From an uncultured Paracoccaceae bacterium (GTDB lineage: Bacteria > Pseudomonadota > Alphaproteobacteria > Rhodobacterales > Rhodobacteraceae): a DNA stretch of 64,000 nt. Below the pieces are notes generated by a model. That model searched no databases. It was given only the letters and a program-made list of their open reading frames with translations, and had not been told where the DNA came from. Positions 1 through 64,000 of the stretch are shown here, piece by piece (position 1 is the first letter of the stretch; every line of letters starts with the position of its first letter). Both the position numbers and the translations under genes were made by a program. The stretch covers positions 54,276 through 118,275 of the forward strand of contig CALFSV010000064.1 of the NCBI GenBank assembly GCA_937916485.1, read 5' to 3'.

Positions 1-666
1 GGGGGCGACCTCTTCCATCGCCAAGAGCGCATCGGCCAATCCGCGCGCGCCTCCATCGGGGACCGAGATTTCAAAACCGTCCTCTCCGGTGTAGCCCGAC
101 CGCGAGATCCAAAGGGGGCCGAACAGGGTCTCGGCGGTGATCACATCCATGAACCGCATGGGCAGCACGGCAGGCACCAGCCGGGCCAGCGCCACTTCTG
201 CCTTTGGTCCCTGCAAGGCCAGAAGCGCCCGGCCGGTCACGGCCTGCACCTCGGTCGTGGCGGACAGATGTGCGGTCATATGGGCGACATCGGCGGCCTT
301 GCAGGCGGCGTTGACCACGACGAACAGGTGATCGCCCCGGTTGGCGACCATCAGGTCATCGAGGATGCCCCCGCTGTCGTTGGTAAATAGCCCGTAGCGC
401 TGCCGCCCTTCGGGCAGGCCAAGCACATCAATAGGCATCAACGCCTCAAGGGCGAGGGCCGTTTCGGCGAGGGTCCCTTTGGGTCGCAGGATGACCTGGC
501 CCATGTGGCTGACATCAAAAAGCCCAGCCGAGGCCCGGCAATGCTGATGCTCTGCCATGACCCCCATCGGATACTGGACCGGCATCTCGTACCCGGCAAA
601 GGGGACCATGCGGGCCCCAAGCTCCAGGTGCAGGGCGTGAAGTCCCAGTTTCAGAAGATCCGTCAT
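1..666 (-). CDS. gcvT: Glycine cleavage system T protein (aminomethyltransferase), N-terminal part
   Basis: GcvT moves the methylene group of glycine from the lipoyl arm of GcvH to tetrahydrofolate, releasing ammonia, in the cytosolic glycine cleavage complex. The visible N-terminal 222 codons begin [20 protein letters not shown] and continue with [13 protein letters not shown] and [10 protein letters not shown], which are typical of the GcvT folate-binding domain. The gene runs off the left edge, so the C-terminal barrel is missing here. The ATG at 666 is the natural start of the conserved region. A tandem glycine riboswitch lies about 80 nt upstream on the same strand, which strongly supports glycine catabolism over a generic GcvT paralogue. 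A second, distant GcvT-like gene lies at 34401-35609. Confidence 0.93.
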
Positions 667-744
667 CTCTGTCTCATCCCCGTTCTGTCGGCTTCGAAAA
701 GCCGGGCATCCCCTGGCCTGGACTGTTCCAGCCCGACCCACGAT

Positions 745-942
745 GCCCCCTCTGTCCTTGTCCCATGGGGACGCCTGAGATCGTTATCCCTTCGGCGGAC
801 CCGGGCCACGAAAGCCCAAGGTCACTCTCCAGAGTCTCGTTATCAGATACGGTCCCTTGCGCCTGAGAGTTTACCGGGGCGGATGCTCCTTCGGCTCCGG
901 TTCCGACTGCGCGATGTGCAGTTGGCCCCGGGATCTCCCGAA
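745..942 (-). promoter_or_regulatory. Tandem glycine riboswitch in the gcvT leader
   Basis: On the minus strand this segment carries two copies of the glycine aptamer hallmarks. The first has GGAGCCGAAGGAGC followed by ACTCTCAGGCGCAAGGGACC. The linker holds CTCTGGAGAG. The second has CCGCCGAAGGG followed by ATCTCAGGCG and GGACAAGGACAGAG. This order (aptamer, CTCTGGAGAG linker, aptamer, GGACAGAG tail) is the classical two-aptamer glycine riboswitch. It lies directly upstream of gcvT, the usual target, and is expected to raise gcv expression when glycine is abundant. The outer limits are approximate because the P1 stems were not folded. Confidence 0.92.
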
Positions 943-1149
943 CCTGATGTCCTATCGTTATCCGGGTCCGGCCGGAATTTGCAATAGGGATCGTGAGCCT
1001 TCGGTGGCGTGCCGACAGATGGACTATCACGGCCTCTTGAGACAATTGTAAAAGGCTTTGCGTTGTGTTGCGCGCGTCCTAGGTACAGTCTGTCACCAAA
1101 CGGTCACCTTGCAGGGTGACCCCGGATTCGTCGCAAAGGGAGCCCCCCA

Positions 1150-2685
1150 GTGAACACACAGGCCGCAAGAACCAATTCGCCCGCACGGGCAGCCGCGCAG
1201 TCAATTGAGATGTCGACCTCGTCCTGGGGGGTACGCCTCTGGGCTCCGCTGGCCCTGGGGGCGGCGCTTGTCTTGTCGCAGGCTCTGCCTGCGCCTGCGC
1301 AAGAAGCGCTGCCGCCCGAAGTGATGGAGGATGGGCGGCCGCTGAGCTTTGCCGCGCTTGCCGAAATGGTCAGCCCGGCGGTCGTCAATATCACTACCTC
1401 GACCACGATTGCCGCAGCGACAGGTCCCCAGGGACAGGCGCCCGAGGGGTCCCCGTTCGAGGACTTCTTTCGGGATTTCCAGGATCGCGGCCCCAACGCA
1501 CCGCGCCGGTCCTCGGCTTTGGGATCGGGTTTCGTGATCTCCAGCGATGGCTATATCGTGACCAACAACCACGTCATTGAAGGGGCGGATGAAATCCTGA
1601 TCGAGTTCTTTTTGGGCGGCGAATTGCCGGCAGAACTGATCGGAACTGACCCGAATACCGACATCGCTCTGCTCAAGGTCGACGCGACGGACCTGCCGTT
1701 CGTAGCCTTTGGCGATAGCAATGCTTCAGGTTCCAGGGTGGGCGATTGGGTGATGGCCATGGGCAACCCGCTTGGACAGGGCTTCTCAGTCTCTGCCGGC
1801 ATCGTTTCCGCCCGCAACCGGGCGCTTTCTGGGACATACGACGACTACATCCAGACTGACGCGGCCATCAACCGCGGAAACTCGGGTGGACCCCTGTTCA
1901 ATATGAGCGGTGAAGTGATCGGCGTGAACACTGCGATCCTGTCGCCCAACGGCGGCTCGATCGGCATCGGCTTTGCCATGTCGTCGTCGGTCGTGAGCAA
2001 TGTGGTGGACCAGTTAAGAGAGTTTGGGGAAACCCGGCGCGGCTGGCTGGGCGTTCGCATCCAGGACATTACCCCCGACATGGTCGAGGCGATCGTTGGA
2101 TTGACCTCATCGGCGGGCGCGATGGTCACGGATGTGCCCCCCGGTCCGGCGGAAGATGCCGGGGTTCTGTCGGGTGATGTCATTCTGACCTTTGACGGGC
2201 AAGACGTGCCCGATACCAGGGACCTGGTCCGCATGGTCGGCAACGCGCCTGTCGGCAAGGCCGTCGTCGTCGAGGTGCTGCGCAATGGCGAGATGACCAC
2301 CCTGACCGTCACGCTGGGACGTCGTGAGGACGCCGAAAGCGTTGTTCCTGCTTCGGAAGAGGTGGCCCCCGCACCCGAGCCCGAAATGACCGAGATGCTC
2401 GGCCTGACCCTGTCGGAAATCACCGATGACCTTGCTGCCGAGTACGACATCACAGAGCAAGCCGGACTGGTCGTGACAGCTGTTGAACCTCTGTCCGATG
2501 CCGAGGCCAAGGGGCTCATGGCCGGCGACGTGATCACCGAGGCTGGGCAGCAGCCGGTCGCTTCGGTCGATGACTTTACAGCCCGGATCGACGAGGCAAC
2601 GGAAGCTGGCCGGCGGTCGTTGCTGCTGCTGGTGCGACGGGGCGGCGATCCCCGGTTCGTGGCACTGGTGCTGGACGGCCAATAA
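1150..2685 (+). CDS. Do/HtrA family periplasmic serine endoprotease (DegP-like)
   Basis: This is a trypsin-fold protease for misfolded envelope proteins. A hydrophobic export segment lies at residues 29-50 and ends ALPAPAQEA. The catalytic triad is visible as H141 in TNNHVIEGADE, D171 in NTDIALLKV and S245 in NRGNSGGPLFN. Two PDZ domains follow, at about 290-395 and 410-510. The length (511 aa) fits the DegP/DegQ/MucD group. The GTG at 1150 has a good ribosome site (AAAGGGAG) eight bases upstream; an ATG at 1210 is possible but has no comparable site. The gene is transcribed away from gcvT and ends at a strong terminator. DegP and MucD cannot be told apart from sequence alone. Confidence 0.93.
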   Translation: MNTQAARTNSPARAAAQSIEMSTSSWGVRLWAPLALGAALVLSQALPAPAQEALPPEVMEDGRPLSFAALAEMVSPAVVNITTSTTIAAATGPQGQAPEGSPFEDFFRDFQDRGPNAPRRSSALGSGFVISSDGYIVTNNHVIEGADEILIEFFLGGELPAELIGTDPNTDIALLKVDATDLPFVAFGDSNASGSRVGDWVMAMGNPLGQGFSVSAGIVSARNRALSGTYDDYIQTDAAINRGNSGGPLFNMSGEVIGVNTAILSPNGGSIGIGFAMSSSVVSNVVDQLREFGETRRGWLGVRIQDITPDMVEAIVGLTSSAGAMVTDVPPGPAEDAGVLSGDVILTFDGQDVPDTRDLVRMVGNAPVGKAVVVEVLRNGEMTTLTVTLGRREDAESVVPASEEVAPAPEPEMTEMLGLTLSEITDDLAAEYDITEQAGLVVTAVEPLSDAEAKGLMAGDVITEAGQQPVASVDDFTARIDEATEAGRRSLLLLVRRGGDPRFVALVLDGQ

Positions 2686-2713
2686 GCAGTGGGCAGCACT
2701 CAAAAATAAACAA

Positions 2714-2738
2714 AGGCGCCCCATTCGGGCGCCTTTTT
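2714..2738 (+). terminator. Rho-independent terminator of the Do protease gene
   Basis: An 8-bp GC-rich stem (AGGCGCCC paired with GGGCGCCT) with a five-base loop is followed by a T run. It lies 28 nt after the protease stop codon and before the convergent lipoprotein gene. Confidence 0.9.
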
Positions 2739-2762
2739 CATGTCAGGTCCATCACCTCCGGT

Positions 2763-3290
2763 CTACAGAGTGGCGAGCTGTTCGGCGGTCAGGCTGACAA
2801 TCCCAAGTTCGCGGGCTGATCCGATCCACAAAAGCGGGCTGTCGGGCCCTTTGCCGCGTTGGAAATCCTGCACGGCCCGCCCCGTCTGGACGTCGAGGTG
2901 GCCCGTGATATCGCCCAAGTAATAGCCGCGCGCCTTCAGGGCGCGTTGCAGGGTGGACACGAATTCGTCGGTATAAAAGGGCGGGCACAAGGTCTCAAAC
3001 GCCACTTCCTGACGTTCCCGCGCGATCTCTTGCCGGATAACCGACCGGTACGCGGCAGGTGTCAGAACCGTTCCATCCTCTGCCAGAACGGCGGGACGGT
3101 CGAGGACCTGGGCGGTGACGGTTTCGATCACGGCCGGTGTAATGTCGCGGCCAAAGCAGCGGCCGTCTTCACGGCTTTCGATTTCGGCCGAGATAAAGGC
3201 AGGCACCACGTCCACCTCCGTCGGCTGCGGCGTGCAGCCTGCCAAAGCCAGCCCGAGAAGGGCTGCGCAGGGTAGGAATGTTCTGCTCAA
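2763..3290 (-). CDS. Lipoprotein with a C-terminal peptidoglycan-binding-like domain
   Basis: The product begins SRTFLPCAALLGLALAGC, a lipoprotein signal with lipobox LALAGC, so the mature protein should be lipid-anchored in the envelope. The C-terminal half contains STLQRALKARGYYLGDITGHL and TGRAVQDFQRGKG, the pattern of PG_binding_1 repeats that bind cell-wall glycan. No catalytic domain is seen, so the role is likely structural or regulatory. I chose the TTG at 3290 (175 aa) because it places the signal sequence at the N terminus and has AGGCAGGA upstream; the reading frame extends to a TTG at 3344. It converges on the Do protease gene. The exact function is unknown. Confidence 0.75.
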   Translation of the reverse strand: MSRTFLPCAALLGLALAGCTPQPTEVDVVPAFISAEIESREDGRCFGRDITPAVIETVTAQVLDRPAVLAEDGTVLTPAAYRSVIRQEIARERQEVAFETLCPPFYTDEFVSTLQRALKARGYYLGDITGHLDVQTGRAVQDFQRGKGPDSPLLWIGSARELGIVSLTAEQLATL

Positions 3291-3419
3291 GGACTGTGCA
3301 TCCTGCCTATCGTTTTGGAGTTTTCTAGGATGAAAGCCGCACAATCACCAAGGCCAATCATGATTGCGCGCTGTTGTGAGCCTGGGGTGTCGCCCAACTT
3401 CCACACCCCCGGGGAATGA

Positions 3420-3823
<404 letters not shown>

Positions 3824-3824
<1 letters not shown>

Positions 3825-4531
3825 TGCGCCTCTTGGCAGGCCTTGTGGCCTGCCTGGCCGGTCTTGGCCTTGCTCCGGCGCAGGCCGAAGGTTTGGCCGA
3901 AGCCCGCTATCTGGACCCCACCACCCGCTATGACCACGCTGTCCTTGGCGATGCGGTGGAGTGGGGTGCTCTGGCCCTGACCGGGGCCGAAAGCGGGCAG
4001 GTCGTGACACTGACCCTGCCGCCCTCACGTGTGTTCGAGGATGTGGCCCCGCGCCTCGTCGACGTCGATCTGGACGGTGCGTTTGAGGCGATGGTGGTCG
4101 AATCCGATCAGTCCCTTGGCGCCCGTTTGGCGATATACAGCGCACATGGCAGCCTGAAGGCTGCAACCCCCTTTATTGGCCAACGCTACCGCTGGCTCGC
4201 CCCGGTCGGGGCCGCCGATCTGGATGGCGATGGCCGGGTCGAGGTGGCCTATGTCGACCGTCCCCATCTGGCTCGAACTCTGCGGGTCTGGCGGTATGAC
4301 GACGGTGCTCTGGTCGAGGTGGCGGACCTGCCGGGCGTCACCAATCACCGGATCGGAGAAGCCGACATTGCCGGTGGCCTGCGGGAGTGCTTGGGGACAA
4401 TCGAAATGATCGTCGCCAGCGCCGACTGGGCCCGCGTTCTGGGGGTAAGCTTTGACGGCGCGACCCTGACAGCCCGCGACTTCGGGCCTCATGTCGACCG
4501 GTCGTCTTTTGCCAATGCGATGGCCTGCTGA
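3824..4531 (+). CDS. Exported FG-GAP/VCBS-repeat-like protein
   Basis: A 235-aa protein with a clean signal peptide (MRLLAGLVACLAGLGLAPAQA). The body has repeated acidic calcium-loop-like segments, DVDLDGAFEAM at about residue 80 and AADLDGDGRVEVAYVD at about 130, as in FG-GAP/VCBS beta-propeller repeats. It is expected to be periplasmic or secreted. Its start overlaps the ferredoxin stop by four bases, so the two are probably co-transcribed, although no functional link is obvious. The precise function is unknown. Confidence 0.8.
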
Positions 4532-4564
4532 AGGCTGCCAAGATGCGCTTGCGCGCATGCCGCC

Positions 4565-5341
4565 CTATCCCAATCCCCAAAGGGCTGACAGGGTCACAAG
4601 TCCTGCGATCTCGGTCAGGGTTTGTGTTGATCCAAGGATGTCGCCCGTTTGACCGCCGATCTTGGCCTTGGCGATGCGCGCCCAGAGCAGCCCGATCAGC
4701 CCCATGACGATGCCGACCCAAAGGGTTGCGGACCCTAGCGTCAATGTCCCCGCCACAATGGCGATAGCAACAGCCAACCAGACGGTCGGGGCAGGGGGCT
4801 GGCCGACGCTGCGGCTTAGCCCCGAAGGTCGGGCAGGCGGTACCGTGCCCATCACCACAACCATCGCCGCCCGGCTACCGGCCCCAAGGGCCAGAAGGGC
4901 CGGCCAAAGGGCACCATGGTCCGCGATCAGGGTCAGTGCCTGCCAGCGGATCAGCAAACCCAACACAAGGGCAATAACCCCGTAGGCCCCGATGCGGCTG
5001 TCCTTCATGATCTCAAGCCGCCGTTCGACGGTCCAACCGCCCCAAAGCCCGTCGGCGCTGTCGGCCAGCCCGTCTTCGTGCATGGCCCCCGTCACGACGA
5101 TCTGTGTGGTCAAGACAATGGCAGCGGCCAGACCGGGGGGGACACCCAGCCAAAGGGCCAGGGTTCCGACCGCCACGGCAAGCCCCGCGATGATCAGGCC
5201 GGCGACAGGCCAGGCCCAGGCGGCGCGCGCCCCCCGGGCGGTGGCGGCGTCTCCGTCGACATTAACGGGAAGACGGCTTAGCAGTCCAAGCGCCGCTGGC
5301 ACGTCGATGGCCGCGATGATGTCGTCTTTGGTCGTTGTCAC
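4565..5341 (-). CDS. cobS: Adenosylcobinamide-GDP ribazoletransferase (cobalamin synthase)
   Basis: CobS is the membrane enzyme that joins adenosylcobinamide-GDP to alpha-ribazole in the last part of vitamin B12 assembly. The protein starts near TTTKDDIIAAIDVPAALGLLSRLPV and shows several hydrophobic spans and the family motif VTGAMHEDGLADSADGLWGG, followed by MKDSRIGAYG. Length (about 258 aa) is normal. I place the start at the GTG at 5341, which has AAAGGGCGG upstream; the frame also opens at a TTG at 5401. It is divergent from cobT, which makes the alpha-ribazole phosphate that CobS uses, with about 71 bp between them. Confidence 0.93.
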   Translation of the reverse strand: MTTTKDDIIAAIDVPAALGLLSRLPVNVDGDAATARGARAAWAWPVAGLIIAGLAVAVGTLALWLGVPPGLAAAIVLTTQIVVTGAMHEDGLADSADGLWGGWTVERRLEIMKDSRIGAYGVIALVLGLLIRWQALTLIADHGALWPALLALGAGSRAAMVVVMGTVPPARPSGLSRSVGQPPAPTVWLAVAIAIVAGTLTLGSATLWVGIVMGLIGLLWARIAKAKIGGQTGDILGSTQTLTEIAGLVTLSALWGLG

Positions 5342-5412
5342 GGTCAATCCGCCCTTTCGCCTGCTGACCCGAGCGTTAGACAGAAGGTTGATAAGTTGCA
5401 ACGAGGACGACG

Positions 5413-6429
5413 ATGACCGCCCCTTTCTCTTCCCTTTCCGATTTCCGCGAGGCCCTCTTGGCCGCCCCCTCCGCCAGTGCCGAGGCCCTTGCCGGGGCGG
5501 CAGCCCGCAACGGCCAGCTGACCAAACCGCCCGCTGCCCTTGGCCGGTTGGAGGATCTGGCGATCTGGTATGCGGGCTGGCGCGGCACGGACCTTCCGAC
5601 CCTTGCAGCCCCGCAGATCCTGATCTTTGCAGGCAACCACGGGGTGACCGCGCAGGGCGTCTCGGCCTTTCCGGCCGAGGTGACGGCGCAGATGGTGCTG
5701 AACTTTGAACATGGCGGGGCGGCCATCAACCAGTTGGCCCGGACCTTTGGGGCGCGGATGTCGGTCCACGCCCTGTCGCTGGATCAGCCGACTGCAGATT
5801 TTACGACCGCCCCCGCGATGTCCGAGGCCGAGGTTGTATCGGCCCTTGCGACCGGCTGGGCAGCGGTCGATCCCAAGGCCGATCTGGTGGTCACAGGGGA
5901 AATGGGGATCGGCAACACCACGGTCGCGGCGGCCATCGCCGCGGCCTTGTGTGGAGGTGCGGCGGGCGACTGGACCGGGCGCGGCACCGGGGTTGACGAC
6001 GCAGGGCTTGCCCGAAAGACCGAAGTCGTTCAGGCCGGTCTCGCCCTTCATGCTGACCGCCTGTCTGATCCGCTGGAGGTTCTGCGCTGCCTTGGTGGGC
6101 GCGAGATCGCCGCCATGGCCGGGGCCATCGCGGCGGCTCGCGCGCATCGTATTCCGGTGATCCTCGACGGATTTATCTGTTGTGCCGCCGCGCTGGTGCT
6201 GGAGCGGGCGGTGCCGGGTGCGCTCGATCATGCGGTGGCCGGGCACGTCAGTGCCGAAGCGGCGCACCCAAGGTTGCTTGATGCGCTGGGCAAGGCCCCG
6301 TTGCTGGACCTTGGACTGCGCCTTGGTGAAGGATCGGGGGCCGCACTGGCGATGGGCATCCTTCAGGCGGCTGTCGCCTGTCACTCAGGAATGTCGACCT
6401 TTGCCGAAGCCGGGGTCAGTGGAGGCTAA
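5413..6429 (+). CDS. cobT: Nicotinate-nucleotide--dimethylbenzimidazole phosphoribosyltransferase
   Basis: CobT converts nicotinate mononucleotide and 5,6-dimethylbenzimidazole to alpha-ribazole phosphate, supplying the lower ligand of B12. Family features are [14 protein letters not shown] near the N terminus, [30 protein letters not shown] and the C-terminal [11 protein letters not shown] carrying the catalytic glutamate. The 338-aa length is standard. GAGGACGACG provides the ribosome site for the ATG at 5413. It is divergent from cobS, and its stop overlaps the end of the convergent antiporter gene by four bases. Confidence 0.95.
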
Positions 6430-8363
6430 GGCTCGCGCCATTTGACCTGATAGCTGGTGCCCTTTTCGGGCGTGCCGTCCTCTGGGGCATCGTCCTTCTT
6501 ATTCTTGTAGCCCCCATCGCTGTCTCGAACAGGGTTCAGATGTTGAACCAACGCTGTTTCCAGCGCCTTGTTCAATTGGCGGGCGCGGGCGACATATTCG
6601 GGATTGTTGGCCACCGGGACGCCCGGTTTCCACAGTTCCGCCAGTTCCCGGACCGAGGCCCGGTCGCCGTGATAAAAGGTCATTTCCGCCTCCGCGGCCT
6701 CGAACTGGCTCAGCCCAAGGTTCTCCAGCACATAGCGCCCGGCACGGAGCGAGGAATCGAACATTTCGCGGACGATGTCGTTCGCCCCGGCCTGATATAG
6801 CTCGTAGGTGTGGACCCGGTCATAGGCGCGGGCAACAATATGGATGTCGGGGCGGACCTTGCGAGCGTAGTTCGTTAACTGGATCGCGGCCTTTGGATCA
6901 TCGAGGGCGATGACGAGGATTTCGGCAGTGTCGATCCCGGCGGCATGCAGAATGTCGGGGCGGGTCGGATAGCCGAAAAACCCGCTTGTCCCGAATTTGC
7001 GCATCGTCTCGATCGTATCCATGTTGTGGTCCAGCACCACGGTCGAAACACCCGCACTTTGCACCAGCCGGTTGACGACCTGTCCAAAGCGGCCAATGCC
7101 CGCAATGATCACAGGGCCGTGCCGGTCTATCGTGTCGGGGGGCAGGTCCTCGCTCCGCCCGCTGTTGCGACCCAGCCATTCAAACAGGATGAACAAGAGG
7201 GGCGTGACCAGCATAGACAATGCAACGATCAGCAAAAGCCGTTCTGACAGGCTTTCCCCCAGGACATTCTGTTGCAGGGAAAAGGATACAAGGACAAAGC
7301 CAAATTCGCCGGCCTGGGCCAACCCAAGGGTAAAAAGCCAGCGGTCACGCCCCCGCAGCCGGAACGCCAAGGCCAGAATGTAAAGGATTGCGCCCTTTAT
7401 CGCGATAACCCCAAGCGTCAGCCCGATGATGGTCAGGGGGGCTGTCAGGAGGACGTGAAAATTGATCCCCGCCCCAACGGTAATGAAGAACAGTCCCAGC
7501 AGCAGCCCTTTGAAGGGTTGCAGATCGCTTTCCAACTCGTGCCGGAATTCGGAGTTCGCCAGAACCACACCGGCCAGAAAGGTGCCAAGGGCGGGTGACA
7601 GGCCAACCAGCCCCATCAGCACCGCGACGGCAACAACGACAAGCAGGGCAAGTGCAGTATACATCTCGCGCAGGTGGGCATGGTGGATATAGCGGAACAC
7701 CGGCCGGGTCAGGTAGATACCGGTCAGGATCACCGCCGCCACCGCCCCAAGGGTGACAAGCGTGACGCCCCAACCGGGCAGCCCTTCAACAAGGCTCAGC
7801 GCTGCGCCATGGGCGCCATCCGCCCCTTCGGCATGGTCCGCGCCGCCCGCTGGTGCCAGCGCAAGAAGCGGCAAAAGGGCGAGCATCGGGATAACCGCTA
7901 TGTCCTGGGTCAGTAGGACCGAAAAGGTCGACCGCCCGCCGGGGGTCTGCATCAGCCCCTTCTCTGAAAGGGTTTGCAGGACGATCGCGGTCGAGGACAG
8001 GGCAAAGATCAACCCGACTGCAAGTGCAGGTTCCCAAGCGAGCCCAAAGGCCATTGCCCCCGCCATGATCGCGGCGGTCGTCATGCTGATCTGTAGGCCG
8101 CCAAGTCCGATCAGCCGGTCACGCATGTCCCAAAGGGCGCGGGGTTCGAGCTCTAGCCCGATCAGGAACAGCATCATGACCACGCCGAATTCGGCAAAGT
8201 GGCGAAGATCCTCGGTGTCCGAGCCAAAAGCAGGGATAAAACCGATGACGACCCCGGCCGTTAGGTAGCCCAGAACCGACCCCAGCCCCAGCCGGGCGGC
8301 CAGAGGCACGGCGACGACCGCCGCCCCAAGATAAAGCGTTGCCTGAATGAGAAAGCTTTCCAT
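6426..8363 (-). CDS. Kef-type monovalent cation:proton antiporter (CPA2) with TrkA-N domain
   Basis: A 645-aa inner membrane protein. Residues 1 to about 400 form the Na+/H+ exchanger domain with about 12 hydrophobic helices, including [16 protein letters not shown] and [15 protein letters not shown]. Residues about 415-530 form a RCK/TrkA-N regulatory domain with the Rossmann motif [14 protein letters not shown]. The C terminus is charged. This architecture matches KefB/KefC/YbaL proteins, which exchange K+ for H+ under electrophile or pH stress. No KefF/KefG-type ancillary flavoprotein is adjacent. The subfamily cannot be fixed from sequence reading. Confidence 0.9.
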
Positions 8364-8451
8364 GACCTAGCTTCGCAACCCAAAGGAGCGTTGGCAATCC
8401 GGGCCTGCTGCCTTGGTCAGACTCTATCCCGATAAATCGTCTCAAAGCCGC

Positions 8452-8910
8452 TCAAAGCGGGAGGGGTGCGTCAATCTTGAGCTGCTCCATGACAATCTGG
8501 CTTTGCACGCGGGCCACGGCGGGGTGTGCCAGGATGATCTCGTGGATCAGCCGGTTGAGTGCGCCAAGATCGGCTGTCCAGCTGCGTAAGAGGTAGTCCG
8601 CCTCACCGGTCATAGTCCAGGCGCTGACAATCTCGGGCCTCGTGTCGATGAGCCGGGCAAAGCTGCGGGCATTCTCGGCGCCGTGGGTGCCAAGCTGGAC
8701 CTGGATAAAGGCCTGCACCGTAAGGCCAAGCCGACCAGGGTCCAAACGGGCGGCGTATCGGGTCACATATCCTTCAGCCTCCAGCCTTTGGCGACGACGT
8801 CCTGCCTGGCTTGACGACAGGTTCAGCGCCTCTCCCAACTGTTGGGCGGTCAGCTGGGCATCTCTTTGCAAGAGGGACAGCAGCTGGATGTCGGTGGGGT
8901 CAAGAGGCAT
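8452..8910 (-). CDS. Lrp/AsnC family transcriptional regulator
   Basis: A 152-aa regulator starting MPLDPTDIQLLSLLQRDAQL, with an N-terminal helix-turn-helix (TAQQLGEALNLSSSQAGRRRQRLEAEGYV, residues about 17-45) and a C-terminal RAM effector domain (TVQAFIQVQLG, VSAWTMTGEADYLLR). I start it at the ATG at 8910, where homology to Lrp proteins begins, although the frame is open further upstream. It is divergent from hppD across 151 bp, an arrangement suggesting control of tyrosine/phenylalanine catabolism in response to an amino acid. That regulatory link is inference. Confidence 0.92.
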   Translation of the reverse strand: MPLDPTDIQLLSLLQRDAQLTAQQLGEALNLSSSQAGRRRQRLEAEGYVTRYAARLDPGRLGLTVQAFIQVQLGTHGAENARSFARLIDTRPEIVSAWTMTGEADYLLRSWTADLGALNRLIHEIILAHPAVARVQSQIVMEQLKIDAPLPL

Positions 8911-9061
8911 GCGGAAAAACCTCGCAGTTTTACTGTTATGTGCGGGAAGGGGGCATAGTTTGGCAATAATGCTCTCAAGAATGCGCGTAAAGTGCAAGCT
9001 TTGCGCGGTATGGTGTGCATGTATGTCCCGGCTGCCGGGGCGCATTTGACAGGAGATCGCA

Positions 9062-10162
9062 ATGGGACCCTTCCCGCATGATGCCCCCAAAGCCACCATC
9101 AGCCTGGAAAACCCGGCCGGGACAGATGGGTTTGAGTTCGTCGAATTTGCCCATCCCGAGCCTGAGACCCTTCGCACCCTCTTTGACCGCATGGGTTACG
9201 CCCGCGTCGCAACTCACAAGACCAAGGATATCGAGCTTTGGCAGCAGGGTGACATCACCTACGTCATCAACAACGAACCCGGCAGCCACGCCCGCAGCTT
9301 TGTCGACGAACATGGGCCCTGCGCCGCCTCGATGGGGTGGCGGGTTGTCGATGCGGACAAGGCGCTTGCCCACGCGCTCAGCAAGGGGGCGGAGGAATAT
9401 ACCGGTCCGGGCAAGATGATGGACGTTCCGGCCATTGTCGGGATCGGGGGCAGCCTGATCTACCTTGTGGACCAATACTACGATACCAGCCCCTACAACG
9501 CGGAATTCGACTGGTCCAGCGATGCCCACCCCGAGGGCGTCGGCTTTTATTACCTCGATCACCTCACCCACAATGTCCACAAGGGCAACATGGATGTCTG
9601 GTTCCGCTTCTATGCCGATATCTTCAACTTTCGCGAAATCCGCTTTTTTGACATCGAAGGCAAATTCACGGGCCTTTTGTCCCGTGCCCTGACGTCGCCA
9701 TGCGGTCGCATCCGCATTCCGATCAACGAGGATCGGGGCGAGACGGGCCAGATCGTCGAATACCTCAGACGCTACAAGGGCGAGGGGATCCAGCATATCG
9801 CGGTGGGCGCCCAGAGCATCTACGACGCCGTCGACGCAATCGCCGATCGTGGCATCAAGTTCATGCCCGCCCCGCCGACGGCCTATTACGAGCTAAGCAA
9901 GTCCCGTGTTGAGGGGCATGAAGAGCCGCTGGACCGTATGATGAAGCATGGCATCTTGATCGACGGTGAAGGTGTGGTGGACGGAGGCGAAACCCGCATC
10001 CTCCTACAGATCTTTTCAAAGACAGTTATTGGCCCCATCTTCTTTGAGTTCATCGAGCGAAAAGGCGACGATGGCTTTGGTGAGGGGAATTTCAGGGCGT
10101 TGTTCGAGAGTATCGAGGCAGACCAGATCGCCCGGGGTGTGCTGACCGAACCGGTGGCCTAG
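9062..10162 (+). CDS. hppD: 4-hydroxyphenylpyruvate dioxygenase
   Basis: This non-haem iron enzyme converts 4-hydroxyphenylpyruvate to homogentisate in tyrosine degradation. The iron ligands of the 2-His-1-Glu triad are visible: H167 in YYLDHLTHNV, H245 in GIQHIAVG and E329 in FFEFIERKGD. The 366-aa length is right. AGGAGATCGCA gives a strong ribosome site for the ATG at 9062. No homogentisate dioxygenase or maleylacetoacetate isomerase gene is adjacent, so the rest of the pathway lies elsewhere. Confidence 0.97.
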   Translation: MGPFPHDAPKATISLENPAGTDGFEFVEFAHPEPETLRTLFDRMGYARVATHKTKDIELWQQGDITYVINNEPGSHARSFVDEHGPCAASMGWRVVDADKALAHALSKGAEEYTGPGKMMDVPAIVGIGGSLIYLVDQYYDTSPYNAEFDWSSDAHPEGVGFYYLDHLTHNVHKGNMDVWFRFYADIFNFREIRFFDIEGKFTGLLSRALTSPCGRIRIPINEDRGETGQIVEYLRRYKGEGIQHIAVGAQSIYDAVDAIADRGIKFMPAPPTAYYELSKSRVEGHEEPLDRMMKHGILIDGEGVVDGGETRILLQIFSKTVIGPIFFEFIERKGDDGFGEGNFRALFESIEADQIARGVLTEPVA

Positions 10163-10166
10163 GTTC

Positions 10167-13100
10167 TTAGCCGCTTGGGATTTCCAGCGCGTAGGTGCGG
10201 CCACGCTTAACGTAGGTCAAGGCATCGTCGCCGATCGAGGCGACCTGCCCGCCGTCGAGGCTGTCACCCACGCCGACCCGCACATACCGCCCGTTGCCAA
10301 GCCGGACGAGAGCGTGGCGGTCGCTTGGCCTGCCATAAACGCCGATCAGGTTGATGTTTCGCAGGTTGATCGCGTTGTCGATGGTCGCAGCCGTCGCAAC
10401 ACCGCCTGGAATCGGCCCGCTGGGCGCGACGACGGCGGCGGCCAGTTCAGGTTCCCCATCCGCTTCGGAAGACGGGGGGGTGGGGGCAAGGGCCGTCGGC
10501 GCAATACCGGCAGCGGCGGCGGGCTGGGCCCGTGCGGCGCGGGCGGTGGCCTGTTCGACCACGCGGGCAAAGTTCTGTGGCCGCGGATCGGGTCGTAGGG
10601 CCTGCGCGACGGCAAATTGCGTCGCGGAGACCAGCGGATCGGGTGTGTCTGCAACCACAGCCGCCAGGACGGCATCAACGTCAGCCTGCCCTGCAACAGC
10701 GGCTTCGGGGGCAAGCCCGCTGGGCCGGACCACGGGCCGTGGTCCGGTAAACGTCGCTAACGGCACCTCTGCGACTGCAGGGGTCGCGTCTGCTTCTCCT
10801 TGCTCGGTGTCTGGGAGGGCAGGGATCGATTGTATCGGGGCAAGACCTGCGGGGCGGACGGGGGGACGCAGTCCAGCCAGTTCCACCGCGCCGGCAGTGG
10901 CTTCGACAGGGGGGGCAGTGGCAAGAGGATCTGTCGCGACGGGATCGGTTGCGGCCACGGCCGCGGGCGGTGCCTCGGGAACAGGGGTGCCTGTCCGGGT
11001 AGGTGGGACGACTGACGGGCTGCCGGCAAAGATCAACATACCATAGGGAGTAATCGTACCTTCGGGCGTAGCCAGCAAGAAGCCACGAGAATCCCGGGCA
11101 AACTCTTGATCCGGTCCCGGCGGGTCAAGTTGCGGTGCAAGCGCGGTGTCTGGCCCCAACACGTTGGCCGGAGGCAGGATCGGAGACAGACGCGATGCCA
11201 ACTCTGCGTCGGGGTCGATCAGGGCAACCTGGCTCAGCGCGTCGGACTGAGGCATCAGGGGCAATCTGGGCGCGCGCAGCCAGACCCCGGTTGCAGCATA
11301 AAACCGTTCGGCAGCGGCGGGACTAAGGACCGTGCCGGGGGCAACAGCTGCAGCCGGGGTAGGGGCCGCTGCGGCCGCCAGCACATCGGGGTCGGGCAAA
11401 AGGCTTTGGCCCTCGGACACAAGCGGGAGGTCCCCGGTCGGCAGGGGCTCGTCCTCGATCGGTGCGACAGGGGCGAGGTCGGGCGCAGCGACGGGTTGCA
11501 ACTGGGTCGGTGTCTCAGGCTGGGCTGCGCCTTCCAGTGCGGCTGGGGCTGAAGATGCCAGGTCTTCCGCCGGCGAAACAGGGGCCAGGGGTGCCGTATC
11601 CACGGCCTCTGGCAGGACCACTCTTGCCTCGACCGTCTCATTGGATCGGCCCAAAAGTCCGGCAAGACCGGTCGTCGAAAATGAGGCAAAGGCCGCAATC
11701 CCGGCCATGAACAACAGCAGGATCGCGGTCAGGATCAGGCCAAGATACTTCGGCTTGCCACTTGCCCCGGCCTGCGAGGCCCGGGCGCCAAAGACCGTAA
11801 ACTGTTCTTTCTCGTTCTGGGCACGTCCCACAGGCAGGGCTGTTTTTTCCTCGGCCTTTTGTTTGCGCGAACTGGCGAACCGGTTCTGGACGAGGGACTT
11901 TGTTTTGCTTGCCTTGGTCTTGGCGGCCTTGGCGGCCTTTGCCGCCTCGGCGGGTGCTGCTGTGCGGAAGGTCAGGCCATCCGTGGCATCGGCATCCAAG
12001 GTTTTGGCAACAGATCCGGTCGGAACCTGGGTGGCTAGGGTCGGTCCGACCGGCCGTGCCGCGCCCAATGGGGCGACCGGTGTGGCCAGGGCGGGCGTCG
12101 TGACGGATGGGGTAGCTGTGCGGGGTGGCACGGGATCGGGGCGGGAGGCGGCGGGCAGTGTCGGTGCGGCGACCGGTGCCGCCGCCGAAGGCCCTGCTCC
12201 TGCAATGCCGGGGATGCGTCGATCCGGTACCACCTCAGGACCGCCGGAAGGCGGCATCAAAGGAGGCAGGCCGGCGGGGCGCGGCTCAGTCGGTGCAGGC
12301 GCCGGGCTGCGCGGGGGCAGGGCGGCAAGGGGCCTTCGCGGAGGAACCGGCACCGCCTCGGATGCTGCCGTCGGTAGGTCGCCGGCTGCCTTGGTGGATC
12401 TTGCGTCGGAACGTGCTGAATTGGTTGAAGGCGATGCCGGGGGCATGGCCGGTGGCGTCATTTCAGCGGCGCGGGCACGGCTGGCCAGGCGTGAGCTGAA
12501 AACGGGTTCAGGTGGCAGCTCTTCCGGCCCATCGGCCCTTTCAAGTTCGGGCTCTGCCGCGGGCTCTGGCTCTGGCTCAACTTTTGCATCGGACCGCGAC
12601 GCCACCTCGGGTGTGGTGTCGGTCACCTGTGCCGGTGCATCCTCTGGCGAGGGCTCCGCCTGTGCTTCGGCCAGTGAAGGCGGCTCAGGCGTGTCGTCGG
12701 TTGCGGAAACTGGGGCTTCTTCGACGACCTCTTCTGCGGTCGTCTCAGATGCGGCGTCGGGTTTGGGCGTCTCAAGCGGCTCTGCTGCCGCTTTGGGGGC
12801 CTCTGCCGCAGACGTTTCCGGCTCTGAAGGGGCAAGCTGAGTTGCTGCGTCTTGGACGATGACCTCCGCAACCTCAGTGTCGGGCCTACCTGGCTGCGTC
12901 GCTTCAGCCTCGGGTGGTGGTGCGCTCGCGTCGTCTGCCCCGGTCGTGATCACGGCAGTTCCGAATCTGCTGCCTTTGGCCAGTGCAACCGCCTCCGCGT
13001 CGCGCGTGACCGTCACGCCTTTGCCAAGCAGGGCGACAGAGGCTTTCGTCGGTCCAAAGAAGGGTTCGCCGACAAAGTCAAAAGGTTCGGGGACCGCGAC

Positions 13101-13505
13101 AAAGCTGACCGGTGCAAACCGGTGGTCTGTTGCAAAGACTTCGGCCTCGGCCAGGGTCTCTTTGGCGACGGCAGCGATATAGGTCCGGCCGCCACCGTGG
13201 ACAAAGTCATAGACAAGATCGTCAACGGCGTAGGGTGTTGCCCCGTCGAGCACCGCACGAACATCGTCCTCTTGCGCCCTTCCGGAATCCAGCGCGATGT
13301 ATTTGATCTGATCGTTCGGCAGGATGATCTTGCAACGAAGGCCCGCAAGATCCAACTCGAGCGCGGTCTTGCGCAGGACGGCGAGCGCCTGGTCAAGGTC
13401 CGGAGCATCCACCATCGCCTCGCCCACCAGGCTCCAGCCCTGCGAGCCTCGGTGCAGCAGGCGGATTCCCTCAAAGGAGAGTGATAGGGCGAAATTCGGT
13501 ATCAT
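10167..13505 (-). CDS. Giant PilM-like/PilP-like membrane protein with proline-alanine-rich linkers
   Basis: A 1112-aa protein of composite build. Residues 1 to about 190 (IPNFALSLSFEGIRLLHRG, then LDLAGLRCKIILPNDQIKY) resemble the actin-like PilM fold of type IV pilus systems. Residues about 190-590 are a low-complexity linker rich in Pro, Ala and Glu. A single hydrophobic helix (YLGLILTAILLLFMAGIAAF) lies at about 600-620, followed by another long Pro/Ala-rich region. The last 70 residues (NINLIGVYGRPSDRHALVRL, then GDSLDGGQVASIGD) resemble the PilP/GspC periplasmic domain. This suggests a one-chain bridge from cytoplasm to outer envelope. No other pilus genes are adjacent, so function is unassigned. 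Confidence 0.8.
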   Translation of the reverse strand: MIPNFALSLSFEGIRLLHRGSQGWSLVGEAMVDAPDLDQALAVLRKTALELDLAGLRCKIILPNDQIKYIALDSGRAQEDDVRAVLDGATPYAVDDLVYDFVHGGGRTYIAAVAKETLAEAEVFATDHRFAPVSFVAVPEPFDFVGEPFFGPTKASVALLGKGVTVTRDAEAVALAKGSRFGTAVITTGADDASAPPPEAEATQPGRPDTEVAEVIVQDAATQLAPSEPETSAAEAPKAAAEPLETPKPDAASETTAEEVVEEAPVSATDDTPEPPSLAEAQAEPSPEDAPAQVTDTTPEVASRSDAKVEPEPEPAAEPELERADGPEELPPEPVFSSRLASRARAAEMTPPAMPPASPSTNSARSDARSTKAAGDLPTAASEAVPVPPRRPLAALPPRSPAPAPTEPRPAGLPPLMPPSGGPEVVPDRRIPGIAGAGPSAAAPVAAPTLPAASRPDPVPPRTATPSVTTPALATPVAPLGAARPVGPTLATQVPTGSVAKTLDADATDGLTFRTAAPAEAAKAAKAAKTKASKTKSLVQNRFASSRKQKAEEKTALPVGRAQNEKEQFTVFGARASQAGASGKPKYLGLILTAILLLFMAGIAAFASFSTTGLAGLLGRSNETVEARVVLPEAVDTAPLAPVSPAEDLASSAPAALEGAAQPETPTQLQPVAAPDLAPVAPIEDEPLPTGDLPLVSEGQSLLPDPDVLAAAAAPTPAAAVAPGTVLSPAAAERFYAATGVWLRAPRLPLMPQSDALSQVALIDPDAELASRLSPILPPANVLGPDTALAPQLDPPGPDQEFARDSRGFLLATPEGTITPYGMLIFAGSPSVVPPTRTGTPVPEAPPAAVAATDPVATDPLATAPPVEATAGAVELAGLRPPVRPAGLAPIQSIPALPDTEQGEADATPAVAEVPLATFTGPRPVVRPSGLAPEAAVAGQADVDAVLAAVVADTPDPLVSATQFAVAQALRPDPRPQNFARVVEQATARAARAQPAAAAGIAPTALAPTPPSSEADGEPELAAAVVAPSGPIPGGVATAATIDNAINLRNINLIGVYGRPSDRHALVRLGNGRYVRVGVGDSLDGGQVASIGDDALTYVKRGRTYALEIPSG

Positions 13506-13690
13506 CGGCGGGCTTTAACATCCTGGGTGATCATACGAAATGGGCTCCGCGCCCGGCTGCGAAACTATAGCAGTTTCTCGCCAATGCAAGAAAATGGGCA
13601 ATTTGCAAAAATCTGTGCTTTGGTCCCAAGGGTGGGCGTTCGGCGTGCGTCAAAGCTTCATATCATACCTCGATTCCGCAGGAGATCCAA

Positions 13691-14434
13691 ATGACGACCA
13701 CGTTTTTCAACGCCCCGTTTCAGTCTTTAATCCGCACCTTTGTCGTCGCCGTCGGCCTGGCTGTGGCGGCTTGTCTGCCAACGTGGGCCCATGCTCAGGC
13801 TGTTAGAGACACGGCCATGCTCACGGTCACCGGACAGGGCGAGGTCTTTGCACAGCCCGATGTCGCTTATGTAACACTTGGTGTATCCGAACAGGATGCC
13901 AGCGCCGCCATCGCCACCGAAAGGATGAGCCTGGCCGCCGCCCAGATCCTTGAGCGTTTGCAGACAGCCGGAATCGATATGGCCGACATCCAGACCGGCC
14001 AACTGTCGCTGGACCGCATTTACGGGTCGACCAGTTTGAACGGCACCCCGACTGTCACCGGGTTTGAGGCTGCGACAATGCTGACCGTCAGGGTCCGCGA
14101 TCTGGGGTCCCTCGGTGAAGTTCTTGATGCCGTTGTTCAGGAAGGGGCCAACCGGCTGGGCGGCGTCCGCTTTGATGTGCTGAACCCCGAACCCTTGTTG
14201 AACGCGGCCCGCCGCGCTGCGGTCGCGGATGCAAGAGCAAAGGCCACGCTGTTTGCCGATGCTGCCGGTGTCAGCCTGGGTGACCTGATCAGGCTGGAGG
14301 AACAGGGGGCGGGCCTGCGTCCGCAACCGATGATGGAAATGCGGATGATGGCCGACAGCTCAGGCATTCCGGTCGCTGGCGGCGAAGTGTCGTTGCAGGC
14401 CGGTGTCACCCTTGTCTACGCCATCGCGGACTAA
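13691..14434 (+). CDS. SIMPL-domain (DUF541) periplasmic protein
   Basis: A 247-aa exported protein with an N-terminal hydrophobic signal (VVAVGLAVAACLPTWAHAQA). The body has the SIMPL/DUF541 pattern: LTVTGQGEVFAQPDVAYVTLGV, then GFEAATMLTVRVRDLGSLGEVLDAVV and ARRAAVADARAKATLFADAAG. Members such as E. coli YggE are linked to oxidative-stress protection, but their biochemistry is poorly known. AGGAGATCCAA precedes the ATG. It is divergent from the PilM/PilP-like gene across 185 bp. Confidence 0.88.
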   Translation: MTTTFFNAPFQSLIRTFVVAVGLAVAACLPTWAHAQAVRDTAMLTVTGQGEVFAQPDVAYVTLGVSEQDASAAIATERMSLAAAQILERLQTAGIDMADIQTGQLSLDRIYGSTSLNGTPTVTGFEAATMLTVRVRDLGSLGEVLDAVVQEGANRLGGVRFDVLNPEPLLNAARRAAVADARAKATLFADAAGVSLGDLIRLEEQGAGLRPQPMMEMRMMADSSGIPVAGGEVSLQAGVTLVYAIAD

Positions 14435-14463
14435 TGCCGGACGACCCGGCGTTGGAAACGGAA

Positions 14464-14493
14464 AACCCGGCCCCGCAGTGACGAGGCCGGGTT
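14464..14493. terminator. Hairpin between convergent genes (SIMPL gene side)
   Basis: A perfect 9-bp inverted repeat, AACCCGGCC and GGCCGGGTT, with a 12-base spacer lies 30 nt after the SIMPL gene stop. There is no long T run, so termination efficiency is uncertain. Confidence 0.6.
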
Positions 14494-14507
14494 GCAGTAT
14501 CAGATTG

Positions 14508-14527
14508 GCCGCCCCTCAGGGGGCGGC
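14508..14527. terminator. Hairpin downstream of metY
   Basis: An 8-bp stem, GCCGCCCC and GGGGCGGC, with a four-base loop lies six bases beyond the metY stop on the minus strand. It lacks a clear U tract but is well placed to end the metY message. Confidence 0.55.
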
Positions 14528-14533
14528 TTGGCA

Positions 14534-15832
14534 TCAGGCGGTTGCGGCTGCCAGAGCTTGATCGAGGTCGGCGATCAGATCGGCGACATCCTCGATCCCG
14601 ATGGACAGGCGCACCACGTTCGCACCGGCACCGGCCGCCTCTTGCTGCTCGGGTGTGAGCTGGCGGTGGGTGGTCGAGGCCGAGTGGATGACGAGGCTGC
14701 GGGTATCGCCAAGGTTTGCCACATGGCTGAAGATCTTCAGCTCGTTGACCAGCTTGACGCAGGCGTCATAGCCGCCCTTGACCGCAAAGGTGAACAGGCC
14801 ACCCGCGCCCTTGGGGCAGATCTTGGCAACCCGGTCGTAGTAGGGCGAAGAGGGCAGACCGGCATAGGTGACAAAGTCGACCCGGTCGTCCTTTTCCAGC
14901 CATTCGGCCACCTTGACGGCGTTCTCCACATGGCGGGCCATGCGCAGCGACAGCGTCTCGATCCCCATCAGGGTGTAATGGGCGGCCTGGGGGTTCATGG
15001 TCATGCCCAGATCGCGCAGCCCGATCGCGATGGAGTGGAAGGTAAAGGCCATCGCCCCAAGCGCCTCGTGGAACTTGATCCCGTGATAGGCAGGCTCGGG
15101 GGCGGACAGGGACGGGAACTTGTCACTGGCCGACCAGTCGAACTTGCCCGAATCGACCACGCAGCCACCGGTGACTGTGCCGTTGCCAGTCAGGTATTTG
15201 GTGGTGGAGTGGACAACAAGGGTCGCCCCATGCTCGATCGGGTTGCAGAGGTAGGGTGTGGCTGTGGTGTTGTCGACGATCAGCGGGATGCCAGCGGCGT
15301 CCGAAATGACCGAAATCGCGTCCAGATCGGTGATGTAGCCGCCCGGGTTGGCGATGCTTTCGCAGAACACCGCGCGGGTGTTGTCGTCGATAGCCCCCTT
15401 GACCGCATCCAGATCGTCAAAGTCGACGAACTTGGCCGACCAGCCGAATTTCCGGATGGTGTTCGAGAATTGCTGGATCGTGCCGCCATAAAGCTTGGTC
15501 GAGGCCACGACATTGCAGCCGGGCTGCATGAGCGGGAACAGGGCCATCAACTGGGCCGCGTGACCCGAGGAACAGCAAACCGCACCTGCGCCGCCCTCAA
15601 GCGTCGCGATCCGTTCCTGCAGGGCCGAAACGGTGGGGTTGGTCAGGCGCGAATACATGTAGCCAACTTCTTGCAGGTTGAAGAGGGCTGCGGCGTGATC
15701 GGCATCGCGGAACACATAGGCCGTTGTCTGGTAGATCGGGACCTGGCGGGCGCCGGTGGCCGGATCGGGGTTGGCGCCTGCATGGATCTGCAGGGTATCA
15801 AAGCCGAGTTTCGGCCCTGTTTCGGTGGACAT
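14534..15832 (-). CDS. metY: O-acetylhomoserine aminocarboxypropyltransferase/sulfhydrylase
   Basis: A cytosolic PLP enzyme that makes homocysteine (or methionine) from O-acetylhomoserine and sulfide (or methanethiol). The sequence opens GFDTLQIHAGANPDPATGAR with VPIYQTTAYVFRDADHAA, then SRLTNPTVSALQERIATLEGG, and the PLP-lysine region VHSTTKYLTGNGTVTGG. Length (432 aa) and the extended C terminus separate it from shorter MetB/MetC relatives. The ATG at 15832 has GGGAGAAG upstream. I looked for a SAM-responsive riboswitch in the 150 nt leader and did not recognise one. Confidence 0.94.
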   Translation of the reverse strand: MSTETGPKLGFDTLQIHAGANPDPATGARQVPIYQTTAYVFRDADHAAALFNLQEVGYMYSRLTNPTVSALQERIATLEGGAGAVCCSSGHAAQLMALFPLMQPGCNVVASTKLYGGTIQQFSNTIRKFGWSAKFVDFDDLDAVKGAIDDNTRAVFCESIANPGGYITDLDAISVISDAAGIPLIVDNTTATPYLCNPIEHGATLVVHSTTKYLTGNGTVTGGCVVDSGKFDWSASDKFPSLSAPEPAYHGIKFHEALGAMAFTFHSIAIGLRDLGMTMNPQAAHYTLMGIETLSLRMARHVENAVKVAEWLEKDDRVDFVTYAGLPSSPYYDRVAKICPKGAGGLFTFAVKGGYDACVKLVNELKIFSHVANLGDTRSLVIHSASTTHRQLTPEQQEAAGAGANVVRLSIGIEDVADLIADLDQALAAATA

Positions 15833-15984
15833 AGTCTTCTCCCTTACACTGTGCTGTCGCGCACATTATCTGACGCTAGGTAACACTACAACGGCAGGCA
15901 AAGGCCCGATGCAAAGCGGTCGGTGCCATTCCCGTCGGTGCCGCAATGCTGGCCTTGCTTGACCCTTGCCGCAGTCAAAACGAA

Positions 15985-16986
15985 CTACCGCATCCAGAAC
16001 CCTGCCGCCTTGATCTTGTTGCGCAGCTGTTTTTCCAGCCGGGGCAGGTTGGATTGATCGAACATGGCCCGAACCTTGGCTCCCTGTCCGTGGTAGACCA
16101 TCCGCTTGATCGGGTCATAGTCCTTAAGTAGTTTCTTGACCTTGTTGGGCGCTGCAATTTGTTCCAGCAGGTCAACGGCGGCTTGGCTTTCGCGGGCATA
16201 AAGCAGGGGGAACATGCGGTAGTGGCAGGTCAGATCCCCGTCGAAACCAGCAAGCTCTGGCCCCGGTCTGCCGCCGCCGAGGCCGTGGATGACAAGGGGC
16301 AGGGCCACCTGATCGAGCCATGGGTCCAGTGGTTGGATCAACATCTCTTGGGTGGGTTCGGCGCGAATGGCGCAGGCGTATTCGGTGAACCGCTTTCCGA
16401 AAGCCGCCGGATCGGCGCCAAGGAACCAGCCTGCGTTGAAGTAAAGATAGCGTTCCCAATATTCATCCGGCTGGGTCAGATCGAGAGAGCTGGCAAACTC
16501 CAGCCCGAACTTGTCGTAAAGGGATTTCCAGATCGCTGTGTAGCCGGGCCAATACAGCTCTTCCACAGGCCAGGTGCCTTCGCGGCGCATCGAGGCGGTG
16601 GGCCTGTCGAAATCAATTTGGACCTTGCTCAGGTCGCCAAGGATCAGGGTGTCGGTGTCAAAGAATATGAAAGGCACACCCTTTGGCAGGGCGGCTAAGC
16701 CTTCGATCTTGTTGCCGTAGGGGTAGGCCTGACCAAAGTGCTTGCTTTCGAAGGGGACGATCTTGGCCCCGTTCCCAATCAGCTGTTCGGCAATGTCCGG
16801 CCGCATCCTTGGGTCGCCTTGCCACAGGGGGCCGGGCTGCGGTTCGGCCACGATGACCTGTCCGGCAAAATCGGGCGAAGAGGCCCTTAAGGACAGGACA
16901 AACAACAGGGCCTCATACTGAAGGCGCCCGGACTGGCCGATGATAAGGATGTTGAAAGGCTGGTCAGCCCTTGCCTTTCGCGCCAT
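15985..16986 (-). CDS. Putative GT-A-fold glycosyltransferase-like protein
   Basis: A 333-aa protein with FNILIIGQSGRLQYEALLF near the start and IFFDTDTLILGDLSK at about residue 115, a DxD motif typical of GT-A glycosyltransferases that use metal-bound nucleotide sugars. Later segments include LYFNAGWFLGAD and QPLDPWLDQVALPLVIHGLGGG, reminiscent of glycosyltransferase family 8-type proteins. No signal peptide or membrane span is seen, so it is probably cytosolic. I prefer the ATG at 16986 (GAGCGGGG upstream at proper spacing) over a GTG at 16995. The acceptor is unknown and no polysaccharide cluster surrounds it. Confidence 0.6.
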   Translation of the reverse strand: MARKARADQPFNILIIGQSGRLQYEALLFVLSLRASSPDFAGQVIVAEPQPGPLWQGDPRMRPDIAEQLIGNGAKIVPFESKHFGQAYPYGNKIEGLAALPKGVPFIFFDTDTLILGDLSKVQIDFDRPTASMRREGTWPVEELYWPGYTAIWKSLYDKFGLEFASSLDLTQPDEYWERYLYFNAGWFLGADPAAFGKRFTEYACAIRAEPTQEMLIQPLDPWLDQVALPLVIHGLGGGRPGPELAGFDGDLTCHYRMFPLLYARESQAAVDLLEQIAAPNKVKKLLKDYDPIKRMVYHGQGAKVRAMFDQSNLPRLEKQLRNKIKAAGFWMR

Positions 16987-17072
16987 GATGGTCACGCCCC
17001 GCTCGATTTATGGGGACTATAGATTGAGAAGTGCTCCGGCAAAAGCCCGCCGGATTGTGGTGGAGGCCTCTG

Positions 17073-17576
17073 ATGTTCCAGCTCTTCATTCCGTTCTATA
17101 TCGGTCTTGCCTTGGGGATCAGCCCGGACGCCGGTCCCTCTGCAACCGACCAGCCTATGCCGGTCGACCCACCTGTTGTGCCCGAGGGCCGCACGCCTGA
17201 CCCGCAGGTGCCAACCGGGCAGTTCACGACCGCCGTCGAGGTCAAGCCGATCCTTGGCATGACCCAGTCAAGCTGGGTAGCCGTCCGACTGTATGAGGGG
17301 CAGGACCTTTTGTATTTCACCCAGCTGCTGGCCTGGCGCTGTGGCCTTTGGGAGGTTCGCTACGGCCTGAACGGCGCACCCTCCACTGAGGTGTTTCCGT
17401 TGGAGCCATGCCATGAAGGCACTGCCCAGCCAAATGCCCTCACGGATATAGAAAACTATCTGCCCTACATCACCCTGCCCGCCGAAAGCGTCAAAGCCGT
17501 CACGGTAGAGTTGCACTACGATGACGGGACGGTCGAGTCCGCCTCGTTCGAACGGCCCGCCATTCTGATGCCCTAG
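17073..17576 (+). CDS. Hypothetical exported protein
   Basis: A 167-aa protein of unknown function. It starts at the ATG at 17073, seven bases after GGAGG, and begins with a hydrophobic stretch ([17 protein letters not shown]) that may be a signal peptide or anchor. A proline-rich segment follows, then a compact domain with two conserved-looking cysteines ([17 protein letters not shown] and FPLEPCHEG). It ends RPAILMP. It is divergent from the glycosyltransferase-like gene. I do not recognise the family. Confidence 0.7.
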
Positions 17577-17682
17577 GCACTGGTTCTGCGGGGTCGGCAT
17601 ACCGAACCCCTCTTTCTGGCTGAAAGACGGCAAACCCGCAGCGCCGGTCCCGGAATGGCCCCAAGTCCGACAGGAACTCCCT

Positions 17683-18393
17683 TTGACCGATACACCCAAC
17701 ATTGTGCCCGAGCATTTTCGCGCCATCGAAACCGACAGGCTGTTCCCGTCCGAACGGGCCACCCATGCGCCTCGTATCCTGCTACTGTATGGATCGCTCA
17801 GAGAGCGGTCGTTCAGCCGGCTCATGACCGAAGAGGCCGCCCGGGTCCTGGGCGCCCTTGGGGCAGAGACGCGGACCTATAATCCCAGCGGCATGCCGCT
17901 CCCCGATGACACGGACGCCAGCCATCCCAAGGTGCAGGAGTTGCGCGATCTGGTGCAGTGGAGTGAAGGCATGGTCTGGTGTTCGCCTGAACGGCACGGG
18001 GCGATGACCGGGATCATGAAAGCGCAGATCGACTGGATTCCGCTGTCACTGGGCGCGGTGCGGCCGACCCAGGGCAAGACGCTGGCGGTTATGCAGGTCT
18101 GCGGCGGCTCGCAAAGCTTTAACGCGGTCAACCAGTTGCGGGTTCTTGGCCGGTGGATGCGCCTCGTGACCATTCCTAACCAGTCGTCGACCCCCAAGGC
18201 GTTCCTTGAGTTTGGCGATGACAACAGGATGAAGCCATCGCCCTACTACGACCGGATGGTCGATGTGATGGAGGAACTGGTGAAGTTCACCCTACTGACC
18301 CGCGACACGGCACACTATCTTGTCGACCGCTACAGCGAGCGCAAGGAAACCGGCGAGGACCTGATCAAGCGGGTGAACCAGAACGCGATGTAG
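17683..18393 (+). CDS. arsH: ArsH-type NADPH-dependent FMN reductase
   Basis: A 236-aa flavodoxin-fold protein with the ArsH signature [21 protein letters not shown] near residue 30, [21 protein letters not shown], and the long C-terminal extension [19 protein letters not shown]. ArsH oxidises trivalent organoarsenicals and reduces quinones or oxygen. The start is a TTG at 17683 with AGGA at good spacing; no in-frame ATG gives a complete N terminus. Unusually, no arsR, arsC, arsB or acr3 gene is nearby, so it may act in general redox or organoarsenical protection. Confidence 0.88.
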
Positions 18394-18423
18394 GGCAGGG
18401 GGATGCCAGGCATTACCTGACCC

Positions 18424-19164
18424 TTGTGCAGCAATGCCATGGTTCAAGAGATCGTTCCGGACCCGCGGGAAGAGGACATGTTCATCGCGGTCAACGAACC
18501 TGGAAGTTACCTAGACCTTGGAGATCCCGTCTCGTTTCGTCACGAAGATGAGGTTGTCGAACGGGGATTGCTGGATGACCACGGCATCTTGTCCGGTCGG
18601 GCACAGGCCGCGGTGCGTCCGTTGTCAGCGAGCGACTTTGCTACAATCATCGAGCGTGGATTGGGCAGCGATGCCGACATTCTACCTCGTGTGGATCAAA
18701 TCGGTCATGCGGACGGTTTTGCCGATCCAAAACAAGACTTCCTTCATTTGTCTGGGCGTGATCGGGTCAATCAACTGACAAACAGAGCCGTCAGAAATCG
18801 TAATTTTCGCAAGACTGTGCAGCGCGGATATGACGAACGCTGCGCTATAACCGGATAGAAGCTGATCAACGGTGGTGGTCGGGCGGAAGTGGAAGGAGCG
18901 CACATAGGGCCGGTCGAAAGCAACGGCCCAGATATTGTGAGCAGCGGTATCGCGCTATCAGGAACCGCTCATTGGATGATTGACCATGGTCTCGTTGGTC
19001 TGGCCGACGATCTTACCGTTATAGTTTCCCGCCATGCCAATTTTCAAAGAGCGGTGAAGTCCATAATCAACGAAACCGGCGCCTTGCTGTCCCCATCTAG
19101 ACCGTCCGAACGACCAAGAGTTCTGTTTGTGGCGTGGCACCGCGAAAATGTCTTCAAGTCCTAG
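18424..19164 (+). pseudogene. HNH restriction-type endonuclease, truncated and interrupted by an amber stop
   Basis: Read through one TAG at 18856-18858, the frame encodes about 246 residues. They end in a typical HNH endonuclease core: FRKTVQRGYDERCAITG, stop, KLINGGGRAEVEGAHIGPVE, then GIALSGTAHWMIDHGLVGL and a C-terminal WHRENVFK. The stop replaces what is normally a leucine between ITG and KLING, so TTG to TAG is the simplest change. The 5' end also looks truncated: a TGA lies just before the first usable start, and family members usually have a longer N terminus. Base composition is less GC-rich than the neighbours. It lies between arsH and tRNA-Tyr, a common place for transferred DNA. 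Confidence 0.82.
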
Positions 19165-19276
19165 CCCGGTTTGGCAAGGCAAACTTTCGACGGGGAACCG
19201 GTCGCAATCACCATTGCGCCTTAACGAGACGCCGTGAAGCGACCAACGATCAAAAGCACGGCTAGTCGGAGGAGAA

Positions 19277-19360
19277 TGGTGGGCGACCCTGGAATCGAAC
19301 CAGGCGTGGGTCTCCCCGGCGGAGTTACAGTCCGCTGCCGCACCTTGCAGCCCGTCGCCC
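19277..19360 (-). tRNA. tRNA-Tyr (anticodon GTA)
   Basis: On the minus strand the acceptor stem GGGCGAC pairs with GTCGCCC, followed by discriminator A and an encoded CCA. The anticodon arm GCGGA-CTGTAAC-TCCGC gives anticodon GTA, and the T arm is CCTGG-TTCGATT-CCAGG. The extended variable arm fits a class II tRNA-Tyr. Total length is 84 nt including CCA. Confidence 0.96.
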
Positions 19361-19504
19361 TGTCTCGGGGATGAACCCCGGAACGCCGCGTGGATACGCG
19401 GGGGGCCGGGAGGCGTCAACAGGAAAATCGGTCCCCTGTGCGGCCACTCTTGCGCTTGGCTCTCTCAGACCTCATTCAGGGTCTGACCAGCGGGGAGCAG
19501 CACC

Positions 19505-20296
19505 ATGAAGAAACCCAAGTGGGTGATTGAAAAGGAACAGTCCAAGCGGGCAGCCGCGGCCGAAACGGTCTGGCTGTTCGGATTGCATGCGGTGCGCGAT
19601 GCCCTGCTCAACCCCCGCCGGACCCGGTTGCAATTGGTGGTGACTGCCAATGCCCGCGAAAAACTTGCCGATGCCATCGCACAAAGCGGGATGGAGCCGG
19701 TCCTGTCCGATCCGCGCCGGTTTGCAGCCCCGCTTGACGAAGGCTCGGTGCACCAGGGGGCGGCGTTGGAGGTCAAGCCACTGGACTGGGGCACATTGGA
19801 AGACGTGGTCATGGCGCCGGGGGTAGAGCCGGCCCGGATCGTGCTGCTCGACCGGGTGACCGATCCGCATAACGTCGGCGCCATCCTGCGATCGGCCGAG
19901 GTGTTCGGCGCCCGCGCCGTGGTGGGTGTGCAGCGCCATTCCGCACCAGAGACCGGGGCCTTGGCCAAAACCGCCAGCGGTGCGCTGGAACGGCAACCCT
20001 ATCTGCGGGTGCGCAATCTTGCCGATGCCATGGAACAGCTTTTGGCCATGGGCTTTATCGTGCTGGGTCTTGATGGCGAGGCCGACAGCAGCATCGAGAC
20101 CGCGCTCGAGGGCAAGACGGACCGGCCGGTCGCCCTTGTCCTTGGGGCAGAGGGGCCGGGGCTGCGCGAAAAGACCAAGGAAACCTGTACCGCATTGGTG
20201 CGGATCGACTTTGCGGGTGGATTCGGCTCTCTCAACGTCTCGAACGCGGCGGCTGTGGCCCTATATGCATCAAGGGTTCAAAGACCCGTTGGCTGA
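19505..20296 (+). CDS. rlmB: 23S rRNA (guanosine-2'-O-)-methyltransferase, TrmH/RlmB family
   Basis: A 263-aa SPOUT-class methyltransferase, most likely modifying G2251 of 23S rRNA. The N-terminal substrate-binding region begins near ETVWLFGLHAVRDALLNPRR. The knotted catalytic domain shows IVLLDRVTDPHNVGAILRSA, ALVLGAEGPGLREKT and GSLNVSNAAAVALY, the three SPOUT motifs of this family. The start codon lies just beyond the divergent tRNA-Tyr gene. Other TrmH members methylate tRNA; the N-terminal domain favours RlmB. Confidence 0.9.
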   Translation: MKKPKWVIEKEQSKRAAAAETVWLFGLHAVRDALLNPRRTRLQLVVTANAREKLADAIAQSGMEPVLSDPRRFAAPLDEGSVHQGAALEVKPLDWGTLEDVVMAPGVEPARIVLLDRVTDPHNVGAILRSAEVFGARAVVGVQRHSAPETGALAKTASGALERQPYLRVRNLADAMEQLLAMGFIVLGLDGEADSSIETALEGKTDRPVALVLGAEGPGLREKTKETCTALVRIDFAGGFGSLNVSNAAAVALYASRVQRPVG

Positions 20297-20310
20297 ACGA
20301 AGGGTCTGTA

Positions 20311-20622
20311 ATGAGCAACATGAAGATCGCCACCTGTAGTTTCTGTGGCACGCGCGCGGCGCTTGTCCTGAGGGGGGACGAGCGGCACGAATTGTCCTGT
20401 GCCTCCTGTGGGGCGCCGTTGCACGACCTGAAAATGTTACCAAAAAGACCCGATGACCCAAGCGATGGCCGGCATACCAAGGCGCGCCCTGGGGCCTCAT
20501 CGCACCAACGTGCAATGTCGCGAAAGGACGCTGGGAAGGGCAAAAAAAAGAAGAAATCCAGAAGCTTCGCCCAGCGGGCCCTGGGCGAACTCTGGGACGT
20601 TATCGAAGATATCCTGGACTGA
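20311..20622 (+). CDS. Small zinc-ribbon-like protein with a basic tail
   Basis: A 103-aa protein with two CxxC pairs (ATCSFCGTRAALV and LSCASCGAPLHDL) spaced as in a zinc ribbon, followed by a lysine-rich stretch (AGKGKKKKKSRSF) and an acidic end (LGELWDVIEDILD). It lies 14 nt after rlmB and is probably co-transcribed. The basic tail suggests nucleic-acid contact, perhaps with RNA, but this is inference. I do not recognise a named family. Confidence 0.8.
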   Translation: MSNMKIATCSFCGTRAALVLRGDERHELSCASCGAPLHDLKMLPKRPDDPSDGRHTKARPGASSHQRAMSRKDAGKGKKKKKSRSFAQRALGELWDVIEDILD

Positions 20623-20723
20623 AACATTTCTTCGGGACTGTCACGCCTTGGCGAGGGGGCTTTGCCTGCGGGCGGAAAAGGCCCATCTTCCGACTACTGA
20701 CGCACTTGACCCCGGAGCCAGCC

Positions 20724-21179
20724 ATGTTCACTCGCCGCCGCCTTCTTGGCGCAGCCGCCAGCCTTCCTATCTTTGGCTTGATGGGTCGCCCTGCGTTTGC
20801 CACCCCTGAAGTCTATTCGGACGGCGGCCTTGCGCTGGGCGGGGCTGATCCTGTGGCCTATTTCGCCCAAGGCCAGATGGTTCAAGGATCGGTGGACTAT
20901 ACCCTCATGTGGCGCGGCACGACATGGCGCTTTGCCACGATGGACGCGCGCAGTACCTTCGAGATGAACCCCGAGGCCTATGCCCCGCAGTTCGGCGGCT
21001 ACTGCGCCTATGCCCTGTCCCAGGGTGCACTGGCCCCCACGGTGCCCGAGGCCTGGACGGTTTTCGAAGGCAAGCTTTACATGACCTACTCGGTCGACGT
21101 GCGCGGACTTTGGCGGCAGGACATTCCGGGCAATTTGGCGAAGGCAGAGCCCTATTGGCCCGCCATCGCGAGGTCCTGA
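20724..21179 (+). CDS. Tat-exported YHS-domain protein
   Basis: A 151-aa protein that starts MFTRRRLLGAAASLPIFGLM, a twin-arginine signal with RRRLLG, so it is likely exported folded, perhaps with a metal. The mature part carries the YHS pattern: GADPVAYFAQGQMVQGS, WRFATMDARSTFEMNPEAYAP, FGGYCAYALSQG. YHS domains are often found near copper or other metal proteins. The ATG at 20724 follows GGAG at correct spacing; a TTG at 20706 would disrupt the signal. No partner gene is adjacent. Confidence 0.85.
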   Translation: MFTRRRLLGAAASLPIFGLMGRPAFATPEVYSDGGLALGGADPVAYFAQGQMVQGSVDYTLMWRGTTWRFATMDARSTFEMNPEAYAPQFGGYCAYALSQGALAPTVPEAWTVFEGKLYMTYSVDVRGLWRQDIPGNLAKAEPYWPAIARS

Positions 21180-21323
21180 TCGGGGCCCGTCGCCCTTAGC
21201 ACTTTGTTCACATCTTGATGAGATCCTCTGGAAAGGCCTTCGGGCCGAACCCAGTTAATGGTTCAGGCGCAGGTTTTTTGGAACTGACCGGCGTCAAGTT
21301 ACTGTCCCTCGTTCCAAACTTCA

Positions 21324-21356
21324 GCGCCCGGGCCTTCCCCCCCCGGGCGCTTTTTT
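21324..21356. terminator. Strong Rho-independent terminator
   Basis: A 9-bp stem (GCGCCCGGG and CCCGGGCGC) is followed by TTTTTT on the plus strand. It lies about 145 nt after the YHS gene, so either that message has a long 3' end or an unannotated small RNA ends here. Confidence 0.88.
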
Positions 21357-21415
21357 GTCCGGATGTTGTTGTATCGCTTTGCTAGAGCGGACATTGCCGT
21401 TTTCAGAGTTGCTAT

Positions 21416-21462
21416 GGGGGCGCTGCCCCCGACGCCTTTGGCGCCTCCCCCGGGATATTTGG
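21416..21462 (+). repeat. Dispersed GC-rich intergenic repeat, copy 1
   Basis: The copy starts with a GGGGGC/GCCCCC hairpin, continues with GACGCCTTTGGCGCC, and ends CTCCCCCGGGATATTTG. A related copy lies in opposite orientation at 58824-58876. I recall similar elements as common between genes of Rhodobacterales; the family was not checked by search. Confidence 0.6.
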
Positions 21463-21478
21463 GGCGCGATGAGGTGGA

Positions 21479-21787
21479 TCAGCTTCGCCCGGCCTTTTCG
21501 GCGAGGCCGGATTGGCCATCGCGGCGGGCCAATTCTGCCTCGATATCCTGCAGGCTGACATCGCGGGCGGCGCACATGACGAGGAGGTGGTAAAGGACAT
21601 CCGCCGCCTCGCTTGTCAGTCGGGTGCGGTCGCCCTTGACGGCCTCGATGATCGCCTCGACCGCCTCTTCGCCGAACTTTTCGGCGCATTTTTCGGGCCC
21701 CTGGGCCAGCAGCCTTGCGGTCCAGCTGCTGTCGGGATCCGCGTCCTTGCGGGCGGCGATGGTTGCGGCAAGCGTTTTCAGGGTCAT
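21479..21787 (-). CDS. hisE: Phosphoribosyl-ATP pyrophosphatase
   Basis: HisE catalyses step 2 of histidine synthesis, hydrolysing phosphoribosyl-ATP to phosphoribosyl-AMP. The 102-aa protein shows the all-alpha MazG-like metal site [17 protein letters not shown] and [20 protein letters not shown]. It is the stand-alone form, not fused to HisI. Its start overlaps the end of hisF by four bases, so the two are translationally coupled. It is the last gene of the block. Confidence 0.96.
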
Positions 21788-22545
21788 ATCGGCCTCACGG
21801 GAATGCCATTTGCCGCCATATGGGCCTTGGCCTCGGCCACCGTGAAGGTGCCGAAATGAAAGATCGAAGCGGCCAACACGGCAGACGCGCCCCCAAGAGT
21901 GACCCCTTCGACGAGGTGGTCCAGCGTGCCGACGCCGCCAGAGGCGATGACGGGAATGTCGACTGCGTCCGAGATGGCCCGCGTCAGGGGCAGGTTGAAC
22001 CCCGCCCGTGTCCCGTCCCGGTCCATCGAGGTCAGCAGGATCTCACCGGCCCCTTTCACCGCGACGGTTTGGGCGAATGCGACGGCGTCGATGCCAGTTT
22101 CGCGCCGTCCGCCGTGGGTAAAGATTTCCCAGCGTCCCGGTGCGACGGTCTTGGCGTCAATGGCGCAGACGATGCACTGCGAGCCAAAGCGCAAGGCGGC
22201 CTCGGTGATCACATCGGGGTCTGCCACGGCGGCGGAATTGAAGCTGACCTTGTCGGCCCCGGCCAGCAGCAACGCCCGCACATCGGTGTGGCTGCGCACG
22301 CCGCCGCCCACCGTCAGCGGCATGAAGATCGTCTCGGCGGTCCTTGTGACCAGATCGAACATCGTGCCCCGGTTTTCATGGGTGGCATGGATGTCGAGAA
22401 AGCACAGCTCATCCGCGCCGGCCGCGTCATAGGCGCGTGCCGCCTCGACCGGATCGCCGGCATCGACGAGCTGGGTGAAGTTCACGCCTTTGACCACCCG
22501 CCCGTCGGCGACATCAAGGCAGGGAATGATGCGGGTCTTGAGCAT
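21784..22545 (-). CDS. hisF: Imidazole glycerol phosphate synthase, cyclase subunit
   Basis: The HisF barrel uses ammonia from HisH to close the imidazole ring, giving imidazole glycerol phosphate and AICAR. The 253-aa protein begins [20 protein letters not shown], with the catalytic aspartate in CLDVADGR; the second is in CAIDAKTV. It also has [14 protein letters not shown] and a phosphate-binding [12 protein letters not shown]. It overlaps hisE and follows hisA by 77 nt. The partner hisH lies about 1.4 kb away in the same direction. Confidence 0.97.
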
Positions 22546-22622
22546 GGTGTCTGCTTAGTCCGGGCTTGGTTGCATGAAAAGGAGTTTTGCGAGGCCGACC
22601 CTGTGCGGGGCGCACCTCCACT

Positions 22623-23342
22623 TTAGTCCTGAAGGGTGGCCAGCGCTGTCTTGAGGTCGATCGCCCCGTCATAGAGGGCCCGCCCGGAGATCGCCCCGGC
22701 GATGACCCCGGTATCGCGCAGGGCCACGAGGTCCTCCAGTGACGAAACCCCGCCCGAGGCGATGACCGGGATCGAAACGGCGCGGGCCAGTGCTGTGGTC
22801 GCGGCCAGGTTCGGCCCCCCCATTGCCCCGTCCCGCAAGATATCGGTGTAGATTATCGCGGCCACGCCCGCGTCTTCAAACGACCGGGCGAGGTCGGTGA
22901 CCTGCACATCGGTCTCTTCGGCCCAGCCCTTGGTTGCGACCTTGCCGCCCCGTGCATCGATGCCGACAGCGACCTGGCCGGGAAAGGCCATCGCCGCCTC
23001 GCGGACCAGGTCGGGGTTTTCGACGGCAACAGTGCCCAGAATCACCCGGGCCAGCCCCTTGTCGAGCCAGGCTTCGATCGTGGCCATGTCCCTTATGCCG
23101 CCCCCAAGTTGGGCGGGGACCGGGCAGGCGGCCAGGATCGCCTCGACCACAGCCCCGTTGACGGGTTTGCCGGCGAAGGCCCCGTTCAGGTCCACGAGGT
23201 GCAGCCAGCTGCAGCCGGCCTCGACAAAGCTGCGCGCCTGGGCGGCTGGATCGTCGTTGAAGACGGTGGACTTGTCCATGTCGCCGTGAACAAGGCGGAC
23301 GGCCTGACCGTCCTTGAGATCGATGGCTGGGTAGAGGATCAT
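22623..23342 (-). CDS. hisA: ProFAR isomerase, histidine synthesis
   Basis: HisA isomerises ProFAR to PRFAR, the substrate of HisF/HisH. The protein (239 aa) starts [20 protein letters not shown] with the catalytic aspartate in AIDLKDG, and has [39 protein letters not shown] and [18 protein letters not shown] use the ATG at 23342; the open frame extends further upstream but without homology. An opposite-strand DUF2147 gene separates it from hisH, so hisAFE may have its own promoter. Confidence 0.96.
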
Positions 23343-23473
23343 AGTGCGCTCCGTCTGTTTGGCGCCCTTATGCAAGGGGTGGCGCGGGGATGCAACGCGA
23401 CCCCACGTCAGACTTGCGCGGATCGTTGGCCTGCCGTCATCTTGGGGCGAATTTGCTAGGGAGGAGCCTGGAC

Positions 23474-23863
23474 ATGAAGACGATGATGATGGCGGTTGTG
23501 GGGCTTGTGGCCCTTGCCGTAACGGCGATGGCCGATCCGCTTGAGGGCCTGTGGCGCACCACCGCCGATGACAACGGCTATTCGGGCCTGATCGAGGTGG
23601 CCCCTTGTGGTGCGGCCCTTTGCGGCACGCTGATCCGGTCGTTTGATGCATCGGGGGCTGAAGCCAGTTCGCCCAACATTGGACGCCAGATCATTTCCGA
23701 GACCGTAGCACGGGGGGACGGAGAGTATCGCGGCAAGGTTTGGGCCCCAGACCGCGACCGGACCTATAATTCGCGCCTCATGCTGAACGGCGACAGCCTT
23801 GCGGTGTCCGGCTGTGTCCTGGGTATTTGTCGTGATGGCGGCACCTGGACCCGGGCGAACTAG
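23474..23863 (+). CDS. DUF2147-family exported protein
   Basis: A 129-aa protein with a signal peptide ([20 protein letters not shown]) and the DUF2147 pattern: [55 protein letters not shown] and [19 protein letters not shown]. These are periplasmic proteins of unknown biochemical role. The start is the ATG at 23474 after GGAGGAG. It sits on the plus strand inside the minus-strand histidine block, between hisH and hisA, which is unusual for a biosynthetic operon. Confidence 0.88.
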
Positions 23864-23899
23864 GCCGCGGCCAAACAGCCGGGGATCCGGCCTGGCGGT

Positions 23900-24541
23900 C
23901 TAGGGCCGCCAGGTCAGGAAGTTGCCGATAAGGCGCAGGCCGGTGGCCTGGCTTTTCTCGGGGTGGAACTGCGTGCCGACGATGGTGTCGCGCCCGACGA
24001 TTGCGGTGACGGCACCGCCGTAGTCCACATGCGCCAGAAGATGCGCGGGGTCAGTTACCTGCATCGCCCATGAATGGACGAAATAGGCGTGATCCCCGGT
24101 TTCAATCCCGTCCAGAACAGGGTGAGGTTGATCAAGCACCAGATCGTTCCAGCCCATGTGAGGGACTTTGAGCGTGGGGTCGGCAGGGGTGATCCTTGTG
24201 ATCTCACCGCCGATCCAGTCCAGTCCCTCGGTCAACTCGTATTCATGGCCCCGGCTGGCCAGCATCTGCATGCCGACGCAGATCCCCAGAAAGGGGCGGC
24301 CCTTGACCGTGATCGCCTCGATGATCGCTTCGGCCAGTCCGGAAATCCCGAAAAGCTGCTCGCGGCAATGCGGAAAGGCCCCGTCGCCGGGAAGGACCAC
24401 CCGGTCGGCCCGGGACACGACGTCGGGGTCAGAGGTGACGACGACACTGCCCGCTCCGGTTTCAGAGGCCATTCTTTCGAAGGCTTTCTGGGCCGAGTGC
24501 AGGTTGCCGCTGTCGTAGTCGACGAGGGCCGTCAGGCTCAT
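23900..24541 (-). CDS. hisH: Imidazole glycerol phosphate synthase, glutaminase subunit
   Basis: HisH hydrolyses glutamine and channels ammonia to HisF. The 213-aa protein has the class I amidotransferase triad: cysteine in [12 protein letters not shown], and His/Glu in [10 protein letters not shown]. It begins [20 protein letters not shown], as expected. Its ATG at 24541 overlaps the hisB stop by four bases. DUF2147, on the other strand, ends 36 nt from the hisH stop. Confidence 0.97.
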
Positions 24542-25125
24542 AGCGTGCCCTTGGTCGAGGGGATGGCGTCCGCCTTGCGCGGATCGGTTTCGACCGCGAC
24601 GCGCAGGGCGCGGGCCAGCGCCTTGAAGGCGGCCTCGGCAATGTGGTGGCTGTTGAACCCGTGCCGCTGGTCAAGATGCAGTGTGATGCCGCCATGTGTC
24701 GACAGCGCCTGCATGAATTCACGCACCAGTTCGGTGTCGAAGGTGCCGATCTTCTGGGTCGGGAATTCGATGTTGAAGATCAGGAAGGGCCGTCCCGACA
24801 GGTCGAGGGCGCAGGCCACCTGGGCGTCGTCCATGGCAAGGGCACATTCGCCGTAGCGCCGGATGCCCCGCTTGTCCCCCAATGCCTGGGTCAGGGCCTG
24901 CCCGATGGCGATGCCCACGTCTTCGACCGTGTGGTGGTCGTCGATGTGCAGATCGCCGGTCGCCCGGACGGTCATGTCGATCAGCGCGTGCCGCGACAGC
25001 TGGTCAAGCATGTGGTCAAAGAACCCAACCCCGGTCTGGTTGTCATAGACCCCCGTCCCGTCAAGCGTGAGGGTGACGGTGATATCCGTCTCGGCCGTCT
25101 TGCGCGTGATTGTCGCCGTCCGCAT
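24538..25125 (-). CDS. hisB: Imidazoleglycerol-phosphate dehydratase
   Basis: HisB removes water from imidazole glycerol phosphate to give imidazole acetol phosphate, using a di-manganese site. The protein (195 aa) starts [19 protein letters not shown]. The metal ligands lie in [61 protein letters not shown]. It is the monofunctional form, without the HisN-like phosphatase of enteric bacteria. It is the first gene of the block and is divergent from the RAM-only gene. Confidence 0.97.
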
Positions 25126-25252
25126 CTGCGTCTCCGTCGTCAGTGTCTGGCGGCTTATAGGCGGGGCGGGCGGGCAGGCCAAGCGGTCTTGGCGGTCTTG
25201 CGCATCGTCGTGCGTCAGTGCAACCTGTCTGCACCGCCCAGAAAGGCCCGCC

Positions 25253-25492
25253 ATGACCGTTTGCGTGTTTGTCCAGCTTCGTTGCCGTCCCGGTACAACC
25301 TACCGTGTCGCCGATCAGATCGCCCTGAAGGAAATCCACTCAGAGCTTTACTCGACCAGTGGGGATTTTGACCTTTTGATGAAGCTCTACATTCCCGAAG
25401 GGGGCGATGTGGGCAAGTATATCAACGATCATCTGCTGGATATCGACGGGATCGAGCGGTCGATGACAACGCTGACCTTCAAGGCGTTCTGA
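25253..25492 (+). CDS. Stand-alone RAM (Lrp/AsnC ligand-binding) domain protein
   Basis: A 79-aa protein that aligns by eye with only the C-terminal effector domain of Lrp/AsnC regulators: [53 protein letters not shown]. There is no helix-turn-helix. Such proteins form oligomers that bind amino acids and may modulate partner regulators. It is divergent from hisB and sits just before the catabolic island. Its partner is unknown. Confidence 0.85.
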
Positions 25493-25583
25493 CCCAACAG
25501 GACATGGTTGCGCAAATGCCCCGGGTTCAGGACGCGGGGGCTATAGGTGTGTCCGCACTCCAGAGTTGCCTGCCCAGTTTTTG

Positions 25584-25598
25584 ATTGAGCGTTCAAAT
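25584..25598. promoter_or_regulatory. BetI-like TetR operator upstream of the plus-strand catabolic operon
   Basis: The inverted repeat ATTGAGCGTTCAAAT (core TTGA-GCGT-TCAA) lies 46 nt before the first Rieske gene. An almost identical core, TTGAGCGGTCAA, lies beside the TetR gene at 38871-38882. The shape matches the BetI box as I recall it (ATTGAACGTTCAAT). Binding by the TetR protein at 38916 is inferred. Confidence 0.72.
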
Positions 25599-25643
25599 AA
25601 ATGTTGTTAGCCTTTCGACGAAAGCCGCCGAAAGGAACTGGGG

Positions 25644-26843
25644 ATGAGCGATCCTGCACAGATGACTGGGGCAAATGACTGGGACCGCAGGGGGTTGCCG
25701 TCATGGAGCTATTTCAACCCCGAAATGCTTGAAGAAGAGAAAGAGCTTCTGTTTCGTAGGCATTGGCAGCTTGTCTGTCACATCAACGACATTCCCGAAC
25801 TGGGCGATTTCATCGCAGCCGATATGGTGGGCGAACGGGCTTTGGTGATCCGGGGCAGGGACGGTGTCGTTCGGGCCTTTCACAACCTTTGTCGCCACCG
25901 CGGATCGCGGGTTGTGGCCGAAGACAAGGGCACCTGCCGTTCGGCCATCGTCTGCCCGTTTCATGGCTGGGTTTATAACCTTGACGGCACTCTGCGCGGG
26001 GCGTCGCAGCCTGCCACGCTGCCCGATCTTGATCCGGTCGAATGGGGGCTGAAGCCCGTTGAGATGGATATCTGGCACGGCTTTGTCTTTGTCCGGTTCA
26101 AGCCCGGTCCCCAGCCCCGGCTGTCCGAGGTTCTGGCCCGATTTGAGCCCGAGGTTGCCCAATACGACCTGGCCAATATCGTCCCGGACGGGGCAGGGAT
26201 CTGGTCAGAGGATGTCAAGGCCAACTGGAAATGCGTCCGCGACGTGGACAACGAAGGCTACCATGTGCCGATGGCCCACCCCGGACTGCATGATCTGTTC
26301 GGCTCCAACTACTTTGACGAGCCGTTTCGCGACGGGGCCAGCCGGTCCTATTCTACCTTCCGCGAGGCAGACAGCCGGTTGTGGAGCGTCCGTCAGTACA
26401 AGGCCCTTCTGCCCGAGGTGGCCGGGCTGGACGCAGAACATAACCGGGCGTGGCTTTATATCGGGGTGTTTCCCAATCTGGTGTTCGGCCTCTATCCGGA
26501 CTCGATCATCTACTACCACGAATTCCCGGTCGAGAACGGCAAGACGATCCAGCGGGGGGCCTGCTACAAGCGGGCCGATGAGGATCGCCGCCTGCGGGTG
26601 GCCCGCTACCTGAGCGGCCGGATCGACCGGATCACCACCAAGGAAGATGAACAATTGATCGAATGGTGCTGGGAGGCGGCCTTTTCCAGCGGCTATGACG
26701 GCGTCATCCTGTCGGATCTGGAAGCCGGCGTGAAAAGCTACCATGATGAGTTGCGACGGCTTTACCCGGTGCTGCGCGAAGACGAGCCAAGCCCCGGGAC
26801 ATTGCGCGCCAGCAACCGGGACCTTGTGGAAGGGCTAAAGTGA
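25644..26843 (+). CDS. Rieske non-haem iron oxygenase, large subunit (first of two)
   Basis: A 399-aa oxygenase. The Rieske 2Fe-2S ligands are C83, H85, C104 and H107 in NLCRHRGSRV and VCPFHGWVYN. The mononuclear iron site shows H207 and H212 in DNEGYHVPMAHPG. The residue bridging the two centres is E204, a glutamate as in carnitine oxygenase CntA and its relatives, where most ring-hydroxylating dioxygenases have aspartate. This favours a quaternary-amine N-demethylase or C-hydroxylase over an aromatic dioxygenase. It opens a six-gene operon. No reductase gene is local. Substrate unknown. Confidence 0.88.
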   Translation: MSDPAQMTGANDWDRRGLPSWSYFNPEMLEEEKELLFRRHWQLVCHINDIPELGDFIAADMVGERALVIRGRDGVVRAFHNLCRHRGSRVVAEDKGTCRSAIVCPFHGWVYNLDGTLRGASQPATLPDLDPVEWGLKPVEMDIWHGFVFVRFKPGPQPRLSEVLARFEPEVAQYDLANIVPDGAGIWSEDVKANWKCVRDVDNEGYHVPMAHPGLHDLFGSNYFDEPFRDGASRSYSTFREADSRLWSVRQYKALLPEVAGLDAEHNRAWLYIGVFPNLVFGLYPDSIIYYHEFPVENGKTIQRGACYKRADEDRRLRVARYLSGRIDRITTKEDEQLIEWCWEAAFSSGYDGVILSDLEAGVKSYHDELRRLYPVLREDEPSPGTLRASNRDLVEGLK

Positions 26844-26879
26844 CATGGGTGGGTCTTTGATCCGATCAGGAGCCGCCCT

Positions 26880-27740
26880 TTGAGGCTGGATGCCGAAGGC
26901 CGCCGGGGTCTGACCCTGATCAGCCCGACGCTGATCTATGCCCTTGTCATGCTGGCGGCCCCCCTTGCGATGGTGGTAACCTTCAGCTTCTGGACCCAGA
27001 ACTACCTCGATATCGACACCACCTTTACCCTCGATAACTACCGCGAGGCATGGACCCAGCCGATCTATCAAACCCTGATGGCAAGGTCGCTTATCATCTC
27101 GGTGCTTGTGACAGTGGTGACGGTCCTTCTGGCGTTTCCGGTGGCCTATTACATTTCCTTCCGGGTGACGCGGCGCAAGACGCTTTGGCTGTTTCTGGTG
27201 ACCATTCCGTTCTGGACCAGCTACCTTTTGCGGGTGTTCCTGTGGAAGGTTATCCTTGGTTACAACGGTGTGCTGAACTCTGCCCTGATGGGGATGGGCT
27301 TTATCGACGAGCCGCTGACGTTCTTGTTGTACAACGCCAATGCCGTTGTTCTGACGCTGGCCCATGCCTGGGCGCCGTTTGCCATCCTGCCAATCTTTGT
27401 GGCCCTCGAAAAGATCGACCGCTCCTTGCTTGAGGCGGCCGAGGATCTGGGCGACGGACCATGGCGGCGGTTCCGCCGGGTGACCCTGCCGCTGGCCATG
27501 CCGGGTGTCATTGCGGCAACGCTGATCGTCCTGATCCCGACGGTGGGCGATTTCATCACGCCAAGGCTTGTCGGTGGCACGGACGGGCTGATGATCGCGA
27601 ACATGATCCAGATCCAGGTCGGGCGGGCCAACAACGCCCCCCTGGGGGCTGCACTGGCGATTTCGTCGATGGTGGTTGTCGGCACCCTCAGCGTTTTGAT
27701 CTTTCTTGTCGGGCGCCGGTTCGGAGGGCGAACGAGATGA
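26880..27740 (+). CDS. ABC transporter permease, PotB-like
   Basis: A 286-aa inner membrane protein with about six hydrophobic spans (LTLISPTLIYALVMLAAPLAM at the start) and the permease coupling motif EAAEDLGDGPWRRFRRVTLPLAMPGV. It resembles PotB, one of two permeases in polyamine/quaternary-amine importers. The likely start is a TTG at 26880 after AGGAG; no ATG is in frame upstream. Its stop overlaps the next permease by four bases. It works with the genes at 27737, 28567 and 31729. Confidence 0.92.
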   Translation: MRLDAEGRRGLTLISPTLIYALVMLAAPLAMVVTFSFWTQNYLDIDTTFTLDNYREAWTQPIYQTLMARSLIISVLVTVVTVLLAFPVAYYISFRVTRRKTLWLFLVTIPFWTSYLLRVFLWKVILGYNGVLNSALMGMGFIDEPLTFLLYNANAVVLTLAHAWAPFAILPIFVALEKIDRSLLEAAEDLGDGPWRRFRRVTLPLAMPGVIAATLIVLIPTVGDFITPRLVGGTDGLMIANMIQIQVGRANNAPLGAALAISSMVVVGTLSVLIFLVGRRFGGRTR

Positions 27741-28570
27741 GCCGCAAGAACCGCCTCCTGCCAAACTGGCTGGGCATCTATGCCGTGGCGTTCATGCTGT
27801 TCCTTTATGCGCCGGTCGTTCTGCTGCCGCTTTTCGCCTTTAACAGCTCGACCATCATCGCCTTTCCCCTGACCGACTATACGACCGAATGGTTCACCGT
27901 TCTGTGGGAGACCGAGGCCCTGCACAGTGCCGTGCGCAACAGCCTGTTCGTAGGCATCACCACCGCTGTTCTAAGCACCTTGCTGGGGGCCTGTGCCGCG
28001 CGGGCGATGGCGCGCTACCGGTTTCCGGTCAAGCGGGGGATCGTGGGCCTTGTCATGTTGCCGCTCGTCCTGCCCGAGATCATCGTGGGCGTGGCGCTTC
28101 TGGTGGTTCTGGTCCAGTTGGGCGTGCCCCTGTCGCTTTGGACGGTGATCGGGGGGCATATGCTGATCTGCATCCCCTTTGCCATCGCCATCCTCAATTC
28201 CGCCTTCGCGAGCCTTGATCAAAGCCTTGAAGAGGCGTCATTTGACCTTGGTGAAAGCCGTTGGGGCACGTTTCGCCGGATCATCCTGCCGCTGGTCATG
28301 CCGGGCGTGATCTCAAGCCTGCTGATCACCTTCACCATTTCCCTTGATGAGTTCATCATCGCGTTCTTTTTGACCGGTACGGATGTGACCCTGCCTGTCT
28401 ACATCTGGTCGCAGCTGCGCTTCCCGGCCAAGCTGCCCTCGATCATGGCGTTGGGGACGATCATGCTGGCGCTGTCGGTGCTTTTGTTGATCACGGCCGA
28501 ATGGTTCCGCCGCCGGGCAGCCAGGCGACAGGGGCTCGACGTGCAAGCGCCGGGAGGTTTTGTAGGATGA
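27737..28570 (+). CDS. ABC transporter permease, PotC-like
   Basis: A 277-aa membrane protein with six predicted spans, starting MSRKNRLLPNWLGIYAVAFM. The coupling loop is EEASFDLGESRWGTFRRIILP, followed by ISLDEFIIAFFLTGTD, a PotC hallmark. It overlaps PotB-like at its start and the ATPase gene at its end, each by four bases, indicating tight coupling. Together with PotB-like it forms the channel of a polyamine-type importer. Confidence 0.93.
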   Translation: MSRKNRLLPNWLGIYAVAFMLFLYAPVVLLPLFAFNSSTIIAFPLTDYTTEWFTVLWETEALHSAVRNSLFVGITTAVLSTLLGACAARAMARYRFPVKRGIVGLVMLPLVLPEIIVGVALLVVLVQLGVPLSLWTVIGGHMLICIPFAIAILNSAFASLDQSLEEASFDLGESRWGTFRRIILPLVMPGVISSLLITFTISLDEFIIAFFLTGTDVTLPVYIWSQLRFPAKLPSIMALGTIMLALSVLLLITAEWFRRRAARRQGLDVQAPGGFVG

Positions 28571-29679
28571 CCATGGACACCACCACCACACCCCGATCCA
28601 TTATCGAGTTGAAGGACGTCAGAAAGTCCTTTGGCAAGTTCACTGCCCTTCACGGCATCGACGCCACGATCCGGGAGGGAGAGTTCTTTTCCCTGCTCGG
28701 CCCGTCTGGATGCGGCAAGACAACCCTGCTGCGCCTGATTGCCGGCTTTGATGAGCCGACATCGGGCAGGATCGAAATTGACGGCAAACCGATGGCGGGC
28801 ATTTCCGCCAACCGTCGCCCGACCAACATGGTGTTCCAAAGCTATGCCATCTTTCCCCACCTCAGCGTGGCCGAGAACGTGGGCTACGGGCTCGTGCCCA
28901 AAAGGATGCCCAAGGCCGAGATCGCGGCCGAGGTCGACAAGGCCCTCAGGATGGTGGACCTGTCGGGCTATGGCGACCGGGGCGCCCACGAATTGTCAGG
29001 CGGCCAGCGCCAAAGGGTGGCCCTTGCCCGTGCGCTGGTGATGCGGCCCAAGGTCGTCTTGTTGGACGAACCCCTGTCCGCGCTTGACAAGAAACTGCGC
29101 GAACAGATGCAGGTCGAGTTGCGGGCATTGCAACAGTCCATCGGGATCACCTTCATCCTTGTCACCCATGATCAGGAAGAGGCGATGATCATGTCCGACC
29201 GGATTGCCGTTATGTTTGACGGACACATCGCCCAGCTGGACAGCCCGCAGGCCCTTTATCGGCACCCGGTCAGCGAACGGGTCGCCTCGTTCATCGGGGT
29301 GATGAACTTTCTGCCAGCCACGGCCCATCCGGCAAACGGGGGGGCGCTGGCCCTTGATATCGCCGCGCTGGGCCCGGTGACATTGCCGTTGGATGCCGTC
29401 CCAGAGGGCATCAGCCCGGCCAAGGTTACCAAGATCGGGGTGCGCCCTGAAATGCTGACGGTGCTGTTTGACGATAGCGACCACGCCGAACGGGTCACCG
29501 AAGGTGTCGTTGTGTCGACCTCCTACTACGGCGACATGACCTACTACAGCATCCTTCTGGACGGGGCAGAGAAACCCGTGACCATCTCCATGCGCAACAC
29601 CGCAGGCCGGGCAGTGGCGCCGGTGGGAGCGCGGCTGCGCATTGGCTGGGGTGCCGAATCCATCGTTCTGTTTTCCTGA
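28567..29679 (+). CDS. ABC transporter ATP-binding protein, PotA-like
   Basis: A 370-aa cytosolic ATPase. Walker A is GPSGCGKTT at residues 45-53, the signature is ELSGGQRQRVALARAL, Walker B is VVLLDEPLSALD, and the switch histidine is in ILVTHDQEEAM. The last 100 residues form a TOBE regulatory domain (KIGVRPEMLTVLF). It energises the two permeases just upstream. The ATG at 28567 overlaps the permease stop; an ATG at 28573 is also possible. Confidence 0.94.
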   Translation: MTMDTTTTPRSIIELKDVRKSFGKFTALHGIDATIREGEFFSLLGPSGCGKTTLLRLIAGFDEPTSGRIEIDGKPMAGISANRRPTNMVFQSYAIFPHLSVAENVGYGLVPKRMPKAEIAAEVDKALRMVDLSGYGDRGAHELSGGQRQRVALARALVMRPKVVLLDEPLSALDKKLREQMQVELRALQQSIGITFILVTHDQEEAMIMSDRIAVMFDGHIAQLDSPQALYRHPVSERVASFIGVMNFLPATAHPANGGALALDIAALGPVTLPLDAVPEGISPAKVTKIGVRPEMLTVLFDDSDHAERVTEGVVVSTSYYGDMTYYSILLDGAEKPVTISMRNTAGRAVAPVGARLRIGWGAESIVLFS

Positions 29680-29687
29680 GGCCCGCC

Positions 29688-30908
29688 TTGACCCACGCAA
29701 TGACACCGTCTGACACCCCGATCCTGGACACACTTCTGGTGGGCCGCCGCAAGGGTTATGCCCTCGATCAGGCGTTTTACCGGTCACCGGACGTCTTTGT
29801 GCAGGATATGGAGCGGTTCTATCTGCCCGAATGGCACTTTGCCGGGCACGTCAGCGAAATCCCCGAACCGGGGGACTATGTCCTGTTCGAGGTGCTGGAC
29901 GAATCCGTGATCCTTGTCCGGGGGGCGGACGGGGTGGTCCGCGCCTTTGCCAATGTCTGCCGTCATCGGGGATCGCGCATCTGTCTTGAGGCGTCGGGCC
30001 ATGTTCGCCGCTTTACCTGCCCGTACCATGCCTGGACCTACCAACTGGACGGTAGCCTGTTCAGCGCCCGGTTGATGGGGCCGGATATAGATACGGCGAA
30101 CCTCGGGCTAAAGCCGGTGCCCTGCGAGGTGTTTCACGGTCTTATCTTTGTCTGCTTTGCCGATGCGCCATCCAGCTTTGACCAGATGCGGGCCGATCTG
30201 GATGCCCCGCTTGCCCCCTTTGGCCTAGAGCGGACAAAGATTGCGCATCGCGCCCGCTATCCGGTGGCGGCCAACTGGAAGCTGCTCGTTGAGAATTACA
30301 ACGAATGCTACCACTGCGCCCCGGCCCACCCCGAGTTTACCCGCGCCGACCCCACCCATATGGAGGCCGACAAGGTCGCCCCCCTGAACCGGGCGATGGA
30401 GGGGCGGGCGCGGGAGCTGGGCATTCCGACCGACTACATCGACCGGGTCGGCCCGGATTGTCCGCCGGGGTCGGTTGACTACACCTTCAGCCGTCATTCT
30501 CTGTACGACGGGGTCCTGACCGGCACCGAAGGCGGCCAACCGGCCGCCCCGTTGCTGGGGGATCTGGAAGGCTACGATGGTGGGGCTTGCGATCTCTACG
30601 TCGGGATCTTCAACCCGATGCTGATCTATTGCGACTATGTCGTCATCTACCGCTTCATCCCTCTGGACGCAGGCCGGTCCGAGCAAGAGATCATCTGGCT
30701 GGTCCGCGAGGACGCGACAGAAGGGCAGGACTACGATCTGGCCCGTCTCACTTGGCTTTGGGACGTGACCACCGTCGCTGACAAGACCATCGTTCAAAGC
30801 AACCAGCAGGGCGTCAATTCGCGCTACTACGAGCCCGGCCCACTGGCGGGGATGGAGCACTATACCCAACGCTTCCTCAACCTTTACGCCGACAGGATGA
30901 GCAGATGA
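29688..30908 (+). CDS. Rieske non-haem iron oxygenase, large subunit (second of two)
   Basis: A 406-aa oxygenase related to, but clearly different from, the one at 25644. Rieske ligands are C91, H93, C111 and H114 (NVCRHRGSRI, TCPYHAWTYQ). The catalytic site reads ENYNECYHCAPAHPEF with H209 and H214; the bridging residue E206 is again glutamate. This motif is typical of the GbcA/CntA-type amine oxygenases. The TTG at 29688 has GAGG well placed; an ATG at 29700 is the alternative. It overlaps the methyltransferase gene by four bases. Substrate unknown. Confidence 0.88.
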   Translation: MTHAMTPSDTPILDTLLVGRRKGYALDQAFYRSPDVFVQDMERFYLPEWHFAGHVSEIPEPGDYVLFEVLDESVILVRGADGVVRAFANVCRHRGSRICLEASGHVRRFTCPYHAWTYQLDGSLFSARLMGPDIDTANLGLKPVPCEVFHGLIFVCFADAPSSFDQMRADLDAPLAPFGLERTKIAHRARYPVAANWKLLVENYNECYHCAPAHPEFTRADPTHMEADKVAPLNRAMEGRARELGIPTDYIDRVGPDCPPGSVDYTFSRHSLYDGVLTGTEGGQPAAPLLGDLEGYDGGACDLYVGIFNPMLIYCDYVVIYRFIPLDAGRSEQEIIWLVREDATEGQDYDLARLTWLWDVTTVADKTIVQSNQQGVNSRYYEPGPLAGMEHYTQRFLNLYADRMSR

Positions 30909-31687
30909 GCGACAGTGAGCTTTTGTACGACGACATACACATCGCCTTTCTCGAGGACATCTGGGGCGAAGGATACCTGTCCCCTGGCGGCCCCGAAGAG
31001 GCGGCGCGGGTGCTGGAGGGGCTGGACCTGTCAGGGGCAAGGGTGCTGGACATCGGTTGCGGGTCTGGGGCCATCGCGGTCCAGATGGTGCGTGATCTGG
31101 GTGCCGCAGAAGTGGTGGGGATCGACGTCGAGGGGCCGGTCTGTGCCGCTGCCCGCAGGCGGGCCGAGGCGGCGGGCCTGTCAGGCCAGATCGACATCCG
31201 CCTTGTCCGGCCCGGACCGATGGACTTTGCCGATGGCAGCTTTGATCTGGTCTATTCCAAGGACTCAATTCTGCACATTCCCGAAAAGGAGGCGTTAGCA
31301 GCGGATGTCTTTCGCATCCTGCGTCCGGGGGGCTGGTTCGCCGCCTCTGACTGGCTGATCGCCCATGACGACACACCCAGCCCGGCCATGCAGGCCTATC
31401 TTAGGGCCGAGGATCTGGACTTTGCCATGGCCTCGCCGGGGCGCTACCGGCGGGCGCTGGAGGTGGCCGGGTTTCGGAACATCGGGCTGAACAACCGCAA
31501 CCGCTGGTACCTTGGGCAGGCCGAGGCTGAATTGGCATGGTTGTCGGGGGCAGAGCGGGTACGGCTGGATGCCGCCCATGGGGCCGATTTCATTGCCGAT
31601 CAGATCAGGACCTGGACGCTTATGGTCGAGGTGATCCGGTCCGGCGAACACTGCCCGCATCACTTGCGCGGGCAGCGACCGTTGTAA
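30905..31687 (+). CDS. Class I SAM-dependent methyltransferase
   Basis: A 260-aa soluble protein with the SAM-binding motif I VLDIGCGSGAIAVQM (about residues 48-62), an acidic residue in VVGIDVEGPV, and FDLVYSKDSILHIP as motif IV. The pattern resembles small-molecule N-methyltransferases such as phosphoethanolamine or sarcosine/dimethylglycine types, which is noteworthy in an operon expected to demethylate. It is the last gene of the plus-strand operon, one base before the bidirectional terminator. Substrate unknown. Confidence 0.85.
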   Translation: MSDSELLYDDIHIAFLEDIWGEGYLSPGGPEEAARVLEGLDLSGARVLDIGCGSGAIAVQMVRDLGAAEVVGIDVEGPVCAAARRRAEAAGLSGQIDIRLVRPGPMDFADGSFDLVYSKDSILHIPEKEALAADVFRILRPGGWFAASDWLIAHDDTPSPAMQAYLRAEDLDFAMASPGRYRRALEVAGFRNIGLNNRNRWYLGQAEAELAWLSGAERVRLDAAHGADFIADQIRTWTLMVEVIRSGEHCPHHLRGQRPL

Positions 31688-31715
31688 GGGGCCGCCCCCA
31701 ATGCGGGGCGGCCCC
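31688..31715. terminator. Bidirectional terminator between converging catabolic operons
   Basis: A perfect 11-bp GC stem, GGGGCCGCCCC and GGGGCGGCCCC, with a six-base loop begins right after the methyltransferase stop and ends 13 nt before the stop of the convergent binding-protein gene. No long U tract is present, but placement and strength suggest it ends both operons. Confidence 0.75.
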
Positions 31716-31728
31716 GATAACAAGCGCT

Positions 31729-32793
31729 TTAGAAGCCTGCCTTGATCAGTTCGAACTCTGCAATCATCCGCTCGCGCAATGCAGCGGGGAGCGGGCCTTG
31801 CCACAGGGTGCCAGCGCGCAGGTTTTCAGAGGTTTCAAGGCCAACTGCGGCCAGGTCCTCTTCGGACATCGTGGCCATTGCCGTGGCGTTGGAGTGGCCA
31901 TAGCCCCACCATGCGACAAGGTACTCTGCTGTTGCAGGCTCCAGCCAGGCGTTGATGAAGTCATAGAACCGGTCGTCCGACCCCGGAGCATTGGCCAGAT
32001 GGCTGTAGCCGCAGACCCAGCTTGACGATCCTTCGGCTGTGTCGCGCTTCATGGCGATGGGGAAACCTTCCGCACTCATGGTCGAGAAGGTCTCGTTCCA
32101 GGCCCAGGCCAGATAGACCTCGCCCGACTGCATCAGCTGGGCCAGTGATGCCCCGTCCGACCAATAGGCCCGCACGTTCTGATGGGCTGCCCGCAGGAAA
32201 GTCGACGCGGCCTCGAACTGTTCGTCCGTTACGTTGGACCAGTCGCGCACACCGGTGGCAAGGAAGCCAAGGGCATAGACGTCGTCGACGTTGTCGGGCA
32301 GCGATACGCGACCCGAATGGGCCGGATCGGCAAAGGCCTGAAGCGAGGCGACCTCCTCTTCGGACAAAAGCTCGGTGTTGTAGGTGACGGCGGTGTTGCC
32401 CCAGTCCATCGGGACAAAGAAGTATTCGCCATCCTTGGAAAACGCCTCAATGTCTCGGAACGCAGGCTCGATCTCGTCCCAGCGGTCGATGCGGCTGGTG
32501 TCCAGCGGGGCCAGCAGCCCGGCCTCGATCCATTTCGGAACAGACTGAGAGCAGGGGTGGGCGGCGTCAGCCTGAAAGCCCGAGCGCAGCTTCTGGAAGG
32601 CCTCTTCCTCGTCGCCAAAGAAGGCGTATGTGGGGGCCATTCCATGGGCCTCGATATAGGCCGTAAAGAATTCGGGGTCTTCGTAGCCTGCCCAGTCGAA
32701 TACGGTAAAGTCGGGGTCCTGGGCCCGTGCCACGCCTGCGGTCAGCAGACACAGCGCCGTGGCGGCTGTCAGCGTTGACTTGAAGTGGATCAT
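31729..32793 (-). CDS. ABC transporter substrate-binding protein, PotD-like
   Basis: A 354-aa periplasmic protein with a signal peptide cleaved near GVARA-QD. The mature part starts DPDFTVFDWAGYEDPEFF and includes FVPMDWGNTAVTYN and YWSDGASLAQLMQSGEVYLAWAWNE, typical of the PotD/PotF class that binds polyamines or cationic amines. It is on the strand opposite its permeases and is the last gene of the converging operon. Ligand unknown; the cationic-amine class fits the oxygenases. Confidence 0.92.
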   Translation of the reverse strand: MIHFKSTLTAATALCLLTAGVARAQDPDFTVFDWAGYEDPEFFTAYIEAHGMAPTYAFFGDEEEAFQKLRSGFQADAAHPCSQSVPKWIEAGLLAPLDTSRIDRWDEIEPAFRDIEAFSKDGEYFFVPMDWGNTAVTYNTELLSEEEVASLQAFADPAHSGRVSLPDNVDDVYALGFLATGVRDWSNVTDEQFEAASTFLRAAHQNVRAYWSDGASLAQLMQSGEVYLAWAWNETFSTMSAEGFPIAMKRDTAEGSSSWVCGYSHLANAPGSDDRFYDFINAWLEPATAEYLVAWWGYGHSNATAMATMSEEDLAAVGLETSENLRAGTLWQGPLPAALRERMIAEFELIKAGF

Positions 32794-32938
32794 TGTCGTC
32801 TCCTTGTTGGCGTTGTCCTATTTTTCGTAACAAGGCCCCTGCGGGTTCTCCGTCTGTTTGCGGGCCTTGGTCGTTTAGTTACTTTGTCCCGTTTGTTGTC
32901 GGTCCTTTCCAATACCAAAGGGCGCTTGCCCGTTTGCG

Positions 32939-34384
32939 TCAAGGGCTTGGCATTGGTGTCCTGGTCCGGGTGCCCAGGCCGCCGACTTGCTGGCTCACCC
33001 GTTCGAGCGCCTTTTCGAGAATGTCGAACATTTCATCGATTTGCGCATGGGTGATGATCAGCGGCGGCGAGAAGACGGCCATGTTGATCAGGGGGCGGAC
33101 CAGAAGGCCAAGGTCCTCGCAGGCGTCGTCGATCATCTGGCCGAGCTTCATCTCCGCCTGCAAATCCTCGGCCCGGCCTTCGATACAGGCCAGAAGGCCC
33201 ATGCCACGGGCATCGCCCACGATGGGAAAGCGACGCAGCTCTTGCAGGCGGGCCTGGAAATGGGGGGTCACCTCGCGGACGTGGTCAAGGATGCCTTCGC
33301 GTTCCATGATCTCGATATTGGTCAGGGCCGCGACGCAGGACACCGGGTGACCGGAATAGGTGTAGCCGTTGGTGAACGTCACCGGATCGTCCGATCCGCT
33401 GACCCGCTCCATCACCCGGTCCGAGATGATGCAGCCCCCCAGCGGCAGATAGCCCGATGTCAGCCCCTTGGCGCAGGTGATCATGTCAGGCACAATGCCA
33501 AAGACGGCCTCGGAGGCAAACCAATGCCCCAGACGGCCAAAGCCCGTCACCACCTCGTCCGAGATATACAGGATGTCATGCGCCCGGCAGATGTCAAAGG
33601 TCCGCTTGTGATAGCCTTCGGGCGGAACGATAACGCCACCCGAGCTGAGGATTGGTTCGGCGATGAAGGCACCGATATTGTCGGGGCCGACTTCTGCGAT
33701 CATGCGCTCAAGATCGCCGACCTTTTCGTCGCACCAGTCCTGCACCGTCATGCCCTCGGGGCGGCGATAGGGGTTCACGTCGGGCAAAAACCGGACCAGC
33801 CGGCTTTCCATGTCAAACCGCGAGGTCGTGCGTTCCTTGCCCGTCACCGAATGGGCGAGGTAGGTCGATCCGTGATAGCCCTTTTCGCGGGCCAGAATGA
33901 TCTTTTTGTCGGGGCGGCCCATTTGGTTGTTCATGAACTGCATGGTGCGCAGGGCGGTATCCACCGCCGTTGACCCGCCGGTTGTGAAAAAGACGTTGTT
34001 CAGATCGCCCGGCGCCATATCGGCGATTTTCTTGGCCAGCACCGCCGAAGGTTCGGTCGTGTTGGTAAAGGGCGATGTATAGGGCAGCTTGCGCACCTGG
34101 GCGGCGATGGCGTCGGCCATCTCGTCCCGGCCATAGCCGATCTGGACGCACCACATGCCCCCCGGGCCGTCGATAAACCGTTTTCCGGCACCGTCCCAAA
34201 GGTAGATCCCCTCGGCGCTGTCCACGAACATGTTGTCATAGCCCTGCCAGTCGTCGACCGCGGCCCAGGGGTGCAGCTGGTGTAGCCGGTCCCATTCCAG
34301 CAGCGTTTCAGTGCTGGGGCTGTTGGTCGCGGGAGGGGTGGTCTTTGCGGGCGCTGTCTTTGCGGACACGGTTTTGACGGTCAT
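32939..34384 (-). CDS. Class III PLP aminotransferase
   Basis: A 481-aa cytosolic enzyme. It has [20 protein letters not shown] early, [18 protein letters not shown] for the cofactor phosphate, [21 protein letters not shown] with the conserved aspartate, and the PLP lysine in [15 protein letters not shown]. This family moves amino groups from omega-amino acids, diamines or aminoketones, usually to pyruvate. The ATG at 34384 follows 16 nt after the GcvT-like gene. In the island it probably acts after demethylation, on a primary amine. Exact substrate unknown. Confidence 0.92.
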
Positions 34385-34400
34385 GACGGGCCTTTCGGGT

Positions 34401-35609
34401 TTAGAACGGGGCGGGCGGCGTAAGGCGCGCCCGAGGTGTTTGGAAGAAGGGTTTTGTCTCGATCTGGACGGGGACCATGCGGCGGTCCCACTGGCCTTCT
34501 TCATGCAGATAGATCTCGGTCCAAAGGTTGGTTTTGATCGGCCCGCCAAAGGGGGCTTTCAATTCGGCCAGCGCGACGTTGCGCTTGGCGGTCGGTGACC
34601 AGATGCCTGAGGTGACATGGCCCACCTCGCGCCGCTTGCGGTGGTAGATCAACGCCCCCTGCGCCGGTTTGAAGCCACCGATGTCCAGCCGCACCAACCG
34701 CCGTTTCAGCCCGGCCCGGCGCTGGGCCAGAAGGGCGCGGCGGCCGTTGAAATGGCCCTTGTCAAAGTCAACCAGCCGCTCGAACCCAAGTTCCAGCGGG
34801 CTACGCCCCCGGCCCAGCCGGATCGCACCGTGGACGGGTTGAAAGTCGGCGTGGGCCGCGATGAAGCCAGCCTCGATCCGGGCGATCTCAAGCGCCTCAT
34901 AGCCGATGGCGCGCAGGCCCCAGGTCTGTCCCGGTTCCCACAGGCGGTCCCAAAGGGCAGGGGCCTTGTCCCAGTCGATCCATAACTCATAGCCCAGATC
35001 GCCGGTAAACCCGGTGCGCGAGATCCACAGCCCCGGCTCAACCTCGGCCAGATCAAAGGGTCGCAGGGTCTCTGCCGCCCCAAGACCCGCCGCCTTGAGC
35101 ACCGAAAAGGATGTGGGCCCTTGCAGGGACAGGCCCGCCACGCTGTGCGACTGATCCTCGATCGTCACGTCAAAGCCCCATGCGGCATCCAGCAGCCAGC
35201 TGAACATCGGCTCCTGACAGCACAGCCGGTAGTCATTGGGGCCAAACCGGAACAGGGTGCCGTCGTCGATCAACATCCCCTCTTCGTCGCACCAAAGGGT
35301 ATAGCCGACCCGCCCTTCGCGGATCTTGCCGACGTTGCGGGTCATCATCCGTTCCAGCATCGGCCCCGCCTCTGGCCCGCTGATCCGGTATTTGTGCATG
35401 GGCGAAATGTCGAAAAGCGTCGCCTGATTGCGGATTGCGAAATACTCGAACTCCATCGTGTCAAGGACAAGGGGCGAGATGTAGCCCGCCCAGTTGGTCC
35501 AGCTTTTGGCGCGGCTGACCGCCTCGAGGTGAGGCAGGAACGGGGTGGGGATCAGCCCCAGCGGAACGCTGTTTGGGGCGGTGGACGAAACGGCTGTCGC
35601 GGTGCTCAT
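34401..35609 (-). CDS. GcvT-like tetrahydrofolate-dependent aminomethyl/demethylase protein
   Basis: A 402-aa protein of the GcvT superfamily: [21 protein letters not shown] near residue 55, [39 protein letters not shown] and [11 protein letters not shown]. It lacks the glycine-system context of the true gcvT at the left edge. Relatives (DMSP demethylase, sarcosine/dimethylglycine dehydrogenase C-termini) pass a one-carbon group to tetrahydrofolate. The ATG at 35609 overlaps the upstream stop (ATGA) and has AAGGAG at proper spacing, so I prefer it to the ATG at 35615. Confidence 0.85.
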
Positions 35610-37177
35610 GCCCATGTCTCCTTCAGCAGATGCAAGGCAGAGTTGCGTCCCGGCGCACCGGTCAGATCACCACCGGGATGGGCGGAGGCCCCGCAAAGCT
35701 GCAACCCCCGGATGCCAAGGCTGTAATGCCCGGCCCCATTGGCGGGGCGAAGGGTCAGGATCTGGTCAAGGCCCATTTCCGCATGGTGCCAATGACCGCC
35801 GGGGGCACCGGTCATGACCTCGATATCGGTGGGGGTCATCAGGATGCTGTCCTGAACCAGTGCGGGCAGACCGGGCGCATAGGCTGCGATCCTGTCGATG
35901 ACGGTCTGGGTCAGGGCGCTGCGCGCCGCGTCGGTCCAGCCGCCGGTTGGTTCTTGGGGCACATGGTCGATGATAATGGACAGCACGTGCTGCCCTTCGC
36001 TGGTCAGCGCGGGGTCGCTGAGGGTGGGGCACACCATCTCAAGCGTCGGATTATTTGGCAAATCCCCGTATTTGGCCGGGTTAAAGCCGCGCTCTACCGC
36101 GCCGACGGTCGGCGCGATCAGGATACGGGCCGAGGCCAGCCCTTCGGGCAGGTCCGTGAACGCGGGCTTGCCTGACAGGACGAGGGTCAGGCGGGCGGTC
36201 GTGCCCTTGGCCCGCAGGTTGCGCATCCGGCGCAGGGCCTCGACGTCAAAGTTGGCAAGTCCGGCCATTTGCATGGTCTGCAAGGGCCCCGCACTTGACA
36301 GGACAGCCCGGCAGGTCAGCAACGTGCCATCGGTCAATTCGACCCCGCGAACCCGGTCATCCTCGACCACGATCCGGGCGACGGGCGCGTTGGTCCGGAT
36401 ATCGCAACCGGCCGCGCTGGCCGCCGTCGCCATGACTTCGGTCAGCATCCCCATCCCGCCCTTGGGCAGTCGGACTTCGCCGTCGTTGCCCAGCCGGTAC
36501 ATCAGCGAAAACACCGTGCCGGGGGACCGTGGGCCGGCAAAGGCCCCGCGCACCGCATCGGCGGCCAGCGCACCGGGCAAGGGGCCATCGTCGAGTTCAT
36601 CGAGCAGGACATCGGCAATATTGGACAGGGCGATCCGCAGAAACTCGCGCATCTCTTCCTTGCCCAACCGCTTGAGGTTGAGGCCAAGCTTGGCAAGGCC
36701 GGCAAGCTCACCCAACGTGGCAAGGCTGGTGATGCCGCCCTCAAGTTTGGGTGGCGATTTGGTCGAAAGCTGGCCGAGGATGGCTGCGAATTTCTGCAAG
36801 CGTCCGATCAGCACCGCCGCCGCGCGGGCCTCGGGGTGGGCGCCGCCGTCGCTGTAGCGGACCTTGTCTCCGTCGATCACCACATGGCGGCCATCGGGGG
36901 ACAGGCTGACCGTGGGCAGGGCTATGGACTGCGCCTTGATCTGGTCGGCAATCCCAAGCTCTTTCAGAACGATGGGGTTGAGGTTGTACAAAAGGTGGGC
37001 GATTTGCGAGGCTTGCACCCCCGGTGCCACCTCGACCGTGCGGGCCATGCCGCCGAGAGTCTCTTCGCGCTCAATCAGGCAGACCCGTTTGCCCTTTGCG
37101 GCGAGTGTCGTTGCCGCCGCCAGCCCGTTGTGTCCGCCGCCGATGACCACGGTGTGAAAGTCGTTTGCCCCGGTCAT
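35606..37177 (-). CDS. FAD-dependent oxidoreductase, CrtI/PYROXD2-like (first of two)
   Basis: A 523-aa flavoprotein. The dinucleotide-binding motif is VVIGGGHNGLAAATTLAAKG at residues about 10-30, followed by CLIEREETLGGMARTVEV. It ends with IRGLQLCGASAHPGGDLTGAPG, the phytoene-desaturase-type C-terminal FAD motif. Carotenoid genes are absent, so amine or ring oxidation within the island is more likely. It overlaps neighbours on both sides by four bases. It shares architecture with the next gene. Confidence 0.88.
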   Translation of the reverse strand: MTGANDFHTVVIGGGHNGLAAATTLAAKGKRVCLIEREETLGGMARTVEVAPGVQASQIAHLLYNLNPIVLKELGIADQIKAQSIALPTVSLSPDGRHVVIDGDKVRYSDGGAHPEARAAAVLIGRLQKFAAILGQLSTKSPPKLEGGITSLATLGELAGLAKLGLNLKRLGKEEMREFLRIALSNIADVLLDELDDGPLPGALAADAVRGAFAGPRSPGTVFSLMYRLGNDGEVRLPKGGMGMLTEVMATAASAAGCDIRTNAPVARIVVEDDRVRGVELTDGTLLTCRAVLSSAGPLQTMQMAGLANFDVEALRRMRNLRAKGTTARLTLVLSGKPAFTDLPEGLASARILIAPTVGAVERGFNPAKYGDLPNNPTLEMVCPTLSDPALTSEGQHVLSIIIDHVPQEPTGGWTDAARSALTQTVIDRIAAYAPGLPALVQDSILMTPTDIEVMTGAPGGHWHHAEMGLDQILTLRPANGAGHYSLGIRGLQLCGASAHPGGDLTGAPGRNSALHLLKETWA

Positions 37178-38811
37178 GCTGCATAGCCCTTCATCGGACG
37201 GCCCTTTTTCGCCTTGCGCAGGATTTCCCGCGCCGCGTTTGCGCCGGGGGCCGCCATCACGCCACCGCCAGGGTGGGTGGAAGAGCCCACCAGGTACATC
37301 CCGTCGATGGGCGTGGCATAGTTTGCGTAGCCTGGAACCGGACGGTTGAAGAGAAGCTGGTCAAAGGTCAGTTCGCCCTGAAAGATGTTGCCTTCGGTCA
37401 GCCCGACCTCGCGTTCGATGTCCCAGGGCGTGCGTACCTCTGCATGGACAACGCGCGACCGGATGTCGGGGCAGCACTGCTCGATCTTGTCAAAGACGGT
37501 TTCTGCAAAGGCCTTGCGATTGGCATCTGTCCAGTTCTCGCCCTTGCGGACCCCGTCGACCTCAAGGTCATAGGGGGCATATTGCACAAAGACGGTCATC
37601 ATATGTTTGCCGGGCGGGGCCATCGTTGGGTCGATCTGCGAAGGGATCAGCATGTCGAAATAGGGGTCCTGCGACCAGCGCCCCTCTTTCCAGTCGTCAT
37701 AGGCCCGCTCAAGCTCTTGCAGCGAGGTGGAACAATGCAGGTCGCCGCGCAGGAAATTGGCACCCTTGGGGGCGGCCGGAAACTCGGGCAGGGCGTCGAG
37801 TGCGATGTTCAGCTTGCCGCTGGAGCCGCGGATCTTGAAGCGCTTGACCGCGCGGGTGAAGCTGTCGGGCAGGTCGGTGGCATCGGTGTGGTTCAGGAAG
37901 GTTCGTTTGACGTCCATGTTCGAGGCTACGATAGGCGCGCTGTAGGTATCGCCGTTTTCAAGGGCGACGCCGGTCACCTTGCCGCCCTCGACCAAGAATT
38001 TGTCGACGCCCGAACCTGTGACGATGGTGCCGCCCGCCTCGTTGAAGCAGGCGCCAAGGGCATTGGAAATCGCGCCCATGCCCCCGCGGGCAAAGCCCCA
38101 GGCCCCGATGGCCCCGTCGACGTCCCCCATATAGTGATGCAGCAGGACATAGGCGGTGCCGGGGGAATAGACCCCAAGTCCGGTGCCGATGATGCCTGAC
38201 CCGGCAAGGTGGGCCTTGATCAGATCGCTTTCAAAGTGTTCGTCCAGAAAATCGCCAATCGAAACTGTCCAGAAGCGCAGGGTTTCCCCGATTTCGCGAG
38301 CGCCCAGGTCGTGGGTCTTTTTGACGAGGTACAACAGTTCTTGCAGGTCACGCGGGGCCAGCGAGGTCGGGTCGGGCGCGTTGCGCAACAGGAAGGGGCG
38401 GATGAAACGGCACTGGCGGATGACAGTCTGGCTAAAGCGGGTATAGGCATCCACGTCGGCGGGGCTGTGGCGGGCGATCTCGCGGCGCAGGGCATCGTGG
38501 TCCGAATGATAGGCAAAGTAGTCGCCGTCGCGGGTAAAGGTGGCGCCGCCTTCATAGGGAATGACCTGAAGGCCATACTTTGGCAGCTCCAGATCGCGGA
38601 CGATCTCGCGGCGTAATAGGGAGCAAACGTAGGAACAGTTCGAGTAGGTCCAGCCGTCGTGCAACATCCGGCTGACCGCAGCACCGCCGATCCAGTCGTT
38701 CTTTTCCACGATCAGGACCTTGAGACCGGCCTTGGCAAGGTAGCATCCGGTGGTCAGCCCATTGTGGCCCGCCCCGGCTATGATGGCATCGTATCTGTCC
38801 TGCGCGCCCAT
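37174..38811 (-). CDS. FAD-dependent oxidoreductase, CrtI/PYROXD2-like (second of two)
   Basis: A 545-aa flavoprotein with AIIAGAGHNGLTTGCYLAKAG at the start, VLIVEKNDWIGGAAVSRM for FAD binding, and DGMYLVGSSTHPGGGVMAAPG near the end. It resembles PYROXD2-type oxidoreductases. It is the first gene of the minus-strand operon, and its promoter region holds the BetI-like inverted repeat. Two adjacent, divergent copies of this family suggest either a heteromer or two successive oxidations. Confidence 0.88.
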   Translation of the reverse strand: MGAQDRYDAIIAGAGHNGLTTGCYLAKAGLKVLIVEKNDWIGGAAVSRMLHDGWTYSNCSYVCSLLRREIVRDLELPKYGLQVIPYEGGATFTRDGDYFAYHSDHDALRREIARHSPADVDAYTRFSQTVIRQCRFIRPFLLRNAPDPTSLAPRDLQELLYLVKKTHDLGAREIGETLRFWTVSIGDFLDEHFESDLIKAHLAGSGIIGTGLGVYSPGTAYVLLHHYMGDVDGAIGAWGFARGGMGAISNALGACFNEAGGTIVTGSGVDKFLVEGGKVTGVALENGDTYSAPIVASNMDVKRTFLNHTDATDLPDSFTRAVKRFKIRGSSGKLNIALDALPEFPAAPKGANFLRGDLHCSTSLQELERAYDDWKEGRWSQDPYFDMLIPSQIDPTMAPPGKHMMTVFVQYAPYDLEVDGVRKGENWTDANRKAFAETVFDKIEQCCPDIRSRVVHAEVRTPWDIEREVGLTEGNIFQGELTFDQLLFNRPVPGYANYATPIDGMYLVGSSTHPGGGVMAAPGANAAREILRKAKKGRPMKGYAA

Positions 38812-38869
38812 TTCGTCTCCTGTCCTTGTCCCCTGATCCTAGGGGGGCGAAGGGCCCGCGTAAAGTTTC

Positions 38870-38884
38870 TTTGAGCGGTCAAAC
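38870..38884. promoter_or_regulatory. BetI-like TetR operator between the minus-strand operon and tetR
   Basis: The inverted repeat TTTGAGCGGTCAAAC lies in the 104-bp divergent gap, 32 nt before the TetR start. Its core TTGAGCGGTCAA differs by one base from TTGAGCGTTCAA at 25585-25596. One site here could control both the minus-strand operon and the regulator itself. Confidence 0.75.
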
Positions 38885-38915
38885 AAAAAATTGGAAATGA
38901 CAGGGGCCGGACACT

Positions 38916-39617
38916 ATGAGAAGAAGGGGTAATCGTGTAGCAGGAATGCAGGAGGAATACCGCGCCTTGGTCACAACCGATCTTTCACAACCCCGCCTGC
39001 GCAAAGAGCGCAAGGGCAACGCTGACAAGCGGCGGCGGCAGGTTCTGGATGCGGCCTACCGGTCGATCATGACCCATGGGCTGTCCCGAACGACCCTGGC
39101 CACGATCGCTGCAGAGGCGGGTTTGTCTCAGGGCGTCGCGGTCTTTTATTTCAAGTCCAAGTCCGGCGTACTGACTGAGGCTTTGCGCGATCTATACGAG
39201 GTCTACACCGCCCACTGGCGCGAAGCGCTGGCGGCATCGGGAGACGATCCCGTCGCCCAACTTCATGCAATCGTCACGGCAGATTTTGATCCAAAGGTCT
39301 GTAACCCGCAGGTCCTGTCGGTCTGGTTCGCTTTCTGGGGGGAACAAAGCTTTATCCCCTCCTACACCGAGATAACGCAGGACTACGCCGCCCACCGCAC
39401 GGCCGCGATTAACGACATCTGCCGCCGGTTGATACCGGAGAGCCGGGAAAAGGCGGAAGATATCGCCCTTTGGGTCGACACATTTACCGATGGCCTTTGG
39501 CAAAATCTGCACCTGTCGCCAGATACCATTTCCCGCGAGGCATCCCGCGATGCGACGCTGCGCCTTCTGGCGGCTCTGCTGCCAGAGCACAGCGAACGGC
39601 TGCTGCCCAAGCCCTGA
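38916..39617 (+). CDS. TetR-family regulator, BetI-like
   Basis: A 233-aa regulator. The N-terminal DNA-binding domain reads KRRRQVLDAAYRSIMTHGLSRTTLATIAAEAGLSQGVAVFYFKSKSGVLTEAL, at about residues 38-90, with a helix-turn-helix like that of BetI. The C-terminal half (VWFAFWGEQSFIPSYTEIT) also resembles BetI, the repressor of choline/betaine genes. The start could be the ATG at 38916 or 38946. It is divergent from the minus-strand operon, with a matching operator between. It is probably the local repressor of both operons; the inducer is unknown. Confidence 0.88.
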   Translation: MRRRGNRVAGMQEEYRALVTTDLSQPRLRKERKGNADKRRRQVLDAAYRSIMTHGLSRTTLATIAAEAGLSQGVAVFYFKSKSGVLTEALRDLYEVYTAHWREALAASGDDPVAQLHAIVTADFDPKVCNPQVLSVWFAFWGEQSFIPSYTEITQDYAAHRTAAINDICRRLIPESREKAEDIALWVDTFTDGLWQNLHLSPDTISREASRDATLRLLAALLPEHSERLLPKP

Positions 39618-39698
39618 GCCTTATACCAAACAAGCGCCATCCCGATTGGCGTTTCGATGTTCCTGCATAGGAACGTCAGTCTCGCCAGACTTACGAAT

Positions 39699-39773
39699 TG
39701 GAGCGGGCGATGAGATTCGAACTCACGACCCTAACCTTGGCAAGGTTATGCTCTACCCCTGAGCTACGCCCGC
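39699..39773 (-). tRNA. tRNA-Gly (anticodon GCC)
   Basis: The minus strand gives acceptor GCGGGCG pairing with CGCCCGC, D arm GCTCAGGGGTAGAGC, an anticodon loop TTGCCAA with anticodon GCC, and T arm GTGAG-TTCGAAT-CTCAT (one G-T pair). Discriminator T and CCA are encoded. Length 75 nt including CCA. Confidence 0.97.
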
Positions 39774-39783
39774 ACTCCGTTTC

Positions 39784-40146
39784 GTGTCGCTCAGATATAA
39801 AGAGACGCGCCGGGCCGCAAGGGGAAAAATTGCGGGGCTGGCGGTTTTTGTGGGCGTCGACTTTATTGGATTGTTAACCTTGGCAGGCTTCAGTGTGGCC
39901 ATGACAATGATCGTGCCACCTCATGCTGTCCTGTCGCCCGCCCGGGCGCAATGGTGCGCAGAAATCTTTGCGGCAAAGGCGGCGCCCAAAGGGGGCATTG
40001 TCCGACGGGCTGTCCGCGATGTGGAGCGAGAGATCGGGCGGGAGGTTCTACTACGCGAGGTTCGGCGTCGCGGTTTTCATCTGATCGAGACGGGTGGACA
40101 GTTCATCATCGTCTGCAACAGCGGGCTGTTTCGGGTCTTGTGTTAA
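39784..40146 (+). CDS. Hypothetical small membrane-anchored protein
   Basis: An open frame of up to 120 aa with a hydrophobic helix (IAGLAVFVGVDFIGLLTLAGFSVAMTM) and a charged C-terminal part (RRAVRDVEREIGREVLLREVRRRGFHLIETGG). The GTG at 39784 is only 10 bp from the 5' end of the divergent tRNA-Gly gene, leaving little space for promoters. The true start may be a later GTG or the ATG at 39901. It ends just before two perfect palindromes. The family is not recognised. Confidence 0.5.
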   Translation: MSLRYKETRRAARGKIAGLAVFVGVDFIGLLTLAGFSVAMTMIVPPHAVLSPARAQWCAEIFAAKAAPKGGIVRRAVRDVEREIGREVLLREVRRRGFHLIETGGQFIIVCNSGLFRVLC

Positions 40147-40148
40147 GG

Positions 40149-40180
40149 GGCTCCAAAATCTTCGCGAAGATTTTGGAGCC
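40149..40180. terminator. Perfect 32-bp palindrome downstream of the hypothetical gene
   Basis: The half-site GGCTCCAAAATCTTCG is followed at once by its exact complement, so the RNA forms a long hairpin on either strand, followed by CTCTTTG on the plus strand. It shares the core TCTTCGCGAAGA with the palindrome 15 bp away. Confidence 0.75.
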
Positions 40181-40194
40181 TCTTTGTCTGATAT

Positions 40195-40220
40195 CAAAAA
40201 GTCTTCGCGAAGACTTTTTG
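40195..40220. terminator. Perfect 26-bp palindrome immediately after pyc
   Basis: The half-site CAAAAAGTCTTCG and its complement begin one base after the pyc stop codon on the minus strand. The hairpin ends in CTTTTTG, giving a U-rich tail in both directions, so it is probably the pyc terminator and may act bidirectionally. Confidence 0.85.
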
Positions 40221-43200
40221 CTAAGCCTCAACTTCAAGCAAAAGATCCTTTGCGTCAATCTGCGCCCCTGCGGTGACGTGCACCGCCTTGATCACCCCGT
40301 CCCGGTCCGCATGCAGGCCGGTCTCCATCTTCATCGCCTCGATTGTCAGCATCAGGTCGCCGGCCTTGACCGGTTTGCCGGCCTGAACGGCGATGGTGGC
40401 GACAACACCGGGCATCGGCGCGCCGATATGGTTGGGATTGCCCAGCTCCGCCTTCGCACGCTTGGCCGTGGTTGCGGCGGCCTTGCGATTGGGCACACGG
40501 ATCGTGCGCGGTTGGCCGTTGAGTTCGAAGAACACCCGCACTTCGCCATCATCCGTCGTTTCGCCCACGGCTTGCAAGCGGATTTCCAGCGTCTTGCCCG
40601 GGTCGATCTCGGCGCTGATCTCTTCGCCGGGTTCCATCCCATAGAAGAAGGTCTTCGTCGGCAGGGTCCGCACTGGGCCGTAAGTCTCGTGGCGGTTCGC
40701 ATAGTCAGTAAAGACCTTGGGATACATCAGGTATCCGTTGAGGTCCTCGTCGTCGATGCTCTTGCCTCCAAGGTCTTGCGACAGTTTGGTCCGCACCGCT
40801 TCCATATCCACCGGGGGCAGGCTCTTGCCCGGCCGCTCTGTGATCGGGGTTTCGCCCTTGAGGATCTTTTTCTGAATCGCTTCGGGCCAGCCACCAGGCG
40901 GTTGGCCGAGGCTTCCTTTCATCATGTCGACCACGCTGTCGGGAAAGACAACGTCCACGGCCGGGTCCTCGACCTGGGCGCGGGTCAGATTCTGGCTGAC
41001 CATCATCAGGGCCATGTCGCCGACCACCTTGGACGAAGGCGTCACCTTCACGATATCCCCGAACATCTGGTTCACATCGGCATAGGTCTGGGCGACCTCA
41101 TGCCAGCGTTCTTCCAGCCCTAGGCTGCGGGCCTGGGCCTTGAGGTTGGTGAACTGGCCGCCGGGCATCTCGTGCAGGTAAACCTCGGATGCCGGGGCCT
41201 GAAGCCCGCTTTCAAAGGCAGCGTAATGCGCCCGCACCTGCTCCCAATAGTTCGAGATTTCGCGGATGGTGGCGATGTCGAGGCCGGTATCCCGCTCGGT
41301 CCGGGCCAATGCCTCGACGATCGAGCCAAGGGTTGGCTGAGAGGTATTGCCCGACAGGGCGTCCATCGCGGCATCCACCGCATCCACCCCGGCGGCCGAT
41401 GAAGCCATGATCGTCGCAATCGCCCCACCTGCGGTGTCGTGGGTGTGGAAGTGGATCGGCAGGGCCACTTCGGACTTCAGCGCGGCAAAAAGCTGTGCCG
41501 CGGCGGCAGGCTTCATCAGCCCGGCCATGTCCTTGACGCCTAGGACATGTGCGCCTGCCTTATCAAGCTCTTTGGCCATACCGACATAATACTTCAGATC
41601 GTACTTGGCGCGGGCGGGGTCCAGAAGGTCGCCGGTGTAGCAGATCGTCCCTTCGCAGACCTTGCCCGCCTCGACGACAGCATCCATCGCGACCCGCATG
41701 TTTTCGACCCAGTTGAGCGAATCGAACACCCGGAACACATCGACGCCCGACCCGGCCGCCTGCTTGACGAAGCCCTGGACAACATTGTCGGGATAGTTGG
41801 TGTAGCCCACACCGTTCGAGGCGCGCAGCAGCATCTGGGTCATGATATTTGGCATGGCTTCGCGGATGTCGCGCAGCCGCTGCCAGGGGCATTCCTGCAA
41901 GAACCGGTAGGCCACGTCAAAGGTCGCCCCACCCCAGCATTCTACCGACAAAAGGCCGGTCATCTTGGCGGCATAGGTGGGCGCGACCCGGATCATGTCG
42001 ATCGACCGCATTCTTGTGGCCAAGAGGCTTTGGTGCCCGTCGCGCATGGTCGTGTCGGTCAGCAAAAGCTGCTTTTGCGCCAACATCCAGTCAGCAACTG
42101 CCTTTGGCCCTTGGGTGTCGAGGATCTGGCGGGTGCCTGCGGGGGCATCGCCAAGCCGTTGAACCGGCGCCTTGGGGGCTTTGACATCAGCGGGCGGGCG
42201 GGGGCGGCCGACAGTCTCGGGGTGACCATTGACCGTGATGTCAGCGACATAGGTCAGGATCTTGGTCGCCCGATCGCGTCGGGTCTTGAAGTCAAAAAGC
42301 TCGGGCGTCTCGTCGATGAACTTGGTGCTGTATTCGTTGCTCAGGAATGTCGGATGCTTGAGCAGGTTTTCCACGAAGGCGATGTTGGTGGACACACCTC
42401 TGATACGGAACTCGCGCAGGGCGCGGTCCATGCGGGCGATGGCCATTTCCGGGGTCGGGGCCCGGGCCGTCACCTTGGTCAGGAGCGAGTCGTAAAAGCG
42501 GGTGATCACCGCCCCGGAATAGGCGGTTCCGCCGTCCAGACGAATGCCCGGCCCGGTGGCCGAGCGGTACATCTGGATGCGGCCATAGTCGGGGATGAAG
42601 TTGTTCAGCGGATCCTCGGTCGTGACCCGGCATTGCAGGGCATGGCCATCTAGTTTGACATCGTATTGCGAGGCGCAGCCAGTGGCCTCGACGATGCTTT
42701 TGCCTTCCGCGATCATGATCTGGGCGCGGACGATGTCGATGCCGGTGACCTCTTCGGTCACCGTATGCTCGACCTGCACGCGGGGGTTTACCTCGATGAA
42801 GTAGAAATTGCCCGAATCCATATCCATCAGGAACTCGACCGTGCCGGCGCATTCATAGCCCACATGGGCGCAGATCTTTTTGCCTAGGTTGCACAGCTGT
42901 TCGCGCTGGGTGCCTGACAGATAGGGGGCAGGGGCGCGTTCGACGACCTTCTGGTTGCGCCGCTGAACCGAGCAGTCCCGTTCCCAAAGGTGGTAGATAT
43001 TACCCTGCTTGTCGCCCAGGATCTGCACCTCGACGTGGCGGGCACGGGTGATCATCTTTTCAAGATAACCTTCGCCGTTGCCAAAGGCGGCCTCGGCCTC
43101 ACGCCGACCCTCCAGCACCTTTTCTTCAAGCTCGGAGGGCTTGAGGACCGGGCGCATGCCCCGTCCACCACCACCCCATGACGCCTTGAGCATCAGCGGA

Positions 43201-43667
43201 TAGCCGACCTGGGCCGCCTGTTTGGCGACCAACTTCATATCGTCACCCAGAACGTCCGTTGCCGGGATGACAGGAACGCCTGCCGCTATTGCCACCTGAC
43301 GGGCAGACGCCTTGTCACCCAACTGGCGCATCGTTTCGGCCTTGGGGCCGATAAAGGTGATCCCGGCCTCGGTGCAGGCATCAACGAAGTCGGGGTTTTC
43401 GGACAAAAGCCCATATCCGGGGTGGATGGCATCCGCCCCCGACATCTTGGCCACGCGAATGATCTCGGGGATCGAAAGGTAGGCGGCAACGGGGCCAAGG
43501 CCCTCGCCAATCCTGTAGGCCTCGTCCGCCTTGAAGCGATGCAGCCCCAGTTTGTCCTCTTCGGCAAAGACGGCGACGGTCTTCTTGCCCATCTCATTGG
43601 CCGCCCGCATGATCCGGATTGCGATTTCGCCACGATTGGCAACGAGGATTTTCTTGAACTCTGCCAT
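40221..43667 (-). CDS. pyc: Pyruvate carboxylase
   Basis: Converts pyruvate and bicarbonate to oxaloacetate, refilling the TCA cycle. The 1148-aa single chain has the biotin carboxylase domain first (FKKILVANRGEIAIRIMRAA; ATP grasp SWGGGGRGMRPV; residues 1 to about 460). The carboxyltransferase barrel follows (LLTDTTMRDGHQSLLATRMR, about 540-840), then the allosteric region and a C-terminal biotinyl domain with the lysine in IEAMKMETGLHA. I use the ATG at 43667, where conserved sequence begins. It ends at a palindromic terminator. Confidence 0.98.
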   Translation of the reverse strand: MAEFKKILVANRGEIAIRIMRAANEMGKKTVAVFAEEDKLGLHRFKADEAYRIGEGLGPVAAYLSIPEIIRVAKMSGADAIHPGYGLLSENPDFVDACTEAGITFIGPKAETMRQLGDKASARQVAIAAGVPVIPATDVLGDDMKLVAKQAAQVGYPLMLKASWGGGGRGMRPVLKPSELEEKVLEGRREAEAAFGNGEGYLEKMITRARHVEVQILGDKQGNIYHLWERDCSVQRRNQKVVERAPAPYLSGTQREQLCNLGKKICAHVGYECAGTVEFLMDMDSGNFYFIEVNPRVQVEHTVTEEVTGIDIVRAQIMIAEGKSIVEATGCASQYDVKLDGHALQCRVTTEDPLNNFIPDYGRIQMYRSATGPGIRLDGGTAYSGAVITRFYDSLLTKVTARAPTPEMAIARMDRALREFRIRGVSTNIAFVENLLKHPTFLSNEYSTKFIDETPELFDFKTRRDRATKILTYVADITVNGHPETVGRPRPPADVKAPKAPVQRLGDAPAGTRQILDTQGPKAVADWMLAQKQLLLTDTTMRDGHQSLLATRMRSIDMIRVAPTYAAKMTGLLSVECWGGATFDVAYRFLQECPWQRLRDIREAMPNIMTQMLLRASNGVGYTNYPDNVVQGFVKQAAGSGVDVFRVFDSLNWVENMRVAMDAVVEAGKVCEGTICYTGDLLDPARAKYDLKYYVGMAKELDKAGAHVLGVKDMAGLMKPAAAAQLFAALKSEVALPIHFHTHDTAGGAIATIMASSAAGVDAVDAAMDALSGNTSQPTLGSIVEALARTERDTGLDIATIREISNYWEQVRAHYAAFESGLQAPASEVYLHEMPGGQFTNLKAQARSLGLEERWHEVAQTYADVNQMFGDIVKVTPSSKVVGDMALMMVSQNLTRAQVEDPAVDVVFPDSVVDMMKGSLGQPPGGWPEAIQKKILKGETPITERPGKSLPPVDMEAVRTKLSQDLGGKSIDDEDLNGYLMYPKVFTDYANRHETYGPVRTLPTKTFFYGMEPGEEISAEIDPGKTLEIRLQAVGETTDDGEVRVFFELNGQPRTIRVPNRKAAATTAKRAKAELGNPNHIGAPMPGVVATIAVQAGKPVKAGDLMLTIEAMKMETGLHADRDGVIKAVHVTAGAQIDAKDLLLEVEA

Positions 43668-43784
43668 GTGCGCCTCTCTACTTTGCAGTTGCAGCAATTT
43701 GTAGGAAGTTTCTGTCAAGCCTACAACGGGCAATCTGACGATGGCAGACTGACGCAGACGGCGGGGTGGCGGTGCCGAACCCTC

Positions 43785-44924
43785 TCAGACGATCCGTTTG
43801 GCCAACTCGTCCAGTCGGGTCGTCCCGATCTGGTGCATGTTTGAGATCATGTCCGCCTCAAGAATGCTGGCGACATGGCCCGGCCCTTCGGCCCCCAAGG
43901 CGCCAAGCCCATAGTGAAACGGCCGGCCCAGCATGACGAAATCGGCCCCAAGGGCGATCAGCCGCAGGATGTCGAGGCCGCCTTCAACCCCGCTGTCCGC
44001 GATCAAGGGCAGGCGGGTTGCGGCCCGGATCGTGGGCAGGACCTGTGCCGGGGCAGGGGCCGCCTCTGACTGCCGGCCTGCGTGGTTGGAGACCCAGATG
44101 GCGTCGACGCCTTCGGCTTCAAGCTTGGGCGCATCGGTCGGGTCAAGCACCCCCTTGACCACCATCGGACCGTCCCAGGCCTCGCGGATCCAGCGCAGGT
44201 ACTCCCAGTCGGGGGAGGTGCGCAAAAGGTAGCCCACATGCGCCGTCGAGGGTAGCGAGGTCCGCGACAAGGCCGCGTCTGCATAACTGTCGATCAGGCG
44301 CATCCGGGGCATCCCCAGTTGCGCCGTTCCCATCGCCCAGGCCGGGCAGCGGGCGACCTGCAACGCCAGACGCGGCGACAGGCGTGGCGGCTGGGTCAGC
44401 CCACCCCGGGTCTGCCGTTCGCGGCGCGAGGGGGCGGGGACATCGACGGTCAGGATCAGCGTCTTGAACCCTGCATCGCGCACCCGTTTGAGCATGTCGG
44501 CCCGGATATCGGGGTCGCGGGGGGGATAAAGCTGAAACCAGCCCTGACCGCCTGCAAGGGGGCCGATATCCTCGGGCAATTGGGTGGCGACGCTGGACAG
44601 CCCGTATGGCACGCCGCGCTTGGCGGCAAAGCGGGCCAGATGACGCTCTGCATCCGGCCAGATCAGGCCGGACATTCCGATTGGCGCGACCCCAAAGGGC
44701 ACCGGGTACTCCTGTCCCATCAAAGTGGTCGAGAGGTCCGGCGAAATCTCACCATGCAGGATTGAGGGTCTGAGGAGGACCGCATCAAGGGCGGCGCGGT
44801 TGCGCCGGGCCGTCGCCTCGGACCCTGTGGCGCTGTCCAGATACTCCCACACGAAATGCGGAATCCGCCGGCGAGCGCGGGACTTGAGGTCGGACAGGGC
44901 GGGATATTTGGCATGCAGGCTCAT
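43785..44924 (-). CDS. lldD: FMN-dependent alpha-hydroxy-acid dehydrogenase, L-lactate dehydrogenase-like
   Basis: A 379-aa flavoenzyme oxidising L-lactate or a related 2-hydroxyacid to the keto acid. It starts MSLHAKYPALSDLKSRARRR, with IPHFVWEYLDSATGSEATARRN, FGVAPIGMSGLIWPDAERHL, LILTVDVPAPSRRERQTRGG and the catalytic-histidine region VWVSNHAGRQSEAAPAP; most relatives have SNHGGRQ. The FMN phosphate site is DSGVEGGLDILRLIALGAD. It lies upstream of pyc in the same direction, which makes metabolic sense (lactate to pyruvate to oxaloacetate). Mandelate or glycolate specificity cannot be excluded. Confidence 0.85.
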   Translation of the reverse strand: MSLHAKYPALSDLKSRARRRIPHFVWEYLDSATGSEATARRNRAALDAVLLRPSILHGEISPDLSTTLMGQEYPVPFGVAPIGMSGLIWPDAERHLARFAAKRGVPYGLSSVATQLPEDIGPLAGGQGWFQLYPPRDPDIRADMLKRVRDAGFKTLILTVDVPAPSRRERQTRGGLTQPPRLSPRLALQVARCPAWAMGTAQLGMPRMRLIDSYADAALSRTSLPSTAHVGYLLRTSPDWEYLRWIREAWDGPMVVKGVLDPTDAPKLEAEGVDAIWVSNHAGRQSEAAPAPAQVLPTIRAATRLPLIADSGVEGGLDILRLIALGADFVMLGRPFHYGLGALGAEGPGHVASILEADMISNMHQIGTTRLDELAKRIV

Positions 44925-45030
44925 GCGGCAGACCCTAGCGGCGGTCTTTGGGACTGGAAAGGGGCACAACGGTGCGAACAGAAGGCGAACAAGGCTTTTC
45001 CTATCGGCCAAGGCGGTCTAGATTGAGGGA

Positions 45031-47433
<2,403 letters not shown>

Positions 47434-47459
47434 GTAAGGTGGGTCTTGACCCACCTTAC
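47434..47459. repeat. 26-bp palindromic repeat, copy 1 (after uvrD)
   Basis: Half-site GTAAGGTGGGTC followed by TTGACCCACCTTAC, one mismatch from a perfect palindrome. It abuts the uvrD stop codon. Other copies lie at 47491, 56223 and 62644. Confidence 0.9.
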
Positions 47460-47490
47460 GGAAAAACACCGCCCGGACGTCTTGTCGTCT

Positions 47491-47516
47491 GTAAAGTGGG
47501 TCATGACCCACCTTAC
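47491..47516. repeat. 26-bp palindromic repeat, copy 2 (end of lysE-type gene)
   Basis: GTAAAGTGGGTCA followed by TGACCCACCTTAC, one mismatch from the perfect form. The TAA stop codon of the LysE-type gene (47513-47515) lies inside the repeat. Copy 1 is only 31 bp away. Confidence 0.9.
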
Positions 47517-48109
47517 CCAAAAAGAATTGGCCAAAGCGTCAGCACCAGAAGGATCGCCATCGTCCAGTTGAACGCCGTCAGCCGGCCCGGATTGGTCAGC
47601 AGTCGCCGCAGCTGAGTGCCCATCCCTGCCCAGAGCGTGATCGACGGCAGGTTGGTCAAGGCAAAGACCCCGGCCACAAAGAGAGCACTATAAAGAACGC
47701 CGCCGTCGGGTCGGTAGGCGGTCACGGCTGTGACAGCCATGTACCAGGCCTTGGGGTTGACCCATTGAAAGGCCGCGGCTTGCAGAAAGGTAAAGGGCTG
47801 GCCCGCGACCTCCTTTTGGGAGGGCGGGGCGGCATTCGCGATCTTCCACGCAAGGTACAACAGGTACAGAACGCTCAGCACCTGCATGAGCTGTTGGGCA
47901 AGGGGGTAGGTCACGAACACCTGGCCGAGGCCCAGACCGACCATCGTCACCATGAAAGCATGGCCGATCGAGATGCCAAACATATGGGGCAGGGTCCGCC
48001 GCAGGCCAAAGTTCGCCCCTGATGCCAGCAGCATCAGGTTGTTGGGCCCCGGAGTGACCGAGGACACAAACGCAAAGCCTATCAGAGCAAGAAGAAGATC
48101 GAGTGTCAT
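47513..48109 (-). CDS. LysE/RhtB-family amino acid exporter
   Basis: A 198-aa inner membrane protein with about six hydrophobic helices. The LysE/RhtB signature is GFAFVSSVTPGPNNLMLLASGANFG at the N terminus, then QWVNPKAWYMAVTAV. These proteins export amino acids such as lysine, homoserine or threonine. I use the ATG at 48109; the longer open frame upstream runs into the small-RNA terminator. Its stop codon is supplied by a palindromic repeat. Confidence 0.92.
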   Translation of the reverse strand: MTLDLLLALIGFAFVSSVTPGPNNLMLLASGANFGLRRTLPHMFGISIGHAFMVTMVGLGLGQVFVTYPLAQQLMQVLSVLYLLYLAWKIANAAPPSQKEVAGQPFTFLQAAAFQWVNPKAWYMAVTAVTAYRPDGGVLYSALFVAGVFALTNLPSITLWAGMGTQLRRLLTNPGRLTAFNWTMAILLVLTLWPILFG

Positions 48110-48159
48110 GGCGGCATGATCTACGCCGCAAGTCGGGGCGCGCCAAGTCGCATAATAGC

Positions 48160-48200
48160 AAAAAAAACGACGACGCCCGGGAGGAGGTGGGCGCCGCCGT
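48160..48200 (-). terminator. Cuckoo-type hairpin 11, also a Rho-independent terminator
   Basis: In minus-strand RNA a 12-bp stem, ACGGCGGCGCCC with GGGCGUCGUCGU (two G-U pairs), closes the loop ACCUCCUCCC and is followed by a U run. It ends the array, and its loop shows the complete CCUCCUCCC motif. Confidence 0.9.
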
Positions 48201-48210
48201 TCCTTTTTTC

Positions 48211-48244
48211 GACCGCTCCCCAGGGAGGAGGTTGGAGACCGGTC
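48211..48244 (-). ncRNA. Cuckoo-type hairpin 10
   Basis: Stem GACCG/CGGTC plus CTCC/GGAG with a two-base bulge; the loop holds AACCTCCTCCCTGG. Confidence 0.82.
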
Positions 48245-48262
48245 TTCACAGCACATGATCGG

Positions 48263-48284
48263 GGTCTCTGGGAGGAGAAAGACC
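48263..48284 (-). ncRNA. Cuckoo-type hairpin 9 (short variant)
   Basis: Five-bp stem GGTCT/AGACC around TTCTCCTCCCAG; the shortest unit, with a reduced motif like hairpin 2. Confidence 0.72.
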
Positions 48285-48310
48285 GCTCATGTTTCCCGGC
48301 AATGACCCGT

Positions 48311-48336
48311 CCCCAGGGAGGAGGAGAGGGTTGGGG
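48311..48336 (-). ncRNA. Cuckoo-type hairpin 8
   Basis: Five-bp stem CCCCA/TGGGG around a 16-base loop ACCCTCTCCTCCTCCC; an alternative outer ACCC/GGGT pairing is possible. Confidence 0.75.
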
Positions 48337-48358
48337 CCCTGCCGGGCTGGTATTCCCA

Positions 48359-48393
48359 CAACGGTCCCCAGGGAGGAGGAGAGAGAACCGTTG
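48359..48393 (-). ncRNA. Cuckoo-type hairpin 7
   Basis: Seven-bp stem CAACGGT/ACCGTTG around a loop with CTCTCCTCCTCCCTGGGG. Confidence 0.87.
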
Positions 48394-48406
48394 CGTCTGT
48401 CACGAC

Positions 48407-48430
48407 CCACCCAGGGAGGAGGAAGGGCGG
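48407..48430 (-). ncRNA. Cuckoo-type hairpin 6
   Basis: In minus-strand RNA CCGCCC pairs with GGGUGG, including one G-U pair that would be A-C on the other strand; the loop is TTCCTCCTCCCT. Confidence 0.75.
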
Positions 48431-48450
48431 CCGCGATCTTGTGCGAGGCA

Positions 48451-48485
48451 GCGGCGGCATCAGGGAGGAGGAGAGATGCCGCCGC
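48451..48485 (-). ncRNA. Cuckoo-type hairpin 5
   Basis: Perfect 10-bp stem GCGGCGGCAT/ATGCCGCCGC around the same 15-base loop as hairpin 3. Confidence 0.9.
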
Positions 48486-48494
48486 GCCTTCGTA

Positions 48495-48526
48495 TCGGTC
48501 CCTCAGGGAGGAGGAGGAGAGACCGA
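48495..48526 (-). ncRNA. Cuckoo-type hairpin 4
   Basis: Stem TCGGTC/GACCGA around a 20-base loop with an extended CCTCCTCCTCCC run. Confidence 0.85.
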
Positions 48527-48545
48527 ATTCTTCTAACCTTGCAAA

Positions 48546-48580
48546 GCGGCGACATCAGGGAGGAGGAGAGATGTCGCCGC
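48546..48580 (-). ncRNA. Cuckoo-type hairpin 3
   Basis: Perfect 10-bp stem GCGGCGACAT/ATGTCGCCGC around the 15-base loop CTCTCCTCCTCCCTG. Confidence 0.9.
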
Positions 48581-48589
48581 CTTGTTGCT

Positions 48590-48619
48590 GGGAGCCTCAA
48601 TGGGAGGAGAAAGGCACCC
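48590..48619 (-). ncRNA. Cuckoo-type hairpin 2 (variant)
   Basis: Stem GCCT/AGGC extended by GGG/CCC after a one-base internal mismatch; the loop motif is reduced to TTCTCCTCCCAT. Confidence 0.7.
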
Positions 48620-48626
48620 TGCTATG

Positions 48627-48665
48627 TCCGACTGCGCCCCAGGGAGGAGGAAGGAGCACGTCGGA
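48627..48665 (-). ncRNA. Cuckoo-type hairpin 1
   Basis: Stem TCCGAC/GTCGGA with an inner TGC/GCA extension; the loop contains CCTTCCTCCTCCCTGGGG on the minus strand. First after the DUF1127 stop codon. Confidence 0.85.
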
Positions 48666-48671
48666 AACTAA

Positions 48672-48890
48672 CTATTTCGCTCCGTTCGCTGCGTTGCGTG
48701 CAATCTCACCGATCTCGGTGCGGTGGATCCCCAGATCCGCCAGGTCACGGTCGCTCAGGCAGGAGAGTTCCGATACGGTTGTCCGGAACACCTGGTACTT
48801 CGTATAGCGGTCGGCCATTGCGGCCCGGACCATCGAGAAGCGCTCACCCAAAGTAGCAGTGAGGCTGCGTGTGTCTGTTGCAAATGCCAT
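48672..48890 (-). CDS. ccaF1: Small DUF1127 protein, CcaF1-like
   Basis: A 72-aa protein ending in the DUF1127 pattern TTVSELSCLSDRDLADLGIHRTEIGEIARNAANG. In Rhodobacter sphaeroides the DUF1127 protein CcaF1 binds RNA and helps mature the CcsR RNAs encoded behind it in the same transcript; the gene order here is identical. I start at the ATG at 48890 (MAFATDTRSL); an ATG three codons upstream at 48899 is equally usable. The first hairpin of the array begins seven bases after the stop codon. The stress-sigma promoter expected from R. sphaeroides was not identified. Confidence 0.92.
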   Translation of the reverse strand: MAFATDTRSLTATLGERFSMVRAAMADRYTKYQVFRTTVSELSCLSDRDLADLGIHRTEIGEIARNAANGAK

Positions 48891-49207
48891 TGCGTGCATC
48901 CAATCTTCTGATACGCGATCCCAACTGGACCGCCAATTTTTGTTCCCAGCCCTTAGCGGACCGAACTGCTCACACACCACCGTGTGCTGTTGGTAGTCAA
49001 ATTAGGCTAATGCTGCGGATGCACAATGGGGCGAAACGGCAATGCTGCTATGCAGCAATTGCATAAGTGTTTATGACCTAGTTTCGGGCGCTTCGACTGT
49101 TCTTTAGGCGCTAACAGAACGATGGGTTGCGCTTTTCGCCACAGATCGCGACTTTGCCGCTGACTCGGGCAATCTGCGGACCCGCGAGTGTAACAGGAGC
49201 AACACAT
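48891..49207. other. Divergent intergenic region between the ccaF1-like gene and mrp
   Basis: This 317-bp stretch is AT-richer than its surroundings and must hold promoters for both directions. It contains an inverted repeat, CACACCACCGTGTG, near 48972 and an ATGCTGCTATGCAGCAATTGCAT stretch near 49042. I could not identify a convincing sigma-70, RpoH or ECF promoter. Confidence 0.5.
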
Positions 49208-50314
49208 ATGGCCATAAATCGTGAAACCGTGATCTCTGCGCTATCCCGCCTGCAACTGCCTTCAGGCGGTGATCTGGTGTCGCGCGACATGATCCGGGCC
49301 CTTGTGATCGATGGCGCGTCGGTCAGATTCGTCATCGAGGCCCCGACCCCGGAAGAGGCTCGCGGGATGGAAATGCTTCGCCAGGCGGCCGAGGCCTCGG
49401 TTGCAGCCCTTCCGGGGGTGACGTCTGTATCGGCATTGCTGACGGCGCATGGACCCTCTGGGGGGCAGGCCGCCAAGCCTGCCGCACCGACGGGGCCAGG
49501 AGGCGAGCCGCCCTCGTTGAAGATAGGCCGCCATCCGACACCTCAGGCAGGTCCAGCCCGCGTTGCGGGCGTTGATCGCATTCTGGCGGTGGGATCGGGC
49601 AAGGGCGGCGTCGGCAAATCCACCGTTGCCTCCAACCTTGCGGTCGCACTGGCGCGGCAAGGCCGCAAGGTCGGCCTTCTCGATGCCGATATATATGGCC
49701 CCAGCCAGCCTCGGATGATGGGCGTATCTGACCGGCCCAAGTCACCGGACGGCAAGACGATCATTCCGCTGCACGCCCATGGCGTCACCATGATGTCGAT
49801 CGGGCTGATGATGGATCCCGACAAGGCCATCGTCTGGCGGGGGCCGATGCTTATGGGCGCATTGCAACAGATGCTTGGGCAGGTTGAATGGGGCAAGCTT
49901 GATGTTCTGATCGTCGATCTGCCGCCCGGAACCGGTGATGTCCAGCTGACGCTTTGCCAAAAGACCCATCTGACCGGGGCCATCGTTGTCTCAACCCCGC
50001 AGGACGTCGCCCTTATAGATGCCCGCAAGGCCATCGACATGTTCAACACCCTGCACACCCCGGTGTTGGGCCTGATCGAGAACATGTCTTTATATATATG
50101 CCCCAACTGCGGGCACGAGGCGCACATCTTTGGCCATGGCGGGGTCAAAGCCGAGGCGGACAAGATGGGCGTGCCGTTCCTCGGAGCCTTGCCAATTGAC
50201 CTTGATACCCGGCTGGCTGGCGACGCGGGGACCCCCGTTGCCGCGGGCGAGGGGGCGATGGCCTCGGCCTACGCGCAGATCGCAAAGGGCCTGATCGCTG
50301 GCGGGATCGCCTGA
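49208..50314 (+). CDS. apbC: Mrp/ApbC-family iron-sulfur cluster carrier ATPase
   Basis: A 368-aa P-loop protein that carries Fe-S clusters to target enzymes. Residues 1 to about 100 form a MIP18/DUF59-like domain (INRETVISALSRLQLP). The ATPase domain starts at DRILAVGSGKGGVGKSTVAS (deviant Walker A GKGGVGKS) with VGLLDADIYGPSQPRMMG. The bridging cysteines are in MSLYICPNCGHEAHIFG, spaced CxxC. AGGAGCAACACAT precedes the ATG at 49208. The gene is monocistronic and lies upstream of the dcw leader. Confidence 0.94.
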   Translation: MAINRETVISALSRLQLPSGGDLVSRDMIRALVIDGASVRFVIEAPTPEEARGMEMLRQAAEASVAALPGVTSVSALLTAHGPSGGQAAKPAAPTGPGGEPPSLKIGRHPTPQAGPARVAGVDRILAVGSGKGGVGKSTVASNLAVALARQGRKVGLLDADIYGPSQPRMMGVSDRPKSPDGKTIIPLHAHGVTMMSIGLMMDPDKAIVWRGPMLMGALQQMLGQVEWGKLDVLIVDLPPGTGDVQLTLCQKTHLTGAIVVSTPQDVALIDARKAIDMFNTLHTPVLGLIENMSLYICPNCGHEAHIFGHGGVKAEADKMGVPFLGALPIDLDTRLAGDAGTPVAAGEGAMASAYAQIAKGLIAGGIA

Positions 50315-50445
50315 CGGGATCGCCCTGCGGGCGTTCCAACGGGATTTCATGGGAACGGTGATGCAGCCCCGGTTCCAATGGAACGGAACCGGGGCGGCCT
50401 GACCTGAGATTCTGAAGCAAACTGGTGAAAAAGGCCGAGTCAGGC

Positions 50446-50503
50446 TGGGATTTTGCCGGGAAAACCTGGGACTGGATCGGGTCCGCGCTGGGATTGCCTG
50501 GGT
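50446..50503 (+). promoter_or_regulatory. Six helically phased GGG boxes upstream of the dcw cluster
   Basis: Six short boxes (TGGGA, CGGGA, TGGGA, CGGGT, TGGGA, TGGGT) start 11, 10, 11, 11 and 10 bp apart. TGGG-type boxes at about 10-bp spacing are the known binding pattern of MraZ. The block lies about 510-565 bp before mraZ, further than usual. Function is inferred. Confidence 0.55.
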
Positions 50504-50698
50504 TTTGGGGGCTCGGACTGCTTAGCGCCGCTAGGAGGACTTAGCGATTTTCAGCAGGACCGCGGGGCGACCTCTGGGGTCTTCCCCCCAAAAAATACTA
50601 CATATTGATCGAAATTGTCTAATAATCACCATCTGGTGCGTCAAGCGTTGAGTTTCGCAGTGGGAATTTCTGGTCAAATACCGTGGCAAACCGGCACT

Positions 50699-50733
50699 TC
50701 CCATAAATTCCCGTTGCGACCCAGCATTTCCCA
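50699..50733 (-). promoter_or_regulatory. MraZ-type operator: four boxes at exact 10-bp spacing
   Basis: Read on the minus strand, TGGGA, TGGGT, CGGGA and TGGGA start exactly 10 bp apart, matching the TGGGN-N5 repeats bound by MraZ. A single TGGGA in the other orientation lies at 50661. The block overlaps the candidate promoter of the mraZ leader, as expected for autoregulation. Confidence 0.75.
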
Positions 50734-50743
50734 TGTCAGTAAT
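50714..50743 (+). promoter_or_regulatory. Candidate sigma-70 promoter of the dcw leader
   Basis: TTGCGA at 50714-50719 and AGTAAT at 50738-50743 are separated by 18 bp, predicting a start near 50750. That gives an RNA of about 200 nt to the terminator at 50921-50959, close to the known size of UpsM. Confidence 0.5.
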
Positions 50744-50749
50744 TGGTTC

Positions 50750-50959
50750 AAGGAAAGTCGGGTCGACACTCAAGGGGCAACAAAAAAAGAACCCCACGGT
50801 AGACGAGGCAGTTTCATACAGGCAGCCCTTCTTTTCTTACAACGAGATCCGGCGCGCGAGCAAGCAGACATCCCCCCAGGTGGCGCGCGCAGTCGGACAT
50901 CCCGGAAACGGGAAGATGGCGGCGGATCAAGCAGTGGCAGCAGCTTGATCCGCCGTTTT
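50750..50959 (+). ncRNA. UpsM-like leader sRNA upstream of mraZ
   Basis: In Rhodobacter sphaeroides the dcw cluster is preceded by a long leader from which the abundant sRNA UpsM (about 200 nt) is released by partial termination. Here a perfect terminator ends about 50 nt before mraZ, a candidate promoter lies about 200 bp upstream of it, and no credible protein is encoded in between. The 5' end is an estimate. Confidence 0.7.
50921..50959 (+). terminator. Terminator/attenuator in the mraZ leader
   Basis: A perfect 12-bp stem, GGCGGATCAAGC and GCTTGATCCGCC, with a 10-base loop is followed by GTTTTA. It sits inside the presumed dcw transcript, so it must be read through part of the time. Confidence 0.85.
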
Positions 50960-51010
50960 AACATCTAGGTTTACACAACTTGGCGGGGGTCGGAAAGGTT
51001 TTCGGAGCCC

Positions 51011-51529
51011 ATGCTCCTTAGCTTCACAGGCGAATACCCACAGAAGGTGGACGGAAAAGGGCGTATGTCCATTCCGGCCAGCTTTCGCCGTGTGCTCGAA
51101 GCCAACGATCCCGATTGGGCCGAAGGCCTGCCTGCAAAGCTCTATATCAACTACGGTGCGCATCTTAAGCAGAACCTGCGGATCTACTCCGTCAAGGCGA
51201 TGATGAAGATCGATGCCCAGATCCAGGAGCTGGACGAAGGGTCCGAGCTTCAGATCCTGCTGAACCGCCTTTACCTTGGCCAATCCGAAGAATTGTCGAT
51301 CGACAAGGACGGCCGCATCGTCATGCCGATCCGGCACCGCGAAAAGCTGGGGATGACCGAAGGTGAAGTGACCTTCATGGGCCTTGGCAACTACTTCGAG
51401 GTCTGGAAAGCGGAAACGTATTCCAGCGCGGTCACCACCTCGCTTGATGCCCTGGTCGAGCGTCTGGCGGGCGGAGCCGATCCGCTGTCGCTGATTGCCA
51501 AGCAAAAGAAGACCGAAGGAGGGGCATAG
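51011..51529 (+). CDS. mraZ: Transcriptional regulator MraZ
   Basis: A 172-aa regulator, first gene of the dcw cluster. It has two AbrB-like SpoVT halves: FTGEYPQKVDGKGRMSIPASFRRVL at the N terminus and LSIDKDGRIVMPIRHREKLGM near residue 95. MraZ forms a ring that binds TGGG-type repeats in its own promoter, and such repeats lie at 50699-50733. It is followed by rsmH with three bases between stop and start. Confidence 0.96.
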   Translation: MLLSFTGEYPQKVDGKGRMSIPASFRRVLEANDPDWAEGLPAKLYINYGAHLKQNLRIYSVKAMMKIDAQIQELDEGSELQILLNRLYLGQSEELSIDKDGRIVMPIRHREKLGMTEGEVTFMGLGNYFEVWKAETYSSAVTTSLDALVERLAGGADPLSLIAKQKKTEGGA

Positions 51530-51532
51530 GAT

Positions 51533-52519
51533 ATGGCCGCCGCTGCCGCGATGCCTGCTGATGCACCCCATATCCCAGTCCTGCTTGGTCCTATTCTTCG
51601 GGCCGTGGCGCCGGTTGGTGGCGTCTGGCTTGACGGCACATTCGGTGCGGGTGGCTATACCCGTGGCCTTCTGGATGCTGGCGCAGACAAGGTGATCGGC
51701 GTTGACCGTGATCCGCTGGCGTTTCGCCTCGCCGAACCATGGGCTGGCGACTACGGCGACCGTCTGGTTCTGCGCGAAGGCACGTTTTCCAACCTTGATA
51801 CCCTGGCCGGAGAGCCTTTGGACGGTGTCGTCCTGGATCTTGGGGTGTCGTCCATGCAGATCGACACGCCCGAGCGCGGCTTCTCGTTCCAGAAGGACGG
51901 CCCCCTCGATATGCGGATGAGCGGGCAGGGGCTGTCTGCCCATGACATCGTGAACGGCTGGGACGAAGGGCCCATTGCCGACGTCCTCTTTCTATATGGC
52001 GAGGAACGTGCCTCGCGCCGCATTGCCCGCGCCATTGTCGCGGCACGCCCGGTCGAGACGACCCTGCAACTGGCCGAGATCGTCGCCCGTTGTCTGCCCC
52101 GCCCCAAGCCGGGCCAGAGCCATCCTGCGACCCGCAGCTTTCAAGCGTTGCGTATCGCGGTCAACGACGAATATGGCGAGCTTTATGAAGGGCTTGCCGC
52201 CGCCGAACGGGCCCTCAAGCCCGGCGGTTGGCTGGCCGTTGTCACCTTTCATTCGGTCGAGGACCGGATGGTCAAACGGTTCTTTCAGTTGCGCAGCGGC
52301 GGGGGCAGCAATGCCAACCGCTATGCCCCTGAAATCGCCGAGGTGAAGGCCGCCTTTACCCTGCCCAGCAAGAAGGCGATCGAGGCTGATGCCGACGAAT
52401 TGTCCGCCAATCCCCGCTCGCGCTCGGCCAAGCTGCGGGTTGCGCGCCGCACGGATGTCCCGGCCGAAACCATCGGGGCCGCTGATCTGGGAATGCCGAT
52501 GTTGAGGGGAGGTCGCTGA
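51533..52519 (+). CDS. rsmH: 16S rRNA (cytosine(1402)-N(4))-methyltransferase
   Basis: RsmH (MraW) methylates C1402 in the ribosomal P site using SAM. The 328-aa protein has [38 protein letters not shown] as SAM motif [22 protein letters not shown] and [21 protein letters not shown]. It overlaps ftsL by one base and is part of the conserved mraZ-rsmH-ftsL-ftsI order. Confidence 0.97.
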
Positions 52520-52875
52520 TGCGTGGACTTTTGCATGTCGTGGCGTTTCTGAGCGTTATCGCACTGGCCTTCTGGGCCTATCAGGAAAACTACCACACTC
52601 AGGACGCCCTGTCCGAAGTGCGCCAGCTGCACCGGCAGATCGGGGCGGCTCACGCCCGCCTGAATGTTCTGGGCGCCGAATGGGCCTATCTCAATCGCCC
52701 CGACCGGCTGCGCGATCTGGCGGACCTGAATTTTGACCGGCTGGGACTGTTGCCCCTGTCGCCTGAGGCGTTTGGCCGGGTCGACGAGGTCGCCTACCCG
52801 CTGCGCCCTTTGGGTATCATTACCGATCCGATTGATGTGTCCTCGGACGCTGCCACTGATGAGGAAGCGCTATGA
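52519..52875 (+). CDS. ftsL: Cell division protein FtsL
   Basis: A 118-aa bitopic membrane protein: a short cytoplasmic start, one helix (LLHVVAFLSVIALAFWAY), then a periplasmic coiled-coil (LSEVRQLHRQIGAAHARLNVLGAEWAYLNRPDRL). FtsL is recognised mainly by position and topology, and both fit. With FtsB and FtsQ it links the divisome to FtsI. Its stop overlaps the ftsI start. Confidence 0.92.
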   Translation: MRGLLHVVAFLSVIALAFWAYQENYHTQDALSEVRQLHRQIGAAHARLNVLGAEWAYLNRPDRLRDLADLNFDRLGLLPLSPEAFGRVDEVAYPLRPLGIITDPIDVSSDAATDEEAL

Positions 52876-54674
52876 GCTACGCCGCGCTCCGCCGCCCCCT
52901 TCGCCCGCTGGCCCGCATCATTCGGGCGCGGGACACAGGCGAGAACCCCGACGAAATCGCCCGAGAGAACCTGCGTCTGCGCCATGAAGAGATGCGTAAC
53001 AAGGCCCGCGCACGTGCCGAAAGCCGGCTTTTGGTTCTTGGCGTCATGTTCTTTTGCGCGTTTGCCGTGATTGGTGGGCGCATGGGCGTGCTGGCTAATA
53101 CCGAAGCCGAAGAGCCTCGGGCAACAGCCACCGGCAATCCGATCATCGGGCAGCGGGCCGACATCACCGATCGCAATGGCCGGATCCTTGCCACGAACTT
53201 CGAGACCCACGCCCTTTACGCCCAGCCCCGCGAGATGATCGACCCGGTTCATTCCGCCGCCGAACTGGTCCGTATTTTTCCCGAACTGGACGAGGCCCGG
53301 CTGGTCCGGGATTTCACCGGCGACCGCCGGTTCCTGTGGATCCGTCGCCAGATCAGTCCCGAACAGATGCAGGCAGTCCATGATATTGGCGACCCTGGCC
53401 TTTTGTTCGGCCCGCGTGAAATGCGCCTTTATCCCAACGGTCCCATCGCCGCCCATATCCTTGGTGGTGCCGGCTACGGCCGCGAAGGGGTCGACAGCGC
53501 CGAGGTGATTGGCACTGCAGGGGTCGAGCGCTACTTTGACGCCAGGCTGCGCGACCCGGCCAATGAAGGCGTGCCTTTGGCATTGTCCATCGACCTGACC
53601 CTGCAGTCGACGATGGAAGAGGTCCTGCAAGGCGGCATGACCCTACTTAACGCCCGTGGCGCAGCGGCCGTCCTAATGGATCTGCACACCGGTGAGATCA
53701 TGGCCATGGCCTCGCTTCCCGATTTCGACCCCAACAACCGGCCACAGGTCCTGACAAGTGGCGACCAGTCCGACAGCCCGCTATTCAACCGTGCCCTTCA
53801 GGGGGTGTATGAGCTTGGGTCGGTCTTCAAGATCTTCACGGTCGCCCAATCGATCGAACTTGGGTTGATCAATGCCGCAACCATGATCGACACCCGCGGT
53901 CCCCTTGTCTGGGGACGGTTCCGCATACGCGATTTTCACGACTACGGAGCTCAGCTTAGTGCCACAGACGTGATCGTGAAATCCTCCAACATCGGGACCG
54001 CCCGCATCGCGATGGAGATCGGCGCGGATCGGCAGCGCGGTTTCCTTGAGACCCTTGGACTGCTGGAGCCTGTTCCGCTTGAGATGGTGGAGGCTTCGAC
54101 CGGTGCCCCTCTGCTGCCGACCAACTGGTCCGAAATCTCAACCATGACAATTTCTTACGGGCACGGAATGTCGGCCTCTCCGCTGCATCTGGCGCAGGCC
54201 TATGCCTCGCTGTTGAATGGGGGGACGCGGATCGTGCCGACCCTGCTGCGGCAGGACGGCCCCCAGAACGGTGAACGGGTGGTCAGTGAAGAGGTCTCGG
54301 CAGCTGCGCGCGACATGCTACGCGCCGTGGTGACACGCGGCACCGCTTCTTTTGCCGAAGTGCCGGGCTATGCGGTCGGTGGCAAGACGGGGACAGCAGA
54401 CAAGCCACGCCCACAAGGCGGCTACTATGACGACAAGGTCATTGCTACCTTTGCCGGGGTATTTCCGGCAAACGATCCGCGCTACGTCATCGTCGTAACC
54501 CTTGATGAGCCGGTCGAGACCAGTGGGTCCGAACCGCGCCGCACCGCCGGTTGGACCGCGGTGCCCGTCGCTGCCGAGATGATCCGGCGTACAGCACCCC
54601 TCATGGGGCTGAGACCGCAGGTTGAAGTGGCAACACTAGAAGGTGTAACCCTCACTGCAAACGACGACGATTAA
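52872..54674 (+). CDS. ftsI: Penicillin-binding protein 3, septal transpeptidase
   Basis: A 600-aa class B PBP that cross-links septal peptidoglycan. A membrane anchor at about 50-75 (LLVLGVMFFCAFAVIGGRM) is followed by the pedestal domain (ADITDRNGRILATNF). The transpeptidase active site has S317-VFK320, S371-S-N373 and K505-T-G. Length is normal. It overlaps ftsL by four bases and is followed by murE after 19 nt. Confidence 0.96.
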   Translation: MSYAALRRPLRPLARIIRARDTGENPDEIARENLRLRHEEMRNKARARAESRLLVLGVMFFCAFAVIGGRMGVLANTEAEEPRATATGNPIIGQRADITDRNGRILATNFETHALYAQPREMIDPVHSAAELVRIFPELDEARLVRDFTGDRRFLWIRRQISPEQMQAVHDIGDPGLLFGPREMRLYPNGPIAAHILGGAGYGREGVDSAEVIGTAGVERYFDARLRDPANEGVPLALSIDLTLQSTMEEVLQGGMTLLNARGAAAVLMDLHTGEIMAMASLPDFDPNNRPQVLTSGDQSDSPLFNRALQGVYELGSVFKIFTVAQSIELGLINAATMIDTRGPLVWGRFRIRDFHDYGAQLSATDVIVKSSNIGTARIAMEIGADRQRGFLETLGLLEPVPLEMVEASTGAPLLPTNWSEISTMTISYGHGMSASPLHLAQAYASLLNGGTRIVPTLLRQDGPQNGERVVSEEVSAAARDMLRAVVTRGTASFAEVPGYAVGGKTGTADKPRPQGGYYDDKVIATFAGVFPANDPRYVIVVTLDEPVETSGSEPRRTAGWTAVPVAAEMIRRTAPLMGLRPQVEVATLEGVTLTANDDD

Positions 54675-54693
54675 GGGGCTTGTGGGGTAAATC

Positions 54694-56196
54694 ATGGCCA
54701 GTGAGACAACGCGAACGCTGGCGGGGCTGGGACTAAGGGCCCAAAGCGGGCGCGAGGCCCGCGTGACCGGGCTTGCCATCGACAGCCGCGACGTCAAAGA
54801 AGGCTCGTTGTTTGCGGCACTGCCCGGAACCCAGGTCCACGGTGGTACATTCATTCAATACGCCCTGCGCATGGGAGCGTCGGCCGTCCTGACCGATCCT
54901 GAAGGTGCCAGGCTTGCAGCCGACGTGCTTACGGGGTCCGGCGTTGCCCTTGTGGTGACCGAGGACCCCCGTGCGGCATTGGCCCAGGCGGCGGCCCTCT
55001 GGTTCGGGGCCCAGCCCGAAACGATGGTGGCCGTCACCGGCACCAACGGCAAAACCTCTGTCGCGGCCTTTGCCCGCCAGATCTGGGAGGCGCTTGGACG
55101 TCAGGCCGTCAACCTTGGTACCACCGGGGTAGAGGGGGCCTGGACCCATCCCTTGCGCCACACTACCCCCGATCCCCTGACCCTGCATTCCGCGCTGGCT
55201 GAGGCGGCCAAGGCAGGTGTGACCCATGCCGCCATGGAGGCCTCGTCCCACGGTCTGGACCAGCGCAGGCTGGACGGAGTTATGCTGGCTGCGGCAGGCT
55301 TTACCAACTTTACCCAAGATCACCTCGACTATCACAAGACCTTCGAGGCGTACTTCGACGCCAAGATGGGGCTGTTCACCCGCGTGCTGGGCGACGATGG
55401 CGTGGCCGTCGTGAACATGGACGACCCCCGCGGCCACGAGATCGCGGCCATGGCCCAGGCCCGTGGGCAAGAGGTCATCGGCACTGGCCGGTCCCAGGCC
55501 GCCCGTTTGCGGCTGACGGGGCAAAGGTTCGACGCGACGGGGCAGGAGTTGCGGTTTGAATGGCAAGGGCAGGCGCATCTCGTCCGCCTCGACCTGATCG
55601 GCGGCTTTCAGGCCCAGAATGTGCTGGTCGCCGCTGGCCTCGTCATTGGCGCGGGCGAAGATCCCGCAGCGGTCTTTGCCGCCCTCAGCCATCTGACGAC
55701 GGTCCGGGGCCGGATGCAGCTTGCCGCCACCCGGGCCAATGGGGCGTCGGTCTTTGTCGATTACGCCCATACGCCGGATGCGATCGAAACCGCTCTTGCG
55801 GCCCTGCGCCCACATGTGATGGGGCGGGTGATCGCCATTATCGGGGCCGGTGGCGACCGGGATCAGGGCAAACGGCCCCTGATGGGTGCCGCCGCCGCCC
55901 GCGTCGCCGACATCGTCATCGTGACGGACGACAACCCCCGGTCCGAGGATCCCGGCGTGATCCGGAAATCCGTGATGGAGGGGGCCCTGGCCGAGGGCGA
56001 TCCGACCCGGATTTCCGAGGTAGGCGACAGGGCCGAGGCCATCCTGCGCGGCGTCGACGCCCTGCAACCGGGTGATGCCCTGCTCATTTGCGGCAAGGGG
56101 CACGAAACCGGCCAGACCATCGGGGACACCCTGCTGCCCTTTGACGATGTCGAACAGGCCAGCGTCGCTGTCGCGGCGCTTGAGGGCCGGATATGA
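54694..56196 (+). CDS. murE: UDP-MurNAc-tripeptide synthetase (meso-diaminopimelate ligase)
   Basis: Adds the third residue to the peptidoglycan stem peptide. The 500-aa protein has the ATP site GTNGKTS at 116-122, the carbamylated-lysine and Mg region, and DDNPRSEDP near residue 412. DNPR is the signature of meso-diaminopimelate-specific enzymes; lysine-specific MurE has a different motif. A palindromic repeat lies in the 73-bp gap before murF. Confidence 0.96.
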   Translation: MASETTRTLAGLGLRAQSGREARVTGLAIDSRDVKEGSLFAALPGTQVHGGTFIQYALRMGASAVLTDPEGARLAADVLTGSGVALVVTEDPRAALAQAAALWFGAQPETMVAVTGTNGKTSVAAFARQIWEALGRQAVNLGTTGVEGAWTHPLRHTTPDPLTLHSALAEAAKAGVTHAAMEASSHGLDQRRLDGVMLAAAGFTNFTQDHLDYHKTFEAYFDAKMGLFTRVLGDDGVAVVNMDDPRGHEIAAMAQARGQEVIGTGRSQAARLRLTGQRFDATGQELRFEWQGQAHLVRLDLIGGFQAQNVLVAAGLVIGAGEDPAAVFAALSHLTTVRGRMQLAATRANGASVFVDYAHTPDAIETALAALRPHVMGRVIAIIGAGGDRDQGKRPLMGAAAARVADIVIVTDDNPRSEDPGVIRKSVMEGALAEGDPTRISEVGDRAEAILRGVDALQPGDALLICGKGHETGQTIGDTLLPFDDVEQASVAVAALEGRI

Positions 56197-56222
56197 CCGG
56201 GTTCAGTATGACTGGGCCGAGG

Positions 56223-56248
56223 GTAAGGTGGGTCATGACCCACCTTAC
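56223..56248. repeat. 26-bp palindromic repeat, copy 3 (murE-murF gap)
   Basis: A perfect palindrome, GTAAGGTGGGTCA and its complement. It lies inside the mur operon, 27 bp after murE and 22 bp before murF, with no T run, so it is unlikely to terminate fully. Confidence 0.93.
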
Positions 56249-56269
56249 GGCAAAGAAGGAGGCCAGCGC

Positions 56270-57715
56270 ATGACCCCCCTTTGGACCAGCACCGAGGCTG
56301 CAGCCGCCACAGGTGGCGAGGCAACCACCGACTGGGTCGCAACCGGCGTCTCTATCGACACCCGGACCCTGCAGCCGGGGGACCTGTTCATCGCTCTCAG
56401 CGCCGCCCGTGATGGTCATGACTTTGTCGGGCAGGCCCTTGCCCGGGGGGCCGCCGCCGCCCTCGTCACCCATCGGCCCGAGGGGGTCGACCCCTCGGCA
56501 CCGCTCCTGATCGTGGCGGATGTGCAAGCCGCGCTTGAGGCCTTGGGCAGGGCTGCCCGCGCCCGGACCGGGGCCAAGGTCGTCGCCATCACCGGCTCGG
56601 TCGGCAAGACATCGACCAAGGAAATGTTGCGGTCCGCCCTTGCCGCCCAAGGCCGGACCCATGCCGCCGAGGCCAGCTACAACAACCATTGGGGGGTCCC
56701 CCTGACCCTCGCCCGGATGCCTGCCGAAACCGACTTTGCCATCCTCGAGATCGGGATGAACCACCCCGGCGAGATTGCGCCCCTGGCCCGCATGGCCGCC
56801 CCACATGTGGTAATGATCACGACCATCGCCGCGGCCCACCTTGAGGCATTCGAAAGCCTTGAGGGCATCGCCCATGAAAAGGCCTCCATCTGCGAGGGGC
56901 TCGTGCCGGGCGGCGTAGCCGTCGTGAACGGCGATGTCGATCAGGCGGCCATCTTGAAGGCCGCCGGACATGCAGCCGGGGCGCGGATCATTACCTTTGG
57001 GCAGGGCACCCCCAACCACCACCGCATTTGGGGCATTCAGGTGGTCGAGGGGGTCACCGTTGGAGCAGCCCGCGCCTGGAGGACGCCCTTCTTGATCAAG
57101 GTGGCGACCGAAGGTCGGCACTTTGCAGTCAATGCCCTTGGGGTCATGGCCGTCACCTGGGCACTTGGGGCGGACCGGGTCCATTCACTTTTAGGCCTGT
57201 CGGAGTGGTCGCCCCCGCCCGGTCGCGGCACCCGCGAAGAACTGATCATCGACCCCCTTAAGGACGGCGAGACGATCGACCTGATCGACGACGCCTTCAA
57301 CGCCAATCCCACCTCGCTTGTCGCAGCACTTGAGGTTCTGGCCGGATCGGTGCCCCGGCACGGGGTCGGCCGGGTCAGCAGGGGACGGCGGGTTGCCATC
57401 CTTGGCGACATGCTCGAGCTTGGGACGGACGAGGCTGCACTGCATGCCGGGATCGCAGGCAATCCGGCTATGGCGTCGCTCGATATTGTACATTGCGTCG
57501 GGCCCCGGATGCGGCACCTGCACGCAGTTCTGCCTGACGGGCAAAGAGGACGCTGGGTGCAAAGCGCCGAGGACCTGGTGGGGCAGGTTGGGCGTCTTGT
57601 GGATGCCGGCGACGTCGTCCTCGTCAAGGGATCAAAGGGCAGCCGGGTCAGCCTGGTCGTTGACGCCATCCGCAAATTGGGGCAACGCAACCCCAGCAAG
57701 GAACAAGAGGCCTGA
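56270..57715 (+). CDS. murF: UDP-MurNAc-tripeptide--D-Ala-D-Ala ligase
   Basis: Adds the D-Ala-D-Ala dipeptide to complete the UDP-MurNAc-pentapeptide. The 481-aa protein has the ATP motif GSVGKTS at 109-115, [34 protein letters not shown] and [17 protein letters not shown], typical of MurF. The ATG at 56270 follows AAGGAGG. mraY starts five bases after its stop. Confidence 0.96.
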
Positions 57716-57719
57716 TCAC

Positions 57720-58802
57720 ATGCTGTACTGGTTGACCGCCCTGTCGGACGGAGGGGATTTCTACAACCTCTTTCGCTACATCACCTTCCGCGCGGGCGGA
57801 GCCTTCCTGACGGCCCTCGTTTTCGGTTTTGTCTTTGGTCTGCCGCTGATCAACGTGTTGCGGCGGCACCAGGGCAAAGGGCAACCGATCCGGTCGGACG
57901 GACCCGAAGGGCATTTCATCAAGGCGGGCACCCCGACCATGGGGGGGCTCCTGATCGTGGGGGCGCTGGTGACTTCGACGCTGCTCTGGGCGCGGCTCGA
58001 CAACGCCTATGTCTGGATGGTCCTCTTCGTGACGCTGTCCTTTGCCTGCATCGGATTTGCCGATGACTACGCCAAGGTGCGCAAACAGACCACCGCCGGG
58101 GTCTCCGGCCGGGTGCGGCTTGTACTTGGGCTGGTGATCGCAGGGCTCGCCGGGTACTGGGCCGCCCAGTATCACCCACCCGAGCTGACCAACCAGCTGG
58201 CCTTGCCGATCTTCAAGGACACACTGATCAACCTGGGCATCTTCTTCGTCCCCTTTTCGGTCCTCGTGATCGTGGGTTCTGCAAATGCGGTGAACCTGAC
58301 CGACGGGCTTGATGGGCTGGCGATCATGCCGGTGATGATGGCGGCGGGCACCTTCGGGGTGATCGCCTACGCCGTGGGTCGGGTCGACTTCACCGAATAT
58401 CTCGACGTCCACTATGTGCCCGACACGGGCGAACTTCTGATCTTTGCCGCAGGGCTGATCGGCGGCGGGCTTGGGTTCCTTTGGTACAACGCCCCCCCGG
58501 CGGCTGTGTTCATGGGCGACACCGGCAGCCTCGCCCTTGGCGGTGCGCTCGGGGCGATCGCGGTGGCCACCAAGCACGAGATCGTTCTGGCGATCGTCGG
58601 CGGGCTCTTCGTGGTCGAGGCGCTGTCGGTGATCATCCAGGTCCTTTACTTCAAATCGACCGGCAAGCGGGTCTTCCTCATGGCGCCGATCCATCACCAC
58701 TACGAAAAGAAGGGCTGGGCAGAGCCTCAGATCGTCATCCGCTTCTGGATCATCAGCCTCATCCTGGCGATGATCGGACTGGCCACGCTCAAGGTGCGCT
58801 GA
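57720..58802 (+). CDS. mraY: Phospho-N-acetylmuramoyl-pentapeptide transferase
   Basis: Transfers phospho-MurNAc-pentapeptide to undecaprenyl phosphate, giving lipid I at the inner membrane. The 360-aa polytopic protein has about ten helices and the motifs [33 protein letters not shown] and [15 protein letters not shown], all MraY hallmarks. It ends at a terminator-bearing repeat, and murD is displaced by 2.4 kb. Confidence 0.97.
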
Positions 58803-58823
58803 CCCTCCCGCATCTGCGGATCA

Positions 58824-58882
58824 CAAATATCCTCGGGGGGGAGCGCGCAGCGCGATAGGGGGGCAGACAGCCCCCCTTTTTT
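58824..58882 (-). repeat. Dispersed GC-rich repeat, copy 2, including the mraY terminator
   Basis: Opposite in orientation to the copy at 21416-21462: AAATATCCTCGGGGGGG, then GCGCGCAGCGCG, then the hairpin GGGGGGC/GCCCCCC (58858-58876). On the plus strand the hairpin is followed by TTTTTT and probably ends the mraY message. Confidence 0.7.
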
Positions 58883-58992
58883 GCGCAATACCGCTGCCGA
58901 TCAACACAGGGACACCCGGCACGCCGGGCAGGTTCAGCATTGCCAACCGTCGGTGTCGGTCCCTATCGTGGGCCAACCGGATGGAGGTGACG

Positions 58993-59709
58993 ATGGCCCG
59001 CAAGATGCGACTGACGCCCGAGCACCTGGCCCTCGTCCCGCCGTTCAGCGGTGAGACGGGTCGTCTGGCCGGACGCAGCGACATACCGACCGAGGCTGAA
59101 TGGGAGGCGGTGGCCGACAGTCTGCTCGCAAACGCATCAGCGGATGGGCAGATCTGGATCTTTGCCTATGGCTCGCTCATCTGGAACCCCGGGTTCGACT
59201 TTGTCGAGGAACGGCTGGGAACGGCGCGGGGCTGGCGCCGCTCCTTCTGCGTGAGTTGGGTGCGCCTTTATCGGGGCACGCCGGAACGGCCCGGGATCAT
59301 GCTGGGGATCGATAGCGGGGGTGCCTGCCGGGGCGTGATCTTTCGCCTCCCGGTCGAGCGGCGGCGGAAGGAGCTTCTCAAGATCCTGCGCCGGGAAATG
59401 CCGATCCGCTGGGACGAGGTCTTTGCCCGCTGGATGACCGTCATGACCGATCAGGGTCCGGTCAAGGCATTGGGGTTTCCCGTCAGCCGCAGTCACAGGG
59501 CCTATCTGGCCGATCTGGATGTGGCAACGGTGGTCGAGGCGCTGGCGACGGCTGCCGGTGAACGCGGGTCGATGGCGGAATACCTGCACAACACCGTGCT
59601 TCACCTCGCCGAGAGAGGCATCCACGACCGCTATCTGTGGAACATGCAGGACCGTGTCGCCCGGAGGATCGAGCAGGGGCCACCCCATCCGGTCCTGGCC
59701 TTGGGATAG
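58993..59709 (+). CDS. ChaC-like gamma-glutamylcyclotransferase
   Basis: A 238-aa cytosolic enzyme of the ChaC/GCG family, which splits glutathione to 5-oxoproline and Cys-Gly. The substrate-binding motif is IWIFAYGSLIWNPGFDF at about residue 52, followed by GWRRSFCVSWVRLYRGTPERPG; a glutamate in the RRKELLKILRREM region is a candidate general base. The ATG at 58993 has GGAGGTGACG upstream, better than the ATG at 58981. It separates mraY from murD but is not a cell-wall gene. Confidence 0.87.
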   Translation: MARKMRLTPEHLALVPPFSGETGRLAGRSDIPTEAEWEAVADSLLANASADGQIWIFAYGSLIWNPGFDFVEERLGTARGWRRSFCVSWVRLYRGTPERPGIMLGIDSGGACRGVIFRLPVERRRKELLKILRREMPIRWDEVFARWMTVMTDQGPVKALGFPVSRSHRAYLADLDVATVVEALATAAGERGSMAEYLHNTVLHLAERGIHDRYLWNMQDRVARRIEQGPPHPVLALG

Positions 59710-59956
59710 TCGACCGAAACGCCCCTGTCGACGGAGGGCCGCGCCGGGGATCTGGTCCCCAAACCGGGTGACAAGGATGCCTGAGCCGGACTGCTGACGC
59801 AGCTGACCACGGTCGCTGGGCTCGGGCTGCGGCTGCCGGAGCCTGGTGGCAGCGCTAGTGCTGGCCGCGGACCGCGCCTGGGGCCGGTTGGCCGGCACGG
59901 CGGTGAGCCGGGAGTGAAGCGGCCAAAGCGCCCGGGTCCACCCAGAGGCCGTCGGG

Positions 59957-60874
59957 CTACTGCGCCATGGTCTCATAGGCGAGATATGCGGCCAACATAG
60001 CCAGGCCGATAGGTCTGCCAATTACCGGTCGCGCCAGGAGGAGGCCCGTCACCACAAGCGTGGCCGCGATCATGATTGGCAGGTCAAATGCCAAAAACCG
60101 GTCGGCAACCGGCACCGGGCGGATCAGGGCAGTTGCCCCAAGAATGCCAAGCACATTGAAGATGTTTGACCCTACGATATTGCCGATGGCGATTTCCGAC
60201 TGGCGCCGGAAGGCGGCGATGATCGATGTTGCCAGCTCGGGCAGGGAGGTGCCCACCGCCACGATGGTCAGGCCTATAAATGCCTCCGAGACGCCAAAGC
60301 TCCGGGCAATCGACACCGACCCGTCGACAAGAAATCGGGCGCCGAGCATCAGCACGGCCAGCCCACCCACAATCCAGAGCGCAGATACCCGCAAGGAAAG
60401 AGATGCCGATGGGTCGCTGTCGTCGTCGGGGGCCGCGCCAGACCCTAGGTATGCCCAGAACAAGTATCCCGCCAGGCCCAGGACCAGCAGGGCCCCAGGC
60501 AGGCGCCCGATTTCGCCGGTGGCAAAGATCGGAACAAGGGCCACAGCCGCGGTCAGCATGACGGCGGTATCGCGTCGCAGCGTCGTGCCCGAAACGCGAA
60601 TGGGCCAGACCAGGCTCGTCAGTCCCACGATCAGCAGGATGTTGGTGATGTTCGATGCCACGATATTGCCCACCGCGATGTCGGGCACGCCGCGCAGGGC
60701 GGCCTCGATCGACACGAGGAGTTCGGGCGTGGAGGTTCCGAACCCGACGACGGTCAGGCCGATGAGCAAGGGCGGCATCGCCAACCGCCGGGCCATTCCG
60801 ACACTGCCTCGCACCAGCGCCTCGCCGCCAAGAAACAGGCCGATCAGGCCCGCGACAATCAAGATGTAGTCCAA
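59957..60874 (-). CDS. Calcium/sodium:cation antiporter, CaCA family
   Basis: A 305-aa membrane protein with two inverted repeats of five helices. Each alpha repeat is clear: VVGFGTSTPELLVSIEAALRG, then GNIVASNITNILLIVG, and VAVGTSLPELATSIIAAFRR, then GNIVGSNIFNVLGILG. The GTS(T/L)PEL and GN(I)V(A/G)SN motifs hold the ion-binding acidic residues. It resembles YrbG. It converges on the ChaC-like gene and lies on the strand opposite the dcw genes. Confidence 0.92.
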   Translation of the reverse strand: MDYILIVAGLIGLFLGGEALVRGSVGMARRLAMPPLLIGLTVVGFGTSTPELLVSIEAALRGVPDIAVGNIVASNITNILLIVGLTSLVWPIRVSGTTLRRDTAVMLTAAVALVPIFATGEIGRLPGALLVLGLAGYLFWAYLGSGAAPDDDSDPSASLSLRVSALWIVGGLAVLMLGARFLVDGSVSIARSFGVSEAFIGLTIVAVGTSLPELATSIIAAFRRQSEIAIGNIVGSNIFNVLGILGATALIRPVPVADRFLAFDLPIMIAATLVVTGLLLARPVIGRPIGLAMLAAYLAYETMAQ

Positions 60875-61212
60875 TGGAGCGCCCCTTGCGGGCAGTCGGT
60901 CCGCCCCTAGCAGAAATAGGTGTTACCCCCGCCTACCCACAAGGGCCAAGGCGACGAGATTCTTCTTCGGGGCCTGCCTGGCTTAGGGCCGAAGATCGAC
61001 GACACCCGGGCCTGACACTTTCACGTGGAGCGCCGCAAGCGCCCGGAGGATGGCCTGCGCGGGCAGACCAGCCGCGTTCGCCTGCTTTCGCCCCGGCCCA
61101 AGCAGGTGGCACCGCGTAGCCTACTGGCCCCTCCTTGCAGTGGCCCGGGGGAAGGGCTGCCCTTGCAGACTGGGGCAGGGCCGTGAATATGGTCCCCAAA
61201 AGGGGAATGCGG
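60875..61212. other. Non-coding stretch upstream of murD
   Basis: This 338-bp GC-rich stretch probably holds the murD promoter. I see no convincing gene or structured RNA in it. CCCCAAAAGGGG lies just before the murD start. Confidence 0.5.
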
Positions 61213-62631
61213 ATGATTCCAGTTCAAGGATACGAGGGTCGCACCGTCGCCGTCCTGGGCCTTGGCCGCTCGGGCAGGGCGACGGCACTTGCGTTGGCGG
61301 CGGGCGGTGCTCGGCCCGTGGTCTGGGACGACGGGCAGACCGGGCGCGATGCGGCTGACGCGCAGGGCTTCGATCTGCGGGACCTGACACGGCCGGGTGC
61401 CTTTGATGATGTGGATCTGCTCGTCACTTCTCCCGGGATCCCGCATCTCTATCCCGCTCCGCATCCGGTGATTGCTGCGGCATGGGCGGCGGGTGTGCCG
61501 GTGGACAACGACATAGGGCTCTTCTTCCGGTCGTTTGCCACTGGCGAATGGGACGGGTTTGACAGCATGCCCCGGGTGGTGGCGATCACCGGGTCGAACG
61601 GCAAATCGACGACATCAGCACTGACCCACCATATCCTGGCCGAATGTGGACGACCTGCACAGCTGGCCGGCAACATCGGGCGCGGGGTGCTCGACCTTGA
61701 TCCTGCCCGCGACGGTGAGGTGGTGGTGCTGGAGCTGTCCAGCTACCAGACCGACCTCGCCCGGGCGTTGACGCCGGATGTGGGCGTCTTTACCAACCTC
61801 TCCCCCGACCACCTCGACCGCCATGGCGGCCCGGGCGGGTATTTCGCGGCCAAGCGTCGGCTTTTTGCCGAAGGCGGGCCGGATCGCGCGATCATCGGGG
61901 TGGACGAGGCCGAAGGGCAGTATCTGGCCAATCAACTGGCCGAAGGTCGGTCGGATGACCGGGTGATCCGGGTGTCGGTTAATCGCAAGTTGGCAGGTGA
62001 GGGATGGGCTGTCTTTGCCCGCAAGGGCTTTCTGACCGAATGGCGCAAGGGGCGGCAGGTGGCGGCCATTGATCTGCGCGGGGTGGCGGGACTGCCCGGA
62101 TCGCACAACCACCAGAATGCTTGTGCTGCCTATGCGGTTGCCCGCACGCTGGGCCTGTCACCCAAGGCCATCGAGGCCGCCCTGCACAGCTATCCGGGCC
62201 TGCCGCACCGCAGCCAGCGGATCGCGGAAGCCGACGGGGTCGCCTACGTCAACGACTCCAAGGCCACCAACGTCGATGCGGCGGCCAAGGCGCTTGCCGC
62301 CTTTCCGCGCATCCGCTGGATCTGCGGGGGGCTTGAGAAAGACGGCGGTCTGGGCGGGCTGTCCGGCGCGATGGGATCGGTCGCAAAGGCCTATGTCATA
62401 GGGCGCGAGGCCGAGGGCTTTGCCCGCCAGTTGCAGGGCCAATTGATGGGGATTGAGGCAGAGGTCTGCACCACAATGGCGCGGGCGGTCGAACGGGCGA
62501 TGGGCGAGGCAGAGCCGGGCGATACTGTCCTTCTTGCTCCGGCGGCGGCCAGCTTTGACCAATACGACAACTTTGAAAAGCGCGGCGAGGACTTCGTGGC
62601 AGAGGTCATGGGGCGGCTGAACCGGGGCTAG
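61213..62631 (+). CDS. murD: UDP-MurNAc-L-alanine--D-glutamate ligase
   Basis: Adds D-glutamate as the second residue of the peptidoglycan stem. The 472-aa protein opens [20 protein letters not shown] for UDP-sugar binding, has ATP motif GSNGKSTT at 127-134, [24 protein letters not shown] and [17 protein letters not shown]. The ATG at 61213 has AGGGGA at proper spacing. Unlike in the compact dcw cluster, it is separated from mraY by two unrelated genes. A palindromic repeat follows 12 bp after the stop. Confidence 0.96.
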
Positions 62632-62643
62632 CCGGACCCTTTC

Positions 62644-62669
62644 GTAAGGTGGGTCATGACCCACCTTAC
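62644..62669. repeat. 26-bp palindromic repeat, copy 4 (between murD and convergent gene)
   Basis: Perfect palindrome, GTAAGGTGGGTCA and its complement. The TAA stop of the convergent flavoprotein gene (62666-62668) lies within it, as for the LysE-type gene and copy 2. Confidence 0.93.
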
Positions 62670-63844
62670 CTTTGGCGCAGCGCCACGCCCGCGGCATGGG
62701 CCGAGGCCCAGGCCCATTGGAAGTTGTAGCCGCCCAGCCAGCCCGTCACATCGACCGCCTCGCCAATGGCAAATAGCCCCGGCACGGATTTCGCCTCGAG
62801 CGTCTTTCCCGACAGGGCGTCGGTGTCGATGCCCCCAAGGGTCACTTCTGCCGTGCGGTACCCTTCGGTGCCGCCCGGCGTCAGGGTCCAGCTGTGCAGC
62901 GCCCCGGCAATGTCGCGCAGGCGCGCGTCGCTTTGATCCGCAAGGTTGCCTTTCAGGCCAAGAGATGGCGTCAGGTCGTCGACCAGTCGGGCGGGTAGCA
63001 TTTCAGCCATGGCGTTGGTCAGATTGCGCTTGCCCGACTGGCCCCGCCTGTCGCGCAGGGCAGCAAAGGCATCCTGCCCAGGCAACAAATCGACCGTGAT
63101 CGCCGCGCCCTCATGCCAGTAGGAGGAGGCCTGCAAGACCGCCGGGCCCGACAGGCCGCGGTGGGTGAAAAGCATTGCCTCGGCAAAGCGGGTGCCGCCT
63201 GTTGCCACGGTGACTGGCAGGGCGACGCCGGCCAGCGCCTGGAACCGGCCTTCGGGAAAGGTGAAGGGCACAAGAGCGGGCCGCGTGTCGGTGACGGCGA
63301 GGCCAAATTGCCGCGCGATGTCATAGGCCAGACCCGTTGCCCCCATTTTGGGGATGGATTTGCCGCCTGTGGCGAGCACCAGGTGGCGGGCCGCGACCTC
63401 GACTGTCTTGCCCTCGCGGCTCAGGCCCACGCGGAACCTGCTGCCGTCATGGCGCACCTCGCCCACCTCGGTCCTAAGCCAGAGGTCCGCCCCCGCGCGG
63501 GTCATCTCGGCGCGCAGCATCGCGACAATCTGGGTGGCAGATCCATCGCAAAAGAGCTGGCCAAGGGTCTTTTCGTGCCAGGCAATCCCATGCTTTTCGA
63601 TCAGAGCCAGAAAGTCCCAAGGGGTATAGCGCCCAAGGGCGGATTTGCAGAAATGCGGGTTGGCGCTCAGGAAATTGGCGTGGGTGGTGCCGAGGTTGGT
63701 AAAGTTGCAGCGCCCGCCGCCTGAAATCCGGATTTTCTCACCCGGGGCCTCTGCATGGTCGATCACCAGCGTGCCCGGACCCGCCTGCGCGGCGCAGAAC
63801 ATACCGGCGGCGCCGCCGCCAAGAATGAGTGTGTCGATCTCCAT
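62666..63844 (-). CDS. YhiN/HI0933-type FAD flavoprotein
   Basis: A 392-aa protein with MEIDTLILGGGAAGMFCAAQAG for FAD binding, KIRISGGGRCNFTNLG (the family signature), LATGGKSIPKMGATGLAYDIA, and the C-terminal GLFAIGEAVDVTGWLGGYNFQWAWASAHAAG. It belongs to the HI0933/YhiN flavoproteins, an uncharacterised group of aminoacetone-oxidase-like proteins. I use the ATG at 63844; the open frame continues upstream into a 12-bp tandem repeat. Its stop is inside palindrome copy 4. Confidence 0.9.
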   Translation of the reverse strand: MEIDTLILGGGAAGMFCAAQAGPGTLVIDHAEAPGEKIRISGGGRCNFTNLGTTHANFLSANPHFCKSALGRYTPWDFLALIEKHGIAWHEKTLGQLFCDGSATQIVAMLRAEMTRAGADLWLRTEVGEVRHDGSRFRVGLSREGKTVEVAARHLVLATGGKSIPKMGATGLAYDIARQFGLAVTDTRPALVPFTFPEGRFQALAGVALPVTVATGGTRFAEAMLFTHRGLSGPAVLQASSYWHEGAAITVDLLPGQDAFAALRDRRGQSGKRNLTNAMAEMLPARLVDDLTPSLGLKGNLADQSDARLRDIAGALHSWTLTPGGTEGYRTAEVTLGGIDTDALSGKTLEAKSVPGLFAIGEAVDVTGWLGGYNFQWAWASAHAAGVALRQR

Positions 63845-63919
63845 GACCAGCGAGGTGCCCTCTTTGGGCGGTTTTGACAAGGCCCGTGGCCGGGTCAGTT
63901 GACGGTCCAGTGGCCGATG

Positions 63920-63975
63920 CCGTTGACGGTGCCGTTGACCGTGCAGTTGACGGTGCCGTTGACCGTGCAGTTGCA
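63920..63975. repeat. 12-bp tandem minisatellite, about 4.6 units
   Basis: Units CCGTTGACGGTG, CCGTTGACCGTG, CAGTTGACGGTG and CCGTTGACCGTG, then a partial CAGTTGCA. Alternate units resemble each other, giving a 24-bp higher-order period. It lies 76 bp upstream of the flavoprotein start; the neighbouring gene is beyond the window. Confidence 0.85.
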
Positions 63976-64000
63976 TGTCCAATGACTGGGGGCAACGGGG

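Follow-up and report, generated by a model that had tools for sequence, protein, structure and literature searches.

The stretch of DNA analysed here, referred to as the window, comprises 64,000 nucleotides from an uncultured Paracoccaceae bacterium. On its minus strand, a gene for a DUF1127 protein (48672–48890) is situated immediately ahead of an array of hairpins (48160–48665), and a tandem dyad, absent from the first-pass annotation, lies upstream of the gene (49007–49064, also minus strand). The gene comprises 72 codons from an ATG that is conserved in relatives, the start having been assigned by comparison, and its product matched PF06568 with an E value of 6e-10, as scored on a slightly longer frame. 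The presence of a CcaF1-like DUF1127 gene ahead of the array and on the same strand, as claimed in the first-pass annotation, is thus confirmed. The range given there for the hairpins, 48160–48890, is correct for 48160–48665 only, and the remainder is the DUF1127 gene.

The array contains eleven hairpins, each with CTCCTCCC in its loop. The first bases of these motifs, on the minus strand, are at 48649, 48609, 48565, 48513, 48470, 48421, 48378, 48323, 48277, 48230 and 48186, and the hairpins succeed one another at spacings of 40, 44, 52, 43, 49, 43, 55, 46, 47 and 44 bases. The motif is embedded in an exact CCTCCTCCC at nine of the eleven positions and in TCTCCTCCC at the other two. At the 3′-end, hairpin 11 is followed by a run of eight T residues (48160–48207, minus strand), and from sequence and predicted fold this is the putative terminator of a ccaF1-CcsR operon. 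A T-rich tail after the final hairpin is present in part of the relatives.

Elsewhere in the 64 kb, only mismatched copies of the 9-mer are present. Counted with up to one mismatch over the whole window, it was found 27 times, against 32 expected, a figure reached by 81 of 100 shuffles, so that there is no excess. The non-random features of the array are its clustering (eleven copies in 500 bases) and the pairing of its stems, and not the bare motif count. The motif was unpaired in the predicted folds of all eleven hairpins, and ten of them surpassed in stability no fewer than 292 of 300 counterparts whose flanks had been shuffled; the stability of hairpin 6 was not clearly above that of its shuffled flanks, 25 of 300 of which reached it.

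Stem pairing was assessed without an alignment, by pairing every 5′-arm in turn with each of the eleven 3′-arms. The mean energy for a hairpin's own arms was -19.6 kcal/mol, as compared with -10.0 kcal/mol for arms from different hairpins; the own arm was the best partner for 9 of the 11, and the mean was reached by none of 5000 permutations. When this swap test was applied to eight arrays, seven gave 0 of 5000 and the remaining one gave 1 of 5000, with a weaker preference for the own arm in two relatives (9 of 17 hairpins in L004 and 6 of 11 in L036). It is apparent, then, that the two structural claims made at first pass, of eleven minus-strand hairpins with a common loop motif and of stems that differ in sequence yet remain paired, are borne out by the motif positions and folds and by the swap test, respectively. 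In a logo of the loops, the invariance of seven positions is uninformative because the hairpins were selected by [CT]TCCTCC; only the neighbouring positions carry information, and these were C in 91% of cases at position -1 and in 98% at position +7. The loops had been described as anti-Shine-Dalgarno-like, and that reading is correct. RNAalifold, applied to the hairpins of 53 relatives, gave no consensus pairs. A covariance model of our own (R1) was dropped: MAFFT misregistered the hairpins, RNAalifold supplied no pairs, and the model was one of sequence only.

A search of the window against Rfam at gathering cut-offs returned no match to a CcsR/cuckoo array. In a permissive search, four matches to RF02791 (CcsR1) were obtained, with E values of 4.1e-11, 9.1e-8, 1.2e-6 and 4e-6, the best of them scoring 50.3 bits against a gathering score of 65.3 bits, which was not reached in the window. 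RF02344 (ar14) gave three matches below its curated cut-off, the best at 48163–48296 with an E value of 1.9e-8. Since the scores stay below the gathering cut-off of RF02791, the array is filed, on the strength of these models, under the broader cuckoo/CcsR kind and not under RF02791 as curated. Six relatives were also scanned, and both CcsR1 and ar14 were matched in five of them; for the sixth, which has the longest array (L085), one ar14 match and no CcsR1 match was listed. In a relative with eight hairpins (L023), exactly four CcsR1 matches were found, one of which, at 86.7 bits, exceeds 65.3 bits, while its neighbours scored 47.0–56.7; the ar14 cut-off was exceeded in L012 and L036. The cuckoo/CcsR-type identity proposed in the first-pass annotation is therefore upheld by the RF02791 and ar14 matches, and the covariance-model check named there gave significant RF02791 matches (E values from 4e-11 to 4e-6), though below the gathering score.

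Each of the CcsR1 matches in the window covers one pair of hairpins, namely 2–3, 4–5, 6–7 and 10–11, and the pairs were identical in a close relative (L001). All on the minus strand, the predicted units are unit A, hairpins 2 and 3 (48541–48625; 39.0 bits, E 9.1e-8, and fold); unit B, hairpins 4 and 5 (48446–48537; 50.3 bits, E 4.1e-11); unit C, hairpins 6 and 7 (48353–48438; 33.4 bits, E 4e-6); a putative unit D, hairpins 8 and 9 (48253–48345), drawn from fold and spacing with no RF02791 match listed; and unit E, hairpins 10 and 11 (48162–48249; 35.2 bits, E 1.2e-6), to which the ar14 match at 48163–48296 also applies. Hairpin 1 (48627–48665), placed by its fold, lies inside an ar14 match and in no CcsR1 match. 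Apart from hairpin 1, the window would accordingly hold about five CcsR-like units, which makes some 5.5 in all. Section 2.7 of PMC3927594 describes the Rhodobacter sphaeroides RNA RSs0680a as two stem loops. As a CcsR RNA consists of two hairpins, CcsR1–4 together amount to about eight. The statement made at first pass that the array is nearly three times larger than that of R. sphaeroides is wrong because hairpins were compared with units: eleven hairpins, or about 5.5 units, stand against four units of about eight hairpins.

Additional data bear on the pairing of hairpins. A strict alternation of long and short spacings was observed in 14 of 25 arrays with at least five hairpins and in seven of eight steps in the window, but this alternation is weak on its own, since chance gives about two thirds. 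Longer linkers between hairpin pairs were found in many relatives. The sequence CGG[CT]G[AG] was present in the 5′-arm of 70 of 113 second hairpins of close pairs, as compared with 14 of 113 first hairpins, in a count in which one hairpin may be scored on both sides.

The array thus shares with CcsR1–4 of R. sphaeroides (RF02791) a DUF1127 gene directly before it, two-hairpin units, CCUCCUCCC loops and a terminator-like end; it differs in having about 5.5 units instead of four and in scoring below the gathering cut-off. For the cuckoo family, two to four adjacent hairpins were reportedly described by Reinkensmeier and Giegerich in 2015. With that family (SmelA075/SmelA099 and Rhizobiales relatives, the CIN1 locus, RF02344 ar14 and RF02342 ar7) the array has in common CCUCCUCCC hairpin modules in variable number. 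PMC3927594 likewise gives two to four hairpins per RNA, with Rhizobiales relatives having three and four CCUCCUCCC hairpins (section 2.7), whereas eleven stand in one row in the window.

Relatives of the locus were collected via the DUF1127 protein, which yielded 41 loci. Among these, eleven hairpins were counted in each of L001 and L036, ten in L012 and 17 in Wenxinia marina (L004); eight loci had none and two had one. The first-pass annotation had pointed to copy numbers in related genomes as a check. The copies have now been counted, and range from two to at least 25 hairpins, so that the eleven of the window are not unusual: the array is on the long side without being exceptional. In 161 of 198 genomes of the same family the motif formed at least one adjacent pair, and in 8 of 198 there were ten or more pairs on one strand; counts of one or two pairs are not all real, because the reversed control pattern also matches some genomes. 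The longest array (L085, in genome G170) has at least 25 copies of the motif within 1500 bases behind one promoter element, with 25 of 25 folding, and is built of repeated three-hairpin blocks. In W. marina (L004:4267–5040), the last nine or ten of the 17 hairpins likewise repeat in three-hairpin blocks with equal spacings, which suggests growth by block duplication. At four loci (L015, L026, L039 and L041, two of them from Planktomarina), Mrp is kept beside the DUF1127 gene and there are no hairpins or one, an apparent loss of the array.

The eleven-hairpin relative L001, a Flavimaricola metagenome assembly, is approximately 94% identical in DNA sequence, and its hairpins have the same spacings as those of the window. 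Identity was 97.3% in the array, as compared with 91.5% in the DUF1127 gene, 92.3% in the region upstream of it, and 91.7, 94.7 and 95.3% in the neighbouring genes for Mrp, UvrD and LysE, respectively. None of 88 loop-core bases had changed, where about three changes would be expected at the array's own rate. There were 11 changes in predicted stems, of which five (in hairpins 3, 4, 7 and 11) keep a standard pair; the remaining six break a pair, and all are in hairpins 1 and 8.

The tandem dyad upstream of the DUF1127 gene consists of dyad 1, ATGCAATTGCTGCATAGCAGCATTG (49064–49040, minus strand), in which a VtlR/LsrB-like box, TGCATAGCAGCATTG, occupies 49040–49054, and dyad 2, ATTGTGCATCCGCAGCATTAG (49027–49007, minus strand), which holds the presumed -35 sequence TTGTGC (49021–49026). 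The dyads are 32 bases apart, measured from GCAGCA to GCAGCA; a separation of about three helical turns between two sites is typical of LysR regulators. Sixteen bases after TTGTGC is TAATTT (48999–49004, minus strand), a putative -10/-12 element, which occupies the place of a less conserved YATNTT in relatives. Read as TTGTGC, 16 bases and TAATTT, the presumed promoter has a degenerate -12 region; a figure legend of PMC10673084 gives TTG (-35) and TAT (-12) for RpoHI/RpoHII promoters. The invariance of TTGTGC across the aligned loci is by selection, the rows having been picked by that sequence.

The dyads were then counted with the spacing between them left free. The core of dyad 1, CTGCATRGCAGCATTG, was found with up to one mismatch at 24 of 32 loci with at least two hairpins, at 2 of the 10 others and in 0 of 420 shuffled sequences; for dyad 2, TTGTGCANCTGCAGCAT, with up to two mismatches, the figures were 30 of 32, 3 of 10 and 0 of 420. 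The strict joint pattern of both dyads was present in 96 of 198 genomes of the family, in 93 of them as a single copy, and its reversed control gave zero. Thirty loci were retrieved by the upstream element alone, regardless of array or gene. At 29 of these, at least two folding copies of the motif were present (the thirtieth had one), and at 29 a DUF1127 gene was found by tblastn.

The VtlR motif is presented in an excerpt of PMC12595884 as CAATGCAGCCATGCA; dyad 1 of the window is identical to it at 13 of 15 positions, the motif coming from Rhizobiales and not from the order of the host. The dyad 1 box is the sole match in the 64-kb window at up to three mismatches. In 42 upstream regions, which are related and so not independent, the best site matched the motif at 13 or 14 of 15 positions in 24 and at 12 or more in 34, while none of 420 shuffled regions reached 13 and 7 of 420 reached 12. 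The published core, GCAT-N3-TG-N3-T, is missed by one base in the window (GCAT-AGC-AG-CAT-T), and the element is for that reason called VtlR-like, and not a VtlR box. With TTGTGC as the -35 sequence, the coordinates of the box are about -63 to -49; a passage in PMC8844928 places the LsrB box of the Sinorhizobium meliloti abcR1 promoter (PabcR1) at -61 to -49. Parts of the same two papers (PMC12595884 and PMC8844928) describe control of AbcR RNAs by VtlR/LsrB in Rhizobiales, and the former lists DUF1127 genes as VtlR targets in Brucella; according to a passage in PMC11975290, LsrB is found in Rhizobiales only. The likeness to the VtlR/LsrB-controlled AbcR and DUF1127 genes of Rhizobiales therefore consists in a box identical at 13 to 14 of 15 positions and in a matching distance from the presumed -35 sequence, and the differences are the core, one base off, and the host, a member of the Rhodobacteraceae.

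Other searches relating to this element were negative or uninformative. In the neighbourhoods of trxB, an Lrp gene was present and no LysR gene was noticed among the frames listed. A search for ar15 (AbcR) gave zero matches, controls included, and is hence uninformative. Among the 12 papers listed, no link between CcaF1 and LsrB was found; of these, only PMC12501420 mentions both, and LsrB occurs in it once, in the reference list.

An upstream element resembling the switch of another bacterial order may be what is new at this locus, as judged from sequence. Somewhat short of an even chance is our estimate for the fuller proposal that a LysR regulator of the VtlR/LsrB type has, across the Rhodobacteraceae, the CcaF1-CcsR array operon as its main and nearly its only target. 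The Rhizobiales circuit, where sRNAs and DUF1127 proteins are turned on by one LysR regulator, would in that case extend to another order, its sRNA part having grown there to arrays of up to 25 hairpins or more. If the element is bound by a LysR protein, a stress operon credited to RpoHI/RpoHII in parts of the literature would have an extra upstream regulator, and a shared alphaproteobacterial circuit would become directly testable.

Taken together, the data make it highly probable that the locus is a CcaF1-CcsR (cuckoo) operon, of that family and with that processing, in a Rhodobacteraceae bacterium close to the Flavimaricola assembly, although each inferred step is held less firmly than the whole. 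The DNA itself shows the hairpins and their grouping into units, the match to the family, the order of the genes and the conservation of the upstream element. Passages in four papers on R. sphaeroides (PMC10253847, PMC8625941, PMC8307010 and PMC7866481) describe the co-transcription of ccaF1 with CcsR1–4 from an RpoHI/RpoHII promoter, the processing of the precursor into CcsR1–4 by RNase E and CcaF1, the binding of RNA by CcaF1 with an effect on CcsR maturation, the Hfq dependence of the CcsR RNAs, and flhR as a target. Co-transcription, the RpoHI/RpoHII promoter, RNase E/CcaF1 processing, Hfq dependence and the flhR target are carried over by analogy to the window and would be expected to apply here. 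From a single stress promoter, preceded by a site that a LysR-type protein would presumably bind, the DUF1127 gene would then be transcribed together with a 3′ UTR of eleven hairpins, the transcript ending at the last of them. RNase E, with the DUF1127 protein, would cut this precursor between two-hairpin units, to give about five CcsR-like RNAs and one single hairpin, whose unpaired CCUCCUCCC loops could pair with purine-rich ribosome-binding sites and so lower the translation or stability of target mRNAs. The original observation is confirmed, and the array itself extends the described family.

A different function for the same loops must be weighed, in which the array acts as one anti-Shine-Dalgarno comb, its many like loops sequestering ribosome-binding sites in bulk and its copy number setting the dosage. 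Loops that are alike on variable stems, and the range of two to at least 25 copies in relatives, are consistent with such a comb. It is nonetheless rather unlikely: the precursor is cut into CcsR1–4 in R. sphaeroides, according to the passages cited above, the copy number is equal in the window and L001, and an arm motif is kept in the second hairpins of pairs, which dosage alone does not require. With a single conserved promoter element ahead of arrays of two to at least 25 hairpins, the relatives offer a natural series that could serve to set anti-Shine-Dalgarno dosage against separate targets.

It is improbable that the hairpins serve instead to bind a protein (the DUF1127 protein or Hfq), as a decoy or an autoregulatory 3′ UTR. 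The RNA binding by CcaF1, its effect on CcsR maturation and the Hfq dependence described in those excerpts, together with the DUF1127 gene at 29 of 30 element-retrieved loci, would fit such a role, but the three-hairpin relatives in viral contigs mostly occur without a nearby DUF1127 gene (found for 2 of 55 by tblastn).

Equally little weight is given to the array as an AbcR-like uptake regulator, for which GGGAGGAG, the perfect complement of the loop core, would mark a regulon of periplasmic solute-binding proteins. The target set comprised ORFs at Shine-Dalgarno distance behind GGGAGGAG in the array-bearing genomes G001, G003, G005, G006 and G007, with G002, G004 and G008 left out. The hits used were 16 of 18 (G001), 20 of 22 (G005), 28 of 35 (G007), 14 of 24 (G003) and 18 of 36 (G006, where the remaining 18 appear to be a single repeat in multiple copies); 11 of the resulting 96 stretches had no ORF of 60 aa, which left 85 ORFs. 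Among the Pfam families in these were SBP_bac_1 (8), DctP (6) and Peripla_BP_6 (3), in support of the uptake role. A control with AAAGGAGG in the same five genomes (81 hits, from which 80 stretches were taken, 23 of them lacking an ORF of 60 aa) gave 57 ORFs, with no solute-binding family among the 25 matches listed of 76, which also favours it. A second control, of 12 family genomes without the array pattern (80 of 296 hits, 25 without an ORF of 60 aa), gave 55 ORFs, and here solute-binding proteins numbered, by reading, about 12 of 55, as against about 21 of 85 in the array-bearing genomes. The GGGAGGAG preference is thus a property of solute-binding protein genes and not of the array. As the preference is independent of the array, with GGGAGGAG preceding solute-binding genes in array-less genomes too, the Shine-Dalgarno match was rejected and withdrawn as evidence of targets. 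It was observed separately that GGGAGGAG often stands ahead of periplasmic solute-binding protein genes, in 5 array-bearing and 12 array-less genomes, and that AAAGGAGG seemingly does not.

Virtually no credence can be given to a repeat that is coding or of low complexity (proline-rich), or to a CRISPR-like array: CCTCCTCCC can encode prolines and a plus-strand frame of 246 aa (48116–48856) is open across the whole array, but that frame looks like a composition artefact, and the spacings are unequal and mostly not multiples of three. Moreover, pairing takes place inside individual hairpins, it is the loop that stays constant, and sRNA families are matched by the units.

The viral relatives mentioned above are three-hairpin cuckoo RNAs inside IMG/VR contigs (L378–L432). 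The ar14 cut-off was passed by 16 of 20 tested, and 40 of the 55 adjoin a helicase of two diverged types, with a match to a phage family where tested. Four of the viral contigs were scanned, and exonuclease, primase, sliding clamp or integrase genes were found nearby. TGCAT dyads occurred in several of 12 viral upstream regions; the VtlR motif was matched in those 12 at 7–11 of 15 positions, no better than chance. INPHARED gave zero matches to the window array or to one viral-contig RNA, and 'alphar14' and 'prophage' were found together in none of the papers listed.

The surroundings of the locus were also recorded. Relatives share the gene order: over the 41 loci, some of which are too short to contain all neighbours, Mrp was matched at 34, mraZ at 26, UvrD at 26 and LysE at 10. 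Plasmid records matching the query numbered 114, and among the 20 listed, only the Mrp part of the query was aligned. Two palindromes of the GGTGGGTCA-GACCCACC type lie at 47430–47520, between the end of the LysE gene and that of the UvrD gene. Approximately 700 bases (50315–51010) precede mraZ, with a terminator-like hairpin and four T residues at about 50918–50959; this place corresponds to that from which the sRNA UpsM is made, in the R. sphaeroides mraZ leader. A glycine riboswitch (51.8 bits) is present on the minus strand at 840–950.
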